From: Candidatus Omnitrophota bacterium
GTDB lineage: Bacteria > Omnitrophota > Gorgyraeia > Zapsychrales > Zapsychraceae
Direction: 5' to 3'
NCBI GenBank assembly: GCA_015233495.1
Contig: JADFXQ010000004.1
Coordinates: 22,976-69,226, forward strand
DNA length: 46,251 nt
Part shown: in pieces, positions 1-46,251 of the stretch
Layout of the letters: each line of letters begins with the position of its first letter
Numbering within the stretch: position 1 is the stretch's first letter
Notes under the pieces: generated by a model
Databases searched by the model: none
What the model saw: only the letters and a program-made list of their open reading frames with translations
Told to the model about the DNA's origin: nothing
Translations under genes and position numbers: made by a program

Positions 1-167
1 TGGCTTTTAGCCTTAGTAAAGAAGGCGTGGTTTTACTGCCTTGTTCGATTACCGCGCAATCCCCTTATACGAAGAAAGAATGGGCTAAGATAGAAAATTT
101 CGCGGCCGAAGAAGGCGCAAGTTTTTCTAATGTGGAAGCCGCTAAAAATCATTTAAACGCGTTATGA
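1..167 (+). CDS. Type II antitoxin, C-terminal part (start outside window)
   Basis: This is the 3' end of a gene read in the frame beginning at base 3. It encodes about 54 residues ending in TGA. The visible tail has a short beta-like stretch (GVVLLP), then EWAKIENFAAEEG and a C-terminal helix ending VEAAKNHLNAL. This is the layout of small antitoxins paired with RelE-like toxins, in which a tail follows the DNA-binding part. Its stop overlaps the ATG of the next gene (ATGA, 164-167), the usual antitoxin-toxin coupling. The DNA-binding N-terminus lies outside the window, so the fold family cannot be named. The role as antitoxin is inferred mainly from the neighbour. Confidence 0.55.
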   Translation, partial: AFSLSKEGVVLLPCSITAQSPYTKKEWAKIENFAAEEGASFSNVEAAKNHLNAL

Positions 168-442
168 GATTTGTTTTTCAATCCTCGTTTGATCGGTCTC
201 TTAAAAATTTATCCTGAACTGAAAAATCAGAAATTAAAGAAGCCGCTGTACAACTCATGGATATTTTATCATCGGATCGGCATATCCATAAAGGGCTTGG
301 TACGAAACGATTAAGAGGCGATTTCTGGGAAGTGCGCAAGGGAATTAAATCCCGGATTTTGTTTTCTTGGAAAGGCGATGTTGTTTTGTTTGTTCTTGCC
401 GGAGATCACGATGATATCCGGAAATTTTTAAAAAATTCATGA
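164..442 (+). pseudogene. RelE-like toxin interrupted by an in-frame TGA
   Basis: Reading from the ATG at 164, the frame gives MRFVFQSSFDRSLKNLS, then a TGA at 215-217. It continues without shift through EIKEAAVQLMD, KGLGTKRLRGDFWEVRKGIKSR and a C-terminal LAGDHDDIRKFLKN to TGA at 440-442. About 92 residues is normal for RelE/ParE-type toxins (ribosome-associated mRNA interferases). The motif order (helical start, then basic K-L-R-G-x-xWE-x-R strand, then a hydrophobic strand and a short tail) fits. The in-frame TGA most simply means an inactivated toxin, a point mutation or a read error. Restart at the internal ATG at 257 would lose the first helices. It overlaps the upstream antitoxin by 4 bases and ends 9 bases before rsmE. 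Confidence 0.6.
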
Positions 443-451
443 ATGTGAAAT

Positions 452-1180
452 ATGCCGCGATTTTATTTTCCAGCCTTTGAATTGTCTGATAAACAGATAG
501 TCATAACTGATCCAAGAGAGATTCATCATTCGCGGGATGTTTTGCGTTTGAAAATCGGCTCGGACGTTGAAGTGTTTAATGGTCGGGGCGAGGTCGTCAC
601 GGGGATTATTGCGGCGATGGACAGTCTACGCATGCAAGTTGCGGTTCAGCAGACCCGCCGGGAAACTTCGGGTTTGCCGCGATTGATTTTGGCCTGCGCT
701 ATACCGAAAAAAAGCAAGTTTGAATGGATAATTGAAAAAGCCACGGAACTGGGAGTTTGGGAAATAATTCCTTTAAAAACCCGGCGCTCTCTGATTGAAC
801 TGAAAGGCGAGAGAGCGCTTGGCAAACAACAGCGCTATGAAACTGTGGCGCTTAACGCGGCGAAACAATCCAAACGGCCGGATATTCCCCGGATCCGTCC
901 AGTTATGGATTTCAAATTAGCGGTCGATGATTTGACGCGAACCGGGGCGGTGATTATTCCGAGTTTAGCGGGAGAAACCTTGCCTTTGTTAAAGGTTTTA
1001 AATCAGCTGCCTCGTCCTCAACAGCTCGCCTTCTTGATCGGCCCGGAAGGCGATTTTACTTTGGATGAATACGGTTACGCCCATAAAAAATGTCTTCCCG
1101 TCTCTTTGGGTTCCACAGTTTTAAAAGTCGAAACCGCGGCGATTTGCGCTTTGTCGTTTGCGGCGCAATTTTATTTTTGA
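452..1180 (+). CDS. rsmE: 16S rRNA (uracil-1498-N3)-methyltransferase RsmE
   Basis: RsmE methylates N3 of U1498 in helix 44 of 16S rRNA using S-adenosylmethionine. At 242 residues it is the usual family length. The N-terminal PUA-like part (about 1-75) contains HHSRDVLRLKIGSDVEVFNG, a typical RsmE start. The C-terminal SPOUT methyltransferase part has the knot signatures LIGPEGDFTLDE and LGSTVLKVETAAICAL, which bind SAM. Also present are KKSKFEWIIEKATELGV and NAAKQSKRPDIP, conserved in the family. No strong ribosome-binding site is visible before 452, but the MPRFYFP start is typical. The following 100 bases carry the recA promoter. Confidence 0.95.
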   Translation: MPRFYFPAFELSDKQIVITDPREIHHSRDVLRLKIGSDVEVFNGRGEVVTGIIAAMDSLRMQVAVQQTRRETSGLPRLILACAIPKKSKFEWIIEKATELGVWEIIPLKTRRSLIELKGERALGKQQRYETVALNAAKQSKRPDIPRIRPVMDFKLAVDDLTRTGAVIIPSLAGETLPLLKVLNQLPRPQQLAFLIGPEGDFTLDEYGYAHKKCLPVSLGSTVLKVETAAICALSFAAQFYF

Positions 1181-1196
1181 GGCGTTTCAACAGCAG

Positions 1197-1225
1197 TTGA
1201 CAATCCTCGACCCCTTCGCTATAAT
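1197..1225 (+). promoter_or_regulatory. Consensus sigma-70 promoter for recA
   Basis: TTGACA (1197-1202) and TATAAT (1220-1225) are separated by exactly 17 bases, a perfect match to the sigma-70 consensus. Transcription would start near 1232, giving a leader of about 50 bases before the recA ATG at 1285. No LexA-like palindrome was recognised over the promoter. This suggests strong basal expression rather than obvious SOS repression, though LexA boxes vary between phyla. Confidence 0.85.
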
Positions 1226-1284
1226 CACTGTCTCCCGTTTTATGATAAATAATATTATTAACGTCATCTAAGGGAAGGTGAGCT

Positions 1285-2358
1285 ATGGTTGAGACGAAGA
1301 AAGCGATCGAAACGGAAAAAAAGGGCGCGGCGGAAACCGAAAAGAAAAATCTGGAGTTGGATAATAAAAAAAAGGCGTTGGAGCTGGCCTTAAGTCAGAT
1401 TGAGAAACAATTTGGCAAGGGTTCGATCATGAAGCTCGACGGCACGGTAAAAACGGATATTGACGCGATCCCGACCGGGTCTTTGGCTTTGGATTTGGCG
1501 ATCGGCGTGGGCGGGGTGCCGCGCGGCCGGGTGATCGAAATTTTCGGGCCGGAATCTTCGGGGAAAACAACTTTGACCTTGAGCATTATCCGCGAGGCGC
1601 AGAAGCTCGGCGGAGTGGCCGCGTTTATTGACGCGGAACACGCGTTTGATTCCGGATACGCCAAAAAAATCGGCGTGACTCTGGAAGATTTATTGGTTTC
1701 TCAGCCGGACACCGGCGAGCAGGCTTTGGAGATCGCCGAGACTTTGGTGCGCTCTAACGCGGTGGATCTGGTGGTGATTGATTCGGTTGCCGCTTTGACG
1801 CCCAAAGCGGAAATCGAAGGCGATATGGGCGATTCGCATATGGGATTGCAGGCGCGTTTGATGTCCCAGGCCTTGCGTAAATTGACCGCGGCGATCAACA
1901 AATCACGGACCTGCGTGATTTTTATCAATCAAATCCGCATGAAAATCGGGATCATGTTCGGCAATCCGGAAACAACAACCGGGGGACGGGCGCTTAAGTT
2001 TTACGCTTCGATCCGCATTGATTTGCGCAAAACCGATTCGATCAAACAAGGCGAGAATTTTATCGGCCACGCGGTCAAGGCTAAGATCGTGAAAAATAAA
2101 GTGGCGCCGCCGTTTAAAGAGGCGATTTTTGAGATATATTTCAATGAAGGGATTTCCCGTTCCGCGGATATTTTGGAGCTGGGGGTCCGTTATAATGTCG
2201 TTGAGAAAAGCGGCGCTTGGTTCGCTTATGAAAAAGAAAAAATCGGCCAGGGCAAAGATAATGCGCGCAAGTTTTTGATGGAAAATCCCAAGCTTCTCGA
2301 AAAAATCGAGAAACAAATCATCAAAGCCGCGGCCGAGGAATTGAAAGCGAACGCGTAA
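1285..2358 (+). CDS. recA: Recombinase RecA
   Basis: RecA forms ATP-dependent filaments on single-stranded DNA for homologous recombination, and acts as a co-protease in SOS. The 357-residue product has Walker [10 protein letters not shown], the MAW-like stretch [13 protein letters not shown], Walker [11 protein letters not shown], loop L1 around [12 protein letters not shown] and the [20 protein letters not shown] loop L2. The first roughly 40 residues are an unusually Lys/Glu-rich extension before the canonical [15 protein letters not shown] core. A ribosome-binding site (GGAAGGTGAG) lies just upstream. It is followed 15 bases later by recX, the usual pairing. Confidence 0.98.
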
Positions 2359-2373
2359 GCCTTTTGAGGATGG

Positions 2374-2868
2374 ATGATTGTGGATGGAAAATCGCAGCAG
2401 GATATGCAAGGCGCGAAGCAGAGCGTTTTTCGCCTGTTGAAATTTCGGCCGCGCAGCGTAGGCGAGATCCGAGAAAAGTTGGCGGCAAAAAATTTTGACG
2501 CGTCGACGATCGAACAGACGGTTGATTATTTTAAAAAGCAGCAATTGCTCGATGACCGGTTGTTTGCCCGGGGTTGGGCAGCCTCCCGTTTGAAAAAGCC
2601 CTGGGGCATTGCCCGTATCCGGCGGGAGTTGCGGGATAAAGGCGTTGACGCTGAAAGCATTAACGCCGCGTTCGCGGCGCAGTTTGGAGAATATGATGAG
2701 GCGCAAACGGTTCTGGATTTGGCCAAGCGCCGGGCCGAAAAATACCGGGATAATGATGTTTTAACGGCGAAACGCCGGCTTTATGATTATTTATGCCGCC
2801 GGGGATTTAGCGCGGCCGCGGTCAGCAAAACCTTGAGGACGATTTATCGCCATGATGACAACGGATGA
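2374..2868 (+). CDS. recX: Regulatory protein RecX
   Basis: RecX modulates RecA filament extension. The 164-residue protein consists of RecX three-helix repeats. The first contains LLKFRPRSVGEIREKL, the second DDRLFARGWAASRLKKPWGIARIRREL, and the third RRLYDYLCRRGFSAAAVSKTL. The start at 2374 has a TGAGGA site four bases upstream. Its 3' end overlaps the alaS start by 17 bases, so recA, recX and alaS are probably one transcript. Function in this organism rests on family membership and on the recA neighbour. Confidence 0.9.
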   Translation: MIVDGKSQQDMQGAKQSVFRLLKFRPRSVGEIREKLAAKNFDASTIEQTVDYFKKQQLLDDRLFARGWAASRLKKPWGIARIRRELRDKGVDAESINAAFAAQFGEYDEAQTVLDLAKRRAEKYRDNDVLTAKRRLYDYLCRRGFSAAAVSKTLRTIYRHDDNG

Positions 2869-5527
2869 AATTCGCCAAAAATTTTTTGATTTTTTTGCCT
2901 CAAAAGAGCATAAGATCATTGCCAGCGATTCGCTGGTTCCGAAAGATGATCCCACCGTCTTATTTACTACCGCCGGCATGCAGCAGTTTAAGCGCCAGTT
3001 TTTAGGCCATGTCGATGATTTCCGTCGAGCGGTTACCGCCCAGAAATGTTTGCGCACTGACGACTTGGACCATGTGGGCGTGACCGATTGTCATCACACG
3101 TTTTTTGAGATGCTTGGCAATTTTTCTTTTGGCGATTATTTCAAACGGGAAGCGATTCTTTGGGCCTGGGAATTTTTGACCCGGGTTGTTCATATTTCGC
3201 CGGACCGTTTATGGGTTTCGGTGAATAAGGACGACGCGGAAGCGGAAAAGATTTGGCTTGCCGAAATTGGAATCGCGCCGAAAAATATTTTTCATCTGGG
3301 CGATAAAAGCAATTTTTGGCCTTCGAACGCCCGGTTAAACGGGCCAAATGGCCCTTGCGGACCCTGTTCGGAAATTTTTTATGATTACACGCCAGAAAGT
3401 TCATCCGTTCCGGCGGACCCGGATGATGAGCCGGGCCGGTTCACGGAAGTCTGGAATTTGGTTTTCACCCAGTTTGACCGCAAAGACGGCGGCAAACTCG
3501 ATGCCTTGCCCGGAAAAAATATCGACACCGGCATGGGGTTGGAACGTTTGGCGGCGGTGTTGCAAGGGAAGAAAAACAATTTCGAAATTGATTTATTCGT
3601 TCCAATTTTACGCGCGATTGAAACGCGTTTGGCGAAGCAAAATCCTTTGCCGTTAAGGGATAAACGAGTGATCGCCGACCATTTGCGCGCCGTGGTTTTT
3701 GGAATCAATGACGGCGTCGTCCCTTCCAACGAAGGCCGCGGTTATGTGATGAAAAAATTGATCATTTCGCTTTCGGACATCGCGATTCGCGCCGGCCATG
3801 ATCAGGCTCCGGTGATTTATCAGCTGGTGCCGTCGGTTTTTGAAGCCATGGGAGGCGCTTATCCCGAATTGGCGTCCAAAATCGACGATATCGCGGCGAT
3901 GATCAAAACTATGGAAAGCGGTTATATAAAGTTGCGGGGCCAGCGTATGCCGGAATTTGAGGGAAAATTACGCGAGTTAAAAAACCATAAAATTGCCGGC
4001 GAAGATTTAGCGGCCCGGATTGGCAAATTGATGTTTATGTTCCGCGACACCTACGGTTTGACATTGGAAGCGATGCGCTCGGCGGTCCGCGTCGAATACG
4101 GCGATGGGACCGTCGGAGACATCAACGCGTTTTTTAAAGCCTCAGTAGGGGTTTTTGAAACCGCGATGAAAGAGCAGCAAGATAAATCCCGCGCCGCCAG
4201 TAAAATGACCGGCAATGTATTTACCAACACGGGGCTTAAACTTAACGTTAAAAAAACCGATTTCACCGGCTACAACCACGATCATACCACCGGGACCATT
4301 ATCAAAATTGTGAAAGACAATCAAACAACGTATGCAGCCGGCAAAGGCGAGGTTATTCAGATTTGTTTGGATAAATCCCCGTTTTACGCCGAATCCGGCG
4401 GACAAGTCGGGGACACCGGTGAGCTCACCACAAAAATGGGCGGCCGGTTTTTAGTGCAGGCTACTCAAAAGATTGATGATATTTTTTTACATAGCGGCGT
4501 GATTGAAGAAGGAATTTTTCGGGTCAATGATCAGGTTTTGGCGCGCCTTGATGTGGAACGGCGATTAGCGATAATGCGGCATCATACCGCGACGCATTTA
4601 TTACAGGCCGCGTTACGCCAGGTTTTAGGGACCCATGTCAAGCAGCAGGGTTCGGCGGTGGACGCCGAGCGCCTGCGTTTCGATTTTACGCACGGCAAAG
4701 CTTTAACCAAAGCGGAAATCAGCGCGGTTGAAAAAGCGGTTAATGATATGGTGATGAGCTGCGAAACCGTGACCAAAGAGGAGTTGTCGCTTGCGGAAGC
4801 AAAGGCGAGCGGCGCCTTGGCTTTTTTCGCGGAAAAATACGGCGATACGGTCCGCGTTGTTACGATAGGAAATTATTCAAAAGAATTTTGCGGCGGCACG
4901 CATTTGGATGTGACGGGTCAAGTGGGGTTATTTAAAATTGTTTCCGAAAGCGCGATCGCCCAAGGGATACGCCGCATTGAGGCAAAAGCCGGCAGCCGGG
5001 CGTGGGAATACGTTTGCGCTTTGGAAGAACAGATCGATGAAACCGCCCGGGTCATTAAAGCGGCGCGGTCAGAGGTGATCAGTCGTGTTAAAGCCTTGTT
5101 AACGCAAAACGAGCAAATGGCCAAAGAACGCGCTGCGGCCAAATTCGAATCGATTCGCAACACGATAGGGACGCTTATCGAAACAGCGGACCTATACGCG
5201 GGAGCGAAAGTGATTGCCGCGACCTTTGAAGACGCGGATATTAATATGCTGCGCAAAGTCGTGGACGCGATTCGTCCGCAGGTTAAGTCTTTCGCGGTTG
5301 TTTTAGGAGGCAAAGCGCCGGGCGCGGGATCGTTGTTAGCCGCGTTTTCCGATGATTTGGCGCAAAAGGGACTGAACGCCCAAAGCCTAATTAACGATCT
5401 CGCTGTTTTGATTGCCGGCAGCGGCGGCGGACGGGCAACGATGGCCCAGGCGGGAAGCAAAAATCCGCAAAACGTGAGCCAAGCCGTTGCCGCGGGACTC
5501 GCGAAGCTGAAAGGGCTTCTGGGATGA
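2852..5527 (+). CDS. alaS: Alanyl-tRNA synthetase
   Basis: AlaRS charges tRNA-Ala and clears mischarged Ser/Gly. At 891 residues it is full length. The class II catalytic core starts with IRQKFFDFFASKEHKII and contains LFTTAGMQQFKRQFLG and NGPNGPCGPCSEIFYD. The editing domain carries the metal ligands HHTATHLL and CGGTHLD. The C-terminal part ends in a DHHA1-like glycine-rich segment (GSGGGRATMAQAG). The gene starts inside recX, and its final TGA overlaps the ATG of hisD (ATGA, 5524-5527), indicating translational coupling into the histidine genes. Confidence 0.98.
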   Translation: MMTTDEIRQKFFDFFASKEHKIIASDSLVPKDDPTVLFTTAGMQQFKRQFLGHVDDFRRAVTAQKCLRTDDLDHVGVTDCHHTFFEMLGNFSFGDYFKREAILWAWEFLTRVVHISPDRLWVSVNKDDAEAEKIWLAEIGIAPKNIFHLGDKSNFWPSNARLNGPNGPCGPCSEIFYDYTPESSSVPADPDDEPGRFTEVWNLVFTQFDRKDGGKLDALPGKNIDTGMGLERLAAVLQGKKNNFEIDLFVPILRAIETRLAKQNPLPLRDKRVIADHLRAVVFGINDGVVPSNEGRGYVMKKLIISLSDIAIRAGHDQAPVIYQLVPSVFEAMGGAYPELASKIDDIAAMIKTMESGYIKLRGQRMPEFEGKLRELKNHKIAGEDLAARIGKLMFMFRDTYGLTLEAMRSAVRVEYGDGTVGDINAFFKASVGVFETAMKEQQDKSRAASKMTGNVFTNTGLKLNVKKTDFTGYNHDHTTGTIIKIVKDNQTTYAAGKGEVIQICLDKSPFYAESGGQVGDTGELTTKMGGRFLVQATQKIDDIFLHSGVIEEGIFRVNDQVLARLDVERRLAIMRHHTATHLLQAALRQVLGTHVKQQGSAVDAERLRFDFTHGKALTKAEISAVEKAVNDMVMSCETVTKEELSLAEAKASGALAFFAEKYGDTVRVVTIGNYSKEFCGGTHLDVTGQVGLFKIVSESAIAQGIRRIEAKAGSRAWEYVCALEEQIDETARVIKAARSEVISRVKALLTQNEQMAKERAAAKFESIRNTIGTLIETADLYAGAKVIAATFEDADINMLRKVVDAIRPQVKSFAVVLGGKAPGAGSLLAAFSDDLAQKGLNAQSLINDLAVLIAGSGGGRATMAQAGSKNPQNVSQAVAAGLAKLKGLLG

Positions 5528-6747
5528 AAATTTTGTCGAAAGACGGGCAAGGCATCCAGCAATTGTTCAACCGCGGCGCGCATTTCCGGCGCCGGAACAT
5601 TGAGCAAAAAGTGGGGAAGATCATTGAAGATGTCCGGCTCAACGGCGACGAAGCTGTTTTAAGATACACCAAACAATTTGACCGAGTGAAGCTGACCCCG
5701 AAAAATTTGCGGGTCGGCGAATGCGAAATCAGCGCCGGGTTTCAGAGCATCACCAGTGATTTCATCGAAGATCTGAAAATTGTCATCAACAATGTTTCCC
5801 ATTTTTATAAACGTCAAGTCCAGAAACCGTGCCGGGTTAAAGATGAAGAAGGCATTCTGCTCAAGGAAAACATTGTGCCTTTGGAAAGTGTCGGCATTTA
5901 TATCCCTGCGGGAACCGCGCCGTTAGTTTCCTCGGTTTACATGACAGTGATCCCGGCAAAAATGGCGGGCGTGAAACGCATCGTCATTATGACCCCGCCG
6001 GATAGCAATGGGCATATCAACCCGCATATTTTAGCGGTCGCGAATCTTTTAAAGGTTAATGAAATTTATAAAGTCGGCGGCGCGCAGGCGATCGCGGCTT
6101 TGGCTTTGGGAACCAAGACCATTCCGCGGGTGGATAAAATCATTGGCCCGGGCAATATGTATGTCACGGAGGCGAAACGACAGGTTTTTGGCTATGTGGA
6201 TATTGATATGCTGGCTGGACCGTCCGAGTTGGCGATTATCGCGACGCGGTATAGCAATATTAATTTCATCATCGCGGATTTAGAGAGTCAAATCGAGCAT
6301 CTAGGCGGGATGGCGGTTTTAGTCACCACGCATAAACAACTGTTGAAGCAATTGCGCGAAAAAGTACCGGGTTCTTATGGCATTTGCGCCAAGAATATCG
6401 ACGAGGCGATTGATATTGTCAACCGTATCGCTCCGGAGCATTTGGAGATTATGACGAATAATCCCGGGAGCGTCGCCAAGAAAATTATTCATGCTGGCGC
6501 GATATTTTTAGGCGAATACAGCCCGACCGCTTTGGGCGATTACGCGGCGGGCCCGAGTCATGTCCTGCCGACTATGGGATCGGCGCGTTTTTTTTCCGGT
6601 TTAGGAGGTTCAGATTTTACGAAAAAAAGCCACATCATTTCTTATTCCAAACGGGCTTTGGAAAAAGTGCGCGGTCCGATTGAAAAGATTGCGATGTTGG
6701 AAGGATTGAAAAAACACGCGGAAGCGGTGAAAGCAAGATTTATTTAA
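5524..6747 (+). CDS. hisD: Histidinol dehydrogenase
   Basis: HisD catalyses the last two steps of histidine synthesis, L-histidinol to histidine, with two NAD+. The 407 residues are slightly shorter than many homologues but hold the family landmarks. These include VGIYIPAGTAPLVSSVYM, the KVGGAQAIAALALGT segment, GPGNMYVTEAKRQV and LAGPSE. Catalytic or zinc residues are seen in ESQIEHLGG (Gln/His), APEHLE (Glu/His) and GDYAAGPSHVLPT (Asp), plus the C-terminal His of LKKHAEAV. It is translationally coupled to alaS by a 4-base overlap and leads the his cluster. Confidence 0.97.
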   Translation: MKILSKDGQGIQQLFNRGAHFRRRNIEQKVGKIIEDVRLNGDEAVLRYTKQFDRVKLTPKNLRVGECEISAGFQSITSDFIEDLKIVINNVSHFYKRQVQKPCRVKDEEGILLKENIVPLESVGIYIPAGTAPLVSSVYMTVIPAKMAGVKRIVIMTPPDSNGHINPHILAVANLLKVNEIYKVGGAQAIAALALGTKTIPRVDKIIGPGNMYVTEAKRQVFGYVDIDMLAGPSELAIIATRYSNINFIIADLESQIEHLGGMAVLVTTHKQLLKQLREKVPGSYGICAKNIDEAIDIVNRIAPEHLEIMTNNPGSVAKKIIHAGAIFLGEYSPTALGDYAAGPSHVLPTMGSARFFSGLGGSDFTKKSHIISYSKRALEKVRGPIEKIAMLEGLKKHAEAVKARFI

Positions 6748-6799
6748 ACACAACCTTTGTTTTTCCCAGGCGGGCGGAGGTTGCAGGTGGAGGATTTTT

Positions 6800-7417
6800 A
6801 TGAATCGCAGCGCGCAGGTTGATCGCAAAAGCAAGGAAACCGAAATCAGCGCCAGCTTGAACATCGACGGCACCGGCCAGTCCAAGATCAAAACCCAGAT
6901 CGGTATTCTGGACCATATGTTGGAGTTATTTGCGTTTCATGGATTTTTTGATTTGGCTGTTCAGGTCCAAAAAGCCGACCTGAATATTGACCTGCATCAT
7001 ACCAATGAAGATATCGGCATTGTGCTGGGCAAGGTGTTTAAAAAGGCGCTGGGTGATGACAAAGCCGGGATCCGAAGGTTTGGATCAGGGTTTGCTCCCA
7101 TGGAAGCTATGTTGGCCCAGGTGGTGATCGATGTGAGCGGCCGGGGATATTTGCATTTGGATTATGAACCGGCGGCGAAAAATTCTTGAGCCAAAATCGA
7201 AGACGGTTATTCCGGCGAATATTTGGAACATTTTTTGGAATCTTTCGCGCATAATTGCGGCGCAACTCTGCATCTGACATTAAAAGGCGGCGGCAGTGAT
7301 TTGCATACAGCGTTGGAAGCGGTTTTTAAGGCTTTGGCCTTAGCTTTGGACCAAGCGACGCAGGTTGACGCGCGCCGGGGCGGTAAGGTGCCGTCCACAA
7401 AAGGGATTATTGATTAA
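6800..7417 (+). pseudogene. hisB: Imidazoleglycerol-phosphate dehydratase, interrupted by in-frame TGA
   Basis: HisB dehydrates imidazole-glycerol phosphate using two Mn2+. From the ATG at 6800 (good GGTGGAGG site) the frame reads GILDHMLELFAFHGFFDL and the metal motif LHHTNED (H66, H67, E70). It then meets TGA at 7187-7189 (codon 130), and continues in the same frame with EHFLESFAHNCGATLHL and the C-terminal PSTKGIID to the stop at 7417. Read through, it is about 205 residues, normal for the monofunctional enzyme. The second metal motif is usually HHxxE, but here it reads H169-T170-A-L-E173, so one expected ligand is a Thr. The neighbours hisD and hisH are intact. It may be a nonsense allele, sequencing error or suppressed stop. 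Confidence 0.85.
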
Positions 7418-7422
7418 AATAT

Positions 7423-8022
7423 ATGATCGCGATTATCGATTATGGCATGGGGAATTTACGCAGTGTGCAAAAAGCCATTGAATTGGCCGGGGGAGAGACC
7501 TGCGTGACTCAGGACGCGGCGCAGATTCGCGGCGCTGACAAAGTGGTGTTGCCTGGGGTGGGCGCCATGCGGCCGGCCATGGAACAGTTAAAAAGGCTGG
7601 AATTGATCCCGGAGATAGAGTCCGCGGTCAAAGCGGGAAAGCCTTTTTTAGGGATTTGCCTCGGATATCAATTATTGTTTCAAAGCAGTGATGAAGGCGG
7701 TGTTGTGGCTGGTTTAGGCATTTTGTCCGGTCCGGTCGTTAAGTTCGCTTCTTTAAAAATTCCGCAAATGGGTTGGAATCAAATAGAGTTGCGGCAAAAA
7801 GATTGTCCTTTGTATCAGGGTGTGCCGGAAGGATCTTACGTGTATTTTTGTCACTCTTATCATCCCTATCCGGCAGATAATTCGATTATTGCTACGACAA
7901 CAAAATACGGGATGGATTTTGCGTCTTCGGTTTGCCGGGGCAGGTTGTTTGGCGTGCAATTCCACCCGGAGAAAAGCCAAGGGGTTGGGAAAAAAATACT
8001 CGAAAATTTCGTTAAATTATAA
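7423..8022 (+). CDS. hisH: Imidazole glycerol phosphate synthase, glutamine amidotransferase subunit
   Basis: HisH hydrolyses glutamine and passes ammonia to HisF to make imidazole-glycerol phosphate and AICAR. The 199-residue protein begins IAIIDYGMGNLRSVQKAIE. It has the nucleophile elbow GICLGYQLLF with catalytic Cys, and the C-terminal FHPEKSQ with the His-Glu of the triad. The oxyanion-region segment PQMGWNQI is also present. It follows hisB by 5 bases. The partner hisF lies two genes downstream, separated by hisA. Confidence 0.97.
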   Translation: MIAIIDYGMGNLRSVQKAIELAGGETCVTQDAAQIRGADKVVLPGVGAMRPAMEQLKRLELIPEIESAVKAGKPFLGICLGYQLLFQSSDEGGVVAGLGILSGPVVKFASLKIPQMGWNQIELRQKDCPLYQGVPEGSYVYFCHSYHPYPADNSIIATTTKYGMDFASSVCRGRLFGVQFHPEKSQGVGKKILENFVKL

Positions 8023-8025
8023 AAA

Positions 8026-8107
8026 GACCAAAATTTAAAACAATCCATTGTGAATTTTAGGTTTTCAATTTGAATTTTTGTATTTATTTTGTCCTTTAAA
8101 TTTTGTC
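8026..8107. repeat. AT-rich spacer with long-armed inverted repeat between hisH and hisA
   Basis: The 95-base gap between hisH and hisA is strongly AT-rich, unlike the flanking genes. The left arm 8026-8039 (GACCAAAATTTAAA) is the inverse of 8095-8107 (TTTAAATTTTGTC) apart from one extra C. The interior holds near-repeats of GAATTTT and TTTTCAATTTGAA. It breaks an otherwise tight operon, and the hisA ATG follows with no visible ribosome-binding site. It may be a remnant of a small repeat element, or a weak structure between cistrons. Confidence 0.6.
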
Positions 8108-8117
8108 ATTTAAACAT

Positions 8118-8837
8118 ATGATTATTTACCCGGCTATTGATATTCAAGATAAAAAGGTCGTTCGGCTGCGCCAGGGAAATTTTGACGAGGTGACCGAATA
8201 TAACCGGGACCCGGTGGCCATGGCTAAACATTGGGAAGCGCAAGGCGCGGCCTGGCTGCATATAGTTGATTTGGACGGCGCCCGCGCCGGGGAAATCAAA
8301 AATTTCAATTTGATCCGGTCGATTGCCGCGGCAGTAAAAGTGCCGGTGCAAATGGGCGGGGGAGTACGGACGATCGAAGATGTGAAAAAATTGATTAACG
8401 CGGGAGTCCGGCGGGTGGTTTTGGGGACCAAGGTGGTGGAAGATAAGGCGTTTTTAAATACGGTTTTATCTTACAGCGCTGAGAAGATTGCCGTGAGTAT
8501 GGATTGCGCCGACGGGTTTTTAACCACGCGAGGCTGGACGCGCAAGACCGATTGGAAAGCGGTGGATTTTGTCCGGTCTTGGGTCGATTTAGGGCTGCAG
8601 CATTTGATTTATACGGACATTAGCCGTGACGGGATGTTGACGGGGCCCAATTTAGCGGCATTAAAAGAGATTTTAAAAGCGGCCAGAATCCCGGTGATCG
8701 CTTCCGGAGGGGTGGCTTCGATCGAGGATGTAAAACTTTTGAAAAAGTTGGAACCCGACGGTTTAGCCGGTTTGATTACCGGCAAGGCTTTGTATGAGGG
8801 CCGGTTGGATCTGAAAGAGGCCATGGCGGTATGTTGA
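8118..8837 (+). CDS. hisA: Phosphoribosylformimino-5-aminoimidazole carboxamide ribotide isomerase
   Basis: HisA opens the ribose ring of ProFAR by an Amadori rearrangement to PRFAR. It is a (beta/alpha)8 barrel of about 239 residues starting [20 protein letters not shown]. The catalytic Asp in AIDI and the phosphate-binding loops GGGVRT and ASGGVAS are visible, as is [14 protein letters not shown] carrying the second catalytic Asp. I chose the ATG at 8118 over a TTG at 8103 because MIIYPAID is the conserved N-terminus. The 3' end overlaps hisF by 7 bases. Confidence 0.96.
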
Positions 8838-9583
8838 CAAAACGGATTATTCCCTGTTTGGACGTGAAAGACGGACGCGTGGTAAAGGGCGTGAATTTTG
8901 TGGGCTTGCGCGACGCGGGCGACCCGGTGGAGATTGCCCGGCGCTATGACCGCGAGGCCGCGGATGAAATTGTGTTTTTGGACATTACCGCGAGCCATGA
9001 AAAAAGGCCGATTATGTTGGAGGTGGTGCGGCAGACCGCGGAACAGGTATTTATGCCGTTGACGGTGGGAGGCGGGATCCGCGATTTGGACGATATTCGG
9101 ACCTTATTAAACGCGGGCGCGGATAAAGTTTCTATCAACACGGCGGCGGCGCAGAATCCTCATTTGGTGCGGGAGGCAGCGGACCGTTTCGGAAGTCAGT
9201 GCATTGTCGTGGCGATTGATGGGCGAAAGCGGGAAAACGGATGGGAAGTTTTTATTCACGGCGGACGCACTCCCGCCGGTCGGGAGGTGGTTGCCTGGGC
9301 GCGGGAAGTAGAGGCGTTGGGCGCGGGCGAAATTTTATTAACCAGTATGGATTTTGACGGCACAAAAAACGGATATGATATTGATATGACGGAAGCGGTT
9401 TGCCGCGCGGTAAATATCCCGGTGATTGCCTCCGGCGGCGCCGGCGCTTTGGAAGATTTTTATCAGGTGTTCAATCATACCCCGGCGGACGCGGCCTTGG
9501 CCGCTTCGGTGTTTCATTATGGGGAGTTCACTATCCAACAAGTGAAAGATTATTTATCCGGCAAAGGGGTAATTGTCCGTTAA
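8831..9583 (+). CDS. hisF: Imidazole glycerol phosphate synthase, cyclase subunit
   Basis: HisF joins ammonia from HisH to PRFAR, closing the imidazole ring and releasing AICAR for purine synthesis. At 250 residues it is standard length. It has the start [22 protein letters not shown] with the catalytic Asp in CLDV. Phosphate-binding loops are seen at [10 protein letters not shown] and [12 protein letters not shown], and the second catalytic Asp in [14 protein letters not shown]. The start overlaps the end of hisA, so the two are translationally coupled. Confidence 0.98.
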
Positions 9584-9594
9584 GGGAGAAAAAA

Positions 9595-9954
9595 ATGACC
9601 AAAAATACAACCGAAACAATGAAAATAACGCCGCGGACTTTGGCGAAACTCAAATTCGACGCGCACGGCTTGATTCCCGCGATCGCGCAAGACGCGAAAA
9701 CCGGCGAAGTCTTGATGCTGGCGTATATGAATCTCGATTCCTTAAAAGCCACCCTCAAAGGCGGGAAAGCGTGTTATTGGTCGCGTTCGCGTCAGCAATA
9801 TTGGGTGAAAGGGGAAACCTCGGGTCATTTTCAGTTGGTGAAAAAGATTTTTTTTGACTGTGATTGCGATACTCTGTTATTAAAGGTGGAGCAGATCGGC
9901 GCGGCGTGCCACACGATGAAACGCAGTTGTTTCTATCGCAGCGTCGCGGTTTGA
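9595..9954 (+). CDS. hisI: Phosphoribosyl-AMP cyclohydrolase
   Basis: HisI hydrolyses phosphoribosyl-AMP to ProFAR. The 119-residue protein is the stand-alone cyclohydrolase without a fused HisE pyrophosphatase. Landmarks are [36 protein letters not shown], the metal-binding [13 protein letters not shown] and a C-terminal [12 protein letters not shown]. The ATG at 9595 is preceded by TAAGGGAGAA and lies 11 bases after hisF. hisG, hisC, hisE and a histidinol phosphatase are absent from this window, so the pathway must be completed elsewhere if it is functional. Confidence 0.96.
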
Positions 9955-10002
9955 CGGCGTAGGGTCTGAGGGGAGATCCGCCGCAGTCGGGGACGATTAT
10001 TT

Positions 10003-11499
10003 ATGATTAACTTAACGGAACAACAATTTCTTAAACTGACGCGAAAAGGGAATTTGATCCCGGTTTACCGGGAGATTCTCGGAGATATGGAAACGCCCGT
10101 GTCCGCGTATTTCAAATTAGCGGCGGGCGAGAAATATTCTTTTCTGCTCGAATCCGTGGAAGGGGAAGCTAAGGTCGCGCGGTATTCGTTTTTGGCCAAA
10201 GCCCCGGAATTTATTTTTCGGATCAAGGACAACCAGGCAACTGTGACGGCATATCGGGATAAAAAGATCGTCCAAGAAACCGGGGAGGTCAACGGCGATC
10301 CCTTGCGGTTCATCCGAGGATTTTTAAAGGATTATCGTTGGGTTCCGGTACCGGGTCTGCCCCGCTTTTGCGGCGGTCTCGTCGGATATTTTAGTTATGA
10401 TATGGTCCGTTTTTTTGAGCGGCTGCCGCAGCAGACCCGGGATGAACTGCGTTTGCCGGACAGCGTCTTGATCATGGCGAAAGAAATTGTTATTTTTGAC
10501 CATTTGCGGCATACGATTAAAATTGTCAAATGCGTTGATGTTGAATCCCAAGCTGCCCGGGTTGATCTACAGAAAGCGTATCGTCAAGCGGTCCAGCGCA
10601 TTGATGATGTGACCCGGCAGATTCAAGGACCTTTGCCGAAAGAAAAATTTGCCCGCCAGCGCTCCTCGGCCGCTTCAAGCTCGAATTTTACCTTGGCGGG
10701 TTTTAAAAAAATTGTGGAAAAGGCGAAACAACAGATTCAGGCCGGCGAAATCATTCAGGTGGTTTTGTCACAACGTTTCCAGGTCAAGCTCCGGACTAAT
10801 CCGTTTCATGTTTATCGCGCCTTGCGTTCGCTCAATCCTTCGCCGTATATGTATTATTTGAATTTTGATGATATCCAAATCATTGGGTCGTCTCCGGAAT
10901 TATTGGTCCGCTGCGAAGAGGGGATTGTCCAGACGCGGCCGATTGCCGGCACTCGGCCGCGCGGTCAGGATGAGGCGGAGGATCAAGTTTTGGCCAAAGA
11001 TCTTTTGGCGGATCCGAAAGAAAAAGCGGAACACATCATGCTCGTGGATTTAGGGCGCAATGATTTGGGCCGGGTATGCCGTGAAGGAACGGTACAGGTT
11101 ACGGAATTCATGAACGTGGAACGGTATTCGCATGTGATGCACATTGTGAGCAATGTCCGCGGCGAATTGCGGCCGGATAAAGACGCCTTGGATGTTTTGG
11201 CCGCGACGTTTCCGGCGGGAACGGTTTCCGGCGCGCCGAAAATCCGGGCGATGGAAATCATTGAAGATCTGGAAAAAGTCCGGCGCGGACCTTACGCGGG
11301 TTGCGTGGGATATTTTAGTTTTTCCGGCAACTTGGACACGTGCATCACTATTCGCACGATTGTCGTGACTCAGGGCAGCGCGTATATTCAAGCGGGCGCG
11401 GGTATTGTCGCGGATTCTCTGCCGCAGCGCGAATATCAAGAAACAGTCAATAAAGCCAAGGCGCAGTTGGCTGCGGTAAAAATGGCGCAAGGTTTTTAA
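10003..11499 (+). CDS. trpE: Anthranilate synthase component I
   Basis: TrpE converts chorismate to anthranilate with ammonia from TrpG, the first step of tryptophan synthesis. The 498-residue protein has the N-terminal TrpE domain (about 1-200, with GGLVGYFSYDMVRFFE) and the chorismate-binding domain. Active-site segments include GEIIQVVLSQRF, SPELLVRCEEG, TRPIAGTRPRG, VDLGRNDLGRV and TFPAGTVSGAPKIRAMEII. The C-terminal AGAGIVADSLPQREYQE is characteristic. No trpG or other trp gene is nearby. It follows hisI by 48 bases and precedes rpsP. An aminodeoxychorismate synthase (PabB) role cannot be wholly excluded, but length and N-terminal domain favour TrpE. Confidence 0.93.
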   Translation: MINLTEQQFLKLTRKGNLIPVYREILGDMETPVSAYFKLAAGEKYSFLLESVEGEAKVARYSFLAKAPEFIFRIKDNQATVTAYRDKKIVQETGEVNGDPLRFIRGFLKDYRWVPVPGLPRFCGGLVGYFSYDMVRFFERLPQQTRDELRLPDSVLIMAKEIVIFDHLRHTIKIVKCVDVESQAARVDLQKAYRQAVQRIDDVTRQIQGPLPKEKFARQRSSAASSSNFTLAGFKKIVEKAKQQIQAGEIIQVVLSQRFQVKLRTNPFHVYRALRSLNPSPYMYYLNFDDIQIIGSSPELLVRCEEGIVQTRPIAGTRPRGQDEAEDQVLAKDLLADPKEKAEHIMLVDLGRNDLGRVCREGTVQVTEFMNVERYSHVMHIVSNVRGELRPDKDALDVLAATFPAGTVSGAPKIRAMEIIEDLEKVRRGPYAGCVGYFSFSGNLDTCITIRTIVVTQGSAYIQAGAGIVADSLPQREYQETVNKAKAQLAAVKMAQGF

Positions 11500-11508
11500 T
11501 TTTCCGGA

Positions 11509-11532
11509 GCGTCCCGCCTGGCAGGGGGGCGC
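11509..11532 (+). other. GC-rich hairpin between trpE and rpsP
   Basis: GCGTCCCGCC (11509-11518) can pair with GGGGGGCGC (11524-11532) across the loop TGGCA, giving a strong stem just after the trpE stop and 27 bases before the rpsP start. There is no run of T after it, so it is not a standard intrinsic terminator. It may limit read-through, protect an mRNA end or act in the rpsP leader. Confidence 0.45.
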
Positions 11533-11559
11533 CCGTTAACCCAAAAGGAGACAGCAGCA

Positions 11560-11814
11560 ATGCAAGTTAAAATTCGTTTACAAAAAGCGGGAAAAGTAGC
11601 GACGGGCGCGTATAATTACCGGATTGTCGCTATCAGCTCATCTACAGCGCGGGATGGCAAACATCTGGAAATTTTAGGCCATTATGATCCGGCGAAAAAA
11701 CCGGCGGATTTGAAAATTGACGTTGCCAAAGTCAATCAATGGATCCAAAAAGGCGCCACCCTGTCGGACACAGTGAAGTCTTTGGTTAAGAAGGTCACAA
11801 AGGAACAGTCGTAA
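11560..11814 (+). CDS. rpsP: 30S ribosomal protein bS16
   Basis: bS16 is a small-subunit protein needed early in 30S assembly. At 84 residues it is the usual length. It starts MQVKIRLQKAGKVATGAYNYRIV, close to the family pattern KIRL-x-R-x-G-x4-P-x-YRIV, and has ARDGKHLEILGHYDPAKKP. The C-terminal VNQWIQKGATLSDTVKSLVKK is typical of the family. A strong AAAAGGAG site lies upstream. The usual partners rimM, trmD and rplS do not follow. Instead a 7-bp tandem repeat begins in its stop codon and yajC comes next. Confidence 0.97.
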   Translation: MQVKIRLQKAGKVATGAYNYRIVAISSSTARDGKHLEILGHYDPAKKPADLKIDVAKVNQWIQKGATLSDTVKSLVKKVTKEQS

Positions 11815-11853
11815 GTTATAAGTTGTAAGTTATAAGTTGTAAGTTGTAAGTTT
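11812..11853. repeat. Six 7-bp tandem repeats beginning in the rpsP stop codon
   Basis: Six consecutive copies of a 7-bp unit run from 11812 to 11853, with units TAAGTTA, TAAGTTG, TAAGTTA, TAAGTTG, TAAGTTG, TAAGTTT. The first TAA is the rpsP stop codon. The opposite sense, AACTTGCAACT-like sequence, recurs near 11889-11900, giving limited inverted complementarity. It lies between rpsP and yajC. Copy number could vary by replication slippage; the biological role is unknown. Confidence 0.9.
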
Positions 11854-11919
11854 AAAATACCCCAATAGCCGCAAGGCTTGCCGATTTTTAACTTGCAACT
11901 AAACCAACAGGAGTGTCCT

Positions 11920-12201
11920 ATGAATCCACCATCCAGTTCAATGTTGACCATGCTGGTTCCCTACGGCTTGATTTTTTTGATTTTTTATTTTTTGGTGATT
12001 CGTCCGCAAAAAGATCAACAAAAAAAATTAGCGGATATGAAAAATAATTTAAAAAAAAACGACCAAGTCGTTATGGCCGGCGGTATGCACGGCACAGTGG
12101 TTTTGGTGAAAGATAAAACAGTTGTTGTCCGGGTTGATGATAATGTTAAAATTGAATTTGATAAAGAAGCGGTGACAACTGTGGTCACCGCAAAAACCTA
12201 A
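11920..12201 (+). CDS. yajC: Preprotein translocase accessory subunit YajC
   Basis: YajC is a single-pass inner-membrane protein associated with SecDF and the SecYEG translocon. The 93-residue product has one transmembrane segment (about residues 8-28, LTMLVPYGLIFLIFYFLVI). This is followed by the family motif RPQKDQQKKLADMKNNLKKNDQVVMAGGMHG. The C-terminal beta-rich domain ends VKIEFDKEAVTTV. The ATG at 11920 is chosen because AACAGGAGTG precedes it; an in-frame upstream extension reads through non-coding spacer. secDF follows 51 bases downstream. Confidence 0.96.
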   Translation: MNPPSSSMLTMLVPYGLIFLIFYFLVIRPQKDQQKKLADMKNNLKKNDQVVMAGGMHGTVVLVKDKTVVVRVDDNVKIEFDKEAVTTVVTAKT

Positions 12202-12252
12202 TTCTAATAAAGAGCGCGGGCGATAGCAATTCGCATCCCGGGAGGAATTCTC

Positions 12253-14463
12253 ATGAATAAAGGTTTACGCAACCGAGTTTTGATCATTCTGGCGGTTTTG
12301 GCCGCGTGTTTGTGGTTTACGTTTCCGGTGCAAAAACGGATCAATCTCGGCTTAGACTTAAAAGGCGGGATGCATCTGGTTTTGAAAGTGGATACAGAAC
12401 AGATCAAAAACGCCAACGCGAAAAGCGACGCGGTGCTGCGCGCCATTGAAATCTTGCGTAACCGTATTGATAATCTCGGGGTAGGCGAAACCGTTATTCA
12501 GCGGCAAGGCGATACCGAGATTCTCGTCCAACTTCCCGGAGTGACTGATCGCGAAAAAGCGCTCAGTCTGATCGGCCGGGTAGCCCAATTGGAATTCCGC
12601 GTGGTCAGCGATGATCCGACGAAACTTAATGAAGCGCTTTCCGGAAAAGTTCCGGACGGATTTGAGCTGAAAAAAATTAAAAAAGATAAAGAAACTCCGG
12701 TCTTGGTAGAAAATCAAGCGGCTTTAAAAGGCGATATGATCGCGGACGCCCGGGTCGATTTTGACACCAGCGGGTTTGGTATGCCGTACATTTCTTTAAC
12801 GTTCAACGATAGAGGCGCCAAGCTTTTCGGGGAAATCACCCAGAAGAACGTCAACCGCCGCCTCGCGATTATCATTGACGGCGATGTGCTTTCCGCCCCG
12901 AATATCAATGAGCCGATTCTCGGCGGCAAAGCGCAAATCACCGGCCAGTTTACTTATGATGAAGCGTCGTCATTAGCCATGGCCTTGCGTTCCGGCGCTT
13001 TGCCCGTGCCTATGCACGTGGAGGAAGAGCGCACAGTCGGTCCGCTTTTAGGGAAAGATTCGATTGAAGCGGGCATTAAAGCCACGGTCTTTGGTTGTGT
13101 CATGGTGTTCATTTTCATGTTGTATTATTTAAAAGCCGGGATTATCGCGGATATCGCGCTGATTTTTAATTTTTTGTTGATTCTCGGCACTATGGGATTT
13201 TTAAACGTGATGCTCCCGGGATCGTCCTCAACTTTGACCTTGCCCGGTATTGCGGGGATTATTTTGACTTTGGGTATGGCGGTTGACGCCAACGTCTTGA
13301 TTAACGAGCGTATCCGGGAAGAAATGCGCAGCGGCAAGCCGTTAGCGATGGCAATCAAGAATGGCTACAACCGGGCGTTTTCGGCGATTTTGGATTCGCA
13401 TTTGACCAATATCGTGGCCGCGGTAATGTTGTTTATTTTTGGCTCCGGTCCGATTAAAGGTTTTGCCGTGACCTTAACCACGGGTTTGGCCGCGAGTATG
13501 TTTACCGCGGTTTTCGTTACCCACGTTATTTTTGACGTTTTATTGCACTATCGCAAATTGGACAGTTTCCCGATGCTCAATATATTCAAGGAAACCAAAA
13601 TCGATTTTATTTCCAAACGGCATATTTGCTACACGCTGTCCTTAATATTGACCATCGCCAGCATTTGGGTATTTTTCAAAAAAGGGGATACCGCGTACGG
13701 GATTGATTTCGCGGGCGGCCAGATTCAGGAGTATCGCTTTGCCAAACCGATCAACGCGGATTATTTACGCGTCAGTTTGGAGAAAGCCGGGGTTAAGGAT
13801 GTGGTAATTCAGCAATTCCACGAAACTCCCGATACGGTTTTGATCAAAAGCGCGGGCGATACTTACAATGAAGTAGTGAAAGCGTTTAAAGCCGCGCATC
13901 CGGACAATGCTTTTCAAGTCCTGCGGATTGAAAAAGTCGGACCGATCGTCGGAAAAAGTTTGCGTCAAAAGGCCTTTTGGGCAATTGTCTTGGCCCTGGG
14001 CGGGATTTTGATTTATATCTGTTTTAGGTTTAAGCATTTTGATTTCGCTGCAGCCGGGGTGATCGCTTTGGCGCATGACGTGATTGTCGCGCTGGGTGTG
14101 GCTTTGATGACCGGGCGGCAGATCGATTTGCTGATGATCACCGCTTTGTTGACTATCGCGGGTTATTCGATCAGCGACACCATTGTCATTTATGACCGGG
14201 TGCGGGAGAACATGCTGCTGCATCGCAAAATGAGTTTATACGACCTGATCAATCTGAGCGTCAATCAGACTTTATCGCGGACTATTTTGCAAACTACTGT
14301 CACCTATCTGGTGGTGGTGGCTTTGTTTTTTAAAGGCGGCGAAGTCTTAAATACTTTCTCGTTTTGTTTGCTCGTCGGATTTTTCTGCGGAATTTACTCG
14401 ACCGTATTTATCGCGTCGCCGCTGGTCTTGATCTTCGAGAAACAAATGAAGAAGAAAACTTAG
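12253..14463 (+). CDS. secDF: Fused protein translocase subunit SecDF
   Basis: SecDF uses the proton gradient to pull secreted proteins through the Sec channel. The 736-residue single chain joins SecD and SecF, as in Bacillus, rather than the separate genes of E. coli. The SecD half has a first membrane helix (about 8-25), LGLDLKGGMHLVLKVD, the P1 periplasmic head, and the helices around GIAGIILTLGMAVDANVLINERIREE. The SecF half begins near residue 440 (IDFISKRH) and has GIDFAGGQ, AGYSISDTIVIYDRVREN and a C-terminal helix pair. The start is preceded by GGGAGGAATTCTC. With yajC it forms the expected accessory set. Confidence 0.97.
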   Translation: MNKGLRNRVLIILAVLAACLWFTFPVQKRINLGLDLKGGMHLVLKVDTEQIKNANAKSDAVLRAIEILRNRIDNLGVGETVIQRQGDTEILVQLPGVTDREKALSLIGRVAQLEFRVVSDDPTKLNEALSGKVPDGFELKKIKKDKETPVLVENQAALKGDMIADARVDFDTSGFGMPYISLTFNDRGAKLFGEITQKNVNRRLAIIIDGDVLSAPNINEPILGGKAQITGQFTYDEASSLAMALRSGALPVPMHVEEERTVGPLLGKDSIEAGIKATVFGCVMVFIFMLYYLKAGIIADIALIFNFLLILGTMGFLNVMLPGSSSTLTLPGIAGIILTLGMAVDANVLINERIREEMRSGKPLAMAIKNGYNRAFSAILDSHLTNIVAAVMLFIFGSGPIKGFAVTLTTGLAASMFTAVFVTHVIFDVLLHYRKLDSFPMLNIFKETKIDFISKRHICYTLSLILTIASIWVFFKKGDTAYGIDFAGGQIQEYRFAKPINADYLRVSLEKAGVKDVVIQQFHETPDTVLIKSAGDTYNEVVKAFKAAHPDNAFQVLRIEKVGPIVGKSLRQKAFWAIVLALGGILIYICFRFKHFDFAAAGVIALAHDVIVALGVALMTGRQIDLLMITALLTIAGYSISDTIVIYDRVRENMLLHRKMSLYDLINLSVNQTLSRTILQTTVTYLVVVALFFKGGEVLNTFSFCLLVGFFCGIYSTVFIASPLVLIFEKQMKKKT

Positions 14464-14499
14464 TCCGTTTCCTCTCCGCAGGGGGAAAGACAGCTTCGC

Positions 14500-16377
14500 A
14501 TGTTCCAATCCCTCGAACTTATTGTCGGCGAGCGGTTTGATCTGGATGTTTTGCATCAGAATCTTACGGCTTTCGGTTATGAGCGCGTCAATCGACTGAC
14601 CCAGGTGGGAGAATTTTGCCAAATCGGCGAAATTCTGCAAATTTTCCCGGAAGAGTTTGACAGCCCTTTGCGGATTGATTTTGACGAAGACCGCGTCAAT
14701 AAAATTGCCAGTATGGATCTGCTTTCGGGCCGCTCGATCTGGCAGCATAAAATCATTATTGTCTTGCCCCGCAAGAAATCCCGTCACGCTGAATCTTTTA
14801 ACGCGGACATCCCGCTCACCCATTTTGTCGACGTAAAAAAGGGCGATTATGTCGTCCACAATTATCACGGCATTGGCCGCTTTTTAGGCCTTGAGGAAAT
14901 CGAAACCGCGAAAGGCCGGCGCGAACACCTAATCATTGAATATCAGGGCGGGGATAAACTTTTTGTCCCGAAGCACGATATTCGGCTCGTGCAAAAATAC
15001 GTGAGTTTTAACAAACGGCCGCCCCGGATCTATCAATTGGGAAGCAAAGAGTGGAAGCGGGTGCGGACGCTGATTCAGAAGCGGTTACAGCGCATGGCCG
15101 CGGAGTTATTGCATACCCAAGCTCTGCGCGCCAGTCAGCCGGGTTACGCTTTTTCACCCGACACGGATTGGCAAAAAGATTTTGAAAAAGGTTTTCCTTT
15201 TCAGGAAACTCCCGATCAAATCAAATCTATGGCGGAAGTAAAAAGGGATATGGAATCAGCGCATCCCATGGATCGTTTGCTTTGCGGCGATGTGGGTTAT
15301 GGGAAAACCGAGGTAGCTTTACGCGCGGTGTTTAAAGCGGTCATGGATAATAAACAGGCCGCCGTATTAGTGCCGACTACGGTTTTGGCGGAACAGCATT
15401 ATGTGAATTTTGCCCAGCGCCTGAAAAATTTTCCTTTGCGCGTCGGCATGTTGAGCCGGTTTCGCACCAAACATGAACAACAATTGACCATCAATGGTTT
15501 GGCGGACGGATCGGTAGACGTGGTGATCGGCACGCATCGGCTTTTGTCAAAAGACGTGGCGTTTAAAGATTTGGGTTTAATCGTCATAGATGAGGAACAA
15601 AGGTTCGGGGTCGCGGCGAAAGAAAAATTAAAACGCCTGCGTTTATTGGCGGATGTGTTGACTTTAACCGCGACCCCGATTCCCCGCACCTTGCACATGG
15701 CCTTGGTGGGAGCCCGGGATATGTCAGTGATTCAGACAGCTCCGGCTAACCGGATTGCGGTTCAAACCCAGGTGATTGAGTTTGATGAAACGATTATCCG
15801 ACGGGCGATCCAGCGGGAAATCGCCAGAAAAGGCCAGGTGTTTTTCTTGCATAACCGTGTTGCGGATATCCAGCGAATTGCTAAAATAATAAAAGATTTG
15901 GTTCCGGAAAGCCGGATTGCGGTAGGGCATGGTCAGATGTCGCCTCGTCAGCTGGAAGAAGTTATGCTGCGGTTTTTTCATGGGGAGGTTGACGTCTTGG
16001 TGTGCACAACCATTGTGGAGTCAGGGATTGATATTCCCAACGCCAATACTTTGATTGTCAACCGGGCGGACCGTTTTGGTTTGGCGGATTTGCATCAATT
16101 ACGCGGCCGGGTTGGCAGGGCGAACACCGAGGCTTACGCCTATTTTGTGATTCCCCGACGCCGGGCTCTAAGCGAAGAGGCCGACGCCCGGATCGAGGCG
16201 ATTGAAAAGTACAGCGGGCTGGGCGCGGGTTTTCAAATCGCTTTTGAAGACATGAATATTCGCGGCGCGGGAAATATTTTGGGTCAGGAACAATCCGGGT
16301 ATATCGCCGCCGTCGGATTTGATTTGTATTGCCGTTTGTTAAAAGAATCAGTCGAGCATTTGAAAAATCAAGGATAA
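14500..16377 (+). CDS. mfd: Short Mfd-type transcription-repair coupling factor (lacks flanking modules)
   Basis: Mfd displaces stalled RNA polymerase and recruits UvrA. Typical proteins have about 1100 residues; this one has 625. Residues 1-80 match the second part of the UvrB-like module (LTAFGYERVNRLTQVGEFCQ, IFPEEFDSPLRID). A CarD-like RNA polymerase interaction domain follows (about 108-170, GDYVVHNYHGIGRFLGLE). Then comes a RecG-type SF2 translocase: Walker A GDVGYGKTE (263-271), DEEQ (364-367), TATPIPRTL, and motif VI QLRGRVGRANTEAYAY. It stops right after GQEQSGYIAAVGFDLYCRLLKESVEHL, where the UvrA-masking C-terminal domain would begin. The upstream gene secDF ends 36 bases before, so no N-terminal remnant is present. 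Confidence 0.88.
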   Translation: MFQSLELIVGERFDLDVLHQNLTAFGYERVNRLTQVGEFCQIGEILQIFPEEFDSPLRIDFDEDRVNKIASMDLLSGRSIWQHKIIIVLPRKKSRHAESFNADIPLTHFVDVKKGDYVVHNYHGIGRFLGLEEIETAKGRREHLIIEYQGGDKLFVPKHDIRLVQKYVSFNKRPPRIYQLGSKEWKRVRTLIQKRLQRMAAELLHTQALRASQPGYAFSPDTDWQKDFEKGFPFQETPDQIKSMAEVKRDMESAHPMDRLLCGDVGYGKTEVALRAVFKAVMDNKQAAVLVPTTVLAEQHYVNFAQRLKNFPLRVGMLSRFRTKHEQQLTINGLADGSVDVVIGTHRLLSKDVAFKDLGLIVIDEEQRFGVAAKEKLKRLRLLADVLTLTATPIPRTLHMALVGARDMSVIQTAPANRIAVQTQVIEFDETIIRRAIQREIARKGQVFFLHNRVADIQRIAKIIKDLVPESRIAVGHGQMSPRQLEEVMLRFFHGEVDVLVCTTIVESGIDIPNANTLIVNRADRFGLADLHQLRGRVGRANTEAYAYFVIPRRRALSEEADARIEAIEKYSGLGAGFQIAFEDMNIRGAGNILGQEQSGYIAAVGFDLYCRLLKESVEHLKNQG

Positions 16378-16385
16378 GGAGTCCC

Positions 16386-17315
16386 ATGTATTTGCGAATC
16401 ATCGCTGCGGTCTTTTTAATCGTTTTGGGAGGAATGCGTTGTGGGAATGCCTTTGAGGATTCCATAGTGGCGGTAGTCAATGATGAATTGATCACCGCAA
16501 AAGATGTCCAAGCCTATTTGCATACCACTTTTGTGAATTTAAAAGCCCAGGGAGTGCCGGAGCAAAAGATTCAGGAGATTATGGATGATTTAAAAACCAA
16601 TGGTTTGTCAAAATTGATTGAAGACCGCCTGATTTTAAGCCGCGCGAACAAGGCGGGCTTGGAAGTGCGGCCGCAGTTGGTCGACCAGCGTTTAGACGAG
16701 ATTCTCAAAAACTATCCTTCCGAAAACGTCTTTTTGGAAGCTTTGGCCGCCAATGGTTCTTCGATTACGGAACTGCGGCAGAGATTATTGGAACAGCTCA
16801 AGATCAAATATATTATTGATCATGAAGTCAAAGATAAAATCGCGGTGAATCCGCAGGAAGTCACGGATTTTTATTTAGCCAACCCCGCTTTGTTTCAAAC
16901 TAAGGATAAAGTTTTTGTTGAATCGATTTTTATCGGCAAAAAGAGCGACCCCGCCGCGGCCCGGATAAAAATCGAAGAGGCCGAAACGCGGATCAAAAAC
17001 GGCGGGGATTTTATCGACGTGGCGAAAGCTTATTCCGAACTGCCGTCGATCGGAGCTGTCGAACGCGGTCAGTTGAAACCGGAAATCGAAGACACATTTT
17101 TTAAACTGCCGCAAGGCGGGGTTTCCGCCGTTACGGAAGTCGAAGACGGGTTCTACCTCTTTAAAATCACGGCCTATAAACCCGCCAAGCTCGCGGAACT
17201 GAAGGATGTGAAAGATCAAATCACCGAACGTATTTATCAAAAAAAATTCAAAGAAAAATTTACCGGGTGGCTGAATGATCTGAAGAAAAACGCTTATCTA
17301 GAAATCAAAAAATAA
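16386..17315 (+). CDS. SurA-like periplasmic peptidyl-prolyl cis-trans isomerase
   Basis: This is a secreted chaperone or foldase of the SurA/parvulin type, 309 residues. The N-terminal signal peptide (YLRIIAAVFLIVLGGMRCGNA) is followed by DSIVAVVNDELITAKDVQAYL, the classic SurA start. A helical chaperone domain (about 45-180) precedes one PpiC-like parvulin domain (about 185-275). That domain contains VFVESIFIGKKSD, NGGDFIDVAKAYSE and FFKLPQGGVSAVTEVEDGFYLFKI. The ATG at 16386 comes 8 bases after mfd, preceded by AAGGAG. SurA assists outer-membrane protein biogenesis, so it implies a Gram-negative envelope. SurA has two parvulin domains; this resembles one-domain relatives. Confidence 0.85.
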   Translation: MYLRIIAAVFLIVLGGMRCGNAFEDSIVAVVNDELITAKDVQAYLHTTFVNLKAQGVPEQKIQEIMDDLKTNGLSKLIEDRLILSRANKAGLEVRPQLVDQRLDEILKNYPSENVFLEALAANGSSITELRQRLLEQLKIKYIIDHEVKDKIAVNPQEVTDFYLANPALFQTKDKVFVESIFIGKKSDPAAARIKIEEAETRIKNGGDFIDVAKAYSELPSIGAVERGQLKPEIEDTFFKLPQGGVSAVTEVEDGFYLFKITAYKPAKLAELKDVKDQITERIYQKKFKEKFTGWLNDLKKNAYLEIKK

Positions 17316-17342
17316 AACGCCTGGCGCGTAGAAAGCGGTATT

Positions 17343-19088
17343 ATGACGGATAAAAAATTTTTTGGTTTTAGTGATCTTGCCTTTTTTTCAATGGCGTTGG
17401 CGTCCTTTGCCGGATGCGCCGGTATGATTATTTATGGGGCATTTCATCTTATCTGGCTGAGAGTGTTTTTTTCCCAGTCGACTTATTACTTTATCTTGGG
17501 CTTGACTTTAGTTTGGGCAGTTACACTGATCAAAGCCAGCCAAGAAGCGGGCTTTGACCCGAAGAAATTCTGGCAGCTTCATAAAACCGGCATTCTATTT
17601 TCCCTGCTGGCCGCCAGTTTTATTTTTATTTCAGTGCCGAAATATTTTCGCGTGTTAAGCGATGAAACGAATCTTTTGTCTGTAGCCCGGACCATGACTT
17701 TTGAAAAAAGAGTGGATAATGTTACGGAGGGCAGATGGTATTACGAAAGATTTTGGCCCACCGCCAGTTCCATGGAAAAACGTTGTTTTCTTTTTCCTTT
17801 TTTCACGCAATTGTTTCATGTCGCGTTTGGATATCATGTTTATAATGTTTTTATTTTAAATTTTTTCGCGCTTTGGGGATTGTTGTTTGCTGTCTATTTA
17901 TTGCTATCCCCGTATATAAGCAGCGGTTGGTCATTGATCGCGCTGGTATGCGTCTTGGCGCAACCGGTTATCACGCTAAGCGCCACCAGCGCGAGTTATG
18001 AAGTTTTCAACTCTTTGTTTATAGCCCTAGTATTTTTAAGCCTACGTTGGTTCTTGAGCTCCGGGACTCCCGTGGCGTTACAAGTCCTTTGCCTGAATTT
18101 GTTTATGTTGGCGAACATTCGTTATGAATCGATTATTTTTTTGGCTGTAATTATTTTTTTCCTTTTTTTAAGCGGATATTTAAACAAAAAGCTTATTGTT
18201 TCATCGCCGATTTTGGTTTTGGGCCCGGTTTTTTTGTTCCCCTGGTTGGCCCAGCGGGTTGTCATGGCCCATGAAGCGGACAGTAACTTGATTGGTAATT
18301 CTTGGATGAATGCTTTTCAATTCGATTTTATCGCGAACAACGTCAAACTATTTTTCAATTTTATTCTCAACTGGACCGGTAATTTAGGTTACGCGGGAAT
18401 ATTAAATTGGCTTGGTTTGGCGATTTTCTTTGTTTTACTGGGACAACTTTGGTTTAATCCGAATTTTAAAATCGATAAAGAGAAAAAGTTTTATTCCCAG
18501 GTTATTTTACTCAGTTTATTGTTTCTCTTCATAGCGGTTTTGGCGTATCAAGGCGGGATCAATGATCATCCTTTAAACGGGAGATTTTATTTGCCGATTT
18601 TGATATTTTTCTCGGTTTTGCCGGCGATCAGCTTAGGGGCGGGGTGGCTGGGAAATAAACTTTCTATTCGGCAGGGATGGCTCATTGCCGCGGCGCTTTT
18701 TATTTTTTATCATCCGATTGCGATGCGGGATCATTTGGCGAACGATCTGGTCATTATCCGGGAAGATCGGTTGGTCCGAGAATTTTTAAATAAAAACGCG
18801 GATCAAAACGCTTTGATCATTTGCGGCCGGCCGGGCCAGTTGACCGTAGATTTACGGGGAGCCATTTCATTTTCAACGGCAAACCGGGAAAAGCGGGAGA
18901 TCTTGGATCAATATCATAATCATTTGTTCAGCATGATTTATGTTATCCAGACCTTTAACTACCAAACCCGCGGTCCTTTGTCGGATAATGTGGTCGATTC
19001 TATCTACGCCCTAGAGCCGGTCACCGAGCTGCAGACCGGCGGTGGACAATATATGCGAATTTCCAAGGTCCGCGCCCCCGGAGTGTAA
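17343..19088 (+). CDS. GT-C type integral membrane glycosyltransferase-like protein
   Basis: A 581-residue polytopic membrane protein with roughly a dozen hydrophobic segments. The loop KYFRVLSDETNLLSVART, after the third or so helix, carries the acidic pair (Asp-Glu) usual in GT-C/PMT-family enzymes, which transfer sugars from polyprenyl-phosphate donors. A short soluble tail follows the last helix, with GRPGQLTVDLRGAISFS and ending in MRISKV. The donor, acceptor and named subfamily cannot be told from the sequence. It lies 27 bases after the foldase gene and precedes an AT-richer block of surface genes. Confidence 0.65.
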   Translation: MTDKKFFGFSDLAFFSMALASFAGCAGMIIYGAFHLIWLRVFFSQSTYYFILGLTLVWAVTLIKASQEAGFDPKKFWQLHKTGILFSLLAASFIFISVPKYFRVLSDETNLLSVARTMTFEKRVDNVTEGRWYYERFWPTASSMEKRCFLFPFFTQLFHVAFGYHVYNVFILNFFALWGLLFAVYLLLSPYISSGWSLIALVCVLAQPVITLSATSASYEVFNSLFIALVFLSLRWFLSSGTPVALQVLCLNLFMLANIRYESIIFLAVIIFFLFLSGYLNKKLIVSSPILVLGPVFLFPWLAQRVVMAHEADSNLIGNSWMNAFQFDFIANNVKLFFNFILNWTGNLGYAGILNWLGLAIFFVLLGQLWFNPNFKIDKEKKFYSQVILLSLLFLFIAVLAYQGGINDHPLNGRFYLPILIFFSVLPAISLGAGWLGNKLSIRQGWLIAAALFIFYHPIAMRDHLANDLVIIREDRLVREFLNKNADQNALIICGRPGQLTVDLRGAISFSTANREKREILDQYHNHLFSMIYVIQTFNYQTRGPLSDNVVDSIYALEPVTELQTGGGQYMRISKVRAPGV

Positions 19089-19184
19089 GCAGGTTTGAGG
19101 TGTTTAGAAACGGGTTTTCAATAAAGGGCGACTAAATGCAGAGGGCAAGGATTGATCTTTTAAAAGCAAAAATGGGCTTGGCAT

Positions 19185-20300
19185 ATGTTTAATTTTCTTC
19201 GAAGGTTGGATAACCTATTTATTCGTTTAGCCATTTTCGCCATAAATCCTAAAAAGTCTAAGGATATACAATCAGGAGAGGTGCGAGAGATCCTTTGTAT
19301 AAAGTTGTGGGGGCTTGGCAATTTGATTGTGATTTATCCATTAATAGAAAAATTGAAAGCCCGATTTCCGCAAGCGCGAATTACGTTCATTACCTTTGAT
19401 TTGAATCGAGGATTTCTAGATGACGACCAATCTTTGGATCGGGTCGTTTATTTTAGATTTACGGTTAATTTTTTTCGGATTATTCGGCAGGTTGCTGAAT
19501 TGCTTAAAGAATTAAGGGCTTTAAAAATCGATTTGGTTATAAATTTTGAAACATTTAACAATGCATCAGCGGTGTTTGCTTATTTAACGAAGGCTCCGGT
19601 CCGGGTCGGTATAAATAATCGCTATGAAAATTTTTTTTATACGCATTCTATCCAACGTGATCCTCAGGCGCACATCACAGAAGTTTTTTCCGATCTCGTA
19701 AGAACTTTGGGTTTAAAGTTTTCTTACGCTTATTATTCATTTCCCGTAAAAGAACAGGAACAGCAAGCGGTGGAGCGGCAGATTAAGTCTCGTCCGTATC
19801 TATGTTTTCATCCCGGAACAAGCGGAAATTTTACAGGGAAGAGATCCCGCGAAGAATATTTTGCCAAATTGGCTAATTTATTCATTGAGGTTTGCTGTAT
19901 CCCAGTTTACTTCACGGGATCTTATAAGGAAACACCGATCATTGAGAGGATTATCGAAAAAGTTAATGACAAGAGTAAAGTTTTTAATATCGCGGGGACT
20001 TTCACAATTTGGGAGTTGGTTGAGTTGATGAGGGGGTGCCGGTTATTTGTTGCGGGTGACACAGGTCCAACGCATCTCGCGGCCTCTTTAAACGTGAATA
20101 CGGTTGTTATGTTCGGCCCCAGCTCCCCGAAAAGATATTCTCCGTTAAATCAAAATTCAATAGTTTTTTATAAAGGATGTTCATGTAGTCCATGTTTGAA
20201 TCCGGATGTCTTAACGCAGACATGCAGAAAGAAATATGAATGTTTGGATTTTGATGTTCAGGATAACTTCGCTCAGATATCCAAAAGATTTTTGGATTAG
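19185..20300 (+). CDS. Glycosyltransferase family 9 (heptosyltransferase-like)
   Basis: GT9 enzymes add heptose or related sugars to the LPS core from ADP-activated donors. The 371-residue protein shows the expected two Rossmann halves. The N-terminal half has ILCIKLWGLGNLIVIYPLIEKLKARFPQARITFIT, and a C-terminal half has LCFHPGTSGN, VYFTGSYKE and a nucleotide-binding FVAGDTGPTHLAASLNVNTVVMFGPSSP, the hallmark of the family. The C-terminus is Cys-rich (CSCSPCLNP and CRKKYECL). Base use is AT-richer than neighbours such as pdxA. No clear ribosome-binding site precedes 19185. Confidence 0.85.
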   Translation: MFNFLRRLDNLFIRLAIFAINPKKSKDIQSGEVREILCIKLWGLGNLIVIYPLIEKLKARFPQARITFITFDLNRGFLDDDQSLDRVVYFRFTVNFFRIIRQVAELLKELRALKIDLVINFETFNNASAVFAYLTKAPVRVGINNRYENFFYTHSIQRDPQAHITEVFSDLVRTLGLKFSYAYYSFPVKEQEQQAVERQIKSRPYLCFHPGTSGNFTGKRSREEYFAKLANLFIEVCCIPVYFTGSYKETPIIERIIEKVNDKSKVFNIAGTFTIWELVELMRGCRLFVAGDTGPTHLAASLNVNTVVMFGPSSPKRYSPLNQNSIVFYKGCSCSPCLNPDVLTQTCRKKYECLDFDVQDNFAQISKRFLD

Positions 20301-20329
20301 AAAAATATTGCTCAAGTGAGGGCGCAAAT

Positions 20330-21394
20330 ATGTTCGGATTTATTGGTGCGATCATAGCTTCAAATTTTAAGCGGTTGAGTTCTCCTTTCAAGTTGGGTTA
20401 TGCGGTTACTTATAGATGCAATCTCAAATGTAAAATGTGCAATATTTGGCATAAAGATGACCACAGTCGGGAACTTTCAGTTTTTGACATTGAAAAGTTT
20501 TTCCTCAAGCCACACGGTCTTCATTGGGTTGGCCTTACTGGAGGAGAATGCTTTCTTCGCGCTGATCTTCCTGAAATTGCTGACGTTATCATAAGTAATT
20601 CCAAACAATTATCTGCCATGCACATTGCGACCAACGGCACCCGTACAGATAAAATTGATCATTTTATGACGGAAGTGCGCAAGAAACATAGAAAGATAAA
20701 ATTTGTTTTCACCGTTAGCATTGACGGTCCTTCAGATATTCACAACAAGATCAGGGGCGTGGAGGGTGTTTGGGAAAAAGCGTTAACTACATTCAAAATG
20801 TTAAAGAAAATGCCATTGGTTAAACCGCAATTCGGCTTTACATTGTCCCACAGTAATGTTGGGCAATTTGAAGATACTTTTCACAGCCTTAAGGACGTTT
20901 ATCCACAGCTGCGATTTGATGATATCTCGGTTTATATCTTTCAGAAATCTTCTTTTTACTATGATAACCAGGATATGCTTGACCTGGACAAGAATGTTCG
21001 GATTAAGGAAATAAATAAAATACTTGCTTTGGATAAGGAAGGGTGTACCCTGAATAATTTTTTGCGACGGAAGTTTTTGCAGATGTATTTGACTTATCTT
21101 CAAACGAGCCAAACTCCAATCAAGTGCCAGTCAGCCGCTTCCACTTGTTATTTGGATCCTTATGGCACGTTATATCCATGCTCAGTTTGGAATCGAAAAC
21201 TTTTTAATATTAAAGAGACTAATTTATCTCTTAAGGAGATTTGGCAAACGAATGAAGCCAATAATATCTATAAAGATGTTTTATCAAACAAATGCACAGG
21301 TTGCTGGACGCCCTGCGATGCCTACAGCGCAATGGGAGGGTCGTTATTACAAACCATTTTATGGAGCGGATCCGGCCTTAAACGTAAAGTGTAG
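20330..21394 (+). CDS. Radical SAM / SPASM domain protein
   Basis: A 354-residue radical S-adenosylmethionine enzyme. The N-terminal TYRCNLKCKMCNIW holds C30, C34 and C37 (CxxxCxxC) that ligate the catalytic 4Fe-4S cluster. GLTGGECFLRADL is the SAM-binding GGE motif, and FVFTVSIDGPSDIHNKIRG follows. The C-terminal SPASM-type segment has CQSAASTCYLDPYGTLYPCSVWN and CTGCWTPCDAY, which can bind auxiliary clusters. Substrates of such proteins range from peptides to sugars or lipids. Here the neighbours are a GT9 enzyme and a PA14 membrane protein, suggesting a surface-molecule modification, but this is inference. No RiPP precursor was recognised nearby. Confidence 0.9.
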   Translation: MFGFIGAIIASNFKRLSSPFKLGYAVTYRCNLKCKMCNIWHKDDHSRELSVFDIEKFFLKPHGLHWVGLTGGECFLRADLPEIADVIISNSKQLSAMHIATNGTRTDKIDHFMTEVRKKHRKIKFVFTVSIDGPSDIHNKIRGVEGVWEKALTTFKMLKKMPLVKPQFGFTLSHSNVGQFEDTFHSLKDVYPQLRFDDISVYIFQKSSFYYDNQDMLDLDKNVRIKEINKILALDKEGCTLNNFLRRKFLQMYLTYLQTSQTPIKCQSAASTCYLDPYGTLYPCSVWNRKLFNIKETNLSLKEIWQTNEANNIYKDVLSNKCTGCWTPCDAYSAMGGSLLQTILWSGSGLKRKV

Positions 21395-21404
21395 GAGAAA
21401 CCAA

Positions 21405-22310
21405 ATGGATATGCAGGAAATCCGATCGCTTATTAACTCGACAATCTATGATTTGGATACTGTTGATTATTTGCTTGATTATGGAAGAATAGATGAAACC
21501 GTGACAATTGTTAATAAAATCTTAAACCGGATTCAATATTTTCGCGACCAAACTGGAAAGGGGCCTTATGATCTGAAAGACATTTTTCAAGATGATTTTT
21601 GGATTGCGAAGATTAACGAGGCGTCGACGTTTGGAGATATGCGTAATAACGTAAGACAAGCTTCCCGTCAAGTAATAGACATTTCTGAAAAAGTCCTCAA
21701 TCAGGAGGAATACATTAATTTTGTTAAGAAAGTAGCATCTTGGGTGTATGAAAATGTCCGCAATTTAAGAAGGAAAGTGAGAACGCCGTTGAAAAAGAAA
21801 ATTGAAAGGGTGTCAGTATTTTTGGCGGCAAGTCTTGCAGTTGGAGGTTTGATTGTTTTTTGTATAATGCAAATTTTCGCTCGAAATTGGGGATTGCATG
21901 CGGATTTTTATGAAGGGAGAAATTTCGATAGATATGTTTCATCAGAAGTTCGTCATGCCATTGATATCAGCGAGCCTTATGATTTCGATGGAAAGGTTGG
22001 GCCCGATGATTTTTCTGCTCGATATACGGGATTTCTTAAGGCGCCTAAAGACGGGAAATATCTTTTTACTATAATTGTTGACGATGGAGCTCGGTTGTTT
22101 ATAGATGGTGTGCCCATTATCGATGAATGGAGGCGTCAGGGCGACCGCATTCCCTTTTCTAAAAATATTTATTTACCAAAAGGCCTGCATTCGATTCGTT
22201 TAGATTATTTTCAATCTATCGGACCTGCTGTTTTAAAATTATTTTGGACGCCGGAGCATGGACAACAGAAAATCATCCCGGCAGATTTTCTTAGGCAGAA
22301 TAATGAGTAG
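21405..22310 (+). CDS. Single-pass membrane protein with PA14 domain
   Basis: A 301-residue protein with three parts. Residues 1-135 are helical and soluble, probably cytoplasmic, ending in a basic stretch (RRKVRTPLKKKIER). Residues 136-158 form one transmembrane helix. Residues about 163-301 are a PA14 beta-sandwich, recognisable by LHADFYEG, SARYTGFLKAPKDGKYLFTIIVDDGARLFIDG and LPKGLHSIRLDYFQS, with KLFWTP near the end. PA14 domains often bind glycans on the cell surface. I chose ATG 21405 (GTAGGAGAAACCAA upstream) over far-upstream codons that lie inside the radical SAM gene. Only 10 bases separate it from that gene, so they are probably co-transcribed. Confidence 0.85.
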   Translation: MDMQEIRSLINSTIYDLDTVDYLLDYGRIDETVTIVNKILNRIQYFRDQTGKGPYDLKDIFQDDFWIAKINEASTFGDMRNNVRQASRQVIDISEKVLNQEEYINFVKKVASWVYENVRNLRRKVRTPLKKKIERVSVFLAASLAVGGLIVFCIMQIFARNWGLHADFYEGRNFDRYVSSEVRHAIDISEPYDFDGKVGPDDFSARYTGFLKAPKDGKYLFTIIVDDGARLFIDGVPIIDEWRRQGDRIPFSKNIYLPKGLHSIRLDYFQSIGPAVLKLFWTPEHGQQKIIPADFLRQNNE

Positions 22311-22381
22311 GTTGGGAGTATCGGGGGCACAAAGCTGATTGTTAAAAGTGCGTATTAACTTATGAAAGGCTGTAAAACCTT

Positions 22382-23902
22382 GTGTTAATACTAAAAAAAA
22401 TCATCCAGGAAATAATAAAAACACCCGCGTTGCTGCTTTTACTTTTTGTATATTTGTATATTCTGCCGTGTTGTCTTTCCTATGATAATGCCTGGACTCA
22501 ACCAGAACAATTTTATATAAAAACTAGCGTGTTACATACGGGCTCCGTTCTGAATCTTAAAGATTTAAAGAATGGTCTTTCCTCGCAGGATTTCGAATTT
22601 AAAAGCCGGTGTACGCGTCCTTTATCATCATATTTTGAGATCTTAGATACCAAATTTCGTATCTGGCTTTGGCATTTTATGATTCCTCATCCAAGCCTGT
22701 CACTAACCTGGATTTTCTCATTAATATTAAGTCCGTTTTTCTTTTATAAATTGTTGCGAAATCGATTAATCAGCAGGAATGTTTCGTTTGCGGCGGTGTC
22801 TTTTTATCTTGTAACTCCCTGTGTGCTTAGTTATGAAACAATGCTTTTTAGACCCTCAAAATCTATGGCTAATTTTGTTATCATTCTTTGTCTTTATATG
22901 GCTTCATTGTTGCATAAAAGGTCGGTTGAGAATAAAGCATATATCTCGCTGAAATCTTTTATTCCATTCTTGCTTCTAGTCGCGTTTTCAGTGTACTGGG
23001 ATGAGACAACTTTATTTATATTTCCAGCTGTGTTATTTTTATTTCCGCGCTTAGTTAAACGTGAAATGCATCTTTTGCTTCTCCTGCCTATTTTTACTTT
23101 GTTTGGATATTATGTTGTTATCCCGTGGCTTTCTTCCCAGGCAGGCTACGGATTCCCGCGCTTGAATCAATGCAGTGATATGCAAGGTTTTCTTAAGCTC
23201 CCATACAATTTTTTTGAGCCGTTTAAATGCATCGTTTCAAACGCCGCGCGTTTAATTTTTGATACAATGGGTTTAGTTATCCCATCTTCTCAAGCGTCTA
23301 AGCTTATTAAGATAATGTTGATCTTATCTTTGATTTGTTGGCTGATATTGTTTTTTTATATCCTAAGGGTCAGGAAAAAAGAGGGCTTTCTTGCGTTATT
23401 TCTGGGCATCCAAATATTGATCTTTAATCACTCAATGTCAGCCATGGGTTTGAAAACTTGGGGTCCCTTTTGGTATGGGACTTTTTGGTCGGTTTTCTTT
23501 TCTTTTTATTTGGCCCGATTGATAGAAAAGGCCAACATCCCTAAATATGTTTTAACTTTTAGTCTATTAATTATTTTGTTTAATATGTCCAACTGCTTTT
23601 TAGCGACTAATCTAATTTATAAGAATTGTCACTATTATCCCTATAACCCAGGGAAAATAGCATTATATTTCCAGGATAAGAAGCTTCGTTTTGATCCTGT
23701 TGACAAGCCTTTTCTTAGCGGCTCTCAACTAAAATTCATTATCTCTGATTACTGGAGTCAGGTAAGGCAAGGCAAGACGATAGAGGATTTTTCCATTCCT
23801 AGGGAATTATGTTGGCTTCCTTTGGAAGTTGAGCCGAAGAAACAACATACAAGATATAGGCTGCTACAAAGCGATAATATTAATTATTTCAAGACAAATT
23901 GA
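22382..23902 (+). CDS. Polytopic membrane protein, possibly GT-C glycosyltransferase-like
   Basis: A 506-residue integral membrane protein with about ten hydrophobic helices and no domain I can name. The loop SYDNAWTQPEQFYIKTS between the first helices and YWDETTLFIFPAVLFL further on contain acidic residues, placed like those of GT-C enzymes, but the match is weak. The C-terminal tail (after about residue 425) is soluble and ends with RLLQSDNINYF. A GTG start at 22382 is used because a TAA occurs three codons upstream; there is no clear ribosome-binding site. Codon use is AT-rich, like the three genes before it. It ends six bases before the pdxA GTG/ATG starts. Confidence 0.55.
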   Translation: MLILKKIIQEIIKTPALLLLLFVYLYILPCCLSYDNAWTQPEQFYIKTSVLHTGSVLNLKDLKNGLSSQDFEFKSRCTRPLSSYFEILDTKFRIWLWHFMIPHPSLSLTWIFSLILSPFFFYKLLRNRLISRNVSFAAVSFYLVTPCVLSYETMLFRPSKSMANFVIILCLYMASLLHKRSVENKAYISLKSFIPFLLLVAFSVYWDETTLFIFPAVLFLFPRLVKREMHLLLLLPIFTLFGYYVVIPWLSSQAGYGFPRLNQCSDMQGFLKLPYNFFEPFKCIVSNAARLIFDTMGLVIPSSQASKLIKIMLILSLICWLILFFYILRVRKKEGFLALFLGIQILIFNHSMSAMGLKTWGPFWYGTFWSVFFSFYLARLIEKANIPKYVLTFSLLIILFNMSNCFLATNLIYKNCHYYPYNPGKIALYFQDKKLRFDPVDKPFLSGSQLKFIISDYWSQVRQGKTIEDFSIPRELCWLPLEVEPKKQHTRYRLLQSDNINYFKTN

Positions 23903-23911
23903 GGTTAAGTG

Positions 23912-24871
23912 ATGATTAAGGCTAAAGATATTTTTGTCGGGGAAAAAATCGGAATTACCGTGGGTGATCCCAACGGTGTAGGCCCGGAAATTATTGTCAA
24001 GGCCTTGGCAAAGACGACACTGCGTCGGGGCCGGCAGTTTGTCATTTATGGCAATTCGGATGTTCTGGCATTTTATCAATTCAAACAATATCGCAATGTG
24101 GTAGTTAAAGATCCGGGCGGGTTTTCTTTAAAAAATTTTAAGCCCGGAACGGGCAGCGCGGCGAGCGGCCGGGCGGCTTTGGCGTATTTGCGGGCCGCGG
24201 TTCAGGATTTGCAAGCAGGGAAAATACGTTCGGTGGCTACCGCGCCTTTGAGTAAAGAATTAGTCGGGCTGGCTCATCCCGGATTCCGCGGACACACCGA
24301 ATATTTGGCGGAAGCTTTTGGCAAGAAAGACGACGAGATCGGTATGCTGTTTGTCGCCGGCTCCATACGGCTGATTTTGGCGACCCGTCATCTGGCCTTA
24401 CGCCAAGTTCCGGATGAGCTTTCGCCGGAACGTTTGTATAAAGCCGTCAAATTATTAAACGACGCTTTAAAAAAATATTTTCTGGTGCCGTTTCCCAATC
24501 TCGCGGTATGCGGTTTGAATCCGCACGCGGGTGAGGGAGGAGTATTGGGTACAGAGGAAATTGAAATCATTAATCCGGTATTGGACCGCTGTCGTAAAGA
24601 AAAAATTAGGGTAAGCGGGCCATTGCCCGCCGATACTTTATTCGTGCCGGATATTTTTAAAAAATACGACGCGGCGGTGGCGATGTATCACGATCAAGGC
24701 TTAATTCCGATTAAACTCATGGCGTTTAATCGGTTGGTGAATATGACGGTTGGTTTGCCGGTTTTACGCACTTCACCGGCGCATGGCACGGCGTTTAATA
24801 TTGCGGGCAAGGGTTTGGCGGATCCTTCCTCAATGATGGAAGCGCTGCGTTTGGCAACGGAGCTGATATAA
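23912..24871 (+). CDS. pdxA: 4-hydroxythreonine-4-phosphate dehydrogenase
   Basis: PdxA oxidises 4-phospho-hydroxy-L-threonine with NAD(P)+ in pyridoxal 5'-phosphate synthesis. The roughly 319-residue protein has KIGITVGDPNGVGPEI near the start, the metal-ligand His in HPGFRGHTEYLAEAF, and CGLNPHAGEGG with the second ligand. AMYHDQGLIPIKLMAF carries the third, and SPAHGTAFNIAG lies near the C-terminus. I favour ATG 23912 (GAGGT six bases upstream) over the adjacent GTG at 23909. Base composition returns to that of the housekeeping genes here. It overlaps rsmA by one base. Confidence 0.95.
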   Translation: MIKAKDIFVGEKIGITVGDPNGVGPEIIVKALAKTTLRRGRQFVIYGNSDVLAFYQFKQYRNVVVKDPGGFSLKNFKPGTGSAASGRAALAYLRAAVQDLQAGKIRSVATAPLSKELVGLAHPGFRGHTEYLAEAFGKKDDEIGMLFVAGSIRLILATRHLALRQVPDELSPERLYKAVKLLNDALKKYFLVPFPNLAVCGLNPHAGEGGVLGTEEIEIINPVLDRCRKEKIRVSGPLPADTLFVPDIFKKYDAAVAMYHDQGLIPIKLMAFNRLVNMTVGLPVLRTSPAHGTAFNIAGKGLADPSSMMEALRLATELI

Positions 24872-25683
24872 TGAATTTCCCCGGGCAAGGCCAGCTGAAA
24901 AGGGAACTACCTGCCCGGCCGAAGAAAAGTCTGGGCCAGCATTTTTTAACCGATCAGCGGGTGATTGAACGAATAATCCGAGTTTGTGATTTGCGCCCCG
25001 AAGACTCTGTTTTAGAAATTGGGCCGGGCCGCGGCGTTTTGACTTTGGCTTTAGCGCAAAAAGTTAAGCAGGTTTTTGCCGTGGAAACGGACGCGCGGTT
25101 GATTGCGAATTTGCGTGCGGTTGTTCCTGCGGACCGCGTGACAGTCGTGCACGCGGATTTTCTCAAATTTCCTTTGGCCGCTTTACCGTCCGGGCTGCGG
25201 ATTGTCAGCAATCTTCCCTATAACATTGCGACGCCCATTTTAGAAAAAATCATTCAAGCGAAACAACAATTTAGCGATTGTCACGTGATGGTCCAGTGGG
25301 AATACGGGCAAAGGATGGCGGCTAAGCCGGGGACAAAGGCCTATGGCGCATTCAGTTGTTTTGCGCAATATTACGCACAGCCGCGGATTTTGTTTAAGAT
25401 TTCCCCGGCCGCTTTTTGTCCTGCGCCGAAAGTTTATTCTTGTTTTATGGCAGTGGATTTGCGGATTTCACTGCCCACACCGGAGGGGGATGCGGCGTTT
25501 TTATTTCAGGTGGTGCACGCGGCGTTCAATTATCGCCGGAAAACATTAGTCAACGCGTTAGGAGATTTGGTGGACAAGAAAAAGACGCTGGCGGTTTTGC
25601 GGCAATTGGGATGGAATCCCCAAATCCGCGGGGAGAGTTTGAGCCTGAAACAATTTATTCTTTTAGCGGAAGCATTGGCTTAA
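24871..25683 (+). CDS. rsmA: 16S rRNA dimethyladenosine transferase RsmA (KsgA)
   Basis: RsmA dimethylates A1518 and A1519 of 16S rRNA with S-adenosylmethionine. The 270-residue sequence has the family start KKSLGQHFLTDQRVIERII, then motif I VLEIGPGRGVLTLALA, VFAVETDARLI, and the catalytic motif IV IVSNLPYNIATPIL. The C-terminal substrate domain contains VHAAFNYRRKTLVNAL. The start ATG shares its A with the last base of the pdxA TAA. pdxA-ksgA adjacency is common in Gram-negative bacteria. Confidence 0.97.
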   Translation: MNFPGQGQLKRELPARPKKSLGQHFLTDQRVIERIIRVCDLRPEDSVLEIGPGRGVLTLALAQKVKQVFAVETDARLIANLRAVVPADRVTVVHADFLKFPLAALPSGLRIVSNLPYNIATPILEKIIQAKQQFSDCHVMVQWEYGQRMAAKPGTKAYGAFSCFAQYYAQPRILFKISPAAFCPAPKVYSCFMAVDLRISLPTPEGDAAFLFQVVHAAFNYRRKTLVNALGDLVDKKKTLAVLRQLGWNPQIRGESLSLKQFILLAEALA

Positions 25684-25695
25684 ACAAGGAAGTTT

Positions 25696-26073
25696 TTACC
25701 GCCATTCTTTAAACCAGATTTTGCGCGGGTCGCGGACGATTTCAAAAGCATATTCGAGAATAGTGTTTTGCTGATGCTCGGGCATATTATAAAAATGGAT
25801 GCCGGCTTCGTCAGTTTCTTCTTCGGCATGAGGCTTGATCCAAACAATCTGCCCCCGGGCTTCGACGCAGATTCCGTCATGCATATAAATTTTGAGATCA
25901 ACTTGTTGTCCGGGATTTAAACCTTTGGGAGTTTCTAAACGAGCTCCGGCGCAGCTGATATCTTTGGTGTAGGCTTCAAAATGTTGGGGGCTGTTGGCTA
26001 AATGTAACGCCACGCGGTTGCGGGTTTCCCAACGGGGCAAATATCTTTGGTCGATTTGGTTTTGATCGTCCAT
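25696..26073 (-). CDS. PilZ-domain protein (c-di-GMP receptor candidate)
   Basis: A 125-residue protein made almost entirely of one PilZ domain. RYLPRWETRNRVAL supplies the arginines of the RxxxR switch. YTKDISCAGARLETPKGLNPGQQVDLKI matches the D/NxSxxG beta-barrel motif (here DISCAG), and GQIVWIKPHAEEETDEAGIHFYN completes the barrel. Single-domain PilZ proteins transmit c-di-GMP levels to motility, pili or exopolysaccharide. An EAL-domain regulator lies 12 kb downstream and pilin-like genes 2-5 kb away, a plausible functional link. It is on the minus strand, convergent with rsmA (13 bases apart) and divergent from the Nudix gene. Confidence 0.88.
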   Translation of the reverse strand: MDDQNQIDQRYLPRWETRNRVALHLANSPQHFEAYTKDISCAGARLETPKGLNPGQQVDLKIYMHDGICVEARGQIVWIKPHAEEETDEAGIHFYNMPEHQQNTILEYAFEIVRDPRKIWFKEWR

Positions 26074-26251
26074 AAGAGGGGATCCGGAGTTAGTAAAATC
26101 GTTAGCTGTTCATTTATGGAGTTCGCACCGTTGATAATCTACATCAGAACGGATAGGGAAACAAGGAAAAATTTACTATTATTTGTAAAATACGAAAAAC
26201 CGGATAAATCAGAAATTTTTACCGATAAGGAATAAGCGGAAGGAAAATCTT

Positions 26252-26749
26252 ATGATTCTTAAAGAAGGCCGTTATTTCCGTTTTTCACGCCGGGGTGATT
26301 GGGAGTTTTTTTCCCGAAAAAATTGCAGTGATGTCGCGATCATCGTGGCGCTGACCGATGAAGGCAAAGTGATTTTTGTTGAGCAATACCGGGAACCGGT
26401 GCGAAAAAAGGTGATAGAGTTCCCGGCCGGCTTGATCAATGACCACACTCCGGAAACTTTCGCGCAAGGAGCGAAACGCGAATTGCTGGAAGAAACCGGT
26501 TATCGCGCCCGGCGGATCACCCGGCTGTTAAAAGGCCCGGCCCAAAGCGGCGCCAGCGCGGATTTGGTCACCATGGTGCGGGCCTACGGATTAAAAAAAG
26601 TCAGCGCCGGCGGGGGCGACCGCTCGGAAAAAATCAAGGTTCATGAAGTTATTTTAACGGAAGTTCCGGCTTGGCTTAAAAAAATGTCCCGGCGGGGCTA
26701 TTTGATAGAACCTAAAGTTTATGCTGGACTTTATTTTTTAACCGCTTAA
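26252..26749 (+). CDS. Nudix hydrolase, ADP-ribose pyrophosphatase-like
   Basis: Nudix enzymes cleave nucleoside diphosphates linked to another group. In this 165-residue protein the Nudix box reads GLINDHTPETFAQGAKRELLEETGY, matching E-x7-RE-L-x-EE-x-GY. The spacing from Gly to the first Glu is two residues longer than the classic form. The preceding VEQYREPVRKKVIEFPAG is typical of ADP-sugar pyrophosphatases of the NudF type. The start has GGAAGGAAAATCTT upstream. The exact substrate cannot be told. It is followed by a palindrome and the aldolase gene. Confidence 0.88.
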   Translation: MILKEGRYFRFSRRGDWEFFSRKNCSDVAIIVALTDEGKVIFVEQYREPVRKKVIEFPAGLINDHTPETFAQGAKRELLEETGYRARRITRLLKGPAQSGASADLVTMVRAYGLKKVSAGGGDRSEKIKVHEVILTEVPAWLKKMSRRGYLIEPKVYAGLYFLTA

Positions 26750-26770
26750 AATAAAAATAGTTATTTAAAA

Positions 26771-26790
26771 TTTTGAATGGCCATTCAAAA
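26771..26790. promoter_or_regulatory. 20-bp perfect palindrome upstream of the aldolase gene
   Basis: The half-site TTTTGAATGG (26771-26780) is followed directly by its exact complement inverted (26781-26790) with no spacer. It lies 12 bases upstream of the aldolase ATG, next to its ribosome-binding site, and 21 bases after the Nudix stop. A zero-loop palindrome of this length is more like an operator for a dimeric regulator than a terminator. An RNA hairpin hiding the ribosome-binding site is also possible. Confidence 0.6.
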
Positions 26791-26802
26791 AAGGGGTGCT
26801 CA

Positions 26803-27810
26803 ATGGTTTCTTACAAAGAATTAGGTTTTTCGAACACTAAGGAAATGTTTAAAAAAGCGGTGACGGGTGGATTTGCCGTTCCCGCGTATAATTTTAATAA
26901 TATGGAACAATTGCAAGCGATCGTCTTAGCATGTTTGGAAACCCAGTCGCCGGTAATTTTGCAGGTGTCCAGCGGCGCGCGCAAATACGCGGACCAAACC
27001 TTGCTACGCTACATGGGGCAAGGCGCGGTAGAGATGATGAAACGCTACGCTCAAGAAAAAAAATTAAAACCGATTCCGATTGCTTTGCACTTAGACCATG
27101 GCGATACTTTTGAATTATGCCAGTCCTGCGTGGAATCCGGGTTTTCTTCCGTAATGATCGACGGATCGCATCATCCTTATGATAAAAATGTGGAGTTGAC
27201 CAAGCAGGTGGTGCAGTTTGCGCATCAACACGCAGTGAGCGTGGAAGGCGAATTGGGCGTTCTCGCCGGAATCGAAGACGAAGTTCAGGCGGAAAAATCG
27301 ACTTACACTCGGCCGGATGAAGTGATTGATTTTGTGTCTAAGACTGGCGTGGACTCGCTGGCGATTTCCATAGGGACTTCGCACGGCGCGTATAAATTTA
27401 AGCCGGAACAATGCACCAAAAACGCGGACGGCGTTTATGTGCCGCCGGAATTGCGATTTGACATTTTAGAAGAAATCGAAAAACGCCTGCCCGGTTTTCC
27501 GATTGTTTTGCACGGCGCTTCTTCCGTGCCGATGGAAGCCGTAAAGATGATCAATCAATACGGCGGCAAACTCAAGGATTCCGTGGGGATTCCGGAAGAA
27601 CAACTGCGCCGGGCCGCTAAGTCCGCGGTATGCAAAATTAATATTGATTCCGACGGCCGTTTATGGATGACTGCGGCGATCCGCAAAGAATTCGCCGAGA
27701 AACCGGCAGAGTTTGATCCGCGCAAATATTTGGGTCCGGCGCGGCAAGCTTTGCAAGAAATGTATAAACAAAAAAATGTCAGCGTTTTGGGATCGGCGGG
27801 TCAGGTATAA
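26803..27810 (+). CDS. fba: Class II fructose-bisphosphate aldolase
   Basis: This enzyme reversibly cleaves fructose 1,6-bisphosphate to dihydroxyacetone phosphate and glyceraldehyde 3-phosphate with a zinc ion. The 335 residues include AVPAYNFNNMEQLQAIVLAC, IPIALHLDHGD (catalytic Asp and zinc His), SVMIDGSHHPYDKNV, SVEGELG (zinc-region Glu), LAISIGTSHGAYKF and PIVLHGASSVP (zinc His residues). CKINIDSDGRLW near the end binds substrate phosphate. The ATG at 26803 follows AAAGGGGTGCTC; an in-frame TTG at 26773 lies within the palindrome and was not used. A related tagatose-bisphosphate specificity cannot be excluded. Confidence 0.93.
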   Translation: MVSYKELGFSNTKEMFKKAVTGGFAVPAYNFNNMEQLQAIVLACLETQSPVILQVSSGARKYADQTLLRYMGQGAVEMMKRYAQEKKLKPIPIALHLDHGDTFELCQSCVESGFSSVMIDGSHHPYDKNVELTKQVVQFAHQHAVSVEGELGVLAGIEDEVQAEKSTYTRPDEVIDFVSKTGVDSLAISIGTSHGAYKFKPEQCTKNADGVYVPPELRFDILEEIEKRLPGFPIVLHGASSVPMEAVKMINQYGGKLKDSVGIPEEQLRRAAKSAVCKINIDSDGRLWMTAAIRKEFAEKPAEFDPRKYLGPARQALQEMYKQKNVSVLGSAGQV

Positions 27811-27823
27811 ATTCGTAACGGGC

Positions 27824-27852
27824 GCCCCTTGCCTATCATTGGGCAGGTGGGC
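27824..27852 (+). other. GC-rich hairpin between aldolase and GYD genes
   Basis: GCCCCTTGCC (27824-27833) pairs with GGCAGG-T-GGGC (27842-27852) through a loop of about eight bases, with one bulge. It lies 14 bases after the aldolase stop, 33 bases before the next start, and has no T-run. The CCTGCC/GGCAGG-type stem core resembles the hairpin at 32515-32530, so it may belong to a dispersed intergenic motif. Confidence 0.4.
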
Positions 27853-27885
27853 GACCTCTTTGGGCTACACCTACAAGGAGCGATA

Positions 27886-28179
27886 ATGATGGAAACTTTT
27901 ATTTTTTTAGGAAAATATTCGCCGGAAGCAGTGCGGGATATCAGCTCGGACCGCACGTCTAATACCATTACCCTGATAAAGGAAATCGGCGGCGAGGTGG
28001 TGTCGATGTACGCGCTGTTAGGCGGCTATGATTTGGTTTTGATAGTTAAACTGCCGTCTGCCACAACGGCCATGAAGGCTTCTTTAGCTTTGACGATGCT
28101 CACCGGTATTTCTTTTCAAACTCATCCCGCTTTGGCTGTGGATGATCTGGACCGGATTATTGGCGAGGCGAGGGAATAA
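27886..28179 (+). CDS. GYD-domain protein
   Basis: A 97-residue protein of the GYD family, named for the Gly-Tyr-Asp motif seen here as ALLGGYDLVLIVKLP. Other family features are FIFLGKYSPEAVRDIS at the start and a central GGEVVSMYALLGGYD. The family is a small alpha-beta barrel-like fold of unproven function. ATG 27886 is preceded by AAGGAGCGATA; codons further upstream lie in a hairpin-containing spacer. It follows the aldolase gene and may be co-transcribed with it. Confidence 0.85.
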   Translation: MMETFIFLGKYSPEAVRDISSDRTSNTITLIKEIGGEVVSMYALLGGYDLVLIVKLPSATTAMKASLALTMLTGISFQTHPALAVDDLDRIIGEARE

Positions 28180-28279
28180 AGGGGGTTTAATACAGCTGTT
28201 GTTCGAACTCACACTTTTCAACGGAGTTTTTCTTTCCAGTTTCAAACGCCTGTCGTAACCTTACAAGCTTTCCTTTTAT

Positions 28280-30738
28280 TTAATTATCGACGCATCCTTG
28301 AACAAAACAGGTCTGATTTTGACCGCAGTCACACTGCTGTCCGTATGAACATCCTCCAGTAGGAGGAAAAGCGCAATGACCGCCAGTGCTTGTGTTCGTG
28401 TTTGTTCCAGTACCTGAGCCTGCGCTGGTATTTGTACCAGTCCCGTTTCCTGGCGCGCAAAGATGGACAGAAGTTTCACAATGATATCCGCCCGGACAAA
28501 GATCCCCGGCAGCGCATTTAAATAGACAGGTGTTTTCATAACAATATTGCGCTGTTTCAGGACACGAGGGGCAAGTGTGAAAAGGATCGCTGCGGCAATC
28601 ATAGCCATTGAGACAAGTGGGGGTTATGCAATTACCGGTCTCCGGAACACAAATTTCGCCGTAAGAACAATTTTTATGTAAGGTTTGGCATTGGCCTTGG
28701 ATACAGACAATAGTTGCGCATTTATCGCCGCCAGTATGGTCCAAACAACCGCCATAACAATAAGGTGGATTGCCGCTGCATTCGGTGCAAGAGTCCGAAA
28801 TACAATGTCCAACTCCGTTATCGCAATGAAATCCTGCCGGACAAGAATCTAAAACACATGTTCCATTTTGACATTGGGGAGTAAAACAGTTGTCTACTGC
28901 TAGACAGCCAGAATAACAGGGCGGGAGCTGATCCAAACATTGGGTACAGGAGTCTGGGATACAATAACCGGTAGCTGGATTACAATGGGTTGTCGAAGGA
29001 CAGGATACTAGCTGATGAAAACATGAGCCTGTAATACATTGGGTAATGATACATTTGCTAGGATCGTCTATACAGCCAAGAGTACAACCGGAATCAACAG
29101 AGGGATTGCATTCTGTACAAGCGATGTACGTGCTAGTATCTGTACTTGTTGCTGTTTCTGTATTTGTTGCTGTTGTTGTGTTTGTTATTGTTACTGTAAC
29201 TGTTGTTGAGTTAGTAACTGTTGTTGTGTTTGTTGCTGTTATAGTGTTTATTTGAGTTTGCGTACCTGTTTGAGTTTCTGTTCCAGTATTTGGTCCTCCG
29301 CCTGTGGTACCGGTGCTGGTTCCGGTGCCTGTACCGGTGCTAATGTTGGTACTAACAGTACTCGTGCTGATGTTCGTCCCAGTACTTGTGCTGCCCGAAA
29401 CGGTCGTGGTGCCAGTGTTAGTTCCGGTGTTAGTGGCAGTAGGAGGAATTCCGCCTGTTTGAGTCGAAGTGCTTGTTCCGGAGATAGTGGCTGTAGAAGT
29501 CCCGGCGCCTGTATTGGTGCCATTGCCGGTACTTGTGCTTGTATTTGTCCCGGTAGCAGTGCTGGTTGAAGTGCTGGTAGAGGTATTAGTGGTACAAATG
29601 GATGATGATTGACAAAAATTATTGCAACAATAAAAAGCGGAAAATGGACATTGACCAAAACACCAGCTTCCGTTAGAACACGTGCATTCGGTGCCTGTTG
29701 AAGTGGATGTGCTGGTTGATGTGCTGGTGGCTGTGCCAGTTGAGGAAACGGTAGCTGTCCCGGTGTTACTGCCGGTTCCCGTATTGGTGCCTGTAGCAGT
29801 TCCGGTAACCGTGGTTGTATTTGTACCGGTGGCGGTACCAGTTGAAGTCCCAGTTGATGTGCTGGTAGAAGTGCTGGTGTCTGTTCCAGTGTTTGTCCCA
29901 CACTCATCGACAGAAGCGTGGCAAATATTAATACAACAATGTTTAAGCCCGGCAGGACAGCTACTACATTCTTGATCTCTACTACATCCTATGGTGCTTT
30001 CCAAACAAGAAGTGCCGCCAGTAGCAGTTCCTGTTCCTGTGTTAATGGCTGTATTCGTCTCGGTGCCCGTATTGGGTCCAGTACCGGTATTTGTGTTTGT
30101 ATTTGTATTGGTGGTGGTAATGGTCGATGTGCTGGTGAAGGTATTGGTGCTTGTAGCGGTTCCGGTTATGTGTTTGTGTTTGTCCCAGTGGTGGAGTTGG
30201 TCGATGTGCTGGTTCCAGTATTTGTCATTGTATTTGTGTTGGTAACGGTTCCCGAACTTGTTACGGTGTTGGAAGCGGTGTCGGTTCCGGATCCGGTGCT
30301 TGTTTGCGTATTCGTGACAGTTCCGGTAGGGGGTGGAACATTGCCGCAGGTGTTGGTGCAATTATTCGTGGCGGGATAAGCCGCGCTTAAAGGATTGTTG
30401 GCGGTTACCGTAATACATTCCCCAGCATTGATGGTCGCGGTGATTCGAAAAATACCATTAGCCAGGTCGGAACAATAGGTGGTTTTTTTAGTGTTATCAA
30501 CTACATTGACATTGTTGCCCAGCGAGGCATTGATCGCCGCGAGGTTTGGTTTTCCGTCGGGATAACTGCCGCGGATCCGCGCCGCGCCGTGTAAAACGCG
30601 CAAGTTGAGATAAGCTATATCGCGGCGTTTATGATCAATAGCTTTATGAAAGTCGGGTACAGCAAAGCCGATCATCAGTCCGAGAATGGCGATGACAATC
30701 AGGATTTCCATTAAAGTGAAGCCAAAAGCGCGACGCAT
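28280..30738 (-). pseudogene. Giant Thr-rich, Cys-rich type IV pilin-like protein with a frame break at 30168
   Basis: The gene starts at 30738 with MRRAFGFTLMEILIVIAIL, a type III (prepilin) signal with Gly before Phe and Glu at +5, then a pilin helix and a small globular part with Cys. At 30166-30168 a TAA ends this frame inside a Thr-rich tract. The -1 frame continues from 30169 for 629 residues in the same style. The joined product would be about 819 residues: pilin head, Thr-Gly/Ser/Asn linkers, two small Cys modules (about 29888-30010 and 29599-29689), a linker of about 150 residues, three tandem 10-Cys modules, another Cys-rich part, a short linker and a last Cys module. The break could be a sequencing error in low-complexity DNA, a real mutation or phase variation. 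An alternative ATG lies at 30750. Confidence 0.7.
28616..29119 (-). repeat. Three tandem 10-cysteine modules in the large pilin-like protein
   Basis: Three consecutive modules of 57, 53 and 58 residues start with Cys at about 29119, 28948 and 28789 (minus strand). Each has ten Cys in the same order: CTxC, C-x3-C, two single Cys, then G-x-C, a CP/CS pair element, a Cys three residues before N/E-x-G, and a closing Cys before I. The sequences differ at most other positions, so these are old duplications kept by selection for cysteines. Ten Cys suggests five disulphides per module. Confidence 0.85.
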
Positions 30739-30767
30739 AACAATTCCCATTTCTCAATAACATTTAT

Positions 30768-31310
30768 CTAAGGAAAGCAACTGCTGGCCCCGGTGCTTTT
30801 GATCCAGGCATAATCCCCGCAATTGTTTTGATAACAGTATTGTCCGGCGCTGCAAGCGCAGTTAATGGCGCCGCCGACAAAGCAGACGCCGTTTTGACAA
30901 AAAGCGCAGGCCCCGGGACAAACCTGCCCGCATCCCGAACCGCTGGGCGTGCCGCCCGATTGCACGATTTTATAATTTTCCGTGCCGCCAATTCGCGTCG
31001 CGGTCAAGGTATAGCCGCCCGCGCCGTCGGGTGTGTAGTCGTAAGCAAAAAGATCGTCTAAAATATTGCCGCTCAAAGTTGAGTTCAATCCCGTGAGAGT
31101 CAGCGGATTAGCGGGAAAATTATTATTGGTTGTGTTGGCCCGATAAGTCGCTAATAAACTTTGTAATGCGGTCAGATTATTTTGCGCGCGTTGGGCTTGC
31201 TGTTTGGAAATCGCTTTCAAGTAATTGGGAATGCCAAATCCTAAAATCGCGGATAAAATCACGATAACCACAATGATTTCGGTCAGGGTAAAACCCAAGG
31301 ATCTTTTCAT
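30768..31310 (-). CDS. Type IV pilin-like protein with Cys-rich tail
   Basis: A 180-residue pseudopilin. MKRSLGFTLTEIIVVIVILSAILGFGIPNYL is a classic prepilin start, with Gly before Phe, Glu at +5 and a hydrophobic helix. After about residue 35 comes a normal helix (QRAQNNLTALQSLLATYRANT) and a small globular part. The last 55 residues hold ten Cys (CGQVCPGACAFC, CFVGGAINCACSAGQYCYQNNC), a pattern shared with the Cys modules of the gene that follows 29 bases downstream. Such proteins form pili or type II secretion pseudopili after prepilin peptidase cleavage. No assembly ATPase or peptidase gene is in the window. Confidence 0.88.
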   Translation of the reverse strand: MKRSLGFTLTEIIVVIVILSAILGFGIPNYLKAISKQQAQRAQNNLTALQSLLATYRANTTNNNFPANPLTLTGLNSTLSGNILDDLFAYDYTPDGAGGYTLTATRIGGTENYKIVQSGGTPSGSGCGQVCPGACAFCQNGVCFVGGAINCACSAGQYCYQNNCGDYAWIKSTGASSCFP

Positions 31311-31344
31311 ATTTTGGCTGTATCCAATAATTCTTATTTACCTA

Positions 31345-31364
31345 ATTATAGTATAAGCTATAAT
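31345..31364. promoter_or_regulatory. Back-to-back -10 boxes in an inverted repeat between pilin and secreted-protein genes
   Basis: ATTATAG (31345-31351) and CTATAAT (31358-31364) form a perfect 7-bp inverted repeat with a 6-base loop. Each arm contains TATAAT: one reads leftward toward the pilin gene (starting 31310), the other rightward toward the secreted protein gene (starting 31372). A partial -35 (TTTACC, 31337-31342) fits the rightward promoter with 16-base spacing. The two polymerases could not bind together. Transcription rightward would begin almost at the ATG. Confidence 0.6.
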
Positions 31365-31371
31365 AGACAAT

Positions 31372-32145
31372 ATGAAAAATTTATTTTTTTTGTTGCTGTT
31401 TTTGACGCTGATGGCCCGGCCAGCCTCGGCCACATTTTTGTCGGAGGTGGATAAGGTGCGGCAATTCAACCCCGACGGAAAAAAGTATGAATTTTGCAAA
31501 GACTATTTAAACGGATTGAGCTATTTAGCCAATAATGAAAGCGCGGTGCGTTTGCGGCTTTCCGCGGATATGCAAGGCAAGTCTGAAGCCGAAAAAGGCA
31601 AAAAAGCTTTGGCGAGTCTGGTGCAAGAAAACGTTAATTTGCGGGTCGCCAAAAACACTTTAAAAAAATATTTGACAGCGGACAATGGTCTGATGATCAA
31701 AGTCGCGCATATTTTTATGCAGGTATGCGATGCACAGATCGCTTTGAACAGCAAGGAACATGAGCTTGATGAGGGATACTTGAAAAACGGCACGGGACCG
31801 GCCGCGAAAAATTTTGATTGGAAAAAACAGAAAAGCCTTCGCGAGCAATTGCTGGCCGAACGCCGTGAATCCATGAAAGGATTATTGGAAGCTTCATTAT
31901 TGGCGCAAAAAATTTTAATCAGCGATAAGCCGGACCGGTTAGGTCAATTGGTTAATTTAGGCATTACGGCTGGGCAGCGGGAAAAATTGATTTTTAAGAT
32001 CAAAGAATTATTCGGCCGCGATACTCCCGCGCATTTACAAGAAGGGCAGTCCTTTTTAAAAGGAAGTGTGGCGGCAATTTTGGAAATTCTAGAAGATCAA
32101 ACCTGGGGAACGATAGAGGCAAGAGACTCTGTAAATAATAATTGA
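31372..32145 (+). CDS. Secreted protein of unknown function
   Basis: A 257-residue protein with a clear signal peptide (KNLFFLLLFLTLMARPASA, cleavage after ASA) and a mature part that looks mostly helical, rich in Lys, Glu, Leu and Ala. A Cys pair is present (C at FCKDYL and C at QVCDAQ). I recognise no domain. It is transcribed away from the pilin pair, from overlapping divergent -10 boxes. There is no visible ribosome-binding site, since the likely transcript starts within a few bases of the ATG. A role with the pilins is possible but rests only on position. Confidence 0.7.
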   Translation: MKNLFFLLLFLTLMARPASATFLSEVDKVRQFNPDGKKYEFCKDYLNGLSYLANNESAVRLRLSADMQGKSEAEKGKKALASLVQENVNLRVAKNTLKKYLTADNGLMIKVAHIFMQVCDAQIALNSKEHELDEGYLKNGTGPAAKNFDWKKQKSLREQLLAERRESMKGLLEASLLAQKILISDKPDRLGQLVNLGITAGQREKLIFKIKELFGRDTPAHLQEGQSFLKGSVAAILEILEDQTWGTIEARDSVNNN

Positions 32146-32170
32146 CAAACGCGCTAACCATCGGTAATGT
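32142..32170 (+). promoter_or_regulatory. Possible promoter for the 71-residue protein gene
   Basis: TTGACA (32142-32147) is a perfect -35 element, overlapping the end of the secreted-protein gene. A poor -10 (TAATGT, 32165-32170) lies 17 bases on. Transcription would start near the ATG at 32179, which has no ribosome-binding site, so the message may be leaderless. Confidence 0.4.
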
Positions 32171-32178
32171 ATTGATTT

Positions 32179-32394
32179 ATGGACACTCTGGAGTCAAAAA
32201 AACTCTTACGCAACCGCGCTGTGCTTGATGAAATCGCCCGGCATCAGTGGATAGAGAGTGAAAAAGCCGGAAAAGACATTGGGTTCGATAACGCGGCTGC
32301 GGATTGGTTAGAACGATTTTCCAAAGATTGGATGAACTACCACCTGCCCAAACGCACTTCTTGCCTCAGCAAATTTTTTAAAATTTCTAAATAA
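32179..32394 (+). CDS. Small conserved-looking protein, function unknown
   Basis: A 71-residue soluble protein, mostly helical, containing EIARHQWIESEKAGKDIGFDNAAADWLERFSKDW and ending in a basic tail with one Cys. The W-x-x-S-E-x-A-G-x-D-I-G-F pattern looks like a conserved motif rather than random translation. Codon use fits a real gene, and it fills the gap between the secreted protein and gpmI. No signal peptide or membrane segment is seen. I cannot assign a function. Confidence 0.55.
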   Translation: MDTLESKKLLRNRAVLDEIARHQWIESEKAGKDIGFDNAAADWLERFSKDWMNYHLPKRTSCLSKFFKISK

Positions 32395-32420
32395 TAATCG
32401 ATTTAATTTACGGTTGTTTT

Positions 32421-32429
32421 TGATACAAT
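32421..32429 (+). promoter_or_regulatory. Extended -10 promoter candidate upstream of gpmI
   Basis: TGATACAAT (32421-32429) fits the extended -10 form TGn-TATAAT with one mismatch in the hexamer. No good -35 lies 16-18 bases upstream, which extended -10 promoters can tolerate. It would give a leader of about 120 bases for gpmI, containing the hairpin at 32515-32530. Confidence 0.4.
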
Positions 32430-32514
32430 AAATCTTCTTGTAATGGGGCATTGAGTTACGGGAATAAGGATGCAGTGATTTAAAATGTATTCAGCTTCCC
32501 GCACCCCCGCGCAG

Positions 32515-32530
32515 CCTGCCGGAAGGCAGG
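32515..32530 (+). other. GNRA-capped hairpin in the gpmI leader
   Basis: CCTGCC (32515-32520), GGAA loop (32521-32524) and GGCAGG (32525-32530) form a perfect 6-bp stem with a GNRA-type tetraloop, flanked by C-rich and G-rich runs that might extend it. The hairpin ends 12 bases before the gpmI ribosome-binding site (AGGAGA). No T-run follows. Confidence 0.5.
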
Positions 32531-32557
32531 GGAGGGGATTTAAATTAGGAGAACAGT

Positions 32558-34177
32558 ATGTCATTGACATTAAAAAAATTGGATAATTTTCAGGGCCGGC
32601 CGGGGCCGTTGTTGTTGATCATTATGGACGGCGTGGGGATTGGCAAACAGGATGCCAGCGACGGCGTATTTATGGCGCGCCCGGCTTGTTTAAATGGGTT
32701 GATGCAGAGCGGACTTTATGCGTGTTTGCAGGCTCACGGCAAAGCCGTTGGAATGCCGTCGGACGCGGATATGGGAAACAGTGAAGTCGGGCATAATGCT
32801 TTAGGCGCGGGCCGGGTGTTTGCCCAAGGCGCCACTTTGGTGCAGCAGGCAATCGACCAGGGGGAGATTTTTAAATCGGATCTCTGGGGTCAATTGATCG
32901 GCCGCGGCAAAAATAACACTTTACATTTCATCGGGCTTTTATCCGACGGAAACGTTCATTCGCATATTGAGCATTTGTTCGCCCTGGTGCGCCAATGCGC
33001 TGCCGCGGGCGTCAAAAAGGTCCGCCTGCATATTTTGCTTGACGGGCGCGATGTTTATGAGAAATCCGCTTTAACCTATATTGAAAAAACCGAGTCCTTA
33101 TTAACGCAGTTGAATCGCGACCACGGCGTCGATTACCGGATCGCCTCAGGAGGCGGCCGTATGGTCGTGACTATGGACCGTTATGGCGCGGATTGGAAAA
33201 TAGTCAAAACCGGATGGGACGCGCATGTTTTGGGAAAAGGCCGGCAGTTTTCCGCGGCGGCTGCAGCGGTCGCGACTTATTATCGAGAAGATCCGACAAT
33301 CACCGATCAATATATGAACGCCTTTGTCATTGTCGAAAACGGCCGGCCGGTCGGCACGATACAGGACGGGGACGCGGTGGTGTTTTTCAATTTCCGCGGC
33401 GACCGGGCAATCGAATTGTCTCAGGCCTTTGATGATCCGGATTTTAAACAATTCGACCGGGAACGTGTTCCCGAGGTTTTGTTCGCCGGGATGATGGAAT
33501 ACGATGGGGATTTGCATGTGCCGCGGCATTTTTTAGTGAATCCTCCGGCGATTGACCGGACCATCAGCGAATATTTATGCGCCCAGGGAATCAAATCCTT
33601 CGCGATTTCCGAAACGCAAAAATACGGGCACGTCACGTATTTTTGGAATGGCAACAAGTCCGGATATGTGGACCCGAAATTGGAATTATACGTCGAGATT
33701 CCTTCGGATAAAATACGGTTTGACCAGAAGCCGGATATGCAGGCAAGAGAAATCACTGCGAAAACCATTGAACTGTTAAAAAGCGGCCAATATAAATTCG
33801 GCCGGCTGAATTTCGCCAACGGCGACATGGTCGGACACACGGGAATAGAACCGGCAATTATCCGCGCGGTTGCCACGGTTGACGCTTGTGTAGCTGAATT
33901 AATATCAGTCGTCAACGCGCTTGGCGGGATTACCGTCGTCACCGCGGATCATGGGAATGCCGATGAAATGTTTACTTTGAAAAAAGGCGAGAAAATCGTC
34001 AGCACCGCGCATTCGCTCAACCCGGTGCCGTTCGCGATAGTTGACAGCCAATATCGCCAGGAATATCGGATGGCGGATTTATCTTTTAAAGGCCTGTCAA
34101 ATGTAGCGGCGACCTTGATGAATCTTTTGGGTTACGATAAACCGGAAGATTATGATCCGTCGTTGATTGTCTTCTAA
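32558..34177 (+). CDS. gpmI: 2,3-bisphosphoglycerate-independent phosphoglycerate mutase
   Basis: iPGM interconverts 3- and 2-phosphoglycerate using two Mn2+ and a phosphoserine intermediate. The 539-residue protein has LLLIIMDGVGIGK (metal Asp), MGNSEVGHNALGAG with the nucleophilic Ser, HFIGLLSDGNVHSHIEHLFAL, LDGRDV and FFNFRGDRAIELSQA. At the C-terminal phosphatase half are GDMVGHTG, TADHGNADEM and STAHSLNPVPF. It has a clear TAGGAGAACAGT site before the ATG. Length is slightly above the common 510. Confidence 0.97.
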   Translation: MSLTLKKLDNFQGRPGPLLLIIMDGVGIGKQDASDGVFMARPACLNGLMQSGLYACLQAHGKAVGMPSDADMGNSEVGHNALGAGRVFAQGATLVQQAIDQGEIFKSDLWGQLIGRGKNNTLHFIGLLSDGNVHSHIEHLFALVRQCAAAGVKKVRLHILLDGRDVYEKSALTYIEKTESLLTQLNRDHGVDYRIASGGGRMVVTMDRYGADWKIVKTGWDAHVLGKGRQFSAAAAAVATYYREDPTITDQYMNAFVIVENGRPVGTIQDGDAVVFFNFRGDRAIELSQAFDDPDFKQFDRERVPEVLFAGMMEYDGDLHVPRHFLVNPPAIDRTISEYLCAQGIKSFAISETQKYGHVTYFWNGNKSGYVDPKLELYVEIPSDKIRFDQKPDMQAREITAKTIELLKSGQYKFGRLNFANGDMVGHTGIEPAIIRAVATVDACVAELISVVNALGGITVVTADHGNADEMFTLKKGEKIVSTAHSLNPVPFAIVDSQYRQEYRMADLSFKGLSNVAATLMNLLGYDKPEDYDPSLIVF

Positions 34178-34190
34178 GAAGGATGGCCTA

Positions 34191-35864
34191 ATGGGGAAGC
34201 GGTTTTTTTACAGTCACTTAACATCCATTTTTGCCTTACTGGTTTTAGCCTATTTTTTCCTCATGCTTGGCAACGGATCCGTCAGTCTCACCCATCCGGA
34301 CGAAGTCTTTTACATCGACAGCGCAAAAGAAATGCTAGCTCATAATAGCTGGTTCACTCCGATGATTTTTGATCATATCCAATTTGAAAAGCCTTTTTTG
34401 GCTTTCGCGATGTTTATGACCGCGATAAAAGCCTTTGGCCTTAATCCGGCCGCAGCGCGGTTTTTTCCCGCCTTGTTCGCAATCATCGGTGTGATGTCGG
34501 TTTACGGCATTGCCATAATTTTATTTCGCAATCGCCGGGTGGCTTTTTTGTCCGGTTTAGTTTTGGCTACTAGTTTCATTTACATGGCTTTGGCGCGCGC
34601 TGTGCTTACCGACATGATTTTCACGACCTGGGTCAGTTTGTCGACTGGCGCTTTTTGTCTGGCTTATTATTCCCGGGAAAAGCGGGCGGGAGCAACGCTG
34701 GCCGCTTTTGTGTTCATGGCGGCAGCCGTGTTGACCAAAGGTTTATTGGGAATTTGTTTCCCTCTGACCACCTTGATTTTATTTTTAATTTATCAGCGGG
34801 ATTTAAAATTTTTATGGCAGGGTTCCATGGTCTGGGGTTTTCTATTAATGTTAGCATTGGCCGTTCCTTGGCACGTCATGATGTATCAGCGCTATGGCGA
34901 CTTTTTTTTGTATGAATATTTTGGCAATGTGCATATTCGGCGTTTATATGCGGCGGAACATCCTAAACTCAATACGCCTTTTTTTTATCCGGGTTTGATG
35001 TTCGCCGGGATTATGCCCTGGAGTTTGTTTTGGTTTCCGGCGGCGCAAAATGTGTGGCAGCGGTTTCAGGAAAAATCCGGCGACCGGGATAAAATCTTTT
35101 TTTTGCTGGCCTGGATGTTGGCGATTTTAGCGTTTATTCAACCCGCGGCTTCAAAATTGGCGAGTTATGTGTTTCCTTTATTTCCAGCCGTCGCGATTTT
35201 TATTGCTTATTATTTAGACCGCGCCTTATCATTATCCGTGTCTACGGGGAACAACCGCGGTTTAGCGGGGTGCGGTTACGCGATGAGCCTGATTTTATGG
35301 GGAATCGCCGGCGGGGGGATATTGGCGGGTTTGAAATACCCCGCAGTCATCAAAGAGATGACTCCGGTATATATTACGGCTGGCGCAGCTGTCGTTGTAG
35401 CTTTATTGATTTTCACAGCGGCGCGGCAAGGCAATTTTATCCGCATGATTTTTTTCTTCCCGGCTTTGAGCGGGGTTTTGTTGTTAGCGCTATTTCTGGG
35501 ACGGCCTTATGCGGAGCCGTGGGTGTCTTGTCAGGACGTCAGCCGAGCCCTGCTAAAGGAGGATACCTCCGGCAATCCGGTCATTGCCAGCAAGTTTTAT
35601 GTCCGGGGTGTCTGGTATTACACTGGTTTGCCGACGGCGGTTATGGATATCAATGGGGAAGGATTTTGGAGCCCGCATCCCATTCCGTTTTTAAATGACG
35701 ATAAAAAGGTTTTGGAATTTTTGCTCCAACAAAAAGTAACGTTCGCAGTAGTGAAAGAAAGCAATAGCCAAGACTTAAAACGGATTCTCGCGAATCAGCC
35801 TTTTCGTTCGCGGGAGCTCTATGGCAAAGCGGGGAAATATATTTTGAGGATTGAAAAACAGTAG
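34191..35864 (+). CDS. ArnT/PMT-like membrane glycosyltransferase
   Basis: A 557-residue GT-C enzyme with about twelve membrane helices. The first periplasmic loop has SLTHPDEVFYIDSAKEM and HIQFEKPFLAF, the Asp-Glu and E/KPP-like motifs of the ArnT family, which moves aminoarabinose or other sugars from undecaprenyl phosphate to lipid A or proteins. Later come AAARFFPALFAIIGV, RAVLTDMIFTTWV and AGIMPWSLFW. A soluble tail of about 100 residues follows the last helix. The start at 34191 (AGAAGGATGGCCTA upstream) is preferred over an in-frame codon inside gpmI. Acceptor and sugar are not determinable. Confidence 0.8.
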   Translation: MGKRFFYSHLTSIFALLVLAYFFLMLGNGSVSLTHPDEVFYIDSAKEMLAHNSWFTPMIFDHIQFEKPFLAFAMFMTAIKAFGLNPAAARFFPALFAIIGVMSVYGIAIILFRNRRVAFLSGLVLATSFIYMALARAVLTDMIFTTWVSLSTGAFCLAYYSREKRAGATLAAFVFMAAAVLTKGLLGICFPLTTLILFLIYQRDLKFLWQGSMVWGFLLMLALAVPWHVMMYQRYGDFFLYEYFGNVHIRRLYAAEHPKLNTPFFYPGLMFAGIMPWSLFWFPAAQNVWQRFQEKSGDRDKIFFLLAWMLAILAFIQPAASKLASYVFPLFPAVAIFIAYYLDRALSLSVSTGNNRGLAGCGYAMSLILWGIAGGGILAGLKYPAVIKEMTPVYITAGAAVVVALLIFTAARQGNFIRMIFFFPALSGVLLLALFLGRPYAEPWVSCQDVSRALLKEDTSGNPVIASKFYVRGVWYYTGLPTAVMDINGEGFWSPHPIPFLNDDKKVLEFLLQQKVTFAVVKESNSQDLKRILANQPFRSRELYGKAGKYILRIEKQ

Positions 35865-35905
35865 ACGCCGTATAGCGGGCGGGGAACAGGGAGCGGCGGA
35901 CAGTC

Positions 35906-36781
35906 ATGATATTTGAACTGCAAATAACCAATGTCCCTGACTTGGAGCAGCTGCGCTCGATTTTGGCAGGCGCGGGAATCACGGCTGTGGATTTGGCAGA
36001 AATTGACCAGCCGGGTGATCTGCCCGCTTTGGCGATTTATCGGGAATCCTCGGCGGAGACAAGGCGGTTACGGGCCGCTTTCAGAAAAATTATTCCGGTG
36101 GAATGCGGCTTGATTTTGCGGGAGCTTAAAGTTGCGGATTGGCGGGATAAATGGAAAGAAGATTTTCAAGCTTTTCAATTGTCATCGCGGTTTGACGTTG
36201 TCCCGGCTTGGGACACAAAATATCTTCCTACGCCAAGAATGCCGATCCGTATGGATACTAGCCTGGCCTTTGGCACGGGTTTGCATGAAACAACCCGATT
36301 CATGGTAAAGCTTTTGGAAGGCGTTATTGAGCAGGTGGATAGTTTTTTTGATATTGGCGCCGGCACCGGCATTCTGGCGATCGCGGCATCTTTTTTGGGA
36401 GTCAAATTGGTAGAGGCCGTTGAAATCGACCCGGACGCGGTTAAAGTGGCACGGCAAAATTTTCGCCGCAACAAATTGTCCGTTCCGCGGATTTTTCGCC
36501 AAGATATTGGCAAATGTCTGCGGCATAAACAATATGATTACGTAGCCGCGAATTTGATTACCCCGGATTTGATGCGCTTGAGCGATAAAATTGTTTCATT
36601 TGTTGCCCCGGGAAAATATTTGGCGCTATCCGGGATTTCTTTGGAAAATTATGACTTGATCAGAAAACACTTTTCTAAATATCCTTTTCATTACGTTAAA
36701 GCGGTCAAAGGCAAAGAATGGGTAGCGCTGTTGTGCCGCAGGACAGCAGACAATAGACGTTGGACCGGTGAGCTTCGATAA
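35906..36781 (+). CDS. prmA: Ribosomal protein L11 methyltransferase
   Basis: PrmA trimethylates lysines and the N-terminus of ribosomal protein uL11. The 291-residue protein matches E. coli PrmA in length. The N-terminal substrate domain (about 1-100) ends DWRDKWKEDFQAF. The methyltransferase core has AFGTGLHETTRFMVKLLE, motif I FFDIGAGTGILAIAASFLG, AVEIDPDAVKVARQN, and YVAANLITPDLM (the N-L-I/L motif near the active site). It lies between the ArnT-like gene and thyA and ends three bases before the latter. Confidence 0.93.
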   Translation: MIFELQITNVPDLEQLRSILAGAGITAVDLAEIDQPGDLPALAIYRESSAETRRLRAAFRKIIPVECGLILRELKVADWRDKWKEDFQAFQLSSRFDVVPAWDTKYLPTPRMPIRMDTSLAFGTGLHETTRFMVKLLEGVIEQVDSFFDIGAGTGILAIAASFLGVKLVEAVEIDPDAVKVARQNFRRNKLSVPRIFRQDIGKCLRHKQYDYVAANLITPDLMRLSDKIVSFVAPGKYLALSGISLENYDLIRKHFSKYPFHYVKAVKGKEWVALLCRRTADNRRWTGELR

Positions 36782-36784
36782 AAT

Positions 36785-37600
36785 ATGCGCCAATATTTAG
36801 AGCTTGTTCAACATGTTCTTGATCACGGGGAGACCAAAAAGGACCGCACTGGCACGGGAACCATTTCGGTATTTGGGTATCAAATGCGGTTTGATTTGCG
36901 CGAAGGGTTTCCGATTGTTACCACGAAAAAAATTTTATTCCCAGCGGTGGTTTGGGAGCTGTTGTGGTTTTTACGCGGGTCGACCAATATTCAGGATGAT
37001 TTGACGCAACACACCCCGATCTGGAATGCCTGGGCGAATAACCAGGGCGAGCTCGGTCCGGTTTATGGGTATCAGTGGCGCAAGTGGGATAAATTCACTT
37101 GGGATGATCAAGCGCGGCAATACCGTAAAGAACATATCGATCAAATCCGCCAGGCTTTGGCAATGATCGAAACGGATCCTGATTCACGTCGGATTATTAT
37201 CAGCGCTTGGAACGTGGCCGATTTATACCGGATGGCTTTGCCGCCTTGTCACGCGTTTTTTCAATTTGGGGTGGTGAAGGGACGTTTGGATTGTCAGTTG
37301 TACCAACGTTCCGCGGACATTGCGCTTGGCGTGCCTTTTAACATCAGCAGTTACGCTTTATTATTAGCGATGTTTGCCCAAGAATGCGGATTAACGCCGG
37401 GATTTTTTATTCATACTTTGGGCGACGCCCATATCTACCTTAACCACATCGAAGGGTTAAAAACGCAATTGAACCGCGTTCCGAAAAAATTGCCGAGTTT
37501 GCTTTTGCCGTCTAAGCCGGTTTTAGAAATGAGGTTTGCGGACATTGAACTGGTCGATTATCAATATGCTGATTTTATAAAATTCCCGATTGCCGTATGA
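36785..37600 (+). CDS. thyA: Thymidylate synthase (ThyA type)
   Basis: ThyA methylates dUMP to dTMP with methylenetetrahydrofolate, yielding dihydrofolate. The 271-residue sequence has the N-terminal [29 protein letters not shown], the catalytic Cys in [12 protein letters not shown], and the dUMP-binding [26 protein letters not shown]. The folate-site [12 protein letters not shown] and the C-terminal IKFPIAV are also present. The TGA overlaps the folA ATG (ATGA, 37597-37600), coupling it to the enzyme that regenerates tetrahydrofolate. Confidence 0.98.
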
Positions 37601-38139
37601 AAACAAAATTTTCCATGATTGCCGCAGTTGACGCCAACTTGGGGATAGGCCGGGAAGGGAAGCTGCCCTGGTCGATTGCTCCGGATATGCGGCATTTTAA
37701 AGAATTGACTTTAGCCGCGCCGCCGGGGAAAAAAAATGTCGTGGTCATGGGACGCAAAACCTGGGAATCTCTCCCCGAGAAATTTCGACCGCTTCCCGGG
37801 CGTTGGAATGCGGTGATTTCCTCTCAGCGCGATTTTGGATTGCCGCAGGAAGTTTTACTCTCGCCGGATTTCCGGTCGGTTTTTTCTTCGCTCGAAAAAT
37901 TATGGGGTGACACGGTGGGGGAAATTTTTATTATCGGCGGGGCAGCAGTTTTCAAAGAGGGTTTAAATGACGCCGGTTGTGAACGGTTGTATCTGACGCG
38001 GATCTTAAAGGATTTTTGCTGTGATGTTTTTTTTCCGGCTTTCGAGCCGGGGTTCGCCTTAACGCAGGAATCTCCGCCGGGGACTTTTTGCGGAATCGAA
38101 TATTATTTTGCCGAGTATCGGCGGAGATTGAGAAAATAA
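37597..38139 (+). CDS. folA: Dihydrofolate reductase
   Basis: DHFR reduces dihydrofolate, made by ThyA, to tetrahydrofolate with NADPH. The 180 residues contain [32 protein letters not shown], with the substrate-site Trp and the acidic residue (Asp) in helix [24 protein letters not shown] is the NADPH site, and [15 protein letters not shown] is the second nucleotide loop. It is a little longer than the E. coli enzyme. It is translationally coupled to thyA and ends the operon; an AT-rich spacer follows. Confidence 0.96.
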
Positions 38140-38170
38140 ACAAGGCGTAGCTTTTTTTCAAATTATCATT

Positions 38171-38176
38171 TATAAT
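38171..38176 (+). promoter_or_regulatory. Candidate -10 box for the response regulator gene
   Basis: A perfect TATAAT sits in an AT-rich stretch 72 bases upstream of the regulator ATG. No convincing -35 lies at the right distance, so activator control or another mode is possible. A small hairpin (TTGGC with GCCAA, about 38212-38229) lies in the leader. Confidence 0.4.
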
Positions 38177-38247
38177 AGAAATAGAAACATTGACGGGTGA
38201 TTATTTATCCTATTGGCTGTAAGGGCCAACTGATCCTGTGAGTTTAT

Positions 38248-39432
38248 ATGCCGGATAAACGCCTCTCCGATAAATCTATTCTTCTCATCGATGACGATGA
38301 CTCCCTCAGACAGACCCTGGCCATGCTTTTTGAAACCCGCGGATATAAAGTAACCACAGCGGCTACCGGTCAAGAGGCTTTACAGCGCGTGGCCTCCCGG
38401 CCGGATTTGATTCTTTTAGATTTGATGCTGCCGGACCAAAATGGATTTGATGTTTGCCGCAAATTGAAATCGGACGCGCACGCCAGTTTAACTCCGATCA
38501 TTATTTTGAGCGCCAAAATTTTATCCGGCGACATTGTGGAAGGGCTTTATCTCGGCGCGGACGATTATTTGACCAAGCCTTTTGATTTCGAAGAGTTGGT
38601 CGCGCGCGTGGAAGCGGTGATGCGCCGGGCCAGCGTTTTTCGGAAAAGTTTGACCAATCAAACGCGCGAAGAAGAAGTCATTGTAGAACTGCGCCGCATC
38701 ATCGAAGATCGGAGGGTGTCTTCTTTTTTTCAGCCGATCTACGCGTTGCCCTCCGGCGATGTTTTCGGATATGAAATTTTAACCCGGCCGGACAGCAGCG
38801 CTTTATTGGCGAATCCCGAGCTTTTATTTAAAGCGGCATTGCAGTTCGGCTGCTACGAGGAATTGGAATTCTTAGGTTGGGAAATGGCTTTGCAAAGATG
38901 TCAGGGGATCCCTCCGAAACAAAAAATGTTTTTTAACTGCAACCCTTATTTTGTCGAAGGGACCCAAATTTCCCAAGTTAAAAATTTGTTCGCTAAACAT
39001 AACGTTGATTCCCGCGATGTGGTTCTGGAAATCACCGAACGTTCAGCGATCGGTGATTATCACGGTTTTTTCAATCAGCTGCGGATCTATCGTGATTATG
39101 GCTTCAGTTTTGCCGTGGATGATGTCGGAGGAGGGTATTCCAGCTTGGAGTCGATTGTGGAGACCAAACCGGAGATTGTGAAAATTGATTATCATATAAT
39201 CAATGGGATTGATCGCGATAATATCAAAAAAAGTTTGGTGAAATTTGTTTTAGCTTTTTCCCGGGAAAACCATATCCGGGTGGTAGCGGAAGGAATTGAA
39301 ACCGAAGCGGAATTAAACACGGTTCAGAAATTAGGCGTTGAGCTTGGGCAAGGTTATTATTTGTGCCGGCCGAAGCAGAATATAAGTTCCATTCCTCCCA
39401 ATTGTTTTCTTGCGGAAATTCCCGCGAAATAA
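38248..39432 (+). CDS. Response regulator with EAL-type phosphodiesterase domain
   Basis: A 394-residue two-domain regulator. The receiver domain (1-125) has the acidic pocket DDDD (15-18), phospho-acceptor D58 in LILLDLMLPD, and K110 in DDYLTKPFD. The EAL domain (about 150-390) has FFQPIYALPSGDVFGYEILTRP, so the signature is EIL (E176). Also present are E261 in LEITE, the DD pair 291-292 in FAVDDVGGG, K312 in VKID, E348 in VAEGIET and Q368 in GQGYY. With these ligands present, c-di-GMP hydrolysis to pGpG is plausible despite the Ala to Ile change. No kinase gene is adjacent. It could act on the PilZ protein or pilus genes here. Confidence 0.9.
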   Translation: MPDKRLSDKSILLIDDDDSLRQTLAMLFETRGYKVTTAATGQEALQRVASRPDLILLDLMLPDQNGFDVCRKLKSDAHASLTPIIILSAKILSGDIVEGLYLGADDYLTKPFDFEELVARVEAVMRRASVFRKSLTNQTREEEVIVELRRIIEDRRVSSFFQPIYALPSGDVFGYEILTRPDSSALLANPELLFKAALQFGCYEELEFLGWEMALQRCQGIPPKQKMFFNCNPYFVEGTQISQVKNLFAKHNVDSRDVVLEITERSAIGDYHGFFNQLRIYRDYGFSFAVDDVGGGYSSLESIVETKPEIVKIDYHIINGIDRDNIKKSLVKFVLAFSRENHIRVVAEGIETEAELNTVQKLGVELGQGYYLCRPKQNISSIPPNCFLAEIPAK

Positions 39433-39465
39433 TTATTTTACTCCTCGCGATATTCAAAGATTGAA

Positions 39466-39493
39466 TTGCTTTTGATAATTATTTAAGTATAAT
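39466..39493 (+). promoter_or_regulatory. Candidate promoter for glgB
   Basis: TATAAT (39488-39493) is a perfect -10. A weak -35 (TTGCTT, 39466-39471) lies 16 bases upstream. The leader would be about 43 bases to the ATG at 39543, which has no strong ribosome-binding site. Confidence 0.5.
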
Positions 39494-39542
39494 AAACACA
39501 AATTTTCGTATCGGGCTTTTTTTCGTAACAGCTTGAAATTTC

Positions 39543-41594
39543 ATGACTAAAAAACTTCCGGAAAATTTTTTGTTGCCTGAAATGTCTTCATCGGGACCAG
39601 CTTTCGGTCAGCCATCGACCGCGGTTGATTTTACCTTGCAAAATACCGCTGAACAGAACGCGTCCCATCTAAGATATGCGGGTTTCAAAGGATCTTTTCT
39701 TACCGATCAGGATATTTATCTCTTTAAAGAAGGCACGCATTATCATTTATTTGACAAATTGGGGGCACATCCGGCGGTGTTCAACCAGGTGGCGGGTGTT
39801 CATTTTGCCGTTTGGGCGCCGAACGCCTCGTATGTCGCGGTTATCGGAGATTTTAACGGCTGGGATAAAGGCGCGCATCATTTGACCGGCCGCGCGGACG
39901 GGTCCGGGATTTGGGAATGTTTTGTCCCGGGCGCCTGCAAAGGACAAAAATACAAATATTTTATCCATTCTCGATTCGATAATTTTCAAATTGATAAAGC
40001 CGATCCCTACGCGTTTTTTAGTGAAAATCCCCCGCATACCGCGTCGGTGATTTGGGATTTGGACTATGCCTGGAACGACTCTGATTGGATGAAGCGTCGG
40101 TCTCAGTCCAATTCTCACCGGGCGCCGCTTTCTATTTATGAAGTTCATCTGGGATCATGGCGGCGCAAAAGCCATGAAGGCAATCGGGCGCTCACTTATC
40201 GGGAATTGGCAGTCGAATTGGTCCAATATTTGAAAGATATCGGCTTCACGCACGTTGAGTTTATGCCAGTCATGGAACATCCGTTTTCCGGATCCTGGGG
40301 ATATCAGACCACCGGATATTTCGCGCCTACTTCGCGTCACGGCACGCCGCAGGATTTTATGTTTTTGATTGACGCTTTGCACCAGGCGGGAATCGGGGTG
40401 ATTTTGGATTGGGTGCCGTCGCATTTTCCTTCCGACGGTCATGGTCTGGCGTATTTTGACGGGACTCATTTGTTTGAGCATTCCGACCCGCGCAAAGGTT
40501 TTCATCCGGATTGGAAATGTTATGTCTTTAACAATGGCCGCAATGAGATCAAAGAATTTTTGATTTCCAGCGCTATGTTTTGGCTGGAAAAATACCACGC
40601 GGACGGGATCCGGGTCGACGCGGTGGCCTCAATGCTGTATCTGGATTATTCCCGGCAAGAGGGAGATTGGGCGCCCAATATTTACGGGGGCCGGGAGAAT
40701 TTGGAATCGATAGCTTTTATTCAAAACCTTAATAAAGCCGTGTATCATTTTCACCCAGACATTCAGATGATCGCGGAAGAATCGACGGCCTGGGGAAATG
40801 TTTCCCGGCCCGTGCATATCGGAGGTTTGGGCTTTGGCATGAAGTGGAACATGGGATGGATGCATGACACCTTAGTTTATTTTTCCAAAGATCCGGTTTA
40901 CCGAAAATATCACCAGAATGATTTAACGTTCAGTATGCTTTATGCCTATACCGAGAATTTTTTATTATCCTTATCGCACGACGAGGTAGTGCACGGCAAA
41001 GGATCTTTGATCACGAAAATGCCCAATGACGATTGGCAAAAATTTGCCAATCTGCGGCTTTTGTTCGGTTATATGTACGGTCATCCGGGCAAGAAATTGA
41101 TTTTTATGGGGGGGGAATTGGCCCAGTGGTCGGAGTGGCGGCATGAGGGCAGTTTGGATTGGCATCTTTTGCAATATGACCGCCATCAGGGCGTTTATCA
41201 GTGGATGAAAGATCTGAACCACTTATACAGCCGTGAGCTGGCGTTGCACACTTATGATTTTGAGCCGAAAGGTTTTCTCTGGATCGACGCCGGAGATTGG
41301 GAAAAGAGCATTCTTAATTTCACCCGCCGGGCAGATCGGCGCTTGGAGGATATTTTGGTGGTTGCCAATTTTACGCCCACCCCCCGGGAAAATTATTTGG
41401 TAGGCGTGCCGACCAAAGGGACTTGGAAAGTTTTGCTTAATAGCGATGATCCCCGGTATTTTGGCAGTGGTTACGCGCCGCAGTTGGGATATTCCACCCA
41501 ACCGGTGGCTTATCACGGTCATAAACAGTCCATCTGTTTGCAGATTCCTCCTTTAAGCGTGATGTTTTTAAAGCGTGAGACGGCGTTGGCTTAA
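39543..41594 (+). CDS. glgB: 1,4-alpha-glucan branching enzyme
   Basis: GlgB cuts alpha-1,4 chains and rejoins them as alpha-1,6 branches in glycogen. The 683-residue protein has an N-terminal CBM48 (about 55-170, VHFAVWAPNASYVAVIGDFNGWD) and a GH13 subfamily 9 catalytic barrel. Barrel motifs are VEFMPVMEHPFSGSWGYQ, VILDWVPSHFPSD, the nucleophile in DGIRVDAVASMLYLDY, the acid/base Glu in MIAEESTAWG, and LSHDEVVHGKGS. The C-terminal beta domain ends near PPLSVMFLKR. The first about 45 residues are a low-complexity extension. It is followed four bases later by a GH57 gene. Confidence 0.97.
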   Translation: MTKKLPENFLLPEMSSSGPAFGQPSTAVDFTLQNTAEQNASHLRYAGFKGSFLTDQDIYLFKEGTHYHLFDKLGAHPAVFNQVAGVHFAVWAPNASYVAVIGDFNGWDKGAHHLTGRADGSGIWECFVPGACKGQKYKYFIHSRFDNFQIDKADPYAFFSENPPHTASVIWDLDYAWNDSDWMKRRSQSNSHRAPLSIYEVHLGSWRRKSHEGNRALTYRELAVELVQYLKDIGFTHVEFMPVMEHPFSGSWGYQTTGYFAPTSRHGTPQDFMFLIDALHQAGIGVILDWVPSHFPSDGHGLAYFDGTHLFEHSDPRKGFHPDWKCYVFNNGRNEIKEFLISSAMFWLEKYHADGIRVDAVASMLYLDYSRQEGDWAPNIYGGRENLESIAFIQNLNKAVYHFHPDIQMIAEESTAWGNVSRPVHIGGLGFGMKWNMGWMHDTLVYFSKDPVYRKYHQNDLTFSMLYAYTENFLLSLSHDEVVHGKGSLITKMPNDDWQKFANLRLLFGYMYGHPGKKLIFMGGELAQWSEWRHEGSLDWHLLQYDRHQGVYQWMKDLNHLYSRELALHTYDFEPKGFLWIDAGDWEKSILNFTRRADRRLEDILVVANFTPTPRENYLVGVPTKGTWKVLLNSDDPRYFGSGYAPQLGYSTQPVAYHGHKQSICLQIPPLSVMFLKRETALA

Positions 41595-41598
41595 TCAT

Positions 41599-44013
41599 AT
41601 GAACAAATACATATGCGTTCACGGCCATTTTTATCAACCTCCCCGCGAAAATCCCTGGCTGGAAGAAATTGAGATCCAAGATTCTGCATTCCCCTACAAT
41701 GATTGGAACGAACGCATTACCGCGGAGTGTTATTATCCGAACAGCGCGTCGCGAGTGTTGGACGATCAGGGACGTATCCGGGCGATAATGAACAATTACG
41801 GCCGGATGAGTTTCAATTTCGGTCCGACTTTGTTGTCGTGGCTAAAGCGCAAATCTCCGGAAGTGTATCAAGCGGTTTTGGACGCGGACGGAGAAAGTCA
41901 AGCGCGCTTTTCCGGACATGGCGCGGCAATCGCCCAAGTTTATAATCACATTATAATGCCTTTGGCCAATGACCGGGACAAACGGACCCAGGTGATTTGG
42001 GGGATCAAAGATTTTGAGCATCGGTTTCACCGTTTTCCCGAAGGGATGTGGCTCGCGGAAACCGCGGTGGATACGGCGACGCTGGAAATTTTAGCGGAGT
42101 ATGGTATCCGGTTTACCATTTTGAGTCCTTATCAAGCCCGACGGGTTAAGTTTTCGTCTGCCTCCGATTGGCAGGATGTGTCCGGGGGCAGGGTTGATCC
42201 GAAAAAACCTTATTGGATAAGTTTGCCTTCCGGCCGGAAAATCGCGGTCTTTTTTTATGACGGCGGATTAGCAATGGAAACCGCTTTCGGGGATTTGCTT
42301 AAAGACGGGAACCGGTTTACCCATAAAATTTTGTCGGCATTTTCGCCGGAACATTCCCCGCAGTTGGTCCATATCGCGACGGATGGCGAGACTTACGGGC
42401 ATCATCATAAGTTCGGGAATATGGCGTTATCGTTTCTTTTGCAAAATCATCAGATCAAGCCTACGGTATACGCGGAATTGTTGGAACGTTTTCCGCCCCA
42501 GGCGCAAGTCGAGATTCATGAAAATTCATCCTGGAGCTGCGGCCACGGCATTGAACGCTGGCGCTCCGACTGCGGGTGCCGGATCGGGGGCCCGACCAAG
42601 GTTAATCAACAATGGCGCGCCCATTTGCGTCAGGCCATGGATGGTTTGCGCGATCAATTAAGCGGGATCTATGAAAAGGAAATGACCGGGCTTCTGCCGG
42701 ATCCGTGGAAATTCCGGGACGATTATATCGCATTGATTCTCAATCGCGAGGAACGTTACGCTCAGGAATTTTTACAGACCGCTGCCGGTCGGAGAATATC
42801 TCCGGAAGAAAAGGTCAAAATATTGCGCCTGGCGGAAATGCAGCGCCACGCCTTGCTCATGTATACCAGCTGCGGCTGGTTTTTCGACGATATTTCCGGT
42901 ATAGAGCCGGCGCAGATCATGCAATACGCCGGCCGGGCGATCCAGATCGCCCGCGAGATTTCCGGGCAGGATTTGGAAGAGCCGTATTTAACCATTTTGT
43001 CCCGCGCCAAAAGCAATAATCTTCAGATGGAAGACGGCCGGAAAATTTATGAGGCTTATGTAAAACCGGCAATGATTGATTTGGTCAATGTCGGCGTGCA
43101 CTACGCGATTTCTTCGCTGTTTCAAAAATATCCCCGGGTCGCGAAAATTTACGCTTACACGGTCAAAAATGAAATTTATCATAAAGTGGAATTCGGAAGG
43201 CAATGTTTGCTGATCGGCAAGGCCAGGGTCAAATCCGAGATTACCCATCATGAGCTGGCCGTGGATTTTGCGGTTTTGCATTTCGGGGATTATAATTTGA
43301 GCGCCGGCGGCCGGCTGCACGGACCGGACACGGCGTTTGAAGACATGAGACGCAAGCTGGAGTTGCTTTTTCGCAAAAACAATATTCCGGGTTTGGTCCA
43401 CGCGATCAACCAGAGCTTTGGCGAAAAAAGTTATTCTTTATGGGATCTGTTCAAAAACGAACAAGGCAAAGCGGTAGAACATATTTTTGAATATACGCTT
43501 AAGGATATTGAATCGAAGTTCCGCGAAATTTATAACCAATATTATCCTTTGATGCAGGTGCAACGCAATATTCGGATGTCCCTGCCCAAGGCGTTAGCCG
43601 TAACTGTGGAATTTGTCCTAGTGCGGGACTTGTGCGACCTTTTGGAAAAAGAAACAGAGAATGTCGAACGGCTTACAGTTTTGGTCGCGGAAATGAACCG
43701 CTGGGGATTCACCCGGGATAAAGACCGGATTTCTTTGATCGCTACCCGGCGTTTGGATGCGATGATGCGACGGTTATTTGATTCGTTTGGCGATGTGGTT
43801 TTATTGGAAACGATCACGGCATATATGCGGATTTTGAGCGGTCTCAAATTGGATTGGGACTTATGGCGGCCGCAAGAAACCTATTTCAAAATCGGAAAAA
43901 AATTGTATCATATCATGAAGGAAAAAGAAAAATATCAAGACGAGACGGTGATCCGTTGGTTAAAAGCGTTTGACCAGTTAGGGGGGCTGCTCCATGTTCG
44001 AATTTGTCCGTAA
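41599..44013 (+). CDS. GH57 family glycoside hydrolase with DUF3536-type C-terminus
   Basis: An 804-residue alpha-glucan-active enzyme candidate. The GH57 barrel begins YICVHGHFYQPPRENPWLEEI (HGHFYQP motif). The nucleophile Glu lies in FPEGMWLAETAVDTATLEIL, and the acid/base Asp in HIATDGETYGHHH. The family landmark ENSSWSCGHGIERWRSDCGC follows. The long C-terminal helical half (about 420-804) is of the DUF3536 type. GH57 includes alpha-amylases, branching enzymes and 4-alpha-glucanotransferases; this subtype has no settled activity known to me. It sits between glgB and malQ, which points to glycogen turnover. The ATG at 41599 follows the glgB stop by four bases. Confidence 0.9.
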   Translation: MNKYICVHGHFYQPPRENPWLEEIEIQDSAFPYNDWNERITAECYYPNSASRVLDDQGRIRAIMNNYGRMSFNFGPTLLSWLKRKSPEVYQAVLDADGESQARFSGHGAAIAQVYNHIIMPLANDRDKRTQVIWGIKDFEHRFHRFPEGMWLAETAVDTATLEILAEYGIRFTILSPYQARRVKFSSASDWQDVSGGRVDPKKPYWISLPSGRKIAVFFYDGGLAMETAFGDLLKDGNRFTHKILSAFSPEHSPQLVHIATDGETYGHHHKFGNMALSFLLQNHQIKPTVYAELLERFPPQAQVEIHENSSWSCGHGIERWRSDCGCRIGGPTKVNQQWRAHLRQAMDGLRDQLSGIYEKEMTGLLPDPWKFRDDYIALILNREERYAQEFLQTAAGRRISPEEKVKILRLAEMQRHALLMYTSCGWFFDDISGIEPAQIMQYAGRAIQIAREISGQDLEEPYLTILSRAKSNNLQMEDGRKIYEAYVKPAMIDLVNVGVHYAISSLFQKYPRVAKIYAYTVKNEIYHKVEFGRQCLLIGKARVKSEITHHELAVDFAVLHFGDYNLSAGGRLHGPDTAFEDMRRKLELLFRKNNIPGLVHAINQSFGEKSYSLWDLFKNEQGKAVEHIFEYTLKDIESKFREIYNQYYPLMQVQRNIRMSLPKALAVTVEFVLVRDLCDLLEKETENVERLTVLVAEMNRWGFTRDKDRISLIATRRLDAMMRRLFDSFGDVVLLETITAYMRILSGLKLDWDLWRPQETYFKIGKKLYHIMKEKEKYQDETVIRWLKAFDQLGGLLHVRICP

Positions 44014-45544
44014 AATGTTCGCGTCCGACCCGGAAACCTCGAAGGACCGACGCAGCGGAATTCTTCTGCATTTGAGTTCTTTGCCTTCTGCTTTCGGGAT
44101 CGGCGATGCCGGACCGGCAGCGTATCGTTTCGTGGATTTTTGTTATAAAGCGGGGCAGACGTATTGGCAGATTTTGCCGCTTAATCCGGTGGTCCAAGGT
44201 TTTGGCAACTCGCCGTATAGCAGTATTTCGGCTTTTGCCGCGGATCCGCTTTTTATCAGCCCGGAATGTTTGATTCGCGAAGGACTGTGCGTTGCCGCGG
44301 ATTTGCATCGCTGCCGTTCGGGTGAACAGCATCCCGAACGCACGGATTATGAAGCGGTTCGGGCTTTGAAAATGCCTTTATTGCAAAGCGCGTTTCAACA
44401 ATTTAAAAACGCCTCCCGCTTTGAACATGATTATGCCGTGTTTTGTAAAGAAGAGAATGCCTGGCTCGATGATTTCGCGTTGTTTATTGTATTGCGGGCG
44501 CATTTTAAAGAACAATCCTGGACAGCCTGGACTCCGGATATTCGCCATCGTTTGCCGGTCGCGGTCGCGAAATATCGCGCAGCATTCGCGGAGGAAATTT
44601 ATTTCCAGAAATTTTTACAATTCATTTTTCATCGGCAGTGGAAAGAGCTGAAAGAATACGCTCGTCATAAAAATGTAAAAATTATCGGGGACATTCCGAT
44701 TTACGTCAGTTTGGATAGTGTGGATGTTTGGTCAAATCCGAGTATGTTTCAATTGGACGCTGAAGGTCAGCCGTTATGCGTCGCGGGCGTTCCGCCGGAT
44801 TATTTCAGTCAAACCGGCCAGCGTTGGGGGAATCCGGTTTACAACTGGACGTATTTGAAAGATAATCATTTTGCTTGGTGGGTCGACCGGCTGCGGCATA
44901 ATTTTCGATTATATGACGTAGCGCGGATAGATCATTTCCGCGGATTAGTGGGTTATTGGGCTATACCCGCCGCGGAGCCAACCGCGGTCAATGGCCAGTG
45001 GGAACCAGTGCCTTATGAGGATTTTTTTCAAACTCTCACCCAAATATTTTCCCGGCCGCCGATTATTGCCGAAGACTTGGGTATTCTAACCGATGACGTT
45101 AAAGAAGTGATGGCCCGTTATCATTTCCCTGGAATGCGTATTTTGTTATTTGCTTTTAGCGGCGATCAAGAAACGCATCCGTATTTACCGCATAATTATG
45201 TGCGGAATTGTGTTGTCTATACGGGAACGCATGATAATAATACAGTGCGCGGCTGGTTTGAAAATGAAGCGTCGCCGGAAGAAATCCGTAATCTGAACGC
45301 TTATTTAAAACGCGAAGTCACTTGCCTTGAGGTTCCGTGGCTGTTGATCCGTTTGGCCATGAATTCACGAGCGCGGTTAAGTCTTTTTCCTCTGCAAGAT
45401 ATTTTGGGTTTGGGCAAAGCAAACCGGATGAACACGCCAGCCACTACCCAAGGCAATTGGCAGTGGCGGTTTTTAGAAAATCAATTAACCGACGATATCA
45501 CGGTCAAGCTGCGAGAATTGACGCATAAGGCACAGCGGTGTTAA
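43994..45544 (+). CDS. malQ: 4-alpha-glucanotransferase (amylomaltase)
   Basis: MalQ moves alpha-1,4-glucan segments between oligosaccharides (GH77). The 516-residue protein shows RRSGILLHLSSLPSAFGIGD, YWQILPLNPVVQGFGNSPY, IIGDIPIYVSLDSVDVWSNP, and VAGVPPDYFSQTGQRWGNPVYNW. The catalytic nucleophile is in VARIDHFRGL, the acid/base in IIAEDLGI, and the third acid in YTGTHDNNTVRGWF. It overlaps the GH57 gene by 20 bases with a G-rich site before the ATG, so glgB-GH57-malQ is almost certainly one operon. Confidence 0.97.
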   Translation: MFEFVRKMFASDPETSKDRRSGILLHLSSLPSAFGIGDAGPAAYRFVDFCYKAGQTYWQILPLNPVVQGFGNSPYSSISAFAADPLFISPECLIREGLCVAADLHRCRSGEQHPERTDYEAVRALKMPLLQSAFQQFKNASRFEHDYAVFCKEENAWLDDFALFIVLRAHFKEQSWTAWTPDIRHRLPVAVAKYRAAFAEEIYFQKFLQFIFHRQWKELKEYARHKNVKIIGDIPIYVSLDSVDVWSNPSMFQLDAEGQPLCVAGVPPDYFSQTGQRWGNPVYNWTYLKDNHFAWWVDRLRHNFRLYDVARIDHFRGLVGYWAIPAAEPTAVNGQWEPVPYEDFFQTLTQIFSRPPIIAEDLGILTDDVKEVMARYHFPGMRILLFAFSGDQETHPYLPHNYVRNCVVYTGTHDNNTVRGWFENEASPEEIRNLNAYLKREVTCLEVPWLLIRLAMNSRARLSLFPLQDILGLGKANRMNTPATTQGNWQWRFLENQLTDDITVKLRELTHKAQRC

Positions 45545-45613
45545 GTCCGGCGCGGTAAACAACGGAATGATATCGAAAGCGACAAGGCCCGGTAAGCGGT
45601 TGGGGAGGGAGCG

Positions 45614-46174
45614 GTGGTTGAAAGAGCGCTCAAAGCGATGTTTTGCGCTGTCTTTGTCTTAGGCGCGGGTCTGTGCGGGTGTGGTTTTTTTAGAAGCCAA
45701 CGGGTTGCGGCCTCCGCGCCGGCGCTTTCGATTCAGTACGGGCGTATTTTGGAAAAAGAGGTTTGGCTGGCGGGCGGGAAAATCGGAATTGTTCCGTTTC
45801 GCCCGGGAGACAATGTTGAGGATTATGAGCGTAGTCGTCACGCGGCTTTAATGATGGTCAAAGGTTTGGCAGAAACAGTCACCGCGGTGAGTAATAAATT
45901 CAAGATGGTTTACGCCGATAAATCGGCGGAAGCGGATTTTGTCATCAACGGGCATATTACGGATTTCGCCAAGAATACCTGGTGGCAGCGATGGGGACTG
46001 CGGCCGGTAGAAATACGGATTCGCGTTGAGGGGGATATGACAGACCGGCGCACGGGTGAAAAAGTTTTGCTTTTTGCCGAGCAAAAAACCTTTCGGGAAA
46101 AAGGTATGTCCGAAGATGACGTGACCTACATTATAGGCGAGAATATCGGACGTTTCATCGCCAAAGGACGATAG
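45614..46174 (+). CDS. Probable lipoprotein of unknown function
   Basis: A 186-residue protein with an N-terminal hydrophobic signal (AMFCAVFVLGAGLCGCGFF) holding a possible lipobox (LCGC, non-canonical Cys at -2). The mature part has GKIGIVPFRPGDNVEDYE, an Ala/Met-rich helix, then ADFVINGHITDFAKNTWWQRWGLRPVEIRIRVEGDMTDRRTG. This resembles the soluble domains of small outer-membrane lipoproteins that pair with TonB/BamE-like factors, but I cannot name a family. The GTG at 45614 has GGGGAGGGA upstream; an ATG at codon 9 is also possible. The next gene is an hldD-like epimerase. Confidence 0.6.
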   Translation: MVERALKAMFCAVFVLGAGLCGCGFFRSQRVAASAPALSIQYGRILEKEVWLAGGKIGIVPFRPGDNVEDYERSRHAALMMVKGLAETVTAVSNKFKMVYADKSAEADFVINGHITDFAKNTWWQRWGLRPVEIRIRVEGDMTDRRTGEKVLLFAEQKTFREKGMSEDDVTYIIGENIGRFIAKGR

Positions 46175-46183
46175 AGGAAAAAT

Positions 46184-46251
46184 ATGATTGTTGTTACGGG
46201 AGCTGCGGGGTTCATTGGCAGTTGCATTGTCGCCCGCTTAAACGAATTGGG
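46184..46251 (+). CDS. NAD-dependent epimerase, HldD-like (cut by window end)
   Basis: The first 22 residues, MIVVTGAAGFIGSCIVARLNE, are an NAD(P)-binding Rossmann start of the extended SDR family (TGxxGFIGS). The close similarity to the N-terminus of ADP-L-glycero-D-manno-heptose-6-epimerase suggests HldD, which would fit the heptosyltransferase-like gene at 19185. The rest lies outside, so other sugar epimerases are possible. AGAGGAAAAAT precedes the ATG. Confidence 0.6.
   Translation, partial: MIVVTGAAGFIGSCIVARLNEL

Follow-up and report, generated by a model that had tools for sequence, protein, structure and literature searches.

We describe a gene from a Candidatus Omnitrophota bacterium that probably encodes a modular type IV pilin, in which a conserved head is followed by an extension of about 690 residues, built from Thr-rich linkers and Cys-rich knots and added in this lineage. 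The gene lies on the minus strand of the window, which is the whole stretch of 46,251 nucleotides that was analysed. The source genome has a size of 2.1 Mb, is 91% complete and stands alone in its genus among the genomes compared. Judged by its architecture, the protein is probably a modular pilin of a new type that acts as a pilus-displayed adhesin.

As assembled, the gene is divided between two reading frames. The prepilin open reading frame runs from 30738 to 30169 on the minus strand, has 190 codons and ends at a TAA at 30168–30166. It covers the pilin head and the first 59 residues of a Thr-rich linker. The tail lies in the -1 frame. It starts with ATA-ACC-GGA at 30169, a base that is common to both frames, and is open over 629 codons to 28283, followed by a stop codon at 28282–28280. 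The joined product therefore has 190 + 629 = 819 residues. A preliminary description of this DNA had given the same coordinates and frames, a -1 break at 30166–30169 and a length of about 819 residues, all of which match the sequence.

The start codon of the head is the ATG at 30738, with GGGAA immediately 5′ of it, and there is an in-frame alternative ATG at 30750. The product begins MRRAFGFTLMEILIVIAILG and carries a class III signal, where the leader MRRAFG (30721–30738) precedes a mature start at FTLMEI with Glu at +5. The preliminary description had called a prepilin from the Gly before FTLMEI and this Glu, and the call is borne out by matches that exceed both curated cut-offs: 25.0 bits for PF07963 (Pfam N_methyl, cut-off 21.2) and 21.1 bits for TIGR02532 (NCBIfam, cut-off 16.3). 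The pilin head, which also aligns with the pilins of relatives, takes up joined residues 1–131 and contains four Cys. AlphaFold2 gave a poor model of it, with a helix at 13–61, two strands and a mean pLDDT of 46.

Past the head, joined residues 132–244, 281–351, 383–540 and 765–788 form Thr-rich linkers. Linker 1 (30008–30345, 43% Thr), which has the break inside it, is followed on the minus strand by Cys-rich part 1 (29900–30007, 36 residues with 8 Cys), linker 2 (29687–29899, 71 residues, 48% Thr), Cys-rich part 2 (29594–29686, 31 residues with 8 Cys) and linker 3 (29120–29593, 158 residues, 44% Thr). There follows a run of four ten-Cys modules at 28448–29119, namely A (28949–29119, 57 residues), B (28790–28948, 53 residues), C (28616–28789, 58 residues) and D (28448–28615, 56 residues), the last of which has diverged from A–C. 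A short Thr/Gly-rich linker 4 (28376–28447) and a C-terminal Cys-rich part (28283–28375, 31 residues with 6 Cys) complete the protein. This layout of Thr linkers and Cys-rich parts was already recognized in the preliminary description, but the six Cys-rich parts reported there become seven on our count, in addition to the four Cys of the head. The tail has no match in PDB, Pfam or NCBIfam, and the AlphaFold2 model of the Cys region is poor (mean pLDDT 49).

The tail region evolved as a protein, because its tandem Cys repeats differ synonymously and its Thr alternation is strict. Every other residue of the three long linkers is Thr, in a T-x-T-x pattern. The T-x-T counts in linkers 1–3 are 39, 30 and 52, about twice the 20.5, 15.6 and 30.4 of shuffled sequences, while TT occurs 3, 2 and 9 times against 20.7, 15.9 and 30.7, which is about one tenth to one third of the expected number. 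This alternation is beyond chance composition. Modules A, B and C are tandem repeats with identities of 42% (A–B), 40% (B–C) and 38% (A–C), and their respective alignment scores of 101, 90 and 85 exceed every plain shuffle (maxima 60–70). When the shuffles preserve the Cys positions (means 46–48, maxima 86–97), A–B remains outside their range and B–C and A–C fall within the extreme tail. Synonymous differences are found at 9–14 of the 21–22 identical residues between these repeats. The tail frame contains no stops and the other five frames contain 12–38; the longest open stretch in base-shuffled tail sequence was about 101 codons, and at most 250 in 1000 trials.

The pilin family of the head is found throughout the order, with matches in 74 of the 74 genomes covered by a profile search. 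The closest named match of the head is from an Omnitrophota MAG (44% over 48 residues), and E-values against the pilins of relatives range from 1e-10 to 1e-16. Among the roughly 150 family matches listed, the open frames have 89–225 residues, except for one of 283 (G036) and one of 439 (G046), and the tail extends past the end of nearly all of these homologous heads. The pilins of the relatives that we read end near a Cys motif, NPCC..G.CPSL..C, and it is here that the tail of our protein begins. The short pilins at L012, L019 and L022 are examples: they share the homologous head and similar C-terminal Cys residues, but they stop at about 130 residues and lack a Thr or Cys tail. The longest proteins among the PF07963 matches listed for the 31 family genomes, of 749 and 421 residues, are PilW/pseudopilin-like and not Thr-rich.

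Some pilins in these genomes do carry other tails. The G046 frame of 439 residues (G046:C14:56000-60000, here L117; 1063–2361, minus strand) encodes a modular pilin of 432 residues, in which the head is followed by a Gly/Ser-rich linker of about 80 residues and a C-terminal domain with a HEATH (HExxH) motif. This domain is perhaps a metallopeptidase displayed on the pilus. At L119 (G073) a member of the same pilin family has a low-complexity tail of about 70 residues after the same C-terminal Cys pair. Tails in L117, L119 and the present gene point to the C-terminus of these pilins as a site of tail addition.

The Thr/Cys tail itself was seen in one genome only. We found no relatives of the Cys tail in 81 genomes of the order, nor in phages, plasmids and viral contigs, and a search of 31 family genomes returned the source genome alone. 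Alternating-Thr-codon tracts were detected by DNA patterns in 8 of 74 order genomes and 11 of 384 phylum genomes; because the patterns require 9–10 Thr codons in strict alternation, tails that are shorter or less regular could escape them. The preliminary description had proposed a search of related genomes for pilins with long Thr-rich tails. None occurs among the loci read from the tract matches, which are a subset of the matched places, and the other Thr tracts that we read there are short linkers in surface proteins. A minus-strand frame of at least 476 residues at L098 (G166:C101) has very long W/Y/G-rich repeats (GGWWYGGWW...) and then a long poly-Thr tract.

At L084 (G043:C192, 89–3310 and 7596–9875) two secreted proteins, one of 1073 and the other of 759 residues, resemble the tail in style. 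Like the tail, they place Cys-rich parts on T-x-T-x strings; they also have very long T-G-T-x tracts, and contain 24–28% Thr and 47–56 Cys. Unlike our protein they have no pilin head, and begin instead with a secretion-type leader; no similarity between their Cys parts and the tail passes an E-value of 1e-5. The genes between and beside them encode a protein that matches PMT and PMT_4TMC, a glycosyltransferase of family 2 and a membrane protein with DUF2079, and the whole is a candidate cluster for O-glycosylated surface proteins. A further protein, at L039 (5001–7442, plus strand) in Gastranaerophilales, is likewise large and Cys-rich, with 804 residues, 36 Cys and a prepilin head. However, it has just 7% Thr and no Thr strings, and we saw no relation to our protein beyond the pilin head.

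As the sequence stands, translation would end at 190 residues, and the product would be a short pilin that carries a Thr-rich stub of 59 residues. The break (30166–30169, minus strand), where the head frame reads TAA and the tail frame ATA, falls within a diverged tandem duplication that Tandem Repeats Finder places at 30084–30232, with a 77-bp unit, 1.9 copies and 76% matches. When the two copies are aligned there is one single-base gap, placed exactly at the break, so that one copy is a base short relative to the other. The Thr phase is kept over the join (23:1 before the break, 23:2 after it), and the simplest reading is therefore one protein split by one base. This agrees with the single, broken gene of the preliminary description. 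Neutral decay would be expected to leave about one stop in the tail per 1.5% divergence. No stop is observed, hence the break, if real, is young. With the tail frame intact, the break is either very recent or a strain variant, or else it arose in assembly. The tail is absent from the relatives searched, and these consequently do not bear on the nature of the break.

A second disruption in the window bears on this question. The hisB gene (6800–7417, plus strand) has an in-frame TGA at 7187–7189, which is a sequence error, a strain variant or a true loss of histidine synthesis. It lies in an otherwise intact his operon, and hisB is intact over the matched stretch in every family relative matched. 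With genes otherwise intact over about 40 kb, two disruptions of one event each speak for sequence error or strain variation no less than for decay. Suppose, all the same, that the break is real and fixed, and that a tailed pilin was recently shortened, leaving the tail as a young pseudogene fragment. The TAA is, after all, present in the assembly, the short form of 190 residues is still a plausible pilin, near the size of relatives' pilins in the same family, and the hisB TGA, seen in no relative, suggests that this population may be subject to decay or strain variation. We nevertheless regard this account as unlikely, since the tail runs for 629 codons with neither a stop nor a second indel, hisB sits in an operon that is otherwise whole, and a one-base miscall or minor variant would explain both disruptions equally well.

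Two other explanations are much less probable. One is that programmed or regulated switching, by frameshifting or by slippage that differs between strains, lets a single gene supply a full-length pilin as well as a short one. Since the local repeats have a six-base unit, slippage would alter the length by whole codons, and the break has no homopolymer. The zero frame reads ACA-AAC-ACA-TAA, which holds no slippery heptamer, and a tRNA-Thr on ACA would be unable to re-pair one base back; we thus rejected classical -1 frameshifting, and this explanation is very improbable even though both forms could work as pilins and the break is situated in a Thr tract rich in repeats, at the junction of the 77-bp duplication. 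We also rejected a translation restart at the tail, which has no ATG, only three TTG codons and no leader. Scans for promoters and terminators performed no better than shuffles. The other explanation is a misassembly, in which a pilin gene was falsely joined at Thr tracts to a separate secreted Thr/Cys-rich gene of the kind seen at L084. Free-standing proteins of this kind do exist in the order, low-complexity tracts are prone to false joins, and there is a tandem repeat near the join. That said, 59 residues of the Thr tract already precede the break, in the frame of the pilin itself, and the phase is unchanged beyond it, the flanking 77-bp copies have diverged (76%) and do not form an identical join, and the upstream pilin has a Cys-rich knot of similar style. 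We regard a false join of this kind as very improbable.

The genomic context of the favoured modular pilin includes a second prepilin directly upstream (30768–31310, minus strand), which scores over the PF07963 cut-off, matches the head with an E-value of 1.5e-13 and belongs to the same pilin family. It lacks a Thr linker and has a single short, Cys-rich knot at its C-terminus. The two genes are likely in the same operon, being on the same strand with a gap of about 17–29 nucleotides. The same contig encodes PilM, a secretin, a PilB-type (T2SSE) ATPase and PilC (T2SSF), and a prepilin peptidase (Peptidase_A24) is found elsewhere in the genome, on contig C19. About 3 kb from the pilin locus is a gene for a GT39-type, PMT/ArnT-like membrane glycosyltransferase (34167–35864, plus strand), with 57.3 bits for PF02366; its best NCBIfam match is ArnT, at 141.9 bits and under the cut-off of 567. 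The product is a possible candidate for O-glycosylation, and a lipid A transfer of the ArnT type is equally possible. Two further genes of the window are worth noting. One encodes a PilZ-domain protein (25696–26073, minus strand; PF07238, 59.8 bits), which lies on the strand of the pilin tail at a distance of about 2.2 kb. The other encodes an Mfd-like helicase of 625 residues (14500–16377, plus strand) that, from its translation judged by eye, seems to be without the usual domains at its N- and C-termini.

The preliminary description held the protein to be far longer than any ordinary pilin and to have an organisation not known from any described pilin. This needs to be revised, as modular pilins are a known class with more than 1,200 proteins in 264 architectures, one of them of 860 residues (PMC8179133), and L117 is a 432-residue example from the same order. 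PilB and PilC of Streptococcus sanguinis are modular type IV pilins, and PilB has been modelled at or near the pilus tip (PMC8179133). Our protein resembles them in its class III signal, N-terminal pilin module and extra C-terminal part, which in the assembly is interrupted by the TAA. It differs from the described modular pilins in that the extra part consists of Cys-rich knots on long Thr-x repeats, with no Pfam or NCBIfam match and hence no recognisable functional domain; such a domain is the database criterion for the class, and some modular pilins carry modules without a signature (PMC8179133). L117, from the same taxonomic order, likewise has a pilin head, a low-complexity linker and an extra domain, but the linker is Gly/Ser-rich and leads to one HExxH-containing domain with no Cys knots. 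We found a pilin with exactly this pairing of Thr strings and Cys knots nowhere else in the genomes compared, and a limited literature search returned no description of one.

We propose the following route for the full-length protein. The class III signal would direct it to the inner membrane, where the prepilin peptidase would cleave MRRAFG|FTLMEI, followed by methylation. Through its N-terminal helix the protein could then be packed into the type IV pilus, at the tip or close to it, in the position modelled for PilB of S. sanguinis. The Thr strings, extended and probably glycosylated, would project the knots, for which disulphide formation is predicted, away from the filament. There the knots may form an array that binds ligands or serves in adhesion, and the smaller upstream pilin with its single knot is a putative partner. 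A bolder version of this idea is more tentative, and we think it rather doubtful: a lineage-specific, mucin-like pilin whose glycosylated, disulphide-knotted arm of about 690 residues is an attachment device, perhaps of a host-associated bacterium, with short and long forms possibly produced by way of the break.

Type IV pili of Omnitrophota have been proposed to mediate attachment to larger cells (PMC10066038), and a Thr/Cys-tailed pilin would offer a specific adhesin candidate for this role. Should the full protein be produced, it would extend the modular-pilin idea to an arm of 'beads on a (probably glycosylated) string'. It would also mean that the C-terminus of this pilin family accepts very different tails, of Thr and Cys here and of low complexity in L119; elsewhere in the order, the L117 pilin has a peptidase-like domain on a Gly/Ser linker.
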